Assembly: GCF_042453785.1 (NCBI RefSeq)
Contig: NC_091672.1
Span: 4,618,001-4,682,000, forward strand
Source of the DNA: Malus domestica
Taxonomy: Eukaryota; Streptophyta; Magnoliopsida; Rosales; Rosaceae
Length of the DNA stretch: 64,000 nt
Direction of reading: 5' to 3'
Part shown: piece by piece, positions 1 through 64,000 of the stretch
Layout: each line of letters starts with the position of its first letter
Position numbering within the stretch: the stretch's first letter is position 1
Program-made: the position numbers and the translations under genes
The notes under the pieces: generated by a model
Databases searched by the model: none
Told to the model about the DNA's origin: nothing
The model's input: only the letters and a program-made list of their open reading frames with translations

Positions 1-470
1 GTGTCCTTATCCAATCTTATGATTTATTATATTTCCCCATAAAAACCGCTTTAAACCTCCAGATGCTCACACCAAGCCGCACCTCCTCTCCATCCTCCCT
101 ACTCATACAGCTCTCACTCTCCGCAATTCTCCCCTATCTTCTCGTCGATTCTCACCTCCATATTCGTCTCTTGACTCCGGCTGTCCCTATCATACTCTCC
201 GCAGTCCATCATCTGTGTCTCTCCAGCGGCTCCTTTGATGAAGGTTGTTTCAGTATTTATAGGGATGCTGGGTTTTTTGTGAATTAGAAAAGGGGATTTA
301 TAATTTATAGTTGGTTTGTGAAAGAGATATATCTCCTCAGCTATCCATCTCATTTCAACCCCATGGCTTCTCACACAATGTCTTTGCCCTTTTTTTTTTT
401 TGTTTTTTTTTGTTTTTTTTTTTGTTTTTTTTTGTTTCTTCTGTTCTTTTAAATTGTGCTGCTGATATGT
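1..470. other. No recognised gene; interrupted poly-T tract
   Basis: I see no gene here. Positions about 388-435 are an interrupted poly-T run (T blocks separated by single G), which reads as an A-rich tail on the minus strand directly beside the duplicated unit that starts near 471. The short open frames are low-complexity products of this tract. Confidence 0.5.
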
Positions 471-735
471 AAGCCATTTGCGCAAGGAGACCAATTTCGC
501 TTGGGTTACAGAGTAAGGGGAGTTGGTTCGTGAAATGGAAGGGTGAAATGGAAGGGTTTAGGTTTAAAGCCCAAATTATCAGTTCTCTCCAACTAATTAC
601 TAAACAATTATACATTTTTACTTTTGATTTCCTACAGCTGTGAACTATTTCACATTTGCTTTCTTACAACTATGAACTAATTTCTTGCTGATCCTTATTT
701 TTTGCTAGGTTTTCTTTGTTTCGCTGGGTTTCTTT
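471..735. repeat. Dispersed duplicated unit X, copy 1
   Basis: A noncoding stretch of about 265 bp that is repeated at 21602-21789 plus 22303-22377. The two copies are nearly identical by eye, except that this one has a short local duplication (GTGAAATGGAAGG twice, near 531-556). Both copies sit beside a poly-T tract. To the right (736-751) a short GCTAGGTTTTCTTT repeat joins it to the NBS-LRR fragment. I do not recognise the unit's origin. It could be the 3' end of a retroposed transcript on the minus strand, because an A-rich tail would then lie at the correct end. Confidence 0.6.
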
Positions 736-751
736 TGCTAGGTTTTCTTTA

Positions 752-1403
752 ACCCTTTGGAGTTTTGGGTCTGCTAACTATTCGAAATTGCTCAGTGTTT
801 CTAGTTAGATCTTTAGTCTTGTAACTTGTTACGTATGCACAATGACGATTTGATATGCTTTCGCTTCTTCTTTGTTTGACTCTCTCTCATTTGCGTAGTG
901 TTTTATTTTAATCCTTCTCAGTTTCTAATCCAAGGATTTTCTTTCTTGTTTTGTAGTTTGTAGTTAAGTTAATTAGAGGTTCCAAAAGAAGAAGTTGGTT
1001 TTAGTTTTGTCTTTCTTCCTTTTCTTTTGGCAAGAAGATCAGAAATATGGCTGAGGAAGTCGTTTTAAGGGTAGTTCGAGCACTTAAAGGCTCCATCCTT
1101 AGGCAAGTGAAGTTCTTGAGTGGTGTCAACCATCAAGTTCTGGATGCAAAACATTAGCTATTTTTTATAGAGGGTTTTCTGAAAGACGTGAATGCAAGAC
1201 AAGTAGAGCATGAATCAGTATGCATTTTGGTCGAGTATTTGGTGAAAGAAGAAAAACTCTACCGAGTTGTTTCCATTTGAGGAATGGGAGGATTTGGAAA
1301 GATCACTTTTGCAAAACGAGTTTATCATCACAGTAAAGGATTTGGAAAGATTACTTTGATGGGTTTTCTTAGGTGTGTGTACTGAACAATGTCAAATAGG
1401 AAA
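752..1403 (+). pseudogene. NBS-LRR resistance gene 5' fragment (copy A)
   Basis: Leader plus the start of a CC-NBS-LRR gene. A start codon at 1047 opens a frame reading MAEEVVLRVVRALKGSIL, which resembles the N-terminal coiled-coil of RPP8/RPP13-type resistance proteins (intracellular pathogen sensors). The frame continues to a P-loop-like motif, GMGGFGKIT, followed by AKRVYHHS. It holds two in-frame stops, a TAG after LDAKH and a TGA just before GMGG. The stretch that normally separates the coiled-coil from the P-loop is missing, and the other copies lack it too, so they share one already-defective ancestor. The fragment is truncated soon after the P-loop. It forms the left arm of the inverted repeat with 1427-2042. 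Family assignment rests on motifs seen here and remembered homologues. Confidence 0.8.
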
Positions 1404-1426
1404 GTACACACATCCAAGAAAACCCA

Positions 1427-2042
1427 GACTTTCTTATTTGACATTGTTCAATGCACACACCCAAGAAAACCCATCAAAGTAACCTCTAACTTTACTGTGA
1501 TGATAAACTCGTTTTGCAAAAGTGATATATCCAAACCCTCCCATTCCTCAAATTGAAACAACTTGGTTGAGTTTTCTTCTTTCACCAAATACTCAACCAA
1601 AATGCATACTGATTCCTGCTCGACTTGTCTTGCATCCACGTTTTTCAGAAAGCTCTCTATAAAAAATAGCTCATGTTCTGCATCCAGAAATGGTTGACAC
1701 CACTCAAGAACTTCACTCCCCTAAGGATGGGGCCTTTGAGTGCTCGAAGTACCCTTAAAATGACTTCCTTAGCCATATTTCTGATCTTCTTGCCAAAAGA
1801 ATGGGAAGAAAACTAAAACCAACTTCTTCTTTTGAAACCTCTAATTAACTCAACTACATACTACAAAACAAGAAAGAAAATTTCTGGGTTAGAAACTAAG
1901 AAGAATTAAAATAAAACTCTCCGCAAATGAGAGAGAGTCTAACAACGAAGAAGCAAAAGCATATCAAATCGTCATTGTGTATACGTAACTAGTTACAAGA
2001 CTAAAGATCTAACTAGTTAGCAGACCCAAAACTCCAAGGGGT
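1427..2042 (-). pseudogene. NBS-LRR resistance gene 5' fragment (copy B, inverted)
   Basis: Reverse-complement copy of 752-1403, covering the leader, the coiled-coil start and the P-loop-like region. It keeps a few bases that copy A has lost after the HHS codons, so neither copy is simply a recent clone of the other. A short open frame survives on the minus strand (about 1448-1639), but the whole is broken. The two arms meet tail to tail with only about 23 bp between them (1404-1426), and that spacer itself contains a small inverted piece of the same end. Confidence 0.8.
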
Positions 2043-2189
2043 CAACTTCAAACCTCCCAAGATGATTTTAGGAACTTGTACATGAAACAAAAAAAATACC
2101 CAAAACAAAAAATGAAGCATATCACTATGAACCATACCCTAATTATCAGTTAAGAAAAGATGAAAGTGATAGGGTTTATGTCAAAACCC

Positions 2190-2422
2190 CAAACAAAAGC
2201 CGTGTTTTCTCCATTCACCTCTTTTCCCGAGGACTGTGAAATACCAGTGGAACAATTGACTTAATTATGGATAGCTGAAGGTTTTATATCAGCATCTACA
2301 AATAAAAAGATAGAAGACATAGCATATGAGTGCTTAATTGAGTTGAAACGCTTGTGTTTGGTTCAAGTTGGAAGAATGTATTCACTTTGCAAGTTCAAGT
2401 TGGAACGTCTCCATGATCTTAT
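2190..2422 (+). pseudogene. NBS-LRR NB-ARC (winged-helix/MHD region) remnant
   Basis: One frame reads FPEDCEIPVEQLT, stop, LWIAEGFISAST, then IEDIAYECLIELKRLCLVQVG and LHDL. This is the order seen in the C-terminal part of the NB-ARC domain of CC-NBS-LRR proteins, up to the MHD-equivalent LHDL. A TAA replaces the codon between QLT and LW. The reading is cut at LHDL by the Copia element at 2423. The few bases after that element (6394 onward) look like the continuation. It is probably the downstream part of the same decayed gene as the 5' fragments at 752-2042, with the middle lost. Confidence 0.75.
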
Positions 2423-2629
2423 TGTTGCGAGTTATACATTAGTTAAAATGTAAATAGTAGTTTATTGTCCCACATTGGTGAAGTACATATGTAATACCAA
2501 TTGTAACTCCTATATATACTCCACTTTGGAGATTAATGAAATATAAGAAATTCCCAAATATTGTCATATATATTTTTGGTATTTACCATGTTTAGTTTAA
2601 TATTGGTATTTACCATGTTTAGTTCAATA
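2423..2629 (+). repeat. 5' LTR of the Copia element
   Basis: 207 bp, beginning TGTTGCGAG and ending GTTCAATA. It contains a TATA-like stretch (CCTATATATACTCC near 2510). Identical to the 3' LTR at 6182-6388. Confidence 0.95.
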
Positions 2630-2643
2630 TGGCATCAGAGCAG
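2630..2643 (+). other. Primer-binding site (initiator Met tRNA)
   Basis: TGGCATCAGAGCAG directly follows the 5' LTR. The plant consensus begins TGGTATCAGAGC, so there is one C/T mismatch. Confidence 0.85.
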
Positions 2644-2847
2644 TTCGCTCTTGGTGACTTGTGTGCTTTAAATTTTGTGCCCACATTTTTCGTGATTTCC
2701 TCCGTGTGAAAAAAAAAAAAAAAAAGTGCCGTGAACAGTGATTGGTATTTGCTACAGTACCGTGAACAGTGATTGCTACAGTCTCTGGTAAATTGTTTTC
2801 ATTCCGCTGCGTATCTTTTGTGCCTTTATTGTTCGTGATTTTGTTCA

Positions 2848-3186
2848 ATGGCTCAATATAATCATAGTGTTGTTATGCATCTTGGTGGAACAAATAAATG
2901 GATAATTGATACTGGGGCCACTAATCATGTGACAAGTGACCCTAGAGTGTTTGATGAGTTATGTGATTATGTTCGTGATCCGTATATTACTAGTGCAAAT
3001 GGAGCACTTTCCCTTGTGAAGGGTGAAGGCACTATCTCTTTGACTCCAACCTTATCACTGGTCCGTGCTTTACTTGTTCCTGATATTAAGTGCAATCTTT
3101 TGTCGGTAGGAAAACTTCTTGATACTTTATATTGTTCTGCTCACTTCTATCCTACGTATTGTTATTTTCGAGATATTCAAACTTAG
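2848..3186 (+). pseudogene. Copia polyprotein, protease part (ends at in-frame TAG)
   Basis: 112 codons opening at an ATG and containing the aspartic protease signature WIIDTGATNHVT, followed by the usual downstream block (VRALLVPDIKCNLLSVGKL). It ends at TAG 3184-3186. The next long frame, at 3220, lies 372 bases downstream of this start and is therefore in the same register: the codons 3187-3219 are open. The TAG is thus a single nonsense codon inside one polyprotein, between DIQT and KIIGYG. The normal N-terminal gag part (RNA-binding and zinc-knuckle domains) is absent upstream. This ATG may simply be the first methionine after that loss. Confidence 0.85.
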
Positions 3187-6174
3187 AAGATAATTGGTTA
3201 TGGTAAAAGGATAGGGGGTTTGTACATCTTGACTATGGAGGATACTGTTGTTTCCGGTTCAAATAATCATCAAGTTTTAAGTGCTAAAGTGGATAACAGA
3301 CATCAAATTTGGTTGTGGCATCGACGATTGGGACATCCATCATTCAGTTATATGAAGCATCTATTTCCTTCTTTGTTTCGCACTTGTAGTGATTCAGAGT
3401 TCAAGTGTGAAACATGTGTCATGGCTAAGAGTCATCGTGCTTCCTTTCCTGTAAGTGATTCTAAAGCTACTTTACCATTTGATTTGATACATTCTGATGT
3501 GTGGGGTCCTGCAAAAGTTACTTCTAATGGATTCCGTTGGTTTGTTACTTTTATTGATGATTGTACTCGGGTAACTTGGGTGTTCTTGATGAAAAATAAG
3601 AGTGATGTTCCGTTACTTCTTCAAGAATTTTGTACAATGGTATCTACTCAGTTTCAGACCAAAGTTAAGGTCTTCAGGTCTGATAACGGAGGAGAATATG
3701 TGAATCACACTTTGGCATGTTTTTTCCGTGATCATGGTATTATTCACCAGACGACTACTCCGTTTACACCCCAACAAAATGGTGTGTCCGAACGGAAGAA
3801 TCGTCAAATAATGGAGGTTGCTCGCTCCTTGATGCTAGATAAATGTGTTCCTAATCATTTGTGGGGTCATGCTGTTTTGGCTGCTGTGTATTTGATCAAT
3901 CGTGTTCCAAGTCGGGTTCTTGATTTTCAGACACCGTTTGATGTGCTACAAAAACATGTTTCTCTTGTTTCTGTCTCAAAGCTTCCTCCGAAAGTGTTTG
4001 GGTGTATTGCGTATGTGCATGTCTACTCTCATCAGCGGAGTAAACTTGATGCATGTGCTCTCCGGTGTGTCTTTATTGGGTATGCTAACAATCAAAAAGG
4101 CTATAAGTGTTATCATCCTCCGACTCAAAAAACTTATATTACCATGGATGTCACCTTCCATGAGGAAGTTTCGTATTTTGTGAAGCCCTCTTCCGACTCT
4201 CCACTTCAGGGGGAGAGGGGGAGTGAAGTGCAGATTCGAAGAGATGATATGGATGATGTGTTACAGACAGAGTTGGGAACAGAACCTATTATTTTGCGTG
4301 ATACTAATCAGTCGGCTACAGATGATCAGTTGCCTGCTGCGGATATATCTGATGATCGGTTGCCTGCTGCTGATATGTCTAACGAGTTGCCTGATGATGG
4401 TTCGTCCAGTGATGATTCTTCTAACTGTTTGGTACAAGATGGTGGCATACATGAGGTAAATTCTGACGATTCTTCTACTTATCAGTTGCCTCCACGAGCT
4501 AATCGTGGAAAACCTAAAATACAATATGAGCCTGATATGCATGCCAAAGCCAAATATCCTATCAACAATTATGTGTCTTCTCATCGTTTGTCCCAACCAT
4601 ATGCATCTTACATATGTCAGCTATCTAGTGTATCAATTCCAACAAAATTGCAAGATGCTTTGTCTGACCCTAAGTGGGTTAATGCTATGAAAGTTGAGAT
4701 GGAAGCTTTGGAAAAGAATTCTACTTGGGATTTGGTTCCGTTACCAAACGGGAAGAAAGCCGTTGGATGTAGATGGGTGTTTACTATTAAGCACAAAGCA
4801 GATGGTTCTATTGATCGGTATAAAGCCAGATTAGTTGCTAAGGGTTATACTCAAACCTATGGGGTGGACTATCAGGAGACCTTTGCTCCTGTTGCCAAAC
4901 TTAATACTGTGCGTGTTCTTCTGTCCTTGGCAGCAAACCAGGATTGGCCTCTGTTGCAGTTTGATGTTAAGAATGCTTTCCTTCATGGTGATCTTAAGGA
5001 GGAAGTGTATATGGATCTCCCACCTGGTATTGGAACATCTCCTGGAAAAGGTATTGTATGCAGGTTACGAAATGCCTTGTATGGTTTGAAACAATCTCCT
5101 AGAGCATGGTTTGGGAGGTTTACAAGTTCAATGAAGAAGTTTGGGTATATCCAGAGTCATTCAGATCATACTTTGTTTCTAAAGCGACAAAATGGTAAGC
5201 TAACTGCATTGATTATTTATGTTGATGACATGATAGTGACTGGTGATGATCAAAAGGAGATACAACACCTTCAAAAGTACCTAGCTACTGAGTTTGAGAT
5301 GAAAGAATTGGGTGAATTGAAGTATTTTCTTGGAATCGAGGTTGCACGATCCAAGCATGGTATTTTTCTATCTCAAAGGAAGTATGTTCTTGATTTGTTA
5401 GCTGAAACAGGTATGTTAGATTGCAAACCTGTTGATACTCCGATTGAGCAGAATCATCGTCTGGGCTTATTTCCAGATCAAGTTCCAACTCATAAGGAAC
5501 GGTATCAGAGGCTTGTGGGGAGATTAATTTATTTGTCTCACACTCGCCCTGACATTGCTTATGCAGTTAGTGTGGTAAGTCAGTTTATGCACTCACCTAG
5601 TGAAGTTCATATGGATGCAGTAACTCGTATTTTGAGGTACTTGAAGATGGCTCCTGGCAGAGGCCTGGTTTTCTCCAAGAATGATCATTTGAATGTCGAA
5701 GGGTATACAGATGCAGATTGGGCTGGTTCTATCACTGATCGGCGATCTACATCTGGATACTTTATGTTTGTGGGTGGTAATTTAGTTACTTGGAGAAGCA
5801 AGAAACAAAAAGTGGTGGCTAGGTCAAGTGCAGAAGCTGAGTTTCGTGGTATGTCTCATGGTGTATGTGAGTTGTTGTGGTTGAAAAAATTGTTGAGAGA
5901 TCTTGGGTTTAAACACAAAAGTGCTATGAAACTTCATTGTGATAACAAGGCTGCTATTGAGATTGCTCATAATCCAGTGCAACATGATCGAACAAAACAT
6001 GTGGAGATTGATCGACATTTCATTAAGGAAAAATTGGATGCTGGAATTATTATGTTTCCGTTTGTGAGATCTGAAGATCAACTGGCTGATGCTCTTACTA
6101 AGGCTGTGTCTAATAGTGCGTTTTCCGACTCGCTTGACAAGTTGGGCATGCGTGACATCTTTGCACCAACTTGA
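3187..6174 (+). pseudogene. Copia polyprotein: integrase, reverse transcriptase, RNase H
   Basis: An uninterrupted frame of 984 codons from the ATG at 3220, open back to 3187. Order: GAG-pre-integrase (WLWHRRLGHPSF with CETCVMAKSH), integrase, reverse transcriptase, RNase H. Counting from 3220, the integrase catalytic residues are D93 (HSDVWGP), D155 (RSDNGGEY) and E191 (SERKNR), which gives the exact D-D35-E spacing. The reverse transcriptase has its YVDD box near residue 667. RNase H shows GYTDADWAG and the SSAEAEF block. These domains copy the element's RNA and insert the DNA. No catalytic residue appears lost, so the only visible lesions of the element are the upstream TAG and the missing gag. 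It could be mobilised only with gag supplied by another copy (inference). Confidence 0.93.
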
Positions 6175-6181
6175 GGGGGAG
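6173..6181 (+). other. Polypurine tract
   Basis: GAGGGGGAG immediately before the 3' LTR, the standard plus-strand priming site of Copia elements. Confidence 0.85.
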
Positions 6182-6388
6182 TGTTGCGAGTTATACATTA
6201 GTTAAAATGTAAATAGTAGTTTATTGTCCCACATTGGTGAAGTACATATGTAATACCAATTGTAACTCCTATATATACTCCACTTTGGAGATTAATGAAA
6301 TATAAGAAATTCCCAAATATTGTCATATATATTTTTGGTATTTACCATGTTTAGTTTAATATTGGTATTTACCATGTTTAGTTCAATA
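6182..6388 (+). repeat. 3' LTR of the Copia element
   Basis: 207 bp, identical to 2423-2629. Followed by target duplication CTTAT at 6389-6393. Confidence 0.95.
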
Positions 6389-6393
6389 CTTAT

Positions 6394-6592
6394 ATGAGAG
6401 CATCTTAGAGGCGAACTTCGTACATTGTCAATTGTTCTAGAGACACGGTAAAAGTATGTTATACTTTCTTGTATTCATTAAGCCTTTTCTTTTGTTTGGT
6501 AAGATTATTCTTGTTGTATCCATTATTTTGATTGGAAGATTGATCGCTGCCTATGGACATAGGCACAAATTGACGAACCACGTAAATCCTTG
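6394..6592. other. Remnant sequence, possibly part of an older LTR
   Basis: No gene. The stretch around 6530-6590 (CCTATGGACATAGGCACAA, then CGAACCACGTAAATCC) and its continuation after the Harbinger element (11244 onward) resemble sequences I associate with Copia LTR leaders. That identification is from memory and weak. Confidence 0.3.
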
Positions 6593-7044
6593 GGCCTCGT
6601 TTGGCAGCTCGGATTGTACTAACTATTTCTGTTGGATAGGATAAATAGCCACCGGATAGTATTGAATAAATTAGTTGGACGTTTGGTGCAGTATCAGATT
6701 AATGACCATATTATTTATACTGTGTTTGGTATTGAACCGGATAGGACAAGAGGAAAAAAAAATTAATTTGTTGAAATTTTCTCATATTTATACCTATTGA
6801 AAACCACACAAATTTTCAAATAACAAAGAAAAATAGTAAATTTCATACATCAAATTCAAAATATTTTCCAATAACATAAAAGAAGGTTCACAAAAAAACA
6901 ACTACAATCGTTACGTTATATAATTCAACCACATATTCAGGTTCATTAAATATACAAATACAAGTTGGTTTCAGTAAGAAACAGTTTGTCCAGATAGCCA
7001 AAATATATGCATGCTGCTTTTAACAAAAGATATGCATGATATTT

Positions 7045-8224
7045 TTAACAAAACATATTGTTGTTGGTTTGAAATGTCAATTGCGGTTGTCCAAGTAACA
7101 TGAGTACGAAAGCTTTTTTCATTGCACCATCCAAAGACAAGAATGTCCTCTCATTCTGTGGCTTTTCAAAAAGAATATTTAGTGTCTTGATTTGATCCTC
7201 AATAGATAAGTCCTCTCATTCTGTGGCTTTTCAAAAAGAATATTTAGTGTCTTGATTTGATCCTCAATAGATAAATCTATCTTTGACAATTCTAAAGCAA
7301 TCTCAGGTTTTGGATCCACTCATTTCCCAAAAGCAGCTTGTAAAACTTCATCCAACTTATCCATTGATTTAGAAAGCATTTCTTTAAATGCCACAGGAAG
7401 ATCATTATCATTAGCAACTCTCTTCCTTTTCCGGGTACTTGAACTGCCAGACCGTCGAGCAACAGAAGGAGAACTAGTCTCCACCTCATCTTCATCTTCA
7501 TCTTCATTAATGTGCGCAAGCTAATTCATCATCTGAGTAGGAGTTGTAGCTCCTACTCCGGTTGCTCGGTCTTTCCCAAAAATAACATTCAATCTGTCAT
7601 ACAATGGAAACGATTTTCCTAGCCAGCCCTCTGCTTCTTTGTTAACCTGCAATGGGAAAACAAATCACATTATCCATAAAATACAAATAATCTTATTTTG
7701 TTCCCTTCAACCTGTCTTAATATAATCAAGCATCCATTAATTTAATTAAGCTGTCATAATGAATGGGGCTAAAGGATATGGTTTGGTAGACACAATCATA
7801 CTATTAAATTGTATGTAAAGGAACATGTTAAGTAATCAAATATGTAAAGTTAAATTCTAGTATTATGTTAGAGAATTACGTTTGCATAGGACCGCCATAC
7901 TTTAGTGCTATCAACCTCAATACACTTTCGTACATCATTCCATGCAAAACCAGTTTTATTAACCATGTCATAAACTATTGCATAATCTTTTTTCCACCTC
8001 CTCATTTTGGACTCAATATATGGAACTGCCTTTATATTGGCATTAGGACATTTCAAATTAATAGTTGTTTCAAACTGAGCCATTGTTCCGAGTTTGAAAC
8101 AACCGTTATCACATCGCAAATTCTTAACAACTGCCTCCTCAAGTATGGACAACAATGCATCTTCTTCATGTTGTTTCCAAACCCTTTTACTCCCTTTTGG
8201 TTGACTACTTTGTTCACTTTCCAT
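7045..8224 (-). pseudogene. Harbinger Myb/SANT-like protein, broken
   Basis: Start at 8224 (MESEQSSQPKGSKRVW). Exon 1, 8224-7880, encodes the Myb/SANT-like domain with the three spaced tryptophans (KRVWKQHEED, RRWKKDY, KVWRSYAN) and ends at a GT donor. Exon 2 starts at 7646 after a CAG acceptor and continues VNKEAEGWLGKSFPLYDRL. Two lesions are visible. TAG at 7521-7523 interrupts MMN/LAHINEDEDED. Further on, a 65-bp tandem duplication (7145-7274) changes the frame. Ignoring both, the frame would have run to a stop at 7045-7047. In Harbinger elements this partner protein binds the element ends and helps bring the transposase into the nucleus (known from the family). Confidence 0.85.
7145..7274. 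repeat. Perfect 65-bp tandem duplication in the Myb/SANT gene
   Basis: 7145-7209 and 7210-7274 are identical and abut exactly. The unit length, 65, is not a multiple of three and the duplication lies in coding sequence, so it shifts the frame. Confidence 0.95.
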
Positions 8225-8452
8225 TCCTATAATTACATACACAATAAGATAGCATATAATCAACAGTGCATATAATTAATAGTAAGTGATAAAAACCATA
8301 AGCAGATCATCACACTTTTTAAATAAATACATAACCATATCACACTTTGTTCAAATAAAGTATCATAACCGAATACATAAGAAATCACTATTTGTTCAAA
8401 TAACAAACCATAACCAAATGACAACATGCATATGTAAGAAAATTTAATCAAA

Positions 8453-9766
8453 TCACACTTGTGCACGCCACTCATTGTACATATTCATAGCCAAAGTGTT
8501 TCTCCATGCAGTCCATTCTTGTGTAGGTTGAACAGTCTCAATCATATCTTCATCATCATCACTACTTTCAGATTCGTCCATGTTTAGAATTTCATTTTCT
8601 ATCGGATCAGCTGACATATGCCTTCTAATAAGATTATGTAAGAGGCAGCAGGCTGTCATAATCCTAAGTTGTGTTTTAATTGGGAAAAATGATGGACCTC
8701 TTAAGATGCTCCAACGCATCTTAAGTAGTCCAAAACATCTCTCAATGACATTTCTAGCTTGAACATGTTTCATATTGAAATACTCCTCATGATTAATTGG
8801 GAGTCTTCTATTTCTCCACTCCGAGAGATGGTAACGCACTCCCCTATACGGTGCAAGGTATCCTGGACCATTTGTGTACCCACCATCCACAAGGTAGTAA
8901 CACCCTAAAACACCAAAAAATGTATGTTACTATATATAAGAAAATTGAGGCTTCAAATTACTAATATAAACAAATAATCTATTGTTGCCCGTGGGAACTT
9001 TTAATCCCGATGGTCTACTTATCGCATCTCGGAGTACTCTAGAATCAAAGGCCGACCCCCTGGGTACACAAATATAAAATTCATGTCCAGATTACAAACT
9101 CCCAACATATTGGTCGCAATCTCCCCCTTCCTTGATCGGTATCTTGGTTTATCTCGCTTAGGGACATGAACGTTAATGTAAGTCCCATCCAATGCCCCCA
9201 AGCAATTCTAAAAAAAAAAATCATTAACATTAGTAAGCTCAATATATTTAATTACATTAATTTTAGAAGTAATTTTTATAAAATATGAAGAATACCTCAA
9301 ACCAACTCCATTTAGGATTTGGGTAGGCATTAGGAATGGGTTTTGGCACTTTCAAAAGTCTACATTGTAGCCTTAACACTCCATGTAGAATGGAATTGAA
9401 ATACCTACTTATGGTCTCCCCTGATCGACAAAACCTACTCCCAATTGTACGATTCTTGACATGATGTGCAAGTATATGCAAAAACATGCAAACTTGTTCT
9501 TCCATTGTCACTACACCATCCAATTTTACTCTATCGTGGTCACGAAGCATTTGACATAAATAATGGAACGTTCTTCTATCCATTCTAATTTGGTTCACAC
9601 ACTGAACATCATCATATCCTATTATGCTGTCTAAATAGGCTGACCCTACCATTCTCCTAACAAATGTGCAATTTCTAAGTGCAAGTTGCCAATTCCGCCT
9701 TCTAGCTGAATTATGATTCATCATGAACCACATCATCAACCAAGTCACAATATTCAAGTACCACAA
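8453..9766 (-). pseudogene. Harbinger DDE transposase (HARBI1-like), frameshifted
   Basis: Three coding blocks on the minus strand. 9766-9263: N-terminal region with the helix-rich part (MDRRTFHYLCQML, VCMFLHILAHHVKNR). 9201-9019: GALDGTYI with the first catalytic Asp. 8890-8453: VDGGYTNGPGYLAPYRG with the second Asp, then NVIERCFGLLKMRW with the catalytic Glu, stop at 8453. Introns separate the blocks. Near 9060 the conserved FVYPG is followed by a jump into another frame, in which SAFDSRVLRDAIS and PSGLKVPTGNN can be read. About 7 bp appear to be missing at this point compared with the family pattern FVYPGWEGSA. The transposase is therefore inactive unless this is an assembly error. The catalytic triad itself is present. 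Confidence 0.85.
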
Positions 9767-10876
9767 CTTAACAATGAAGCATGCACAATCTTTCTTTCAT
9801 CCATGTCTAGTGAAAATATAAAATAACATTATTAGATAGTGGCAAAAAATTAAGTAACTGGAGCATGAAGTCATAATAACACTGAAAACGGAAGGAAGCA
9901 TGTTAATAAGTCCTACCAAAAAATGTCATAGGCAGATAATAAATCCTACAGACTGTTGGGGTGATCAGAAGGAAAAATTACAATGAAATCAGAAAGATGT
10001 CTTGACATTCATCAATCAAGGAAGCATGTTACGAATCGAATTCAAAAAATCAAAACACCAAGTTCCGGAGAGAAAAGAAGTCTAGTCTATGATGACACTT
10101 TGTACGACCTCAAAGCATTATATATTCATCACCTTATGTTGCATCAAAATTGAGTGTCATGTTGCATCAAAATTAAGCCGAAACATTAGAAGAGCAGCAA
10201 CTCTCCTTTTCTTCTCTATTTCTCACTCACACTCTTTTTCTAAAAGGCAATTACTTTACAAAGTGGAATAAATGCCAATCAACAATTCAACAACCCTAGT
10301 CCGAAATTATTCACACACACATATATATATCCAGATAAAAAGTAAAATTCACATAAAAATTAAAAAATGGATAAAAGCTGAGAGGGAGTGATGCAAAAAT
10401 TGAGAAGAACAGCAATTTATTGGGATCTAATTTTCGGGCCATAGACGGTGATGGGGAGTGAGAGAGAGAGAGAGAACAAGAGCGAAGAGAAATTGGCTTA
10501 CCCAGTTGTCCGTATGGTTGCATTGCAGCTGCGAGACAGCGAGTGAAATGAGAGCTGCGCCAGAGACAAAGTTTTGTTTAGGTAAGTGAACATGCACACT
10601 CCCACTCTACCCAATCACTAAAGTTCTAATTAAAGTTCAACAGCAACAACAAACCCTAAATTCGACCCTAATAGCAAACCCTAAAATTCAAAAATTCTAA
10701 TTAAAACACAAAATTACATAATCAATTGCATAATTAGAGAGAAAATAATAACTAGATTCAATCAATTGCAAGAAAAATAGGAGGGGGAAAAGGGAGGGGT
10801 GGAATCCCAGAAGAAGAAAAGTAAAAGATGAACTGTGATTCAAACGAAGAAGAAGAATTTGAGAAGACGAACCTGG

Positions 10877-11068
10877 GATGAGAGCAAGAGTGCGTCTGGA
10901 GAGCAAGAGTGCGTCTGGAGAGGAAGAGATAGCGTCTGGAGAGGAAGAGAGAGCGTCTGGAGAGGAAGAGAGAGCGCCTGGAGCGGAAAAGTGCGTTTGG
11001 AGAGGAAGCAGAAGAAGAGTGCGTCTGGAGAGGAAGGGGAAGAGTGCGTCTGGAGAGGAAGAGAGCCC
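10877..11068 (+). repeat. Minisatellite, ~20-bp unit, inside Harbinger end
   Basis: About eight imperfect copies of a unit like GAGTGCGTCTGGAGAGGAAG. The Arg/Glu/Ser-rich open frames over it are products of the repeat, not a gene. Confidence 0.8.
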
Positions 11069-11576
11069 GACTAAGTTATACCATGAAATTGGATGGTTTA
11101 AGCAAGCGGGTAAACACCATGTAAAAAAGGTGGGCCCGGATTATTTAATCTGGTGCCTATTTAATCCAAACAGCCACCAAACACCGTACACCGTATTATT
11201 AGTACTATCCGGTGCCTTATACAATGTGCCAAACAGGGCCTTGGTGTCCATCTTGCTACTGTACTTTGTGTTTTCTCTATCCTGTAGTACTATCAATCTT
11301 AACAGTCTAGGTACAATAACGAGTGAGCGTGTTATTTTATGAGCATTGACTATAATTTATATGGAAACAACTCTTGGATTTCCCTATTAAAATAGGAAAC
11401 TAACACGCAATTTCAATCTAACTATGTGTGTTAAGTATCATGATTCATTTAAAGTTTCAATCCCAAACTAATTAGGACAACATTAAACTCTTTATTAAGA
11501 TCTTTTCATACCAATTTGAAACACTATATTAGTCCATATAATTGGAAATCTATCTAGTCATTTAAGAAAAAGAAAA

Positions 11577-12421
11577 GGCCTAATTGGATAAATGGTCCCC
11601 GTGGTCATAAGGTATTCGGATGATAGCCCCTGTGGTAAAAAAATTCGGATTTAAACTCCTGTGGTCTAAGTCTGTTAGGATTTAAACCCCTGTGGTCTAA
11701 GTCTGTTAGGATTTATGCCATTCTGTTAAATAATGCTAACGTGGCTGCCACATATATGCCACGTGGCTGCCAAATGTCTGCCACGTGGCAAAAAAAATAA
11801 TTTTTTATTTTTTTTAAAAAAAACCTGAATTTTTACAAAAAAAAAAAAAAACCAGATCTGCAAGAAGAAGAAGACGGAAGAGGGAGAGGGAGGAGGGGGC
11901 GAGGAGAGGGCTCCGGCGAGGGGGAGCTGGTCTCCGGCGGGAAGAAGAAGAAGAAGAAGAAGAAGGAAGAGGGAGAGGGAGGAGTCGCGCGGGGAGACCG
12001 GCGGGAAGAAGAAGAAGAAGGAAGAAGGAGAGGGAGGAGGGTCGCGCGGGGAGAGGGCTCCGTCGGGGGGGGGGAGCTGGTCTCCAGCGCGAAGAAGAAG
12101 AAGAAGAAGAAGGAGAAGAAGTCCGGCGGGGTGGGGGAACGGGTGGAGGGCGGGGGGGGGGAGTTTCTGGGTTTCTGGTTTTTTTTTTTTTTTTTTTTTT
12201 GGTAAAAATTCAGGTTTTAAAAAAAAAAAAATTATTTTTGCCACGTGGCAGACATTTGGCAGCCACGTGGCATATATGTGGCAACCACGTCAGCATTATT
12301 TAACCGAAGGGCATAAATCCTAACAGACTTAGACCACAGAGGTTTAAATCTGAATTTTTTTACCACAGGGGTTATCATCTGAATACCTTATGACCACGGG
12401 AACCATTTATCCGATTAGGCC
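11577..12421. mobile_element. Non-autonomous MULE (long-TIR MITE)
   Basis: An 845-bp element with terminal inverted repeats of about 220-240 bp (GGCCTAATTGGATAAATGG at the left; the right end matches in reverse) and a perfect 9-bp target duplication AAAAGAAAA at 11568-11576 and 12422-12430. Nine-base duplications and long TIRs are typical of Mutator-like elements. The core (about 11840-12190) is a strand-biased GAA/GGGAG-rich low-complexity tract without coding content. Confidence 0.9.
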
Positions 12422-12430
12422 AAAAGAAAA

Positions 12431-13272
12431 CCAATCCCTCTGTGGGAAGGAAACAAAATTTAATTTCAAGGTTAGCGACGCTTATGAACTTGTGGAACGA
12501 GAGATGTGCACATCCCTCTCCAATCAAAACAATAAGAAATGAATGCAATCATTAACAAACTACACGTATCAACGAAATAATACGTTTTAGCGGTCGAGTG
12601 ATATTTTTATTTCAACAAGCCTGTGGAGCCTGATCATCTATTTACACACTACTAACGCTTATTCCTCCAAGGGTAATACTACTTCTCTCTCATCCCATGC
12701 TATGTACTCGTTCCCATGATTTGGGACTTGCAAGATGCTAGACACTTTTTTAATACATACGATATTATCTGCATTAAAGAATAAAGGAGTGAGCTAAGCC
12801 TGATAATGGATTAACCATAATAACTTGGTTCGAATTTACTTTTGGGAAAATTAAACATAAGACATCTCACAAGAAAAGAAGAATACCATAAAATACCACT
12901 AGACTGTAATAACATAAGAGGAATGCAAGACAAACATAAAAGGGAATGCTGGCAATGACTCATCTAAGTGCACTTAATGTTGTTTTTATCCTTTTAAGTG
13001 GTTCACGTATTGTCCACGTGACAAATATATACATAACTTCTGATGCAATGTTGAGTGATAATTTAGCAACGGAGAGGTTGACACGACTGAAATAAAACTT
13101 CAACATGACTGAAATAAAAACTCCATGTATTTTTTACTGAAATAAAAACTCCATGAAAAACCTAACACGAACTTACAAGTTTGGCAAATAAATGGACAAA
13201 AAAACCTCTATGAAGGTTGAAAGATCAATATTCAAATTGTATGTATTCCTTTCTTTTTAGTGGCATTTCCAA
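12431..13272. other. No gene recognised
   Basis: AT-rich sequence. Around 13085-13160 a CTGAAATAAAAACTCCATG motif occurs about three times in tandem. Nothing else identified. Confidence 0.4.
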
Positions 13273-14988
13273 TTAGGGGTGGGTTCGGTTCGGTTTTTTG
13301 TCAAAACCGAAAATCGAACCGAAATTACTGTTCGGATCAATTTGGTTCGGTTTTCTATTGGTTTGTATTCAGTTCGGTTTTTTTGGATCCAATTTCGGCC
13401 CGGTTTGATTTTTTTTTTTTTTCCAATAGCAAAAAAAAAGTCCTAAGAAACATAAGCACCCAAAATAATATGAATAATACTATTGAAGATGACTTCTCCA
13501 ACATGAAACGACCATCAGAAATTCCAGCCCACGTCTCTGCAAAGGTCATAACATTACAGCAAGGTTAAAGATGTGAGTCCCAAACTTCAACACAGTCATG
13601 GCAATTTGATCTCATTGAGTTTGAACTTGAGCTTGAGGCCCTTGAGACCTTTGACACCATTGACTTCATCTAATTCACACAAAATAATAAGAGGATAAAT
13701 GAAATTGAACAACACTAAATTTAAAATACAAAAATAGTAGGTTTCCATATTCATGTCCATGCTTTCCAGATTCATATAAAAATATTTTTCAATTACTATA
13801 TAGAGTGTAATGCTCCAGAACTCCCTAATTCCATATTGACAAACAAAATCAGAAGGCCTACCATCAACGTTCATCACAAAATCAGAAGGCCTACAATTAC
13901 TAGTTCTAAGTTCTAAGTTCTAACATAGTAGACACTGCAAACCAACCAATAACTAGTTCTAATCAATAACAGGACACTCCATAGAGTGAACTTGGGCAAA
14001 ATATATGCATCAAAATCTAAAGAACCAATGAATAAGAAATTGACAAACTGGGAAGCAAGCTGACCTCAACACAAATTTTCATCACCAGTGCAGAAAAATA
14101 AGCTCAAAATGCAGCAAACATCAAGTCCCAAACTTTAACAAGTTATGAGAACCAGTTCTATGAAAGCACACATTACGTCCCAAACTTTAACAGGTTATCA
14201 AACAGGTTCATAGCAGATACTTGGAAATCTAATGGGGTTCATAAAAAAACTATAGTTATACGCTATAAATCACGGAATTTGTTGCCAAACACAATGGTTT
14301 CGACAGGGTTAGAAACTTAGACAGCACTTTTACTCGTTGGGGTTGGCAAATTTTTCCCAATCTTGCCTAACTTTCACAATCAGTTCAACAAGAAAAAGGC
14401 AAACATATAAGAGATCCAGAGGAACAAAGATGGATGTTTGGTGTGACCTCCATATGAATCCCAGAGTATAAAACTATTTGGCATGTATTTGAAAGGTAGA
14501 GATCGAAAGTTTATGTAGAAAGCAAGGAATATTAGAAGGGAGTGAAGTTGTTGTAGGTGAGAGTCCATAGAGAGAGTCTATCAGACGAGGAGTAGAGAGA
14601 CAAGAGGCGTAAGATTTGGAGAGGGAAAACATGGGGATTGTCAAGTAAATTCATCACAAACCCTACGCCTCTTGTGGTAATCCTTTGAAAATGTAAGATC
14701 CAAATTACAACCATGGACTTGGCAGGTTGGAGAGAGGAAGAGAGGAAGGAGAGAGAGAGAGACTGAGGAAGCAGAGATGAAGAAAGCAATGAATGGGAGA
14801 GTGTTTGAAAATGAAAAGGGGTGACGGTTCGATTCGGTTCGGTCCAGTTTTCAGACCTTAAAAATCGAAACCGAACCAACCAAATTCGGTTCGGTTTGGT
14901 TTAACACATTCGATTTGGTTTTTTTCGACCTCGATTCGGTTTGGTTGTCAGTTTTTTTCGATTTTCGGTTTTTCCAACCCACCCCTAC
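13273..14988. mobile_element. hAT-like non-autonomous element with GGTTCGGTT-rich ends
   Basis: Begins TAGGGGTGGGTTCGGTTCGG and ends with the reverse complement pattern (CCAACCCACCCCTA). Both ends are dense in GGTTCGGTTT-type subterminal repeats (13280-13410 and 14820-14975). No transposase reading frame is visible inside. I could not find a clear 8-bp target duplication. The right end abuts the 5' leader of the ML pseudogene, as judged from the intact ML gene near 46740. Confidence 0.6.
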
Positions 14989-15053
14989 TTCCTTCATCCA
15001 AAATCCTCTCTCTCGTCTGTCGTCTACTTTTTTAAATGATTAATTTCTCACAA

Positions 15054-15550
15054 GAGTAAACTGTCAATTTGCCCCCTGAACTATCACCCAACTTTCGATT
15101 TGCCCCCTGAACTTTTTAATTGGAAAATTAAGGACTTAAACTAATTTTTTTGGCCGATTTCCCCCCTACCGTTAGTTTTTCATAAATTTCATTCAAATTA
15201 ACGTTAACTCTTATCATGTGCAAACCACGTAACTCTCATTTGTGGACAAAAGCGTCATTTCACTAGACCTTCAAACAGAAAAGCTATAGAATCACACATA
15301 TTTGCATAGGTTTATATTTTAGAAATCTAAGGTTTTCAATTATTTTAAAGAATGAAGTGACCGAACTACCCACACATGTTGTGCATATGCTTCCATTTAA
15401 CAGAAATTTGGATGGAATGAATGAAAAATTAACATCAGGGGGCAAATCGGCCAAAAAAATTAGTTTAAGTCCTTAATTTTCCAATTAAAAAGTTCAGGGG
15501 GCAAATCAAAAGTTGGGTGATAGTTCAGCGGGCAAATCGGCAGTTTACTC
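15054..15550. mobile_element. MULE-type MITE in the ML pseudogene 5' leader
   Basis: 497 bp with long inverted ends (GAGTAAACTGTCAATTTGCC at the left, matched in reverse at the right). It is flanked by an exact 10-bp duplication TTTCTCACAA (15044-15053 and 15551-15560). The intact ML gene has this 10-mer once, in the leader near 46795, so the unoccupied site is directly visible in this window. Confidence 0.92.
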
Positions 15551-16176
15551 TTTCTCACAAAATTTACAGATAATATTGTTAAATCGAATCGGAGCGACGC
15601 AATCTGTGAAGATATAGCTCTTCAGTTGACGTCCATCATCCCCCTCATCATCCTAATTTCTCTATGCCTGGTTGCCCCTCTCATCCACGCCAAGGACGTC
15701 AACTATTGCGGTGGGTTTCTCACACTAACCGTTTTCTCTTTTCCTTTAATTTATGAAAGCATGATACTTTCCTTTCGGAACAAGTTTTCAATTCTCTGTT
15801 TGTTTCCTGAGAAAATTGCAAATTTTCCACCTTACAGTAATTCAACTAATTGCTTCATTGTTTGTAGTCAAATACGATTTGGGCTCTTCTGTTTTTGATA
15901 CAATCACAACAAGAAGGAATCTTTACTATGTATATGCATCTACACTCTCTAGCTGATTAGACAAAGTCAACATCTTTGATATGTATTTGCAATTTCAAAT
16001 TGTTTAAACAAAAATATAAAATTTGGGTTTTGTTTCTCTTTCGATAGTTTTGGTATTGGATTTATGTATTCAATCGAATGGTATTTCGGTGTCGAATTTT
16101 GTTATGGTTTGTTTGGTTCTTGTTATACTGATGTTGGTTAAATGAAACTTAAGCGGATTTTGGAGTATCTTCGGAT

Positions 16177-16453
16177 TGTAGGAAGTGTAGAGCGATGGAA
16201 ATACTTAACAAGTTTATGAGAAATCTAAGTTTCTACAGCAGAGCTCTTGTATTACTTCTTATTGTAACTCTCTTGATACAAAATGATATGCCAAAGGCTA
16301 TATATATAGTGAATACAAAGTACTAGAGAGTTCTAACTAGAAAGTTCTTCCTAGATAACTTAACAGACATAGGCTAGGAACAATGACTCTAGAATAATTG
16401 TTCTTGGGAAAGTCTAGAGTCTTAACATTTAGGAGAGTGCATTAATTCCAACC
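16177..16453 (-). mobile_element. Solo LTR at the intron 1/exon 2 junction
   Basis: 277 bp with no counterpart in the intact ML gene. In the minus orientation it has LTR character: it begins with GTTGGAATTAATGC, has a TATA-like CTATATATATAGCC, and ends CTTCCTACA. Flanks are CGGAT (16172-16176) and CAGAT (16454-16458), a 5-bp target duplication with one difference. The target in the intact gene is the acceptor itself (TTCAG/AT), so the right-hand duplicate restores CAG next to exon 2. Confidence 0.75.
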
Positions 16454-17140
16454 CAGATAAGAAGGCTGACTATGATGTCAAGGTCTCTGCGGTTGAGATT
16501 AATCTTTACCCCGTGGCAAGAGGCAAGCTTGCCAGCTTCAGCATTTCTGAAACTGCAGGTTCTATCTCACACTTGTAACTTTTTGAGTGAGTTTTTGTTT
16601 GCATGTAATTGTTATTAGATAAACACAAAAACGAATCAGATAATCCAACACTGTTTGAAGAGCTTTTGGGAATTTAGTTTTAACTAGAGTAAACTCGTAT
16701 ATGTGGTAATAGGTGTATCAATCTCTTGGGGGAAATTGGTGATTGAGGTTTCATACTTTGGTTGGCACATCCACAGTGAGACTCATGACCTTTGCCGCAG
16801 AAACATCTTGCCCAGTTTCAACCGGTGATTTTGTGATTGCCCACTCGCAAGATTTACCAGGATATACTCCACCTATAAGTCCTCCTTGCCATATCTACTT
16901 ATTATATTATTTTGGCTTTTAGTGCTACCCGTGAGTTGTCCCTACAAACTTGAATAAGCCTATGAGTTTAGTTGTTGGTTTCTGTTTTGACCAATACAAA
17001 GTTTAAGTTGATCCCGCCTGAATTTTTTGAATAGAATGAAATAGTTTATGCTTAACTGTTAGATTGTCACATTAGAAAAAGGATGAAAACAGCCAAAGGT
17101 CGTATTGTAAGTAATACAAAGGTGCATTTTTCACGTTTGG

Positions 17141-18268
17141 GTCTGCTAACTATTCGAAATTGCTCTGTTTCTAGTTAGATCTTTAGTCTTGTAACTTGTT
17201 ACGCATGCAAAATGACGATTTGATATGCTTTCGCTTCTTCATTGTTGGACTCTCTCTCATTTGCGGAGTGTTTTATTTTAATCCTTCTCAGTTTCTAACC
17301 CAAGGATTTTCTTTCTTGTTTTGTAGTCTGTAGTTGAGTTAATTAGAGGTTCCAAAAGAAGAATCTGGTTTTAGTTTTGTCTTTCTTCCTCTTCTTTTGG
17401 CAAGAAGATTAGAAATATGGCTGAGGAAGTTGTTTTAAGGGTACTTTGAGCACTCAAAGGCCCCATCCTTAGGGAAGTGAAGTTGTGTCGCCGATCAAGT
17501 TCTGGATGCAGAACATAAGCTATTTTTTATAAAAGGCTTTCTAAATGACGTGGATGCAAGACAAGTAAAGCAAGAATTAGTATGCATTTTGGTTGAGTAC
17601 TTGGTGAAAGAAGAAAAACTCAACCAAGTTGTTTCCATTTGAGGAATGGGAAGGTATGGAAAAATCACTTTTGCAAAACAAGTTTATCATCACAGTAATG
17701 TTAGGGGTTACTTTGATGGGTTTTCTTGGGTGTGTGTACTTAATAATGTCAAATAGGAAAGTCTGGTAAGAAATTTTAATTGGACTTACTTCTGACACCA
17801 TGAGCTAACACAAAATATTGCAAAATACTGAAATACTTGAGAAACTTTGCATCATCCAACGAGAAAGGAAATGTTTGGTGGTGTTTGATGACATTTGGAG
17901 TTGTGATGCATGGAACTCTTTGAAATCTGGATTTCCAATTGATGCAGAAATAAAAGTCAAATACTACTCACCACCCATTGCTCATAAGTAGCTCCATGTG
18001 TAGACAGAAATGGTTTGAATCACAAATCTCGTCTACAAAGTAAAGATGAAAGCTTTTTGAGAAGATAGTAACGTAGTGTACAAGTAATTTCACACTCAGC
18101 TTTGCTATGCTTTCTAGTTTTATCATTGTTTTGTTTTTTGCCTGTGGAATATGCTTAGTTTTCTTATTTATTAAGCAAGCTTGTTTTTTAGTCTAGAATC
18201 AATTTAGCCTTATTAATAGATATTCCCAAATGAGTTTTTCTTGATAAAGAATAGAGGAAAATGATACA
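17141..18268 (+). pseudogene. NBS-LRR resistance gene fragment (copy C)
   Basis: The same leader, coiled-coil start and P-loop-like block as 752-1403, but running further. After the P-loop-like [18 protein letters not shown] it reaches a kinase-2 motif, KCLVVFDDIWSCDAWNSL (near 17875-17930), then diverges into noncoding sequence shared with 23497-24371. Stops occur early (TGA after the first 11 codons from the ATG near 17418). It begins exactly where the ML pseudogene ends. Confidence 0.8.
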
Positions 18269-18282
18269 TTAGAGGATGGGCG

Positions 18283-19090
18283 ATGCACTTCATCGGGCAA
18301 ATTCATCCAGCTTCTAGCAAATGGCACACGTTCATAATTGTGGCAACAAATTACTTCACCAAATGGGTAAAAGCTTCAGCTGTGAAGACTATCACTTCAA
18401 CTGTAGTCAAGAAATTCATTGAATCCAAGATCTTACACATATTTGGAGTGCCCGAAATAATTGTCACAGACCACGGGCCATCTTTTATTTCAAAAGTAGA
18501 GGAGTTTACGAATAAGTTCAAAATAGAGATGGTTCAGATCAGTCCTTACTACCCCCAATCAAATGGCTAAGCAGAAGCCAGCAACAAGATCATGGTAAAC
18601 ATTATTAAGAGAATGGTGGCCGAGAAAATGGCATGAGAAGTTGGGAGAAACTTTGTGGGCTTACAGAACTTCCAAGAAGGCAACAACTGGAACTTTCGGG
18701 CAAGATGTTGTGCTCCCTATGGAGATTAATGTAAGTTCTGTCAAAATTTTATATCAATTCGGGCTACACAGTGAATAGTACATTCAAGCTATGTGTCAAG
18801 GAGTTGAAGATCTTGATATAGCCCGAATTGAGGCTCTAAATAAAATTCAAGAGGGGAAGGAAGTTGTTGCTCGAGCATACAATAAAAATGTGAAGTTGAA
18901 AAACTTCAAAAAAGGAAAGTTAGTATGGAAGGCAATTCGCTTGATTTTGGGAAGTGGAGCTCAACTTGGGAAGGTCTTTCCATTATTCACCATGTATTGG
19001 ACAAAGGGGGATATTACTTGGCAGATTAGGAAGGAAGCTTACATAAACATCCAATTAATGCTAAATTCTTAAAGAAATATCACCCAACCT
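18283..19090 (+). pseudogene. Ty3/Gypsy integrase remnant
   Basis: The first 96 codons read as a Gypsy integrase core: WHTFIIVATNYFTKWVKA, IFGVPEIIVTDHGPSF, then YYPQSNG and a TAA (18568-18570) exactly where the next codon, usually Gln before AEASNK, should be. The first catalytic Asp position (normally ATDYFTKW) is Asn here. Further blocks downstream (DIARIEALNKIQEGKEVVARAYN and FKKGKLVWKAI) match the region after the core, with frame changes. No LTRs, reverse transcriptase or protease are nearby, so this is only a fragment. Confidence 0.8.
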
Positions 19091-20220
19091 TGTGAGATGT
19101 TAGAGATTGTTACATTGATGAAGTGTAGGCATTACATGGAATCTAAAGGCAGTCCCGGGCTCATCATTTTTAGGTCTCAAGAAAAGAAGGCAAGCCAAAG
19201 TAAATTGAAGAAGTCATTTTTATTTCAGTACATGTTGAAGATTACATCAAATTTAGCTTAATAGTTTTACATCCTTGACTAGGGCATCTATCCTAGAATG
19301 GTGGGTTTGCATTTTGCCTGACTCTTCTTAAAAATTGCTAATATTTCCTAAATATGTTCTAGTACATCCAACTTCCGTTTGTTGTCTTAAATTCTTCCAA
19401 TCTTCGGAACCTTCAAGCCCGACCAAGTTGTTTTGGCCGATAGAGTCATGGTAGTTGATCCTGAAGCAAACACCTATGATGATGAAGTGATCAAGAAAGC
19501 AAAAGCTATGGGGAAGTTTGGGCTTATGGATAACAGCACGAGTAGGATCTACCGGTGCGATTAAGGTTGCTCGGTTACTTTTCAAAGCCACATAAGTCCT
19601 GAAACGGAAGCTTGAAGCAGTGCGCCTTTCTGAAGATATTATAAAAGATGGTTTCTCATTAGGAATGTTGTTTCCAACAGCAATTGAGACCTAATAAGTC
19701 CATGCAGGTCCTAAGCAAAGTACTCATCCCTTTTTGAAGAAGAGTTCAGTGTGGAGGCCTACCTGAGGACGATGAAGGCCGTTAAGAGGACAGTTCATGG
19801 TAGAAATCCCCTCACCAGTCTCGCAGGGAGATTAAACCCAAGCCAATATGGGTACCATTAGGAAATTTGAGGCAAAGGTGGGAAGAAATAAATTTGGAGC
19901 CAAGGGAGAAGAGTTGAAGAACAAGAGGAATTCTTGAAGAATTTGAACTATGGGAGTTCTAAAGAGTTGTGAAAATTCAAAGGCTTGAAATGGTTAGGAT
20001 ATTCTGCCAAAAAGATCAAGTAAGGATTATATATAGAGGAATGGTTGAGTAACGGTAGTGTTCGTGGGGAAGTGTAAAGGGTTTCAGGTAAACGAATGGT
20101 TGCATTAAAATGGCACAAGTTCCGAGTAGGGGCGTGCGACGATAGCGGCTGTTCAATCATCATTTACGCCTCGGTTTGCAGGCTCAACAACGATTGAAGG
20201 GGGCACTATTTGGGTTAATA
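19091..20220. other. Noncoding, probably rest of the Gypsy remnant
   Basis: No continuing gene found. A stretch near 19420-19550 reads VVLADRVMVVDPEAN and KKAKAMGKFGLMD on the plus strand, which I cannot assign. The segment ends near GGGGGCACTATTTGGG, a pattern often seen at LTR edges. Confidence 0.3.
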
Positions 20221-20801
20221 TTTAAATTTTGGGCCTAGAGGAAAGAAAGCCCAAAAGAACTAAGAAATGAGACTCGCCTGAGGCCCAGCGCCCATCCATC
20301 TATCTTAAGGACAATATGACGGTCCCTCATTAATGCAAAAGATAGGTGCTTACAATATGTCTAGATAACCTTATTTTAATATAGTAGTTTAATTCAATTA
20401 ACCAATAAGTTAAGAGAACAAACTTAAAAATAGTAAATTATTGAGGGGCTATATTTAGCCCTTTTCGGTTGGAGATGATATATAAATATAGCCGGACATT
20501 GTTCATTTAAAAATAATATTTTGGAAGACTATAATTATGGACAGGCAACATTTAACCCTTTCGGTTGAAGATGGTCTAACAGCAATTTTAGTGTAGTAAG
20601 GCCCTTCTAGGCAATGGCCAAACTGTGAACACTAACTGTCTTGTAAATCTTCACCCTATACTAAATAGTCCAAACAATTCTTATTAAAATATTAGTATTT
20701 TTATATAAACTAATAAAAATAATTTTATTTTTAATTTCATATAGGAATTTTAACTGATCTGGTCAGGTCATGTGTCATTGTCCGAAAGTCTAATGTTTAT
20801 G

Positions 20802-21045
20802 GATAGATTTTCGATAAGATTTTTAACCAATTTTTCTCGCGTCACATGTTACTAGAATCATTGAAGATATATTTTCGATAAGATTTTTAATCAATTTTGT
20901 TACGTCACGTGTCACCATCTGTTTAAAAACCTTGAGGATAGATTTCAATAAGATTTTTAATCAATTATGTTACGCCACGTGTCACTATCTGTTTAAAAAC
21001 CTTGATAAATTTCAATAAGATTTTTAATCAATCACGGTGTGGCAG
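20802..21045 (+). repeat. Tandem repeat, ~68-bp unit with ACGTG boxes
   Basis: About three and a half imperfect units, each with GATAAGATTTTTAATCAATT followed by GT(C/T)ACG(T/C)CACGTGTCAC-like sequence and CTGTTTAAAAACCTTGA. Two units contain a perfect CACGTG core. Confidence 0.75.
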
Positions 21046-21232
21046 GTGATTAAAATCACTCAGAATTACGTAGCAAAATTAAAATCACTCAGAATCCTTC
21101 TCTATAATGAGTAAGAAAAATAATTGTTTGAGCAAGAGAGAGAAACGTTTGATCTCCACGAGGGAGAAAATGTTTGATCTCCATCTTTTCATTTCTCAAA
21201 TCTTCTGTTCTCTCTCAACCATTTAAAAGAAT

Positions 21233-21384
21233 GGAGTTTTAACGAAAAGTCCGCGGTACTGTTCATTTTAACGAAAAACCATATTTTTACACTAAAAAGT
21301 CAATCTTGGTACTATTCATTTTACCCTTTATTTTGTCTTTATCATTCAAACTCAAAGTTTTCAAGCTCTTTTCATTAGTTTTCC
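21233..21384 (+). mobile_element. Short MITE, copy 1 of a family
   Basis: About 152 bp from GGAGTTTTAACGAAAAG to CATTAGTTTTCC, with imperfect inverted ends. A second copy lies in opposite orientation at 61956-62109. Confidence 0.7.
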
Positions 21385-21601
21385 TTTAAAATGATTCTTC
21401 AGAATCCAAAATAAAGATCCAATCTGAGCCTCAGTGAAATCCTGCAACCCATCGATAATGTAATCTGAATCCATCCATTCTCGCCGACCCTTTGCTTCTA
21501 CCAGAGGAAGCTTAAACGGTACTTTCTTTCCTCCCTCTCTCATTTCTTAGTTGGTTTGTTTTCTTTTTTTTTTTTTTTTTTTTTAATTTTTTTTATCTTA
21601 A

Positions 21602-22377
21602 GCCATTTGCGCAAGGAGACCAATTTCGCTTGCTGGGTTACAGAGTAAGGGGAGTTGGTTCGTGAAATGGAAGGGTTTAGGTTTAAAGCCCAAATTATCA
21701 GTTCTCTCCACCTAATTACTAACCAATTATACATTTTTACTTTTGATGTCCTGCAACTGTGAACTATTTCACATTTGCTTTCTTACAACCAAGGTTTAAA
21801 ATATCGATGACATCGGAAATATCGGTAGTCTTAAAAACACGAAAATTTCGTTCGAAATATTGGGATATTATCGATGTCGATAAAAATTGAATAAAAACCA
21901 AGGAAATTGTAAGAAAAACTTGGAAATTTTTATTGAAACTTTGCAGAATGTTTATTTAGTCAATTATCTATTAGTTTATCACAAAAAATTGGAAGGAAAT
22001 GCATTGCACGATGGATTTAACTTATTTAAGTTGATTATATAGCGAGCTGGCAAACATTGTAAGTGTAAAAAATATGTAGTAATTAATGAAAGAAGTTTAA
22101 ACATACCATAATCATTTATATATAATGAATTAGTACAATATTTTACACTTTATACATTGCATGCTAAGATACATGAGTGACTTAGTATCACATAGAGTTC
22201 ATATCAAGGTCTAAAATATCGATGATATCAGAAATATCGGTAGTCCAAAAACACGGAACTTTCGATGGAAATATCGGGATAATATCGATATTTTAGACCT
22301 TCCTTACAACTATGAACTATTTTCTTGCTGATCCTTATTTTTTGCTAGGTTTTCTTTGTTTCGCTGCGTTTCTTTTG
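21602..22377. repeat. Dispersed duplicated unit X, copy 2 (split by a MITE)
   Basis: Copy of 471-735 in two pieces, 21602-21789 and 22303-22377, separated by the hAT MITE. A poly-T tract precedes it (about 21563-21583), as at copy 1. Homology with copy 1 stops after TTTCTTTT. Confidence 0.7.
21790..22302. mobile_element. hAT-type MITE
   Basis: 513 bp with ends CAAGGTTTAAAATATCGAT and GAAGGTCTAAAATATCGAT (reverse complement of the right end), and an exact 8-bp duplication CTTACAAC (21782-21789, 22303-22310). Copy 1 of unit X has CTTACAAC once, so the empty site is visible near 665. Eight-base duplications fit hAT. Confidence 0.88.
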
Positions 22378-23496
22378 TTCTCAATCTTGTGTCAGCAGCT
22401 TCCGTCACCCGGGAATTGGTATGTATAAATTTACTTCTTATTTCATTCACACAATCAATACAGTAATGCATTTTTTTTTTCTTTCTTCTGTTGGCATTAT
22501 ATGAGAAACGAATTATCGCCGAATATATTGTGATTTTTATTATAATAAAATCTTTATAAGAGATGTCAAACCGTTTGCATAAGCTTTAGTTCAATGCACA
22601 TTACTCTTGTATTGTTTGTACATTAATTGAAAGATGGAACTTTTAACCCGAGGATAATCTGAAATCTGCTGTATACCCTGCTGGACATTCAATTTGTTTC
22701 TTATCAGTCAATGATCATGCCACTGTAATTGTAGGCAGTTTGGGATGAACTTTAGTTTAAAGGTTTTTCAACATTCATAAAAATAAATGTGCCGTCCGGA
22801 TAACTTAATGAGTTTCAATCTCATTACCGTTCTATAGCAGGTTGAAATTTTCTATAATGTTCGCGTTTGTGCACTTGTTCATTCCTCAGGAAAAGAGGTC
22901 AATGGAGAAACCACGACTTTATGTGATATGCAAAGCTGTCATAACTCAACACCAATACCCATGACACCCTCACCTTTGTAAGCTTCTTCATACATGCCTC
23001 TCCTACCAAATACACCAACATGCTTACTCACAATAGTCCACTCTTCAACTGAGACATTTTTTGGATAGAAGCCCTACAGGTTTAGGCTAAAGGCGTCACA
23101 TTGGACCCTAAAAATAATACAAACCACGTAAAATAGTTTTTCGTCCCAAGACATTATATGCTGGCAGTGTGCTTTATTGATTTTAACACTAAAATTCAAA
23201 AGATAATAAAAAAATGATATAAGCTTTATAGTCCAATAATGTAATCCTCTTTCAATCATGGTGTGTGCAATAGACTTACAATGTTTTTATCACACAAGAC
23301 TATTTGGTCTCTCTATATAAGACTCTGTATTTTAAGTTTATCTACAACCTGGTTCAACAAAGGATCTATAACATTACCTTAAACGCAATATGAGGTCGTT
23401 CAGCGTGATTTTTTAAACACAAAATGATGGGGTTGTCAAACCCCTCATATTGCAACAAATAGGAGCACATGCTAAAATTTATGAAGTATAAGACCG
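22378..23496. other. No gene recognised
   Basis: Mostly AT-rich sequence. Includes CAGCAGCTTCCGTCACCCGGGAATTG followed by GTATG near 22400, which could be an exon/intron border of a lost gene, but I cannot name it. Confidence 0.35.
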
Positions 23497-24371
23497 AATG
23501 TATCATTTTCCTCTTTTTATCAAGAAAACCCATTTGGAAATATCTATTAATAAGACTAAATTAATTCTAGACTAAAAAACAAATTTGCTTAATAAATTAG
23601 AAAGCTAAGCATATTCCACAAATAAAAGACAATGATAAAACTACAAAACATAATAAAGCTAAGTAAAATTACTTGTATACTCCGTTACTATTTTCTCAAA
23701 AAGCTTCCAATTTTACTTTGTAAACGAGATTTGTGATTCAAACCATTTATGTCTGCATAGGGAGCTCCTTATAAGCAATGGGTAGTGAGTAGTATTTAGC
23801 TTTTATTTCTGCATCAATTGGAAATCCATATTCAAAGAATTTCATGCATCACAACTTCAAATGTCATCAAACACCACCAAACACCACCAAACATTTCCTT
23901 TTCAAGTATTGCAGTATGTCATTTCTACTATATTTTTTTAGATCATGGTAAAATAAGTAAATCTAATTAAAATCTCTTTCTAGACTTTCCTATTTAATAT
24001 TGTTGAGTACACACACCGAAGAAAACCCTAACTTTACTATATTGATAAACTCGTTTTGCAAAAGTTATCTTTCCAAATCATTCCTCAAATGGAAAAACTC
24101 GGTTCAGTTTTTCTTCGTTCACCAAATACTTAACCAAAATGCATATTGATTCTTGCTATACTTGTCTTGCATCCACGTCTTTCAGGAAGCTCTTTATAAA
24201 AAAAGCTCATGTTCTGCATCCAATACTTAATGGCTGACACCACTCAAGCACTTCACTTTCCTAAAAATGGGGACTTTGAGTGCTTAAAGTACCCTTAAAA
24301 CGAATTCCTCAACTATATTTCTAATCAATGTGACAAAAGAAGGGGAACAAAAACAAAACTAAAACCAACTT
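23497..24371 (-). pseudogene. NBS-LRR resistance gene fragment (copy D, inverted)
   Basis: Reverse-complement copy of 17141-18268 without its leader: coiled-coil start, degenerate P-loop-like region (GMG block partly lost), kinase-2 region and the noncoding tail that ends at the same point as copy C (AATGATACATT). More diverged than A-C, with several stops and small deletions, and a local CACCACCAAA triplication near 23870-23890. Confidence 0.75.
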
Positions 24372-24750
24372 CTTCTTTCTTGTTTTGTAGTGTGTAGTTA
24401 AGTTAATTAAAGGTTCCATAAGATGCAGCTGGTTTTAGTTGTCTTTGTTCCCCTTCTTTTGAGGGTACTTAAAGCACTCAAAAGCACCATCCTTAGAGAA
24501 GTGAAGTGCTAGATGCAAAATATAAGTTATTGTTTATAGAGGGCTTTCAAAAATACATGCATACAAGACAAGTAGAGCAAAAATCAGTTTGCATTTTGGT
24601 TGAGTATTTGGTGAAAGAAGAAAAACTCAAGTTTTTCCATTTGAGATGTGAGGATTTAGAAATATCACTTTTGCAAAACGAGTTTATCATTACAGTAAAG
24701 TTAGGGTTTACTTTGATAGGTTTTCTTAGGTGTGTGTACTCAACAATTTC
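23995..24750. repeat. Second inverted repeat of NBS-LRR sequence
   Basis: Copies D and E face each other around about 24374 with almost no spacer. The paired arm length is limited by copy E to roughly 370 bp. Orientation is head to head, the opposite of the 752-2042 repeat. Confidence 0.75.
24378..24750 (+). pseudogene. NBS-LRR resistance gene fragment (copy E)
   Basis: Starts in the leader (CTTGTTTTGTAGTGTGTAG) and runs through the coiled-coil start to the broken P-loop region and the GTGTGTACTCAACAAT end point. About 70 bp around the start codon are deleted relative to copy A. It lies head to head with copy D, a few bases apart. Confidence 0.75.
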
Positions 24751-25077
24751 TTAGATATCATCTGAAACCATCAATGATTTACGTTTTGGTTTGTTAAAAA
24801 TTTCATAAAAAATTATAATTCAAATGAGAAAAGTAAAAATATATTGCATTGGTTTGTATTTTGATATCATATATGTTTTAGATTGTGTACTGAGAAATAA
24901 ATTCATTTTATGTTGTAGAAGTCAAATAAAAATCCTAAGAAATCCATGAAAAAAGTTCATACAAATCCATAGAAATCTATAATATAAATCCATAGAAATC
25001 TTCCAAAATCCATTAAAATCCTATTAAATTCAAATTGACTACACCCTCCTTAGTTTCAAGCAAAAAGCTAAGCTTTT
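24751..25077. other. No gene; AT-rich with short repeats
   Basis: AAATCCATAGAAATC-like motifs recur between about 24930 and 25030. Possibly a MITE edge, not resolved. Confidence 0.3.
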
Positions 25078-26024
25078 TGATGAGTCCATTTTATACTATA
25101 TATTATTCCCTATTCTTTGTATATTTTGGTTATTATTTTGTTGAGATTTTGATGTTTTGTTATGTATTTTTAATGTAGGACATGCGAACTTGTTCTGAAT
25201 ATAAAGTAATCAAATGGTGGAATTTTTTAGTGATTCTAATTGGAGCGGATTCGTGAATCTATCAAGAAGGTTGTATCAAAATTTCATAATTTTATCCCGA
25301 AGCATCTGGCCGTGGCGAATTAATTTATGCCCAATGTGCAGTGCTGGCAAATTTGGCTACAAAGCTTATGTGCGACTTTTGGGCCGGAAGATGATGGATT
25401 TTGAACTTAAACTCTTCTTGGAACTTGAAGAGGGGGTCCTACTCTTTAATTCAAGTCATTTTGGGCTTGTTTTGGAGACTTGAAGGTTCAAAAACGTGGT
25501 TATCTCTTTAATAGGCAGATTTCCTAATTAGAATGAGAAAGTAATTCCTAATTATCCTTTTATTATTTTATTTCCTAGTTTTTAGAAAACCTTTTTTATG
25601 AGGGTTTTAATTTGGATTAGTATAAACAAGGCTTTTTAGCAATTAGGGTTTTCAACGCAACATCGAGAGAACTTAGCAAGCTTTGGAGAATTTCAGACTT
25701 CTTACCTACAAGGTGTTTTCATATTTTTTCTAGTTAATGATATTTTCTTTGATTTTTATTATGAGTATGTGTAACTAATTCTACTTTTGATAGGGTTAGG
25801 CCACGAGTCTTAGCATGAATATGTGATTTTATTAATTTGCTTATGAATGAATGCTTGCTTTGAATTATTAATCACCGCGATTTAAACTATCTTATATATT
25901 TTAATGATTGATCACCATTAGGATATTTAGACAAGTAATTTGATACAATTTATGTTGGAACATCACCCTGAAATTGAGAAGGGCTTCTTGTGATTAGTAA
26001 TTGTAAGTTCACTTAAGGCAAACA
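25078..26024 (+). repeat. LTR-like segment, left part
   Basis: Begins TGATGAGTCCATTTTATACT after a T-rich stretch and is noncoding. The style is that of a long Gypsy-type LTR known to me from Rosaceae genomes. Its other part appears to be 35306-35795, after the intervening nested block. Boundaries and continuity are inference. Confidence 0.4.
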
Positions 26025-28279
26025 TGACACACCCCGACCTAGATCGAGGCATGATGGTCCTCGCATGAGGGTGTGTAGCCATGTGCGCAGTGCGGAAGAA
26101 AAACAATATAAATAATTGCGAATAAATAAAAACCAACTAACTAAAACACTAGATAAGAATAAGTGCAGGACGAAATGAAGTGTGACTAAACATAACCAGA
26201 GCGTAGGTATCCTAGGTGCAGTCCAGCAGGACAAATACTAATTATACAATACCAAAGATGGTCCTACATTAGTGATAATCTGTCAGAGCTACCGTGAATT
26301 CCTCGTGAGCCACCAACGAGAACTCCTACCTAACACCTGGAGGGGCGCAAAACAAAAAGTGTGAGTAGGAAAAAACAAAGCTTTTCAAAACCATTTCACT
26401 ATCAAAAGTACTAACTCCTCGCCGTAAAACCTGTATAATTCCCAAAAAAAATAGCATACACCATTATATCTCAAACTCATATTCAGAATAGCAAATCCAT
26501 CGAATATACCATGTCGAATCTCATAAAGAAATAAGTAAGCCAAGTGAAATATATCAATATGAAAGAGTATGCAATCCGGAGTCACATAACGTGACCTGTA
26601 CGGTTGGATCTATAACTCATCAAGTAGTTCTCTGCACACAAGTCGAAACCACCTAAAGTGGTCTATACGACAGGCTGGGTGTAAATAAGTACACTCAAGT
26701 GCTACGGTCACGTGAAGGCTGTGTGAAGTATCGCAAGTCACCTACGAGTCGGAACCACCTAAAGTGGTATGTACGACAGGCTGACACCTGCCTTAGATCC
26801 AAGATGAGCGTGTGGTGCGGGAGGTGAACAATCACGTGAAGGCTAAGCCCTATCCTCGGGTGGAGCACTAACACTGGGGTGTAGGATAATAAGCTCGAAA
26901 TATATCTCAGCACTAATGTACCCAGTACCATCACTACTATCAATATACTCACATGAAGCTTACTTAAGCGTCCACAACGTCAAGCAACAATATATATATA
27001 ACTATACTAATGCACAATTAAACATAAAGAACATTTGACATGGCATTTCTAGGTATCAAACCATTTAAGTTTTCTGGGAAAATACCAAGTGTATATATAT
27101 ACTGAAAACCAAAAGCCCACTCACTAATAAGTGAAAGGGTCGTAACCCCCGAGCCTTACTTGACTGCGCTAGTCCTCAGGATAGGTCTCACATATATGCG
27201 AAACAACTATTTAAACGTTATTTTTAAGCACATAATCAAAACTACGTAATAACTTTTCATACGTTGCTCAATTAGGGTATTTGAATATACCACTGTGACC
27301 TACTCAACCCCACGAACATCCCTATATTTTTAGAAAAAAATTTCGATGTCCTACGCATCGGCCAAGGCACAGCCAGACTCGCCGCCCATGTGCAAGCACG
27401 TGCCTGGCACACTGACAGATTCCTTAACAGAGTTAGGGAATACTCCGTTAAATAAAAGCATATGCCGTTATTTTTACCAGACGTCGTTAGTCGCCGTTAG
27501 GAATAAAGTTGACAGAATATTCGTCTTTTTCTTTGGTGAATCACCGAATTCCGTCGCCGTTGTCGGAAACTGGGAAAAACTTCAAACCATCATTTCTCAC
27601 TCATAACTTAACCAAAATTCATGAAATTTATACCAAAATGAAGCTTAGGACGAAAGGAACAAGTTCTTACCACTTAAGAGTCCTAAAATAAACGGAAAGT
27701 TGCCGAAAAATCCTTCGATATTCCGACCACCCCTACAACTCGCTAAACTCGAGCTTCTCAATGTTCAAAACCTTCCAAAATTCTTCTCTGAGCTTCGTGA
27801 AGAAGTCCTAAGGCTCACTAGAACCTTAAAACTCGATAAAACCTCCGTGATCACGACGGAGTCACTGTGCACTTCATCGGGGTTTTTGGTTCTCGAGTTT
27901 TCGAGGGCCTCACGTCCAACCAAAACTATAGCTCGACTCCTGAGCTTGAAAAAAGCACAAAAATAACATCCACTACCTCGATCCGTGAGAGATGACGAGA
28001 GTTGAAGGCTTGTCCGTACAATTGTACGAACGAATGGAAAAATCCTATAGGGAGGAGAGAGAGGGAGGGTGTGTGTGTGGTTCAGCTTTAGGCTACCAAA
28101 CAAAAACAAATAAAACTAAAATCTAATTGGGTCCAAAAAGTTATGAAAAACATGTCATGGTCCAAATCTTTAGCCCGTTTACACACACACAACCACTAAA
28201 CACTCAAGGGCATAACCGTCACTTCACGCTATCAAGGATAAAATAATATACATTCGAGACGGGCTAACACAAAACATCA
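26025..28279 (-). mobile_element. Long solo-LTR-like segment
   Basis: About 2.25 kb without coding capacity, bounded on the minus strand by TGATGTTTTGTG and GGGGTGTGTCA (TG...CA). It contains an imperfect direct repeat, CGGAACCACCTAAAGTGGT-like, at about 26645-26670 and 26750-26775. No matching target duplication was found. It may be a solo LTR of a Gypsy-type element, or a truncated one. Confidence 0.5.
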
Positions 28280-28283
28280 CGCT

Positions 28284-28631
28284 TGTTTATACCATATTTA
28301 GGGCCTCGTATTTAGATCTCGTATAAATACTCGGGGGACTTAAATGTAATTATGTGATAAAGGAATGGGCAAATATGTAATAAGTGAGGAGTCTTTATTC
28401 TATAAAGGACCCATCACCCTCATAATTGGGAGAGGCCAATTCCTAGGCCCTCTCACCCCCTCTCAACGCTCTCACTCTCAGAGTTGTCTCTCCCTTAAAT
28501 AAATACATATTCAGTGTGGACGTAGCCCAAACCTTGGGGTGAACCACAATACATCTTGTGTTATTTACATTTCATGCAGATTCACGGTCGGATTTACGTT
28601 GTTCCAAGACCTCCAGTTTTGTGCATCAACA
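28284..28631 (+). repeat. LTR1 of the tandem retroelement
   Basis: 348 bp, TGTTTATACC to CATCAACA. Contains a TATA-like TTCTATAAAGGACC. Shares the GGGAGAGGCCAATTCCTAGG block with LTR3 but not with LTR2. Confidence 0.88.
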
Positions 28632-28654
28632 TTTGGCGCCGTCTGTGGGAATCG
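28632..28654 (+). other. Primer-binding site after LTR1
   Basis: TTTGGCGCCGTCTGTGGGAA, repeated after LTR2 at about 32207. This form is common in plant Gypsy-type elements. Confidence 0.75.
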
Positions 28655-28919
28655 ACAAGAAAAGCTATGTCGGTTATCTCTCAATTTTTCACCTCCGCCA
28701 TGAATCTGCAAAACCCAAGAGTCCAAAACTCATGAATCTACCACGAATCTGCAGTTTGGTACACCACCACCATGTGATGGCACTAGCATTTACATGGGTG
28801 CCCACAAGGATGACTGGATCATCACACTCGCCCAGTTTGCAGTAAACCAGCCCAATCACAAAGAACATGAAACACGGGGTCTGCTCCACAGAAAGTAGGC
28901 GTGTTTAGTCCCTTATTCT

Positions 28920-29718
28920 TCAAAAGCTTCATTTTTAATCACCGGGATAGTGCACAAGGCTTCGGCTATTCGACGACTCGACGATCTCTTCGATTTTGGC
29001 GTCGGAGAGGTGATCTGTTTGGAGCTTCGGGACTGGAATCCTGGTTGTGTAGTTTGAAGCATGATTTGTGGCTGAGGAACCTGCATGATTTGATTTCAGA
29101 GTCAAGCAGCAGCAACCCCATCAAAATGGTGGTCGTTTTGGTCCAAGAGAACCGCTCATTCGACCACATGCTGGATGGATAAAGTCCATAAACCCTGAAA
29201 TCAACGGAGTCACTGGCTCCGAATCCAACCCCATTTCCACCTCGGACCCAAACTCCACCCAAATCTTCTTCCGCGACAACTCTGCTTACATTGACCCGGA
29301 CCCCAACCACTCCATCCAAGCTGTGTACGAGCAAGTCTTCAGCGAGCCATGGACCGAGGCCTCCGCTTCCAAAACCCTACCCCCTACCATGAACGGCTTC
29401 GCTCAAAATGCTGAAACAACACAAACCGGTTTAGCTGAGACCGTGATGAATGGTTTTAGGCCCGAAAACATCCTCGTTCACAGGGAGCTGGTGAAGGAGT
29501 TTACGGTATGTGACCGGTGGTTTGCGTCGGTGCCAACTACGACGCAGCCGAACCGGCAGTACATCCACTCTGCGACGTCGCATGGGTTGACGAGGAATGA
29601 TAATCAGAAGCTAATTGAAGGGTTGCCTCAGAAGACAATATTTCAGTCGTTGGACGATGAGAGCTTTTCTTTTGGGATTTACTTTCAGTCATTTCCGTCC
29701 ACTCTTTTGTACAGGTAA
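28920..29718 (+). pseudogene. Captured non-specific phospholipase C (NPC) fragment
   Basis: About 210 codons match the N-terminal half of plant non-specific phospholipase C (phosphoesterase family, cleaving membrane phospholipids): PIKMVVVLVQENRSFDHML, then SINPEINGVTGSE, SAYIDPDPNHSIQAVYEQVF, CDRWFASVP, TQPNRQYIHSATSHG and GLPQKTIFQSLD. A one-base loss near 29172 shifts the frame between HML and the next block. The match ends at LLYR followed by GTAATAAC, which looks like the donor of the gene's next intron, and a few intron-like bases follow. The segment is therefore a genomic-type capture of exon plus intron edge inside interior 1 of the retroelement. It cannot encode the enzyme. Confidence 0.85.
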
Positions 29719-29779
29719 TAACTTTCAAATTGTTTTGCCCTTCCTCCGCCGTCCGGTTCTCAATCTCGCAGTCTCCGGG

Positions 29780-30090
29780 AAGCGATCAAGAGGGCCCATG
29801 ATCAGCCCTAGTACCTCGACAAATTGCAGGGAAGCTAGTGCAAATCAAAGATGCTCTGTATGCTGCAGAAAACCTGCTGGATAAGATCAATGACCCATCC
29901 CCTGCATCTTCATTTTCTGAGAAAGCAAAAGGAAAAAAGAAAAAAGAGATTGGAGAAGGATCTCAAGAAATCTGGTCCCTACCATTGTCGGCAAGCATGG
30001 AAACCATGATTACGGATCTGGACAGCGGTCATCCACTATCCCACTTAAAAAAGAAAACCCACGGGATAACAGGCAAAAGTATCCCACTAA
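29780..30090 (+). other. Unidentified coding-like segment in interior 1
   Basis: One frame reads KLVQIKDALYAAENLLDKIND followed by a Lys-rich tail. It may be another captured host fragment (NBS-LRR coiled-coil-like or KH-protein-like), but I cannot decide. Confidence 0.25.

Positions 30091-30119
<29 letters not shown>
30091..30119 (+). repeat. (AAT)n microsatellite
   Basis: Uninterrupted AAT triplets, followed by an A-rich AAAAGCAG repeat to about 30265. Confidence 0.85.
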
Positions 30120-30122
<3 letters not shown>

Positions 30123-30470
30123 CAGAAAAGCAGTGGAAAACAGAAAAACAGAAACAAAAAAGAGAAGAAAAGCAGAAAAACAGTGGGGAACAAAGCAAAA
30201 AAGAGAAGAAAAGCAGAAAAGCAGTGGGGAACAAAACAGAAAAGAGAAAGCAAAAGAGAAAGCAAAAGTGACGAATAAACATCCCATCAGAATGATGTGA
30301 TTTACTTTTGTTATTTCTGAATGATGTAATATATTTTATCTTTCGGAGACATTTGTATAAACCCCATCAGAGGGTAATAATACCAAAAAACAAAAAAAAG
30401 GGCAAAGCGCAAAGTAAATGGGCTGGCATGTTGTGAAGGGCGAAGGCCCATAAGCCTAAAATAGTATCAA

Positions 30471-30805
30471 CCAGGTTATCAAAAGTACGCCCAGTACTCC
30501 ACAATTATTCGGCAATCCGCCACTACTACCACCAACCAGGTGATCAAAAGTACGCCCAGTACTTCTAAAATTATTCGGCAACCCGCCGCTATTGTCATCA
30601 ACCAGGTGACCAAAAGTACGCCCAGTACTCCAAAAATTATTCGACAACCTGCAGCTATTACCACCAACCAAGTGATGAAAGGTACAGCCCATTCTCTAAT
30701 ATCATTTGGCAACTAGCCATTCATGCCACCAACCAGGTAATGAAATGTACAACTCGTACTCTCATACATGCCACCAACCAGGTGATTAAAAGTACGCCCA
30801 GTACT
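30471..30805 (+). repeat. ~64-bp tandem repeats, interior 1
   Basis: About five units containing CCACCAACCAGGTGATCAAA and GTACGCCCAGTACT. The same array recurs in interior 2 at about 33652-33865. Confidence 0.8.
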
Positions 30806-30817
30806 TCAAATCATCCA

Positions 30818-31003
30818 TGAGCATTACTTATGTCAATCATACATAAACATTCATGAGCATTACTCATGTCAATCATACATAAACATTCATGAGCATCACT
30901 CATCCAATCATACATAAACATTCATGAGCATTACTCATGTCAACATCCATGAGCATCACTCATGTCAATCAACATAAACATTCATGAGCATCACTCATGT
31001 CAA
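30818..31003 (+). repeat. ~36-bp tandem repeats, interior 1
   Basis: Five or so units of CATGAGCATCACTCATGTCAA plus TCATACATAAACATT. A matching array lies at about 33868-34022. Confidence 0.8.
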
Positions 31004-31139
31004 AAGCTTCATTTACAAAAGCTCTAACTTCAAAAGCTTCATTTACAGAGCTCTAGCTTCAAAAGTATCATTTACAGAACTCTAGCTTCAAAGCTTCACT
31101 TGCAAAGCTTCACCTACAAAGCTTCAGTGTAGGGTATAC

Positions 31140-31640
31140 AAATACCGCCTCTGAACAACCGCCACTTCGGCCCATATATGATTCAATTTGAAGTTTCCAG
31201 CCAACAGACTCTATTGACCAAAAACTTGGGGGACTACATTATGTACCATATATTGGGCCTCAACTGGGCCTCATGAAAAATACTTGGGGGACTCTAGCCC
31301 ATAATTCATGTATTGAGGAGCGAGCCCTTATTCTATAAAAGGGACTCCCTCATCACCATTAGAGAACATCAACTCTAGCCCGTATTTATGTATTGAGGAG
31401 CGAGCCCTTATTCTATAAAAGGGACTCCCTCACCATCATTAAAGAGCATCGCCGCCTACTGAGCAACCGCCTCACCGCGAGCATCACTCCTAACCCATTA
31501 TTCATGTACTGATGAGCGAGCCCTTATTTTATAAAAGGGACTCCCTTACCATCATTAGAGAGCATCAACTCTAGCCCATCATTCATGTATTGAAAAGCGA
31601 GCCCTTATTCTATAAGAGGGACTCCCTCACCTTCAACGCC
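31140..31640 (+). repeat. Duplicated LTR-edge and TATA modules, interior 1
   Basis: 31140-31280 is a diverged copy of the sequence around the true 3' edge (CTTCGGCCC..., AACTTGGGGGACTAC, then TACCATATATTGGGCCTC like the LTR start). It is followed by four copies of a ~80-bp unit with GAGCGAGCCCTTATTCTATA and AAAGGGACTCCCTCACC, which resembles the TATA region of the LTR itself. Confidence 0.75.
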
Positions 31641-31847
31641 ACAAGCTGAGCCAACCAAGGCAACATAAGCCACGAGCCGAGCAGCCTTGCAGCATGTGCT
31701 ACTTCTAGTTGAGCATCATTTCAGATTGAGCACCATTTCATATTGAACATCAGTTCAAGACAACATCTAGTTACTTCGGCTCACACATGGACTGAATTTC
31801 AAGTCTCCAGCCAAAAGACTTTCTTGACTGAAGACTTGAGGGACTAC

Positions 31848-32206
31848 TGTTTATACCATATTTAGGGCCTCGTATTTAGATCTCGTACAAATACTAAAGG
31901 GACTTAAATGTAATTATGTGATAAAGGAAGGGGCAAATATGTAATAAGTGAGGAGTCCTTATTCTATAAAAGGACCCATCACCTTCACAATTAGAGGAGG
32001 TCAATTCATAAGGCTCCTCACCATCTCAACGCTCTCACTCTCAGAGCTCTCTCTTTCCCTCACTTCTCAGAGAAATACAATACAATCAGTGTGGACATAA
32101 CCCAAACCTTGGGGTGAACCACAATACATCTTGTGTTATTTACATTTCATGCAGATTCACGGTCGGATTTACGTTGTTCCAAGACCTCCGGTTTTGTGCA
32201 TCAACA
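31848..32206 (+). repeat. LTR2 of the tandem retroelement
   Basis: 359 bp, same ends as LTR1. It differs from LTR1 and LTR3 in the block after the TATA-like box (AGAGGAGGTCAATTCATAAG). Confidence 0.88.
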
Positions 32207-32587
32207 TTTGGCGCCGTCTGTGGGAATCAATACGAAAAGTTGTGTCGGTTATCTTTCATTTTTTTTACCTCTGTCGTGGATCTGCAAAAAAAAAACCAAG
32301 AAAACCAAACGCACAAGTCTCTGACTCTTTTATCATTCCTATCTTCTTCTCCATCTCGAATTTTTTCTCTCCACAAGTCTCTGACTCTTTTGACATTCTC
32401 TGCTCTTATGAGGACTACGGCAACCAGGACTCCTCTAATGGCAACCACAGCGAACCAGTTATGGGGAATAATCCCAGGAATGAGTCCAGGCTTCGTCAGA
32501 GGAATCACCACCGCTGTTGCCGAGTCACCCACTCATTCACTCAGCGAGTCACACAGCGACCTCACCGGCCGGTGAAAAACCAAGCTC

Positions 32588-32725
32588 CGGATCGTCACCG
32601 CCATCTTCGAGCGGTTTACGGAGCGAGCAATCAATTTCATCATCTTTTCTGAAAGAGAAGCCAGAGCTCTCGGCAGAAACATGGTGTTTACCCAGCATCT
32701 GCTTCTGGGTCTGATCGCCAAGGAA
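32588..32725 (+). pseudogene. Captured Clp ATPase N-domain fragment (ClpD/ERD1-like)
   Basis: One frame reads AIFERFTERAINFIIFSERE, then ARALGRNMVFTQHLLLGLIAKEE. This matches the start of the Clp N-terminal repeat domain of plastid Clp chaperone ATPases, closest in my memory to ClpD/ERD1 (stromal protein unfolding for the Clp protease). The frame continues after LIAKEE but no longer resembles the family, so only about 45 codons are recognisable. It lies in interior 2 at a position comparable to that of the phospholipase piece in interior 1. It has no start codon of its own and cannot act as a chaperone. Confidence 0.75.
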
Positions 32726-33651
32726 GAGCTGCACCATATGGGGGTCGCTGAGGAATATCCAGTCTTCGCAGCTCGTCGAGGAGCAGTGCAATGCTACGAG
32801 GTTGTTCAGGCAGCTCCAGCCACAAAGTATAAAGTATATTCTAGTGTCGCATCTCCCTCTCTTCCGTATTTCTAAGCGCTTTGAAGAGGTAAGTTTCATC
32901 GACTTTCATATCTGCTTCCTCAAAATCCATCGCCACAGAAAAAATCGGGAAACCCAGAACCCATAAGAAAGAAGAGATTCAAAGCCGCATGCTTTCAAAT
33001 CGAATTTGCATCCAAACAATCATTGCGACTCCCGATGTTCTCAAGAGAGATGACGGCTTTTTCCTCAACTCTCCTATCCTCGAACCTCGAAACATGGTGT
33101 TTTTAGGGCAGGAGAGAGTGTTAAAACCCATGGAATGTCGATTAAGAAGAAGATTGAGCTTCTTAAGAGCTTGGCTGGAACGATACTGATGGAGATACCA
33201 AGAAAAGAAAAAGATGAGATCACCGTCCGCTGCCAATGATGAAAGTAGAGATACAAATAAGCTGTCCTACAACAATACCATTATTATTCCGCTTTGGCGT
33301 TGTCTGCCATCTGCCAAAAGAGAAAAGAGAAAAAACAAGAGTGGGAGAAACAAAACAAAAGCAAAGCAGAAACGAAAGCAAAAAACAAAAGCAAAAGCAA
33401 AAGCAATGCACCAACGATCTGTAACTATTGAAGCTTTTGTATCGAAACCTTTGTTTTGAATGATGTAATTTATTTTTATTATCTTTCGGAGACATCTGTA
33501 TAAACCCCATCAGAGGGTAATATGTATAAAACCCATCAGAGGGTAAAAAAAAAATATAAAAAATAAAAAATAAAAAAATAATAATGACATAGCCCAAAAT
33601 AAATGGGCTGGAATGTTGTGTAGAGGGCGAACACCCATAAGCCCAGAATAC

Positions 33652-34022
33652 CACCAACCAGGTGATCAAAAGTACGCCCATTACTCCAAAATTATTCGGT
33701 AACCTGCCGCTATTACCACCAACTAGGTGATGAAAAGTACAACCCGTACTCTAATATCATTTGGCAACTAGCCATTCATGCCACCAACCAGGTGATGAAA
33801 TGTACAACCCGTACTTTCCTTCATGCCATCAACCAAGTGATCAAAAGTACGCCCAGTACTCTAAATTATACATGAGCATTACTCATGTCATTCATACATA
33901 AACATTTATGAGCATCACTCATATTAATCATACATAAACATTCATGATTATCACTCATGACAACATCCATGAGCATCACTCATGTTAATCAAACATAAAC
34001 ATTCATGAGCATCACTCATGTC
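33652..34022 (+). repeat. Tandem repeats, interior 2
   Basis: Counterparts of the ~64-bp array (33652-33865) and the ~36-bp array (33868-34022) of interior 1, with fewer units of the first. Confidence 0.8.
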
Positions 34023-34164
34023 AATCAGCTTCAAAACCTTCATTTATAGAGCTCTAGCTTCAAAAGCGTCATTTACAGAGCTCTAGCTTCAAAGTTTCAC
34101 TTGCAAAGCTTCACCTACAAAGCTTCAGTGCAAGGTATACAAATACCGCCTCCAAACAACCGCT

Positions 34165-34740
34165 ACTTCGGCCCATACATGGATTCAATTTGAAGTCTCC
34201 AGCCAACAGACTCTGTTGACCGAAGACTTGGGGGACTACATTATGTACCATATATTGGGCCTCAACTGGGCTTCATGAAAAATACTTGGGGGACTTAGCC
34301 CATTACATATGTATTGAGGAGCGATCCCTTATTCTATAAAAGGGACTCCCCCACTTTCATTAGAAAGCACCCATTATTCATGTACTGAGGAGCGAGCCCT
34401 TATTTTATAAAAGGGACTCCCTCACCATCATTAGAGAGCAATGCCGCCAGCTAAGCAACTGCCTCACTGCGAACATTACTCATAACCCATCACTTATATA
34501 TTAAGGAGCAATCCCTTATTCTATAAAAGGGACTCCCTCACTACCATTAGAAAGCATCGCCGCCTACTGAGCAACCACCTCGCAGCGAGCATCAACTCTA
34601 GCCCATCATTTATGTATTGAGGAACGAGCCATTATTCTATAAAAGGGACTCCCTCACCATCATTAGAGAGCATCAACTCTAGCCCATCATTCATGTATTG
34701 AGGAGCGAGCCCTTATTCTATAAAAGGGACTTCCTCACCT
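34165..34740 (+). repeat. Duplicated LTR-edge and TATA modules, interior 2
   Basis: Same organisation as 31140-31640: a diverged purine-tract/LTR-start copy near 34225-34290, then about five units with CTTATTCTATAAAAGGGACT (one has TTATTTTATAAAAG). Confidence 0.75.
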
Positions 34741-34956
34741 TCAAACACCACAAGCCAAGCCAACCAAGGCAACATAGGCCACGAGCCGAGCAGCCTCGCA
34801 GCGTGTACTACTTCTAGTTGAGCGTCATTTCAGATTGAGCAATGCCTCATATCAAGCATCAGTTCAAGACAGCATCTAGTTACTTTGGCCCACACATGGA
34901 CTGAATTTCAAGCCTCCAGCCAAAAGACTCTCTTGACAGAAGACTTGGGGGACTAC

Positions 34957-35305
34957 TGTTTATACCATATTTAGGGCCTCGTATTTAGACCTCGTATAAA
35001 TACTCGGGGGACTTAAATGTAATTATGTGATAAAGGAAGGGGTAAATATGTAATAAGTGAGGAGTCCTTATTCTATAAAATGACCCATCACCCTCACAAT
35101 TGGGAGAGGCCAATTCCTAGGCCCTCTCACCCTCTCTCAACGCTCTCACTCTCAGAGCTCTCTTTCCCTCAAATAAATACACATTCAATGTGGACGTAGC
35201 CCAAACCTTAGGGTGAACCACGATACATCTTGTGTTATTTACATTTCATGCAGATTCACGGTCAGGTTTACGTTGTTCCAAGACTTCCGGTTTTGTGCAT
35301 CAACA
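34957..35305 (+). repeat. LTR3 of the tandem retroelement
   Basis: 349 bp, closest to LTR1. Preceded by GACTTGGGGGACTAC. Confidence 0.88.
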
Positions 35306-35795
35306 ATGCTCTTAAGGGTTGCATGGTTTTTCAAAGGATTTTTACAAAGCTTAATGAGTATTGCATGTTTATATTCGATCTGAATATCACAGACGGGTTG
35401 CCTGTTTGATATACGTTTTTGCTTGAACATCATGAGGAAAATATGCATTAAGAAAACCTAACCTTCAAAGCATGTATGTGAAAATTCATAAGTACTTGGT
35501 AGAATTGCATAGGATTGTAATGCTAATGATTAAACCCTAGTCTTTCCCAAAGTTGTTTAATTTAAAAAACGTTTTTCTTCTTTGTTGCCATTATTTCCAA
35601 ACTTCCAAATTTCTTTTATTGTTAATTTAATCTTTTCAAATTCAAAAATCTCAAATTTTAATAATTAATTAGGAGTTAATTTAATTACAAATTAGTCAAA
35701 CAATCTTTGGGGACAACGACCTTACATGAGCAACTACATGACAGTTACCTTATATTCTTGCAAGTATTTTCAGTGATTTTAACCCTATTTGCACA
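35306..35795 (+). repeat. LTR-like segment, right part
   Basis: AT-rich, noncoding. Starts ATGCTCTTAAGGGTTGCATGG and ends near CTTGCAAGTATTTTCAGTG and TTTGCACA. I read it as the continuation of 25078-26024. Confidence 0.4.
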
Positions 35796-36037
35796 GGTAC
35801 TAAAAATCATAGCATACCCCTATATGAACTAAAAGTTCATAACTAAATCTAACCTGTAGTTTCGAATTTAATGCCTTTGAAACCCGAATGTTTCATTCAA
35901 AACTTACCACATAAAACCCGTAGTTTTCATGCTTAAATTAAACCAATACATGCCTATAGAATTGAATGTTCTACAATGTATGTCTATGGATTACCATATG
36001 ACTAACTATGTTATGTTGTACCCTCTGTTTTAGGGGC

Positions 36038-36538
36038 ATGTCGAACTTGAACAAGCTCAATTTCACCGCTCTGGAAGTCTCCAGAAGAAACTACCTGAAG
36101 TGGGTTCAAGACATGAAGCTTCATCTTACTGTAAAGAGTCTTAGAGCTACAATCGAGGAACTAATCAATGATGAACCCGTCAACGAAGCTCAAAAAGCTA
36201 CTGCTATGATCTTCATCCGAAGACACATCCATGATGCACTGCAAACTGAGTACCTCGCAGAGGAGGATCCACGTACCATTTGGCTCGCTCTAGCCGATCG
36301 ATTCAACCACCAGAAAGACATTTACTTACCTGAAGAAAGACATGACTGTCAGCATTTATGCTTCCAAGACTTTAAGTCTATGAATGAATACAACTCTGAA
36401 GTTTGTAGAATCCGATCACTGCTTAAGTTCTGTAAAGAGAACTTAATTGAACAGGATCTCCTGAAAAATACCTATTCAACCTTCAATGCCACCAATATTG
36501 TCATGCAACAACAATATAGGGCACAAAAGTTCACCTAA
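36038..36538 (+). pseudogene. Copia gag (UBN2-type) fragment
   Basis: From the ATG at 36038 (MSNLNKLNFTALEVS) 166 codons are open, with the gag core RRNYLKWVQDMKLHL, FIRRHIHDALQTEYLAEEDP and EYNSEVCRIRSLLKFC. The ATG follows a TTTTAG that could be an acceptor of a leader intron. The frame ends at a TAA right after RAQKFT, in mid-domain. A CCHC zinc knuckle (CYRCGSNDHWSRVC) appears in another stretch near 36858-36900. Confidence 0.8.
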
Positions 36539-37225
36539 TTTTAGATTTGATATCTGTTATACTTCTCGTTGAAAAGTAAAACCAGTTTTTGATGAAGAAT
36601 CATCAAGCTCGATCTACTGGCTCGAACACTCCGCCTGAAAAGTATGCGACTAATTCTAGTAACCACAACCGACAGAAACCCCGTTATGGCCTGGTAATGG
36701 GCAGCAAGGCCCACCACGAGCCCAAGGTCCACCGAACAGAGGCCTACCCGAGGGAGGAAACTTGACCTAGAAGCGCCAACTCCTTGCCCCTAAAGCCCCA
36801 AACTTCAAGAACAAGGGAAACGCTACCGTTCAATTGGATTCCACTAAACTAGACATATGCTACCGCTGTGGATCAAATGATCATTGGTCACGTGTATGCC
36901 GAGCTACCTCCGAGGCTATTGCCAAGTATCGTTCCTGTCGTGAGACTAACTTTATGCATGTGGAACATCCTGAATATGCTATTACAACTATGTAGGTTTC
37001 AGATTTTTAGGAGGCATCCACTCCTATAAAAGAATAAAGTTTTATTTTTCTGAGACATGTTAAGGTGTTTTTACACTCCTAGTCGCCGAACCTCCCCTAA
37101 AATTCAGTTTATGGTTTAATTTTTGGACAATTTTTCTAAGTCTTTGGAATTATTTGTTTGGATTGGTTTGTTTTGAATTATGGATAATTATTTTATGGAT
37201 ATTATTTCTCGAATTGATTAATTGA

Positions 37226-37756
37226 ATGAATGGACTTATATTTATGCATGTGACCAATTCAATTAATTTATTTCTAAGTATGACTAGTGGGGAAGTTAGT
37301 TGTCTCGCTGATAGTGCAACCACACACACCATATTGCGTGAGAAACACTATTTTACTAACTTCGTACCTAAGAATGCACCTTTGACAACCCTTTCAAAGC
37401 CATCCAACCTAATAGAAGGATATGGAAAGGCTTGTATTATGTTGTCCAATGGTACTGAATTAACCATTAAAGAGGCACTCTATTCTCCACGTTCCGGAAA
37501 AACGTTGGTAAGCTTTAAAGATATTCGATATAATCAATATCATATTGAAACTATTGAAGAGAATGGTTCTGAATTTCTTTGTATCACTTCCTACGAATAT
37601 GGTTGGAAGAATATTCACGAGAAGCTGGAACGTTGCCCGAGTGGGTTGTATATAACAACTATTCGAGCCCTCAAGACACACCATGTGACCGGCCTTATGG
37701 CTGGGTTCCAAAGCACTCCCCTACTTTGGCATGATCGAATAGGACACCTTGGATGA
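37226..37756 (+). pseudogene. Copia protease and GAG-pre-integrase fragment
   Basis: An open stretch with a protease-like block (CLADSATTHTILRE; the usual catalytic DSGA/DTGA is DSAT here) and ending in TPLLWHDRIGHLG, the pre-integrase motif. A TGA follows at once. Integrase blocks continue broken at 37910-38250 (FMVLVDASTRWSHVC, IQRDNAGKF, HTQNGLVE). Confidence 0.75.
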
Positions 37757-38297
37757 GATATAATGTGTCGTATCTTCATCACTTGGGCATCACTTAAAAT
37801 CTTAATCTAGCCATCCACTTTGCAAAGCATGCTTCTTGGGGAAGTTGAACATTAAACCCTCAATTACAAAGATTATTCACAACCTCTCTAAGTTTCTTCA
37901 GATGATATAAGGGGATATTTATGGACCTATCCAACCAACATGCGAACCATTTAGATACTTCATGGTGTTGGTTGATGCATCGACACGATGGTCACATGTC
38001 TGCTTATTGTCCACACGCAATGTTGCATATGCGAAACTCCTAGCACAAATTATTAAGCTTAGGGCTCACCACCCTGATTATCTGATTAAGTCGATTCAAC
38101 GGGATAATGCTGGAAAGTTTACGTCATAAACTTTTGACGATTATTGCATGTCTGTTAGGATTAAAGTAGAACATTTTGTACCCTATGTTCACACCCAAAA
38201 CGGCCTGGTAGAAACTTTCATAAAGTGTATTCAAATGATAGCTTAAACTTTGGTTATGCGAATCAACTTGCTGGTATTTGCCTAGGGCCATACAATA

Positions 38298-40560
38298 TTG
38301 CACGCAGCTATGTTGGTCTGCCTAAGGCCCACCGGTACCCTACCTCATTCACCGTTACAGTTGGTTACTGGATACGAGCCTGATGTCTCACATTTACATG
38401 GGCTTGGGTGCATATTCTATATGCCAATAGCGCCGCCACTATGTACCAAAATAGGTCCTCAGAGAAAAATAAGAATCTATGTCGGCTATGATTCGCCATC
38501 AATTATATGCTACCTAGAGCCATTGACAGGAGATCTCTTTACCGCACATTTTACGGATTATCACTTCGATAAGATAGTCTTCCTGTCATTATGGGGAGAT
38601 AAGATCACTCACGTTCTTATAGAACACAGTGAATTGTTGTGGATTACTCCCATTATGTCTCATTGATCCCTGCACCCTTCAATATGAAACTGAAGTGTGA
38701 CGTATTCTAGATCTTTAGAGCATTGCTCAAAGCATGTCGGATGCTTTTACTGATCTAACAAAGGTGACGATATCACATATACCCGCTGCAAATACACCTG
38801 TAAGGATGAACATACTTAACGTACATCGTACGACCATTGTGGAAAGCCGGACCGACCCCAAGGGTGGGGCTGTTGTACCTCTTACACGACATGGTATACT
38901 GGCGACTAGCTAATCATCTGCTCCTACCCTGAAACGTGGCAGACCTTCTGGTTTAAAGGATTCATAACCCCGGAAGAAGAAAACGGCACAAACTAGTAAA
39001 CCTAGTCTGGATTCAACCATTGCTTACTCATTTGTTCCAATGCATGAGATTATTCTAGATTACGATGATGTCCTAGATGAGACAACCCGGCCTCCCGAGA
39101 ATCAAGATATTTCGATCCATTACGTAGTTTTGGATGAAGTTTGGAATTGAAATAAGATGGTTGTCGATGATGCATTACGTATACAGTTGTTTCTGACATC
39201 ATGCTTAGTGATGACATTGAACCATGTTCTGTTGATGAATGCCGACGTAAAACAAAATAGTCAAACTAGAAACAAGCAATCCAAGTCTAACTCGATTCGC
39301 TTACGAAACGTAAGGTGTTTAGGCCTATAGCTCATACTCCACCACAAGTGAAGCCCATGGGTTACAAGTGGGTTTTCATAAGGATGTGTAATGAGAATAA
39401 TGAAATAGTGCGATACAAAGCACGCTTCGTGGCGCACGGCTCTCTTAACATCTTGGGATTGAGGAAACCATTCTACATATTGAAACAATCCGGATGGATG
39501 TGGTATAACTGTCTGAGTGAATATTTTACAAGTCAGGGTTATGTGAACAACGAATTATGCCCATGTGTGTTCATGACCTCATCGAAACTTCCGCAGAGCT
39601 TGAGGAAATTGTTGCGCACTTGCAATCGGAATTTGAGATGAAAGATCTTGGGAAAACTTGATATTGTCTTGACCTAGAGATCGAGCATTGTTAGGATGGA
39701 ATCCTAGAATTAATCGAATTACACCCAGAAGGTGTTGCGATGTTTTAATGAGGATAAAACGAAGCCTTCGAGTATTCCTATGGTCGTTCGAACTCTAGAT
39801 GCTAAACGAGATCCCTTTTGTCCCAAGGATGACGAGAGATTTTAGAGCCTGAAGTTTCATACCTAAGTGCAATTGGTACTTTATTGTACTTGGCTCAATG
39901 CACTAAACTTGACATCTGATTGGCTGGATACAGTAAGGCGCCTACGCACAGACACTGGAATGGTGTTAAAGACATTTTCCGCTACTGTAAAGGTACGACG
40001 AATTTGGGCTTGTTCTACACCCAAAAATCCTCGAGAGGAACCGCCGTCCCCCTCGGACCTCGGGTTGATTCCCACCTCGTTGGTTACACATATGCTGGTT
40101 ATCTTTCTGGCCCACATAGGGCACATTCTCAAACGGGTTATGTCTTTACCATTGAAGACACCGCTATATCTTAGAGGTCTACCAAGCAAATGTTAGTTGC
40201 GACTTCTTCGAACCATGCTGAGATTCTCGCCTTACATGAAGCCTCGCAATAGTGCTTTTGGTTTAGAGTAGTTATGGAACATATTTAAAGCACTATTTTC
40301 CATCGTTAACCTTCCTACGACGATTTTTGAAAAAAAATGCAGCATGTATCGAGCAATTAAAGAAAGGATACATCAAGGGAGACAACACCAAGCACATAGG
40401 GTCGAAGTTCTTTTACTCTCACCAGCAACAATAGCATCAGAACATTGAAGTCAAACAAATTCATTCCCAAGACAACTTGGCCAATCTCTTTACTAAGTCA
40501 TTGCCCAAGTCTACTTTTTAGAAGCACGTCCAAGGAATCGGTATGCGTAAATTATCTGAG
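38298..40560 (+). pseudogene. Copia integrase end, reverse transcriptase and RNase H debris
   Basis: 38298-38666 covers the C-terminal integrase (HGLGCIFYMPIAPP, KIRIYVGYDSPSIICYLEP). 39350-39440 is the reverse transcriptase start (KPMGYKWVFIRM, VRYKARFVAHG), then the sequence jumps to a later block (FYILKQSGWMWYNCLSEYF), so the catalytic core is deleted. RNase H blocks follow near 39920-40250 with stops. The end (QGIGMRKLSELNCL) reaches a stop near 40575. Confidence 0.7.
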
Positions 40561-41002
40561 TTGAATTGCTTGTAGTTCTCTTATTTGGAAGTTATGTCTA
40601 ACTTAGGGGAAGTATCCTGAAGCATACTCACTTGATCTTAATGTATTTTTTTTTACGATTAGGAACATTTTTCCCACTGGGTTTTTGCTACCTCACGAGA
40701 TTTTAATGAGGCACTCATCATGGGATGATCATATTCCGTTGAGTTCACTACTTTCGTCCTGTTTAACGTTGGTTTTAGACATTATGCATACTTCTCACTT
40801 TTCTCCTTAGTATATGGGTTTTTGCGTACCTTATGTTTTACCATAGCGAGGTTTTGTGAGTTTTACTACCCATGTATACTTACTTTCTTATATTTGAGAC
40901 TCGCATTCACCCGTTGTGTCAACGACTTCATCAACTGTTTACCTAATCTGTTGAAGATCTGATGCAACGTTTTGTTTGAGTATTTACACACTCAATGGAG
41001 AG

Positions 41003-41251
41003 TGTTGCACTCCTATTGAATTAAGAATGTGATTATGTAAAACCTAGTGTATCTTGAAGTATCTTGTATATTCCCTTTAGTAGTTTAATTCTTATTAGAG
41101 ATATAATCCTATTAGAGTAAGGATTCTACCTATTCTACTACTATAAATAAAGGCATAATAGGGTGATACAACACACACGAATTACATATCTCTTGTCTTT
41201 CTTTGTTGCCATCGGCCCCTTTCCCTCTCTGTCCTAAATACAATTCAATCA
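41003..41251 (+). repeat. Candidate 3' LTR of the old Copia element
   Basis: Starts TGTTGCACTCC after a purine-rich CAATGGAGAG, includes CTACTATAAATAAAGG (TATA-like) and ends near CAATTCAATCA. There is no second copy in the window to confirm it. Confidence 0.5.
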
Positions 41252-41440
41252 AATAAGTCTACAATCATTTGAGATTTTATCTATTTAATTGACAGAACTT
41301 ACCATCAGAAATTTTATTTAAGCTGTTATTTATATTTTTCGTCAGAAATAAATAGTTTGCATCTCTTTATTTGAGAGTTTTCGAACGAACAAAAAATATA
41401 AAATACATATTAAGACATTTTGCACCTCTCATAAAAAAAA

Positions 41441-44400
41441 GGTAAATTACACAGTAGCCCCTCAGGTATTGAGGTTTATTACAACCTCATACAACAACTT
41501 TAAAACATTTCACTTTCATACCTCAGGTACCATTTTATTTCAAAATAATACCTCCGTTAGATTTTCCATCCATTGGTCTATTAAATGCTGACGTGGCATT
41601 AGTGGACCCTGTTACACGTCAGCCCACTCCCTCCAAAACTTGTACACGTGGATATCCAGCTGCCACGTCATGCTAACTCAGCAAAAAGTGCCCACGTGGC
41701 CAAATTTTGAAATTTCAAATTTTTCCCGCCAATTTTTTTTTTTTTTTAATTCCTATTTCTTTATGGGTTTTGGCTGCTAAATTATGAACAATTGCATCAG
41801 ATGCAATCCAAAATGCAGAAATGCATATTCCCACAGTAATCAATGAATAAGTAAAAATGTATTCCAAAATCCAAATAGGCAACTAAAATAGCAATATATT
41901 TCACTTTCTTGGTAACCAAATAACAAGCATGTTCAACTGGATATAACCATCAAAAAACCCTAACAAGCTAGCATGTTCCCAAAAGGATATCCAGCCAGTA
42001 GCAAAATAACAGTTCCTAATAAACCACAAATCCAATTGGGAGCAAAATAACAGTTCCTAGCTAAGAAAAAAAAAACAGTTTCTAGCTGCTTCCAACATTC
42101 ACAAAAAATTCTAGCCACTAGCAAAAAATTCCAACATCAAAAAACCCAGTTTGTTCTTGTATGGCAACACTTCACTTTCTTGGTTGCCTTGTCTTTCTCT
42201 TCTTCACTCCCCCATCTGTTTGAACCTCTGAATTACCACCTCCAGCCGTGCTTGATGCCTACATCCAATGTTCAATACAACAATATCCAAATCAACAACA
42301 ATATAGGCCACAAGTTATCACAAAAGAATATCCACATCCAATGCATACAAAAGAATCCCTAAGTTATCACAATATAGGCCACAAATTCATTTACAAACCT
42401 TAACTAAATAAAACAAGTGAAACAATGCTTACCTTGGGTTTCCTTCCCCTCTTCCTTGGTACACCACCTGGATTACTAGATGCTCCATGTGAAGAACTTG
42501 ATACCTAAAACAAATTAAAGGATTTCAGGATTAATAAAGTCTTAAATCAACTTAGAAATCATATAACTTTGTATAAGGTTATATGTCATCTCATGTCTTG
42601 TAGGAAGATGCCTGTGATGAGTTCTGGTATTGTGGCCCTCTTTTTTACATATTCCACATTTGACTGTCCTTTGGCCTTTCCTTGAGAGCTGTTGTGGTTG
42701 TGGAATATCTCCACTTGTGTTAGTAGCCTCATTTTGTGTAAGATTAGCTTCTTTCTCTTTTTCTGCAGCCTCTTTGTTTCTCTTCTTCTTGGGTCTTCCG
42801 GGTTGTCTAGTATATAGAGGAGGCTGGATAGGTGGATTTTCAGTGACCTCCCACATTGACATCCCATTCATTGGCTGGATCAAGTGTCCATATATTTCCA
42901 AGTACATAACCTTGGAATAACAAACATCCACATAGTCTTCTGGCTTATCCCGCTTGTAATTAATGGCAGCAATGGCATGGCTGCATGGAAGACCAATGAG
43001 GTTAAATCCCCGACATGAACATGTACGCTCAGTCAAGTCAACAACAATTTGTTCACCTCCTCCAGCATCCACTTAGAATTTAGTCCTACCAGACCACTGA
43101 GCAATGCATCGACCACTTTCTATTTTTACAACCTCCAACTTTTTCTAAAGCTTAGGGCACAAATCTCCATATTTTCTCATCATAATGTCTCTTCTCATTT
43201 GAATCATTCTCATCAACATGGTATGAATGATCTGAAACATGGTTACAATTGGTTTCGACCTTGCCTTCACTATCACGGCATTGAAACTTTCACACAAGTT
43301 GTTCAGCAACATTTCACACTTGGTATGCTTTTGAAAATGGGACCTACTCCAGTGAATGGCAGGTCTCTTCATGAGCCAATCATATGCATCTTTGCTCAAC
43401 AATCTAAGCTCCTTCATGGCTCTTCTAAAGTGTGGAATTATAGTGGTCTTAGCAACAGCCCATAAAGCATCCTTCAGTGCCTTACCCTTAAACTGTTCTC
43501 TATAGTTTGTGTACAAATGCTACACACAAAACCTGTGGTGACAATCGGGAAGAACCGCCAAGAATGCAAGAATTAAACCCTTCTGCTTGTCACTAATGAA
43601 TGTCCAACGATGTTGATTTATAATCCTAATATCCTCGGCCAGAATCTCCAAGAACCAAATCCAGGAAGCTTTGTTCTCCATCTCAACAACTGCATAAGCT
43701 ATCACCCAAGTTTCATCACTGGGATCTATCCCCACAGCAACCAAATTGACCCTCATGCTGAGACTTCAAATGACAACCATCTAAACCAATCAAGGGTCTG
43801 CAGCCATGCTTGAAACCTTCCTTGCATGCACCCAAACACACATACATCCTTTGAAACCTTCATTCATCCAACTTTATCTTCACAGGGTTCCCCGGGTTTG
43901 TCTTTTTAATTTCCTCATCAAAATCCCACAATCTTGTGTATTGCTCAGAATTCTTACCCTCTATAATCTTCATAGCAGCAACCATAGCCCTATAAGCTTT
44001 CATCTTGGAGCAACCGTGTTTCCATTCAGCTTGAATGTTGTCCATAAAAGACTCAATAGGCCATGTTGGATTAAGTTGGATCCTTTCCAAGTACTTCTCA
44101 GTAAGCCAAGACTGATTCATATTCCTATTCATCCATAATCTACCACATGTGTGGTGATCTAAAATCTTCTTTATCTGCATGCTGTTTGAATTGTGCATCT
44201 TCCCACACTTGACAAGCCACGGACAACCTTTTTTGCATGCTGCATCAACCTTGAACTTCTCATTCCGTGGAAAATGGACATCCCCATACCCATTTATGAT
44301 AGAGTGCATAACTACTGCCTTTTTGAATTGTGTGGAATCCCTAAATATCAACCCTAAGGACAAGTGTGGGTTCTTCATGTCAGTCTTCTCATTAAACTCA

Positions 44401-46510
44401 GGATAATGCTCACTGTTGCTTGGACCACCGTCTTCATCTTCATGCACATGGTGAAGGTCATCTGAATTGTAATCCGGCTCCCTAACAAGATCTACATCAA
44501 TCTCTTCTTCAAATTCTTCCCTTTGTTGCCAAGATCCATCCCCATATTGTGGGTTATTTTGTTCCCTAATGCTAGCCAACACTGCATCTTCCTGTGCATC
44601 CACATGATCATCTACAAACTTCATAAATTGTAAGTGATCTTCATCAATAGGAAATTTTTCTTCTATAAAGTCACTATCATTCTCATCTTCTTCTTCCGCT
44701 CCTTCATCACCCACATCATCCACTCCTTCATCCTCCACCCCTTCATCAGCCACTCCTTCATCATCAACCCCTTCATCAACCACTCTTCATCAACCCCTTC
44801 ATCAACCACCCCTTCATCGGCCACTCCTTCACCAACTACTCTATCACCCCTTTCATCAGCCACTTCTTCAATAACTTAAGTCACACATTGGGAAGGCACA
44901 CTACATACACCACCAAGGCCATTGATTGGATATTTTATGGCTAGTTTGCCATTTCCTCTATTCACTTGCACTGGCCTTTCCTCTATCAAATTGCACTGGT
45001 CTTCATCATCACCATTAAGTTCTTCAATAACCACCATACTCTGAGCAACCGGTTCAAATGACTTCATAAACTTCATCTCTTGAGAGACACATTCTTCAGG
45101 TGTTATCTTCTCAATATACACATCAATCAGAGTATGGTTTGGCACAAATTTGCACATGTTGATAACATCTGAATCTGTCATCAAAGGCTTCATCCTATTT
45201 GGAATTTCCATCCCTGGGATCCTATACTGGTAACTCATGAAGACATTCCCATATCCCAGTTCCTCAACCATATTGTCAACCTCAAGCAATGACATGAAAT
45301 CTTTGTCACAGTAGTCAAAGAAATCCACCTTCCCTCCAACATAGAAGTCTTCACTGAGTTGTCCACCGTGATACATTTTGATTGTGAATAATTCATTGTT
45401 CCCTGAAATTGCAGCATAAAAAACCCTATTATAAACTGATGAAACCTTAATTTCTGCTTTAAAAAATCCTATTTAAAGTGATGAAACCTAAACTTCAAGA
45501 CCCAGGACCACAAAACAATTCACATATAAAGACACACAACAATTGACAATGTGGTGTCCTAGATAAAGGCATAAATAAAGCATCATACCACAGATAAAGG
45601 TATAAACAAAGCACTGTCAAACATATATAACTCACAAGCTTTTTTCCAACATGATTAAACAAGGACAAAAGTCCTCCATTAACCGACAACACCAAACAAT
45701 TTTTAGTTCCCCACCATTTTCGAACAAAGCAATTTAAAATTAGGAAATATAGATCCAAAATTATAAAGTACACACAATTTCAGATCCCCAACATTTTCGA
45801 ACAGTCCAATATCGAACAACACAAAATAAAGAAACCAAAAAGCACTAACTGTATGTTGGGAATGGATCTAACGGATCCTCCCTCCTTTCCCAAGTCATTT
45901 TCAGCCTTCGACTTCGAACCACTTGATTATCGTTGCAGTCAGGAGTTGGTTCTGGGTTGTGGATTGTGGGTTGCGGGTCGCAGGTTAAGGGTTGTTATAG
46001 GTAGTGGGTACTACGCCGATAGGAAATCGACGGGTGGAAAGTGATGGAAATAAGGTTTCGCGACAGGGTTTCACAACGGAAGTAAGGTTTTGTGACGGAA
46101 GTAAGGTTTCGCGACAGGGGCTAAGGTTACCAAAACTTCATCCTTTTCGATTCTGGGTTTGGGAATGGTGGTGTGCTCAATGATAGTGGGGTTGCATTGG
46201 TTAGTGGGACGGGAATGGTGGGTTAGAGATTCAAGAAACTTTTTAATTTTAAATTTGCCATGTTGTCAATCCACATGGCTCCACATGGACTATAAAATTT
46301 CACGTGTGCAAGTTTTGGAGGGAGTGGGCTGACGTGTAACAGGATCCACTAATGTCACATCAGCATTTAACAGATCAATGGATGGAAAATCTAACAGATG
46401 TATTATTTTGAAATAAAATGGTACGTGAGGTATGAAAGTGAAATGTTTTAAAGTTGTTGTATGGAGTTGTAATATACTTCAAACCTGAAGGGCTACTGTG
46501 TAATTTACCC
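41441..46510 (-). mobile_element. Full-length MULE (Mutator-like) transposon, inactivated
   Basis: 5070 bp. Inverted ends of about 220 bp: GGTAAATTACACAGTAGCCC on the left and GGGTAAATTACACAGTAGCC in reverse on the right. A 9-bp duplication TAAAAAAAA flanks it (41432-41440 and 46511-46519), although this target is low complexity. It contains one MuDR-type transposase gene on the minus strand, with several lesions. Confidence 0.88.
42542..45376 (-). pseudogene. MuDR-type MULE transposase, multiply broken
   Basis: Blocks in order on the minus strand. 45376-44876: PB1-like N-terminal region. About 44870-44690: acidic Glu/Asp/Gly/Val repeats (GVDDEGVADEGV). 44680-43860: MuDR DNA-binding region (LGLIFRDSTQFKKAV, CKKGCPWLVKC). 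43860-43145: transposase core with GLDGCHLK (first Asp), ISDKQKGL (second Asp) and LCESFNAVI (Glu). 43072-42542: SWIM zinc finger CSCRGFNLIGLPCSHA, then a basic PGRPKKKRNK tail and a CGICKKEGHNTRT knuckle. Lesions: stop after the PB1 region, frame change in the acidic repeats, TGA at 43858-43860, frameshift near 43740, TAG at 43517-43519, and further stops near 43145 and 43075. It cannot make a full transposase. Confidence 0.87.
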
Positions 46511-46858
46511 TAAAAAAAAAACTCTAACGAAAGAGAAAAATTGTTTCAACCAAAACAAAAGAAAATATAAAGAAAATAGTTGAGTTTTTAAATAGAGTCC
46601 GAGCCAGCGAAGAAAACCTTAAATAAGAAGTCTTTAATTGGTTCCAACCACCGTTCTTCTGTCTTTCTCGACCAAAAAGTCGTCGCTCCTTCAGACTACT
46701 TCTTCGTTCTTCCTCTTCTCTTCTTAGCTATCCTACGCCTTCCTTCCTTCATCCAAATTCCTCTCTCTTCTGTCGTCTACCTTTTTAAACCCTAATTTCT
46801 CACAAAATTTACAGATAATATTGTTAAAGCGAATCGGAGCGAGGCAATCTGTGAAGAT
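46511..46858 (+). promoter_or_regulatory. Upstream region and 5' leader of the ML gene
   Basis: 348 bp between the MULE end and the ML start codon. The last ~120 bp (from about 46740) are also present in the pseudogene copy and so are likely transcribed leader. A TATA-like TTTTTAAATAGAG lies near 46588. The proximal promoter therefore directly borders the MULE. Confidence 0.5.
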
Positions 46859-49133
46859 ATGGCTCTTCAGTTGAAGTCCATCGTCCCCCTCATCATCCTA
46901 ATTTCTCTCTGTCTGGATGCCCCTCGCGTCCAAGCCAAGGACGTCAACTACTGCGGTGGGTTTCTCACTCTTACCGTTTTCTCTTTTCCTTTCAATTTAT
47001 GAAGGCATGATACTTTACTTTCGGAACAAGTTTTCAATTCTCTGTTTGTTTCCTGAGAAAATCGCAAATTTTCCACTTTTTACTGTAATTCAACTGATTG
47101 TTTCATTGTTTGTTGTCAAATTCGATTTGGGTTCTTCTGTTTTTTGATACAATCACAACAAGAAGGAATCTTTAAATATGTATATGCATCTACACTCTCT
47201 AGCTGATTAGACAAAGTTAACATCTTTGATATGTATTTGCAATTTCAGATTACTTAAACAAAAATATAAAATCTGGGTTTGTTTCTCTTTCGATAGTTTT
47301 GGTATTGGATGTATGTATTCAATCGAATGGTGTTTCGGTGTTGAATTTTGTTATGGTTTATTTGGTTCTTGTTATACTGATGTTGGTTAAATGAAACTTA
47401 AGCGGATTTGTGGAATATGTTCAGATAAGAAGGTTGACTATGATGTCAAGGTCTCTGCGGTTGATATTAATCCTTACCCCGTGGCAAGAGGCAAGCCTGC
47501 CAGCTTCAGCATTTCTGCAACTGCAGGTCCTAGTTCTATCTCACACTTAAAACCTTTTTAGTGAGTTTTTGTTTACATGTAATTGTCATTAGATAAACAC
47601 AAAAACGAATCGGATAATCCAACTCTGTTTGAAGACCTTTTGGGAGTTTAGTTTTAAGTAGAGTAAACTCCTATATGTGGTAACAGGTGCATCAATCTCT
47701 GGAGGGAAATTGGTGATTGAGGTTTCATACTTTGGTTGGCACATCCACAGTGAGACTCATGACCTTTGCGCAGAAACATCTTGCCCTGTTTCAACTGGTG
47801 ATTTTGTGATTGCCCACTCGCAAGATTTACCAGGATATACTCCACCTGTAAGTCCTCCTTGCCATATATACTTAATATATTATTTTGGCTTTCAGTGTTA
47901 CCTGTGAGTTGTCCCTACAAACTTGAATAAGCCTATGAGTTTAACTGTTGGTATCTGTTTCGGCCAATACAAAGTTTAAGTTGATCCCACCTGAATTTTT
48001 TGAGTACAATGAAATAGTTTATGCTTAACTGTTAGATTGTCACATTATAAAAGGATGCAGACGGTTAAATGTCATATTCTAAGTAATACAAAGGGGCAAT
48101 TATCACGTTTGGTAACCATGGTGCACAGGTGATCACTTGATTGAATACATGTTTGGAAAGTGTTGTTTGTTTGCCAATCTTCCTCATCGTGCTTATTCTG
48201 TATAGTGCGAAAAAAGGGACATAAAACCAAGAAAGTTTGTTGTTCTTCACTGTGGTCAAAATTCATGTCCCCACTTCTGTCCTGTCTTCTTCTAGGCTTC
48301 TAGCAGTACATTACTCTTTTCTCTCTATCTTTGCATGTGTAACATTACCCCTTCTTCTTGGTGACCAAGCTAAAAAAAATTTAATTGGTCTATTCTTAAA
48401 CAAACAAAACTGTCTTACATTCCGACATTGATTTTTATTGGATTGACACTATTTTGATTTCACCAGAGGCTTGTTGGCTCTTTGACCAACTCCCAAATAA
48501 CCCTGGAATATATACTTATTTGAACCAAGGAGGCCTAGTCTTAGGAATTCAATGACGATTTTATTTTGTAACTAATACATTAAGAATTACTTAACTTAAT
48601 CTGGTTTTTCTCTTGGGCATGTTTAATTCAGTTTCCACTTACTTATCATAAAGTATTTCAGGTCAGTTATAAGATATTGCTATCAAAGAGTTATTTCAGA
48701 GTTGGTCTAATAGAGTCTAGTTGAGTCTCAAGCTTCAATACTCCATATATTACATTCCCTTGGTGCCAAAGTTACTATGATCATCCATGTTGGCATGTTG
48801 CTAATGCATTTACAATTTTAATTGCAGAAAACCAGTAGAAAATTGCTCATGGTATAATGCTTTGATAATCTGTATATGGATTATATGTGATTCTGCTTCA
48901 TAAATCAAATTGCTACTGCATTGTTTTTAATCACCCTGTCCCCATCAACATTGCCGCTTCTGTAATCTCTTTGTTTATATTCGTCTACTATGTTTTGTGT
49001 TCTGACCAAGTTCGTCAAAATGCAGGGTTCGTACTCTCTTAAAATGAGGCTGTTTGACGGAAACAACCATGAGCTGACATGCATTGCCTTCGATTTTGAC
49101 ATCGGGTTTGCATCATCTGTGGCTGATAGTTAA
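46859..49133 (+). CDS. ML-domain (MD-2-related lipid recognition) secreted protein
   Basis: Four exons: 46859-46955, 47425-47526, 47687-47847 and 49026-49133, all with GT donors and AG acceptors. Together they give 155 codons. Residues about 1-26 are a signal peptide (IVPLIILISLCL core, ending VQA). The mature part is an ML domain, a small beta-sandwich that binds lipids or sterols, as in NPC2 and plant ROSY1-type proteins. It has spaced cysteines that would pair (VNYC, HDLC, TSCP, ELTC) and the family-like LPGYTPPGSYSLKMRLFD near the end. It should act in the secretory route, vacuole or cell surface. The start is the only ATG ahead of the signal peptide, and the frame is clean. The exact lipid cannot be deduced. 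A broken paralogue lies at 14989-17136. Confidence 0.93.
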
Positions 49134-49467
49134 GTGCATCAAATATTTTGTCTTTTAGTATACTTGTCTAAACAATGTTATACAGCATGTAAGAAGAATT
49201 ATCCCCTTCCATACTTTTAACTTCGCTGGTATGTTGTGATCTGTATATTATTATCGTTCCATCTACTTCTTGTTGAGACTATTGAAAGTTAATGGAACAT
49301 GATTTAAAATATGACATCTTGTTACGGTATATGTGATAGAGTGTGATCTTGGGAAGAAAAGCATTTTTTTTTCCGGCTCGTTCTATCTGCCAACTCGCTG
49401 AATAGCCCCAGAGTGCCTTCATTCAGAAACTTTGTATAGTGTTTCAAACACCATATAGTAATTTAGT

Positions 49468-49619
49468 AAGGGGTGTGATATCCACACACCTCTTTTTACT
49501 TCTTCCACACCTTTTTAGTTTTCGGCCGTCGAATCGGAAGAATTGAAGAAGATCAACGGACATAAATTAACAAAGGTTGTGTAAGAAGTAAAAAGAGGTG
49601 TGTGGATAGCACACCCCTT
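49468..49619. mobile_element. Short MITE
   Basis: 152 bp with inverted ends AAGGGGTGTG(A/C)TATCC and a further CACACACCTCTTTTTACTTC stretch mirrored at the right, giving TIRs of ~45 bp. Flanking AGTA occurs on both sides, but the target duplication is not certain. Confidence 0.8.
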
Positions 49620-49678
49620 CAGTAAAATGGCAGATTCTATGAGTGAACGCTTCTATGGTAATGATGACGGATAAGTTG

Positions 49679-49765
49679 TTCTTGGTCTGGTGGTAAAATT
49701 CTTTCCGATGTGAGAGGAGGTCTCAACTTCGGAGTCTTCGCTCTTGTATTGATGTCCGAAACACA
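49679..49765 (+). mobile_element. Possible tRNA-derived SINE remnant
   Basis: TTGGTCTGGTGGTAAAA resembles a pol III A box context, and GAGGTCTCAACTTCGGAGTC a decayed B box about 35 bp later. No poly-A end or target duplication is identified. Confidence 0.3.
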
Positions 49766-49976
49766 ACTGGGTTGGCTTTATGGACTATGCTTTCTATGGT
49801 TCAGCAGCCCAACCCAACAGGTCCCGGCCGAAAACAACCTCCTCGAAGTGCCTGAACACATAGTCGTTTGATGTCTATGCCCAAGGGAAAAACTTAGCTA
49901 TGCCAGGTTTGTACCCAATCCTGTTCTCTCTCAGACGTGCGGAAAAACTTGGGTATACCAGTTTTATACCCCTAGG

Positions 49977-51329
49977 GGGTGTTTGTTTGCCCTCACTAAG
50001 GGCATGTTTGGCATACCGGATAACACATCGGATAGTACTATTTAATACTATCCGGTGTTTGGTGCCATTCCGTATTAAATTAGCACCGGATTATTTATGC
50101 GGTCCGGCCTATTTTATACGACGTACGTCGGAAAACTTATAAACTCCAAATCGTCGGTATTAATTAGTCGGGTCGCTAAAAACAAAATCAAGCTGGCTCT
50201 TTTTCCATCTCTCTTGCAAGTTTTAAATTGTAAAACTCAGTGCCATAAATGTTCTTCAATCTCCTTTTGAGGAAGTAAATGAACATGATAATCTTTGATT
50301 AATTGAGTTTTTAATCCGGTACTGCACCAAACGTCCGATTAAATAGTCAGTACGCTCAACTAAATAGTCAGTACTATCCGATGACAAATTATCCTATCCG
50401 ATGACAAATTATCCTATCCGACTGAAATAGTCAGTACAGTCCGAGCTGCCAAACGAGGTCTAGTGTCACTGGACTAGTTAGGATTAACCGTGAGTGAAAT
50501 CCCATGTTTGTTAGCAGTCGGGACAATGTTTAATGAGACTAAAGGGGACTCGCCTAGACTAAACGCCTCACTAGGCAGTCTTAGCGAGGCCCCCCAAAAT
50601 TGGGCGGATTGCTAAGACCGGCTCTCCTTCACCCCTTTCCCCTTCACTCTTCGTCAGTTCTCTGCTTTCCCCCTCCCGACTGCTATTTTCTCCCGTAAGA
50701 CTCCTCTTCCAGCGAAGCCACCATGGATCTGTGGTCAGAAAATCTTTCTCTAAGAAACCCATTTCGTGGATTTCTGCAGCCTTTCCCTTTTCAATACCAT
50801 ATCCAACTTCCAAAATTTCAACTGAGAAAACCAGAAAACCCAAAAAATCAGAGACCCAGAAAACCCAAAAAAGCCAAAAACCCAGAAAACTCAAAAACCG
50901 AAAGCAGATTCAACCCCATCTCTCACCTTTGATTTTAAGATTTGCAAGGGATTTTGTGAGATGAATAGAAGAGGCAGAGAGAGATTTGCAGTGACGAGGA
51001 AGAGAGAGATTTGCAAAATATCTAGTTCTCTTCTTAAAGCCTCCGCAGGCTTTTGGATGAAACATTAATTAGGTTTCTAAAAGTTAAATAGCTACAAAAT
51101 AATATTTTATAACCATAATATTTGTTTTTTTTCGTTTTGAAGGCAAAAGTAAATTAAAAAAATGATAAAAAAACTAAGTTGGATTCAAAAAATAATTTAG
51201 TCCATAGTTTAGTCCGACACTGCACCAAACGTTTCATTAAGCTAATCCAGCTTAGTCTAGTCTAAGCCAGTCTAGCTTAATCCCTAAAGCTAGTCCAGTC
51301 TGAGACAGTCCGGTGCAACAAACGCACCC
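49977..51329. mobile_element. Harbinger-like MITE, outer element (hosts another)
   Basis: Ends GGGTGTTTGTTTGC and, in reverse, GGGTGCGTTTGTTGC. The right subterminal region has repeats of (A/T)AGTCCAGTC/TAGTCTAG. The element is split near its left end by the MITE at 50000-50460. The middle (50590-50940) is CCCAAAAA/AACCAGAAA-rich and noncoding. No exact target duplication was settled. Confidence 0.6.
50000..50460. mobile_element. Harbinger MITE related to the 6593 element
   Basis: 461 bp with ends GGGCATGTTTGGCA and, in reverse, GACCTCGTTTGGCAGCTCGG. The right end matches the left end of the 4.6-kb Harbinger element at 6593 (CCTCGTTTGGCAGCTCGGA, then TGTACT.ACTATTTC). TAA/TAG flank it as a possible 3-bp duplication with one difference. 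Confidence 0.8.
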
Positions 51330-52653
51330 ATAGTCTCTCTCTGATGTGCCCCATAGCGTATATCGGGCTATACCCTTTCATCCTCTCTCCGAAAACTTAG
51401 GTATTCCTGGTTTCTACTTTATTCTCTATCAATGAGCCGATAAACTTGGTTATTCCGGGTTTATACATGTACTCTCGTTTTCTAACGTGTCACGTGAGAA
51501 GACAGATATTGATATTTCCCCTATACCAAATGATATGAACTCATGTATCCTTGCATTAGTGACTTGCTAACAAATAGTTTACAAGCAACCTACATTGTTG
51601 TGAGGATATTCTTGATGGTTAATTTTATAATTAGCACAATTTGTGGAGGGTTTTGAGCTGAACATGATGGATATCATCATGGTTGGGTGTGATTGCGCGT
51701 ACAAAAAGTTTGAGCCACGCTTTAGCTGTTATCTCGAGGGGTTCCTCCTAACTGATAAAAAGAGGAAAAGGAAAGCTTTGCTTTTGCTCACTTGAGATTC
51801 AATCATGGCCAAATTGGCAAACCTGTCTCCCCGGAATTAATTCTTGTCCTGTGACACATAACCAATTAGTTTACGCTCATGATGATTTGGTCTAGTGACA
51901 TATGTTTTTTATTTTGTTAGAGATACAGTACACTGCATGTGCTAATTAAAAACAAAATAAAAAGGTTGTTTAGGGTATGTTTACATTCTTACACATGGTA
52001 CCTGGTTATATAGGTACGAGATAAACAACCCTAAATGGTGATCTTGAATTGTTTTAAGCATGGCATACCTATCCCAACATGGGATCCACTTTTTTCTTCG
52101 CTTCTTGTGTTACTGAACCTAGGATATGTTAGGGAATGAATATCCAACATATTTGTTCCTCGTAGGTAAATATGCAGTGGAGATCGGGATACCAAGGTGG
52201 TGTTGTTCACAAACCATCACCTCTCGTCATGTGAGAAGTTAAATTGTATTACTAGCCCGAAAAACTGCGTCATGAGGTGTATGTGAGTCCTCCATCAACA
52301 TGTATTTGATTGATTCACTCTACGCATTATGTGGTAGAATTGATCACAAGTAGACCACTTAAATCATGAATGATATTTGGTGAAGGGTCAATTAGCTCTA
52401 ATGGAGGAGGAGGGGGTGCCCCAGCCACCCACCAAAAATTCTAAAAGGCATCCCAACACTTTTAACTTTTTCAATTGTCGCTTTGGAGCAACTGGAAACC
52501 AAAAGGGAAAATGTCATCAACTAGGGACATTCAATCTCCTGACCAGTCCTTTTCACCCCAAAACACTCTTCCTTTTATCCTCTCCCACTCTTTGCGATCA
52601 TCTCAATGCGATCATATCACATGCCATTCCAAGAACCAAAACAAAAGTCTGAG
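51330..52653. other. Intergenic; upstream of the glutaredoxin-like gene
   Basis: Near 51390-51470 and again at about 49885-49970 a phrase of the type AAACTTGG.TAT.CC.GGTTT recurs, so the outer MITE appears to have landed in a local repeat. No gene recognised. The region directly upstream of 52654 must hold the promoter, but I cannot point to elements. Confidence 0.4.
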
Positions 52654-53481
52654 ATGAAAGGAATGAGAGGAAAGTTTCTCAAGAAATTGAAGGCCATCCC
52701 AACAATTAACACTTTGAAACATGGCCTGCTCTTTCAGCTCGATCCTGCGGAAAAGTTCTCCAATCCGAACCACCAAACACTGTCTCAGCTCGTTCGCAAA
52801 AATGAAGATTGTCAGAAGAAGAACACTCTATCGGCGGAGCTTGTATTTAAAGAGCTCAAAGATGGAGATACGGGACTGGGTTCTAATGTCTGTAAGGAGA
52901 ATATTACACCGCCCTCAATGGAAACCAAAGAAACAGTTATGGAGGATGACATTTTTCATGATGCAGAGGATGATGATGAACTTCCGTCTTTGTTCGATTT
53001 CGAGGAAAAGTGTCCGCCAGGAGGAGGCGATTGTGTCGTTCTATATTCAACAAGCGTGACAGGGGTTAGGAAAACGTTCGAGGACTGCAAGGCAATCCGG
53101 TTTTTGCTGGAGAGTTTCAAAGTACCGGTGTATGAGAGGGACCTTTCGATGCACATGGAATTCAGGGAAGAATTGTGGAGGATATTTGGCGGTAGAGTGA
53201 TCCCTCCGAGGCTTTTCATCAAGGGAAGGTACATTGGTGGAGCTGAAGAAGTTACAGCACTTCATGAGCAAGGAAAGCTGAAAAAGCTCTTCGAAGGAAT
53301 CCCAATTGACCTCTCTAGCTCCCCATGCACCGGCTGTGCCAACGTGCGCTTCGTTGTGTGCTTCAATTGCAATGGCAGTCGCAAAGTTTTCACGGATGGT
53401 GATCACGAAAACGATGAGTTGTGCATTAGATGTCCGGAGTGCAACGAAAATGGTTTGATCAAGTGCTCCATCTGCTGCTGA
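52654..53481 (+). CDS. Glutaredoxin-like protein with C-terminal Cys-pair zinc domain
   Basis: A single exon of 275 codons from the ATG at 52654 (MKGMRGKFLKKLKAIP). An in-frame ATG at 52606 would add 16 residues, but this family usually starts MKG(M)RGKFLKKLK. Residues ~1-115 are a variable, charged leader with an acidic stretch (EDDDELP). Residues ~126-212 are a glutaredoxin fold: CVVLYSTSVTGVRKTFEDC, then GRVIPPRLFIKGRYIGGAEEV. The classical CPYC/CxxC redox site is replaced by TSVTGVRKTFEDC, as in the At5g39865-like group. Residues ~225-275 carry four Cys pairs (CTGC, CFNC, CIRCPEC, CSICC), a DnaJ-like zinc pattern. Activity is unknown: likely a regulatory or metal-binding role rather than disulphide reduction (inference). 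Confidence 0.93.
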   Translation: MKGMRGKFLKKLKAIPTINTLKHGLLFQLDPAEKFSNPNHQTLSQLVRKNEDCQKKNTLSAELVFKELKDGDTGLGSNVCKENITPPSMETKETVMEDDIFHDAEDDDELPSLFDFEEKCPPGGGDCVVLYSTSVTGVRKTFEDCKAIRFLLESFKVPVYERDLSMHMEFREELWRIFGGRVIPPRLFIKGRYIGGAEEVTALHEQGKLKKLFEGIPIDLSSSPCTGCANVRFVVCFNCNGSRKVFTDGDHENDELCIRCPECNENGLIKCSICC

Positions 53482-55189
53482 AAATTTAACTGGTGTTTCC
53501 TGTTTTCGTGTTATAACTTGTCGAGTTGTAAAACGCTTAGTGTTTGTGATGCATTAGCTTATCCGAAATATGAAGAACTAACAATTTGATGCTGTAGAAT
53601 TTCAGCTGTAGGTCTGATATATATGGTAGATTGCAATATTTGGAATGTTTTGTTCATAAGGAAAAGATTTCGTTTCCAGTCGTTTCGATTTTTGGAACCA
53701 AAACAACTGCAAAACAGCCGTTTTTATGAGAAAAAATCGTCAGAAGGAGAGAAATCACTAGTTCAACCGGAGCCAAGTTTGTCAAACAAAAAAGTAGGTG
53801 CACCGCGGGCAGTAGCGACGAAAGAAAATTTGCTTGTCTAAAAAACTGGCGTAAAAAATATGTACAAAAGAGGAAGAGATCCACCGAATGTCTTCAACAA
53901 TAGCCCTCGGACGCAAAGGAATACTGCATTTATTGAAATGCTAAGGAGACTCTCAAAGTGGGATTTTTTATGGATTTTCTACAACTTCACAGTTTAACGT
54001 TAATTTTCGTGTCAACATTATAAAACATTGTATAAAAAATATAAGGTCGCTGCAAAGAGTCCATGAAAAATCTCACTTTTAAGAGAGTCTGTTCAGAATT
54101 TCTCTTTGGATTATGTCATTATACTGTAGTGTTTAGTATTTCATTATGCTAAGTAAGGTTGCTTAGTAGATCAAAGTTATAATTGTGTTATGAAATGATG
54201 GGCTATGGAAGACCGTGCACATGGCTCTTCCTAAACTTTGGACAGAAAGTCTGCGATTGTTATTAAAAAGTTTTATGCACTAAAGGGTGCTGTGGGCTCA
54301 CAGTAATGAACCATTGAGGCCGACGAACTTAAAGTTAAAGGGAAGCATATAATTATTGTATTTTTAATACAATAATATATTTTTCCTCGCAAGTCTAGTG
54401 GAAATGGCAAAGGTTAGGGGCTAGAGGCTTTATTTGGCCTCTCAAAATATTAATATTCGTGAAATCTAGTACTCTCATAATTTGGTTGTTCTAATGGTGT
54501 GAGAGGTTAGGAAGTTATATGGTGTTAGATGATTTATTCTCATTAGCTCCTGGTTTTTTCCTAAATTGACCCTTCAAGAGCCAAGACTAAATTGGCTATT
54601 TGAAGAGCCCTGGCTAGTTTAGCCTAGGCTAGATATACCTCATTAAAAACTAAATTCTGTCATTTGAGGCTAAATTACATTTTTGCCAGCTGGTTTGCAT
54701 GCATTAGATAAGCTCTAAGGGTTAGAGATTTGGGTTAAGTGTTTGGGGTCCGAAATTCACAATGAGTGGCCCAATGGTGCAGTGCTAATGGAGTCGCCGA
54801 GTCCTAGATGACGTAAAAAAATTTGAGGCTCAGGATTGATCCTTGGATAAAGGTTTCAAAGTATCATGATTGGTTTATGGATGAAGATTGAATTTATCAT
54901 CTAAAGCAATCAAATTCAAAATCCTAATTTGAATTCGAATAAGACTTGGTGGTGATGAGTTTTGGTGGAAGAAGGATTGGTGATGTTGGGGAATTGCAGT
55001 ATTATCAATACTCTACAACCTGGTGGACTGGGGTATGAAGGAGTTTATTCATATAAATATAAGATGATTTGTAATGTAGGGATAACCTTCAACTCAACAC
55101 ACGAATCAACATTATATGCGAACCCCTTCATCCCTTTGAGAAAATACTAAATGATTTACTAACTATCAGCATGAATACAATCTAGTTAG
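53482..55189. other. No gene recognised
   Basis: The first ~150 bp should be the 3' UTR of the glutaredoxin-like gene. Beyond that is AT-rich sequence with no supported gene or clear element. Confidence 0.4.
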
Positions 55190-57560
55190 ATAGATTTGGG
55201 TTGGCAATTGTCGGACGACCATTGCTTGGTTAGATGAGGTTTTCCAGAGGCAACCAGCAAAGGCGATTGCCTAGTTAGATGGCTCTGGAGTTGAAGAATT
55301 AGTTTGACTTAAAAGTCTCGACCACTTCATTAGACGACGAGTTTCTCAAGTTCGACTAATTAACTATCTCAAGTCTCCGCCTACGAAGAGTATTTGATTC
55401 TTCGCCGGAGATATCACATCATTAGCCTTCTTAGCGAAGTGGAGGGTTTTATGATTGGATATTCTCAACTCATGTTTAGAGTTCGGCATTTAGACGGTTG
55501 AACCACTTTTACAATAAAGATACTCATTTCCTTTGAGTATCTTTGTCCGTACATTTTGATACCAGTTTGGGGGACATATATTCTTACTAATATAGTTGAG
55601 GCTGTCGAATTTGGTGCACAAGATCCAGAACTTAATAGTGATTTGCATAACCTTGTCTTCATGCTATAAAACCCTAGGCCGAAAGTGTTCCTTCCTCGGT
55701 CGAAGTCGCTAGATTCAAGAGTTTAAAGCGACATTCGCCCGACTGAGCTCGGTAGTGAGTTGGCACGCCCGCATTAGCAATCAACAATTGAAGGACGTCA
55801 TTAGCTCCTTACTTACTTCACATCACGTAGGTGTAATTTTTAGGGACAACATTAAGTCATAATTGTTCGTGACGAGAATTTCCGTGAGGAATGCTTCCTG
55901 GCCGACGAGCACACAGCTCCCCGAGAGGTTGGCGCCGGTTGATGCTTTTTGTCGGGCTTCTGCTTTACTAGGGGGCTTGTCGGGCAAAGCCTGTCGGGCA
56001 AGGCTGAAAAAGAAGGACATAGTTAACTTTGAAAGGTGCCTTTGTGAAGCCTTAGGTGTAGGCCTTGAGGCTCACGATCAAGATTAACTTTGAATTGCTC
56101 AGGCGTGCCACTACCATCTTCAGCATGGTAGATGTAGAACGGATGTTTGAGTTTTAATTATATACATTCGAGAGACTATGTTAGTTATTGACAGGTGCCT
56201 TTGTGGGGCCTTAGGTGTAGGCCTTAAGGCTTCTCATAAATAACTAACTTAGTACTCAAACACATAAGGTTCCTTTTATGGGTTATATGGGTCTTATAAC
56301 CATCATACTTCTGATTACCTGAGCTCAAAGAGCAGAATGAATCCAAATAGGTGCCTTTGTGGGGCCTTGAATAGGCCTTGAGGCTTCCTACCAGAACCTA
56401 TTCTGTACTCAATGTTCTTGCCCGAGAAATAGGATGAATCCAAATAGGTGCCTTTGTGGGGCCTTGAATAGGCCTTGAGGCTTCCCATTAGAATTTATCC
56501 CGTACTCGAACATTCTTGCCCGAGAAATAAGATGAATCCAAATAGGTGCCTTTGTGGGGCCTTGCATAGGCCTTGAGGCTTCCCATCAGAATTCATCCCG
56601 TACTCGAACGTTATATGGTCATCATAATATAACAGAAATAAAACTAAGTGGCAAGTCGATTACTTGCGCCCCAAGTAACTTCGGACTTCTTGTTTATCAA
56701 AGCTTGTCGTGGATGGGTTAAGTCCACATCAGGTTCTTTTTTATGCCTTGAGGCCAAGGACTTTTTAGGATGATCAAATCTTATATGCCCAAGGGCTTAG
56801 AACTTAGATCTGGCTTGAAACTGTGAAGACATATTCAAATCGGATTCAAGCGCTGAGAGAGTCTTTTAATAGCCATATTACTAGAAATAACTTGGATACA
56901 ACTTGAAGTATACAACATATTGCTAGGCTAATGAATGAAAAGACAAAGACAAAGAAGGTCAGGCAAGGTTTAACCTTGTCGGGCAAGGCTGATCATCTTG
57001 CAACTTCCTATCTTTGTGGGTTAACAGAAGGTTTGAAGGCTTAGAAAAGGGGTTGGGAAATGAGTTTGCAGAAAGAAAATCGATACTACAGCAGGTGTTG
57101 AACAGGGTAGCAGAGCTATTACAAAGGGTTTGTCCCAAAATGGATGAAGGCTTGGCTGACTACAGCTTCGTTTTGAAGGCAAATCTGGCTTTGAGCAGAG
57201 TTTGTGCTTTTGTTTGTTTGTTTGAGTGTCTTTGATTCTGACTTCTCTTTCTCCTTTTATAGCCACCTTGGCTTGGCTTCCTGTAGCAATAATCTTGCCC
57301 GAATGCAGTTTGAAGGATAGTGACTCATCAGCTATTTACTTGTATTGCCATCATAAAGTACTTTTGGGCTGATTAGCTGGCTGGTCTATACCACTTGGCC
57401 CTTGGGTAGGTGAGCAAGTGGTGCAAATGATCTGCACCTAGTCGGAAAAGGCCCTTTCTGCTTTCTAGGTTTGGGCTGAGCTTCAGGCTTTTCCTTCTCT
57501 TTTTGGGCCAACTCTCTTCTAAGCCCAAAGTTTAAGTTTCAACCCAAACAATAATAATTT
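55190..57560. other. Noncoding repeat-rich region, probable LTR-element remnant
   Basis: GC-richer than its surroundings, with phrases such as GTCGGGCAAAGCCTGTCGGGCAAGGC, a GGTTGGCGCCGG near 55927 and a TTTTATAGCCACCTTGG near 57256. These suggest retroelement noncoding DNA, but no gag or pol and no pair of LTRs is visible. Confidence 0.35.
56034..56600 (+). repeat. Tandem repeat with GGTGCCTTTGTGGGGCCTTG core
   Basis: Five copies of the core, at about 56034, 56192, 56350, 56446 and 56544. The last three are spaced ~97 bp and include CCCGAGAAATA.GATGAATCCA between cores. The first two are longer and diverged. Confidence 0.8.
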
Positions 57561-58365
57561 GGTATTAAACTCGTCATTCATGGAAGTTACAACTAAGACC
57601 CTTTCAGTTATAATTGAAAATGAATACTATTAAACTGTAGTACAAAGTGATAAAAGGCTAAAGCATTAACATCCCTACAAGAAGGCCAAGTCCATTTGAT
57701 TCTTGTTATGCCAAGGGGAAGAGAGTCATGTTAGTGGTATCACATTCCAACAATCTGTATACGCATGAATATGAAAACTCATTCATATTCCAAGGTCTCC
57801 AATATATGAACCAAACATGTCAAGTTTCACTCTACTCCCTAAACATCACATACCAACAGATGTGGTAACCATTGTCTGGAGAGGTAGATAAACAGGACTA
57901 CTGGTAGCTCGCCTATAAATATAAGCTTCTTATGGTCTTTCTTTGGCAAAGGGAACTTAGAAGTCCAATTCTAATCTTAGATAGGATTCACCATCCGCTA
58001 GACATACCACATAAGCCAACAGTAGTATGAATGCAACTTCCTTCTATTCCCTACCAATGTCGGACTAGGGCCCATCGAAGAAGATCCTTGTATTCTCGTA
58101 GAAAAGAAGTTCTGAAAGAACGCTCCATTTGGTCAAAACGAATTTATTTTCATTGATTCTCTCAGCCCAAGGCCTCAACAAGTAGCTTTGTAATTAGCTA
58201 TGAGAGGTGAGAGCAAATAAAAAAGAAAGTTGGGAGGGAAAGAGTGAGGTTCGGAAAACAAAGAGAACATCGAGGCCTTTTCTCACCCCTAGTGTTATCT
58301 CTAATTGTAATTCTCTCTCCTTACGACTAATGTTAACCTGTGGCTTAATACATACAACTAAGATC
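57561..58365. other. No gene recognised
   Basis: No supported reading frame, repeat or element. Confidence 0.4.
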
Positions 58366-58644
58366 TGGTTTGGTACTGAGGTAATTCTGAAAAAAGCTGG
58401 TATCAAAAAAAGCTGAGAGCTTTTTTGTGTTTGGTAAACATTCAGCTTCAGCTTTTTCACAGTTTTGGGTAAAAAAAGCCAAAAACAAGAAGCTACAAAC
58501 CCAGCTTTGAAAAATTGGCTTTTTCACATTTGTTTTAGATAAAAGTTTACCAAACACTCTACAACTTTATTTCACAGTCACTTATTCTCACAGCACAGCA
58601 TAAGCAGCTTTTTTTTAAAGCACAGCAATACCAAACCAACCCTA
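58366..58644. mobile_element. MITE, probably hAT-like
   Basis: Inverted ends CTGGTTTGGTA and AGGGTTGGTTTGGTA (reverse of the right end), with internal AGCTTTTTCAC and ACAGCACAGC repeats that can pair. Target duplication not resolved. Confidence 0.65.
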
Positions 58645-58975
58645 AATCTCTTAAAATACAAATTGGCTTCCGGATGTCATAGATATTTTAATAATAACAA
58701 ATTGCGCAAATTAGCAAGATGCGAAGTTAAATTATTTTGCTAATTAGAAAATACATATTCACAAAATCTACATGTATAGATTTTTTTTAATACGACATTT
58801 AATAATACCAAAACGACTTTCGTCGCTGATTTGTTTCATCTTCCAATTTTTTCTTTAGAATAAGGTCGTCAAGTCATATCCTTGCTCCTATATATTCCCT
58901 CTTGTGAGTGTCATCCAGAGCAATAGAGTTGGTATAGAAACAGAGAGATCTTAGTAAGAAAATAGCATATCAACC

Positions 58976-59335
58976 ATGACTAGGACGAAGGTAAAACTCG
59001 CCTGGATACTGAACGATAGAGATAGAAAGGCTACATTCCAAAAAGGCAACCTTGTTTAAGAAAATGAGTGAGCTCACAATCTTGTCAACTCATTGTCGTC
59101 TGCGCCATATCCAATGGTAAAGCCATTAACAACATACAAGATGGCGAGTCACGCGTTTTCTTGAACAAGCTTGCCTTTCTCTTTTGGAATGTAGCTCTTC
59201 TATCTCTTATCATTCACTGGATGCTGCAATATTTGAATGCTAATGGAAGTAGCAATAATGTATTGGGGAATCTGCCTTACGATGGCAGCACAGGAGGTCC
59301 TGAAACAGATATAGGACTGCCTTGTGGACCATAGG
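58976..59335 (+). pseudogene. Type I MADS-box (AGL80/M-gamma-like) pseudogene
   Basis: The ATG at 58976 opens MTRTKVKLAWILNDRDRKATF, which matches the start of M-gamma MADS domains (MTRKKVKLA.I.ND.ARKA.FKKRKKG in the family). The frame then breaks. In the next frame KKMSELTILST can be read, and in a third VVCAI. These are the following MADS blocks (LKKVSEL, VCAI), so at least two indels lie within the DNA-binding domain. Several residues of the KKRKKG basic stretch are missing. A last open stretch ending NVLGNLPYDGSTGGPETDIG may be a C-terminal remnant. Intact members act in female gametophyte and endosperm; this one cannot bind DNA normally. Confidence 0.75.
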
Positions 59336-61955
59336 CAGAGCTATGAAGGGAATACAATGATCCCAGGTCCATCTTGACATTTTTTTTCTCAGCATAAATG
59401 TTTCTTGCTATGCTTATAATTTTTAAGGTTTTTAGTTTAGTTTGATTTGAAATTGGTGGCTCATGTGGAGTTCAAGCAATCTGTTACTTGTGAGCTTTGA
59501 AGAGGAAGGAGAGAGGAAGAAAGTCAGAATGGCTTGGGGTTTAAGTTTAAGGAAGAGAATGATAAGGACGGCACCATGGCAGACCCAAATGACGGTGATC
59601 GATCACTCACCACATGAAAAGATGAAGAGAGCGTTTCATATTGAGACTTTTGGACCCCTTCTAGACTAATATCTTAGCTCCACCACTGTTATGGACTGTT
59701 TGGACATAGCAGCGGTGGTGGAAGTGATGCAGGTGGGAAATTTCGAGGTAGCAACAATGGAAGTGATGTTGTGGTTCCTTGCGACGTTGACAAACTTGGG
59801 AAAACTCATCCACTCCTAGAATTGCAATTTACTATCATGAAGATTACTAAAAACCTAAAGAATACATAAAAGTGGCAATGTACTTCTTGACTCTGATTTT
59901 TTTTTTGTTTTTCCATTTTTTTTTTTCACATCATGTTTGATCCGTGTATCCGTTGGTCCTCTCTAATAAATAATATCTTTTTGTTACAATAATTTTATGT
60001 CATTGTCTCTTTTTTTCTATCCTTAGTGCATAGCATATGGATGATTTGATAAACATGCTATCTTTAAATTATAGTTAGTAAAATACGGAACGGGTATAGT
60101 ACTGAAAAATTTAAATGTACTATTTGGCAACTTTGCTAAAATGATACTTTGAAAAATTCTGCCATTTTTTATTTGATATTTATGTGTTGAAAATGTTATA
60201 AAATACGTGAATTTTATGTGCATTATAAAAAAAAATTGTGTCTAAATAAGGTGTATTAAACTTGAAAGCTACCCAATACAAGATTGAAAAAAAATGTATA
60301 TCAGGCCGAGCCCAATCCTCTAACACCAACTACTTCCAAGCCCATGAAGCATTCTAAAGTGAGAAAATATTAAAAGCTTTGTATTTTTAACTAAAGTACA
60401 AAATCCTCTCATTTCATTGAGAAATATAAAACTTAGGGTTGGACATGCAGGTCTTTGCCCTTGTGGAGTCGGACCATATTACACGGTTGGATGTAAAATC
60501 GTCCGGTTCTTACTTTTTATTTTTAAAATGCTCTGAGTTGGACCCAGCTTGTGTAAAAACAAGTTCAAAACTGAACCAATATTTCTTATGTGTGAATAAC
60601 TCGGCACAGACCGGTTAAGGTTGTCATAGCATTTGTTATTTTATTAGTAGTCCACAATGAAGCCCATGATCCATATTTTCATGTCAATCTAACCCTAAGA
60701 AGTAAAACAACAATCAAACTTCTTTAAACAAAGAGTCTTAAGAACATTTGTTGGTATTGGTTTTGTTAGACGCAATTCTTTCGTAACAAAAATACATAGA
60801 GATTGTTTTATATTGTTGTTTTGTTATACGGCATATATGATTGAAAATGAATATGTTCAACTCATAAGAACCAAACCATACCAAACCGATCCAAATGAGC
60901 TAGTTCCACTAATAAAAATATGTAAACCTATACCAATTCAGACTCATTTACAGAAAAACAAACCAAAAATGAACCTGACTCGACTTGCGCCCACCCTTAA
61001 AAATAATTCAGTTCTATTCATTATGTTGATGGCGCTTTTAACTTTTTGTCAACTGTTTCATTCAAGCTGTGAATTTTTGTCGTAAATACAATTACTTTGG
61101 CAAGGCATGTCTTGGCCTTTTCGTTTGTTTTGTTGAGTGTCTCAAAAGTCGGTTATAGCCGGTAATTAATCATTACATGGCAATTATCACAATAAATACA
61201 CTAACTTTGAAAACGTGTTGGATCAAGAAAATATTATTGTGTCATGTAGCATCTGAATCGATTAATATAAACAGTTACGTGTTGTGATATGAACGACAAA
61301 GTATTTGCACTTTCTAATATAGTATCAATAGACATCTACTCATATTATGTTACACCTACATATATTGCCTAAAAGAAATTAGAAACAAGCAGATTTTGAC
61401 TTATCTAAATAGTTAGAGCAGTGTACTCTGTCTTTTTACACCTAAATCAGAATCCCTCTCCACCGTAATTTAAACAAATTTACTAAAGAATATCGTCTAT
61501 TTTTTTATATAAAAAAAGATATTGAAGTAAAATAATAAAGTAGTTTGTGGTAATCAGTTTTATGGATTAGGCCAAATAAGGATTATAAATGTGAAAAATA
61601 ATGGTTAGAAAATCTTGAACATTTTGTTTATGTTATGCAATGTTATCAAACTGTCAATTTGAACCACGCATTCATACTTGAAATCTCTACAGGTCATATT
61701 TTTATTAAAAATGAAACGACATTTTTTTCATTTAATTCACCCACCAACGAGCTCTCCATCTGATAATGTCATAAACAAACTCATAAGTTCGAATTCCCCT
61801 CTCATTAGATGACATATTCAACCAAACTATGAGTGACATGTACGTGGGGCAAGTTGAACCAAACAACATGGAACAATGACAGAAACTTGTACCAACAATC
61901 CATAGATTCTCAACGTGCACTACAGGGGGGCCAAAATTCCAAAAAAAAACCCTAA
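59336..61955. other. No gene; possible decayed elements
   Basis: AT-rich. 60434-61000 has end sequences TAGGGTTGGACATGC and (reverse) TAAGGGTGGGCGCAAG that could be a decayed hAT-like element, without a visible target duplication. Nothing else supported. Confidence 0.3.
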
Positions 61956-62109
61956 GGAAAACTAATGAAAATGGCTTGAAAACTTTGAGTTTTAACGATA
62001 AAGACAAAATAAAAGGTAAAGTGAATAGTACCAAGATTGACTTTTTAGTGTAAAAATATGGTTTTTCGTTAAAGTAAACAGTACCGGAAGTTTTTCGTTA
62101 AAGTTCCCG
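61956..62109 (-). mobile_element. Short MITE, copy 2 of the 21233 family
   Basis: 154 bp, GGAAAACTAATGAAAATGG to CGTTAAAGTTCCCG, with an exact 9-bp duplication AAACCCTAA on both sides (61947-61955, 62110-62118). Opposite orientation to 21233-21384. The 9-bp duplication suggests a MULE-type MITE. Confidence 0.85.
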
Positions 62110-62640
62110 AAACCCTAACATATGCCTTCAACTGAATGATGCCATATGCAAATAGCTAACCCTAATAAAATATGTCATGTTATTTATTTTAGGTGGTAGT
62201 AGTAGTAGTAGTGCCCTAGTGGTGGAACCAATTCCAGACCTCAACTTTTCCTCCAACACAGCCTGCGTGCTTCCAACACCAAAACTTGAAAGCCTCATCA
62301 TCCATCTTTTTGTTTCTTTCTTTTTATTTTTTATTTATTTTCTCAGGATAGGAGATCAAATTTTTTAAACTAAATTTGTAAACCAAATGATATGATTGCA
62401 GATGATTGGATGATTAATTGAGTATCGATTAACGTGTTTGTTTCTTATTAATGACACATAATTTGATTTGCAAATTTAGTCTCTCTAATATTATCTTTTT
62501 CGTCACGGAAAACTTTTCCCTTTGCATCTTTACAGCTAATGAGATGCACCGCATTTGGGATTGGATTATCTGATTTTTTCCACAAACATAGAGAATGGAA
62601 TATCTAGGCATCAATCAAATATGCATTGTTGACCAAGGGA

Positions 62641-63177
62641 TAAATTGCACTGATAGTCCCTGTAGTTTATTCAGATTTTCACTTCCATCCTTTTTTTTTT
62701 TGTTATTACATTTTTGCCATGCATATTCGTCGTGTTTTCTTTCCCTTTAGATCAATCTATCAACTAAGGTCATGTTTGAGATTGCTTGTGAAATGACTAA
62801 AATTGTTTAGCAACCAAAATTGTTTCCAACTATGTTTGGCAATACAATTAATCCGCTTGTGCCTTGTAGAAAGGTTTTTTTTGGTGAAACTCCTAACTAA
62901 ATGTTTTTTTTAGGAAGCACTTTTTTAAGTGTTTTTTGCAAAAAGCATTTTTAGAATGTGTATACTGAAAGCATTTCCAGCAGTCAAATGTTTTCTACAT
63001 TAGCAGTCCAAACAAGCCAAGTTTATTATTCCATCATTTTTGTGCACATCTTCTCAGTCCAAAAACTCAAAGTTGAAGAAGTTTTACCTCATTTAACGGA
63101 CTAAGCTAACCGAATGAAACTATAAAAGGATAAAAATGAAAATCCAAGTAAACTATAGGGACTCAAACTGCAATTCA
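62641..63177. mobile_element. Element with ~55-bp terminal inverted repeats
   Basis: Left end AAATTGCACTGATAGTCCCT, right end (reverse) GAATTGCAGTTTGAGTCCCT, followed in both by TAGTTTA(T/C)T..GATTTTCA(C/T)TT. This looks like a MULE-type MITE. The centre (about 62770-63020) has its own imperfect inverted ends (CATGTTTGAGATTGC / GGCTTGTTTGGACTGC) and may be a second nested element. No target duplication was settled. Confidence 0.55.
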
Positions 63178-63631
63178 ACTGTTATAAAAAGCTATCAGAA
63201 ATCTTAGGGGAAATTGGAATCACAAAGTTCCAGCAGAACAGAATGGTTGGATTTTCACTACATCAAACTGCCAAAGTTAAAAGCCATAAAAAGTAAAATT
63301 TGGATAACATCAGTAAAAAAAAGTCAGAGCTCCGTCAACTGAAAGGGAAATTACAGGGTCATGTTACAGAATTACTCATTTCCCAGTGAGATTAGGCAAT
63401 TAAGATAACATAACATAACAAACATAACCTCAAACAGAAGAAACTTACGCTTTCATTTTCCAGCCTAACTTAGAAACACACAGCAGTTACCTCTCCCATG
63501 ATCCTCAAAACGCTTAAGCGGTCTCCTATCGGTTAATCCACTTCCAATTAAGCACACTCAGTTGAAAGAAAAACGATTAAAATAAGCGAAAATACAGTTA
63601 GTAATCACACTTCCTACAATTTACGTTTCTC

Positions 63632-64000
63632 CTATGCCGCAACCTCTGTTGTTGAAAGTTCGGGACTTTGTGAAGCATCTGCGGTCATTTCTACTGCTGG
63701 AGCAGCCGGAGGCAGTTTTAGTAACTGGGTGTAGTGGAACTCAATCTGTAACCGTTGATGAAGAGGCGTGGACGACATTAGTCCTTTCTTGAGATCCGCC
63801 TGCAACTCCCTTATTGGAATTGCAGCCAAGAAGCTCTTTATGTACTCTTTGCAGGACTCCTTCCCTTGACAGACCACCTCCACTTCCTCCTTCGGCTCCT
63901 CTGACTTGGTTATTCCTGCTTCTACTGTAGATTCTTCTTCCTTTGCATTGACCCGCTGGTTTCTAGATTCGCCTGCTTCTGCCGCCACAATTGGTTGATC
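63632..64000 (-). CDS. Unknown protein, C-terminal part (runs off the window)
   Basis: The minus-strand frame is open from the window edge (reading DQPIVAAEAGES) to a stop at 63632-63634. No ATG start is present, so the gene begins beyond 64000. The visible ~122 residues are Glu/Lys-rich at first (VEAGITKSEEPKEEVEVV), then contain a compact block CKEYIKSFLAAIPIRELQAD and HQRLQIEFHYTQLLKLPPA, and end in a Ser/Thr/Ala-rich tail. The codon pattern and lack of stops look like a real exon. I do not recognise the family. Confidence 0.55.
   Translation of the reverse strand, partial: DQPIVAAEAGESRNQRVNAKEEESTVEAGITKSEEPKEEVEVVCQGKESCKEYIKSFLAAIPIRELQADLKKGLMSSTPLHQRLQIEFHYTQLLKLPPAAPAVEMTADASQSPELSTTEVAA

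Follow-up and report, generated by a model that had tools for sequence, protein, structure and literature searches.

A P-loop palindrome in a degenerate CC-NLR cluster of apple is probably a by-product of inverted duplication and not a working small-RNA gene

Introduction

Apple roots are reported to contain miR482-family RNAs and NLR phasiRNAs (PMC8453155). NLR-targeting miRNAs may have started as inverted repeats of NLR pieces, according to passages of PMC10575705 (citing Allen 2004 and Zhang 2016) and PMC6523410. In rice, the Lgc1 locus, a tail-to-tail arrangement of GluB4 and GluB5, silences glutelins, as summarised in a passage of PMC10647759. Here we describe a palindrome of an NLR 5' region in apple, which we call P1. 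A sequence-only reading had proposed P1 as a candidate hairpin small-RNA locus that might help to control NLR genes. The literature searched named no such locus, which speaks for the papers covered and not for print as a whole.

Results

P1 is a long, near-perfect inverted repeat

The window, the whole stretch of DNA that was analysed, is 64,000 nt long (C12:4618001-4682000) and belongs to a genome of 651 Mb in 19 contigs, of which C3, C7 and C13 are others named below. P1 and the sequence to its right contain the following features.

749..1405, + strand: left arm (P1L), a pseudogene made up of the NLR leader, a shortened start of the coiled coil (MAEEV...), the P-loop (GMGGFGK) and roughly 100 nt past it
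1406..1427, no strand: spacer, 22 nt between P1L and P1R
1428..2045, - strand: right arm (P1R), an inverted second copy of the NLR 5' region of P1L
2046..2177, - strand: further 5' leader of P1R, 132 nt with no counterpart in P1L
2196..2422, + strand (that of P1L): NLR winged-helix fragment just beyond P1R (WH_DRP, E 2.4e-14), cut by a Copia element
2423-6388, strand not given: Copia element with identical 207-bp LTRs (2423-2629 and 6182-6388) and CTTAT on both sides

In a local alignment the two arms (657 nt for P1L, 618 nt for P1R) agreed at 570 of 618 aligned pairs and differed at 48, with a further 39 gap columns and a BLAST E-value of 0. The arms were also recovered as ungapped inverted-repeat pieces (I1-I6) that are 90-94% complementary. 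The predicted RNA fold of 749-2045 had a minimum free energy of -931.6 kcal/mol, whereas 10 dinucleotide shuffles averaged -296.7 (sd 6.3), and 584 of the 657 bases of the 5' arm paired with the other arm. Perfect pairing ran for at least 21 nt in eight places (212 nt in total, the longest 37 nt). P1 is thus a long near-perfect inverted repeat, and a transcript, if made, is predicted to fold as a long hairpin. These results agree with the sequence-only reading, which had described a tail-to-tail repeat at 752-2042 (our ends lie within a few bases of these), arms of about 620-650 bp, a gap of about 23 bp and a long hairpin upon read-through.

P1 derives from a decayed CC-NLR

The content given in that reading (leader, coiled-coil start and P-loop) was confirmed, with Pfam matches in the + arm. 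When P1L was read with X at its stops, the NB-ARC match (E 2.9e-5) was just above its cut-off, while the Rx_N match (E 2.5e-4) fell below its curated cut-off. In P1L, Rx_N (profile 4-59) abuts NB-ARC, whereas 82 residues separate the two in the NLR of the C7 locus L014. Similarity to Rx_N (below cut-off), NB-ARC and WH_DRP occurs in this order on one strand, with tblastn matches in the window, as expected for a CC-NLR-derived pseudogene. A functional CC-NLR with an open frame and complete Rx_N, NB-ARC and LRR was not found at P1, as P1L is interrupted by TAG and TGA stops and has an internal deletion. The P1R leader (2017-2177) is 84.5% identical to the leader (L012:2046-2204) of N12, a decayed NLR elsewhere on C12.

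The Copia element that cuts the winged-helix fragment has a 995-codon open frame with integrase (rve) and reverse transcriptase (RVT_2) domains and is a recent insertion. Elsewhere in the window are a DDE_Tnp_4 (plant transposon) fragment (8453-8926, -), an open frame of the phosphoesterase family (29089-29718, +) and another that has both a glutaredoxin domain and a GRXCR1/2 C-terminal domain (52543-53481, +).

Five units in the window share the same lesions

The NLR 5' unit of P1 is present in five copies in the window: P1L, P1R and the three listed here.

17136..18270, + strand: unpaired copy (C2), which continues past kinase-2 into sequence that appears to be intron in the C7 genes
23497..24378, - strand: P2L, one arm of another palindrome (head to head), NLR 5' unit of P1
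24373..24750, + strand: arm P2R of the second palindrome, NLR 5' unit of P1, overlapping P2L by 6 nt at the centre

The second palindrome (23497-24750) sits 22 kb from P1. All five units have one internal deletion breakpoint in common, and the missing stretch is kept in N12 and in three C7 NLRs (L014-L016); N12 has 267 nt between its two matching pieces, and L014 has 352 nt. A TGA occurs at the same place, just before the P-loop, in 5/5 units and in neither N12 nor the C7 genes, and the P2 arms also have small frameshifts beside this common TGA. The common deletion and stop triplet show that the five units descend from one dead gene, so that the gene that was copied was already dead and not live.

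Other repeats in the window adjoin these units. A repeat of about 690 bp, 91.8% alike, occurs at 16454-17140 and 47422-48112, the right end of the former coinciding with the start of C2. Sequence from the left flank of P1 (421-737) is found again, split in two, on the left side of the second palindrome (21555-22377).

An unpaired copy is about as close to the arms as they are to one another

An unpaired copy of the same unit allows the history of the arms to be read from sequence. The three-way comparison of P1L, P1R and C2 used 595 homologous gap-free columns (764 onward; 15 of 610 columns, non-homologous in C2, were dropped). Identities over these columns were 545 for P1L-P1R, 545 for P1L-C2 and 542 for P1R-C2. 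Two-against-one sites were similarly even (23 for P1L=P1R, 23 for P1L=C2 and 20 for P1R=C2), and among polarisable sites the shared derived states numbered 1, 4 and 4, respectively. The best fork, P1L+C2 (72/79), was unsupported, and the AU test left both alternatives standing (P1L+P1R, p = 0.158; P1R+C2, p = 0.154). A star tree of this kind fits a single inverted duplication and a later meeting of the arms equally well. A hint that the arms are sister copies (sites 32/24/20; P1L+P1R fork 48/52) came with the 15 non-homologous C2 columns included; without them the site counts changed to 23/23/20 and P1L+C2 was the weak fork instead, with neither fork supported.

Each arm is therefore no nearer to its hairpin partner than to unpaired C2, 15 kb away, and these equal distances give no sign of the palindrome being kept. 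In the second palindrome, P2L and P2R were less alike (82.7% of aligned bases) than either was to P1L (85.8% for P2L and 86.9% for P2R). The distance comparisons of the two palindromes show no trace of selection for pairing or of gene conversion between arms, and the pairing kept over time that would mark a hairpin-siRNA locus with a kept function was not seen when the arms were set against C2. Changes between the arms also showed no bias towards preserving G:U pairs: 16 of the 52 mismatches are G:U in a + transcript, 16 in a - transcript and 20 in neither. Judged by the equal distances, both arms appear to have drifted since their formation without sign of constraint on pairing. Substitution rates in plants are 4 to 7 changes per billion site-years, so that a distance of 0.089 between the arms would have taken some 6-11 million years to build up.

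Relatives and palindromes elsewhere in the genome

The genome similarity search gave at least 20 matches, with 13 candidates scored, and its figures are lower bounds. Among the matches listed, 6 are the window's own units, and the best outside the window is N12 (C12:4767369-4768207), with two pieces at 75% and 79%; a leader piece of N12, matching at 85%, lies 3.8 kb upstream. The remaining 11 listed matches, on C7, C3 and C13, are 67-78% identical over 97-230 nt. N12 (in L011) is itself decayed: read by eye, it has a stop shortly before the P-loop, and the P-loop lacks its lysine. On C7, both long exons are open in L015 and in L016, and the first exon only was seen in L014.

Fourteen regions were taken by coordinate (L009-L022), of which eight contain NLR sequence (L011, L013-L018 and L020, the last an NLR second exon). 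Palindromes were sought in all 14 and in the window. One of the eight NLR-bearing regions (L017) has an NLR palindrome, an unrelated one:

L017:5410-7084 (C13:9351410-9353084), head to head: CC-NLR palindrome with arms of about 820 nt, 93% alike, comprising leader and coiled-coil start

One side of it continues into a frameshifted NLR and the other stops in the coiled coil. Other palindromes, of 230-512 nt at 70-78%, were found in L010, L019, L020 and L021. As the regions were picked for likeness to P1 or nearness to such loci, the frequency of palindromes among them is not an unbiased rate. The window has four more inverted pairs beyond the two palindromes described. A palindromic stretch at 15052-15552, about 75% alike, showed no relation to NLRs.

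Shared 21-mers point to dead sister copies

Words of 21 nt from the arms (637 from P1L and 598 from P1R) were counted in ten of the 14 regions (L009-L018, with L019-L022 left out) and in the sister units. Exact matches occurred in the C2 stretch (76/637 for P1L and 33/598 for P1R) and in the P2 stretch (22 and 28). Outside the window, decayed N12 (L011) was the only one of the ten loci with any (16/637 and 14/598). The NLR loci L013-L018 had none, the smallest mismatch number being 1 to 3 and the longest common word 19 nt, and L009, L010 and L012 had none either.

With at most one mismatch allowed, just 0-3 of the 637 or 598 words were found in the C7 NLRs (L014-L016). With at most three, the numbers rose to 37-45/637 for P1L and 25-32/598 for P1R, compared to 0-3 in five clean control stretches; being above the control level, these words make weak targeting of live NLRs conceivable. 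In a further control, L012, 21 and 12 words matched with up to two mismatches, compared to 0 in the five other controls; L012 is not clean because the N12 leader lies inside it.

The sequence-only reading had suggested that P1 might control NLR genes and that shared 21-mers would be informative. This comparison was run, and among the loci compared no intact NLR with matching 21-mers was found. Together with the arms having drifted as far from each other as from unpaired C2, the lack of exact 21-mers in L013-L018 speaks against such control.

A miR482-like site lies in the P-loop

The P-loop, which the sequence-only reading had placed within the arms and which Pfam bears out, also contains a site resembling that of miR482.

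1281..1302, + strand: miR482-like P-loop site, mismatched to miR482b at 3 positions, compared to 4 in the corresponding site of the other arm (1547-1526, -)

The miR482b sequence was taken from a passage of PMC5328274, and four peach variants from passages of PMC9500734 and PMC11642718. The mismatches to miR482b fall at positions 8, 10 and 11 (script score 6), which makes miR482 cleavage at this site doubtful. With the four peach variants the site scored 5, 5, 8.5 and 10. The best scores in 29 control stretches of 1.3 kb were 9 (miR482b) and 7.5 (ppe-miR482a-3p), so that with miR482b the site is better than any control. Scores with miR482b elsewhere were 7.5-8.5 in L014-L016, 8 in the other arm and 10 in C2. 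Compared with miR482b itself, the 22-mers of the arms differ at 4/22 positions on the + strand (1526-1547) and at 3/22 on the - strand over 1281-1302. No Rfam family, including that of MIR482/2118, matched the window at its gathering score.

The centre of P1

Most of the spacer is another short stretch of the NLR unit, present here for the third time, as judged from its matches to arm sequence: 1407-1426 matches 1454-1473 at 95%, and 1403-1426 can pair with 1360-1383. Two jumps within about 60 nt, both next to short repeated motifs, would be the trace of serial template switching. From this 20-nt third copy, the most likely origin of the centre is serial template switching between short homologies while the DNA was replicated or repaired.

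Discussion

The data above suggest that P1 is probably an inverted duplication in a degenerate CC-NLR cluster, with its hairpin a by-product, and not a working small-RNA gene. We propose that one CC-NLR lost the piece between its coiled coil and P-loop and gained a stop triplet before the P-loop, and that this dead gene, as the shared lesions indicate, then gave rise to several local copies in either orientation. To judge by how the pieces in 749-2422 are ordered and oriented, an inverted copy of the 5' region would have been placed inside another copy, replacing the part between P-loop and winged helix. Serial template switching would have built the centre, and the arms would have drifted afterwards. 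With no sign in the sequence of kept pairing, P1 resembles common debris of a gene cluster more than a working small-RNA gene. Two observations count against this description: the eight perfect runs of at least 21 nt would suffice for a Dicer-like enzyme if a transcript exists, and the miR482-like site of the + arm has a better score than the sites of the three C7 NLRs, a difference that might reflect constraint.

Could the hairpin nevertheless work? If it silences at all, the more plausible target is the cluster itself, with the hairpin or converging transcripts feeding 24-nt siRNAs that methylate the dead units and their copies and leave working genes unregulated. Inverted repeats in plants commonly attract methylation, P1 has transposon pieces around it, and it shares exact 21-mers with its sister units in the C2 stretch (76 and 33) and the P2 stretch (22 and 28). 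Such silencing needs no selection and so would look like plain debris in sequence; it overlaps with the inverted duplication that we favour and is compatible with it, and we hold it as a tentative possibility. Silencing in trans would need more, namely leader-driven read-through, dicing, and P-loop siRNAs that act on the NLR family. The strong predicted fold, its eight perfect runs, the presence of the P-loop and the leader of each arm pointing inward would suit this activity, but the arms have not been kept alike, the closest relative (N12) is itself decayed, Rfam gave no match in the window, and exact 21-mers with L013-L018 number 0 (0-3 words at one mismatch or fewer in L014-L016), which together make it unlikely. 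A transcribed proto-MIR482-type locus, with P-loop small RNAs reaching divergent NLR mRNAs through 2-3 mismatches, we consider distinctly unlikely. If it were true, miRNA seeds would arise repeatedly, as NLR 5' palindromes recur in the genome (two here and one on C13).

Two further explanations concern the origin of the palindrome. A foldback or inverted-repeat transposon with an NLR piece inside it could account for two palindromes of one unit 22 kb apart, for P1 arms that align out to 749 and 2045, and for the repeat at 16454-17140 that abuts C2. However, C2 is unpaired, the two palindromes differ in polarity and centre, and the homology of P1R to the NLR leader passes the supposed end, to 2177. 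Neither defined ends shared by several genomic copies nor any further full-length copy outside the window was found among the matches listed, and we rejected this explanation as very unlikely. An assembly artefact, in which two haplotypes or copies were joined tail to tail, has in its favour that a single assembly was the source. Against it, the arms differ at 50/595 columns and by unshared indels, the junction has a 20-nt copy of arm sequence and the window contains no N, so that such a join is hardly credible.

Returning to an inverted duplication within a dead cluster, the hairpin of P1, if transcribed, may give siRNAs against itself and its dead sister copies, while regulation of working NLR genes by P1 is unlikely. 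Of the sequence-only reading, the hairpin potential and the P-loop stand, with a miR482-like site besides, and the control of NLR genes does not. P1 is best read as a fossil of the kind of sequence that may give rise to NLR-targeting miRNAs. It offers a clear example of the raw material for the inverted-duplication model, an NLR P-loop palindrome from cluster rearrangement, and the comparison of arms with an unpaired copy of the same unit provides a sequence-only test for other candidates. The three NLR palindromes in the window and 14 regions suggest that an unbiased genome-wide count would be worthwhile.

How does P1 compare with known systems? Like MIR482/2118 genes, it is an inverted repeat of the NLR P-loop, and it has the sense copy in the 5' arm and the antisense copy in the 3' arm, in the same order as ppe-miR482a 5p/3p in a passage of PMC11642718. 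Unlike these genes, it has arms of 618-657 nt, without a known mature miRNA, an Rfam match or constraint on the arms. Like Lgc1, it consists of tail-to-tail inverted gene copies from which a read-through hairpin RNA could be made; Lgc1, however, silences expressed genes of its own family, whereas the five units here are dead and exact 21-mers are absent from L013-L018. In its domains and their order P1 is like clustered CC-NLR (Rx_N / NB-ARC / winged-helix) pseudogenes, with which it also shares stops, frameshifts, an internal deletion and local duplication in both orientations. What sets P1 apart from these is that two palindromes from one dead ancestor lie within 25 kb, and that one of them is joined tail to tail just past the P-loop.
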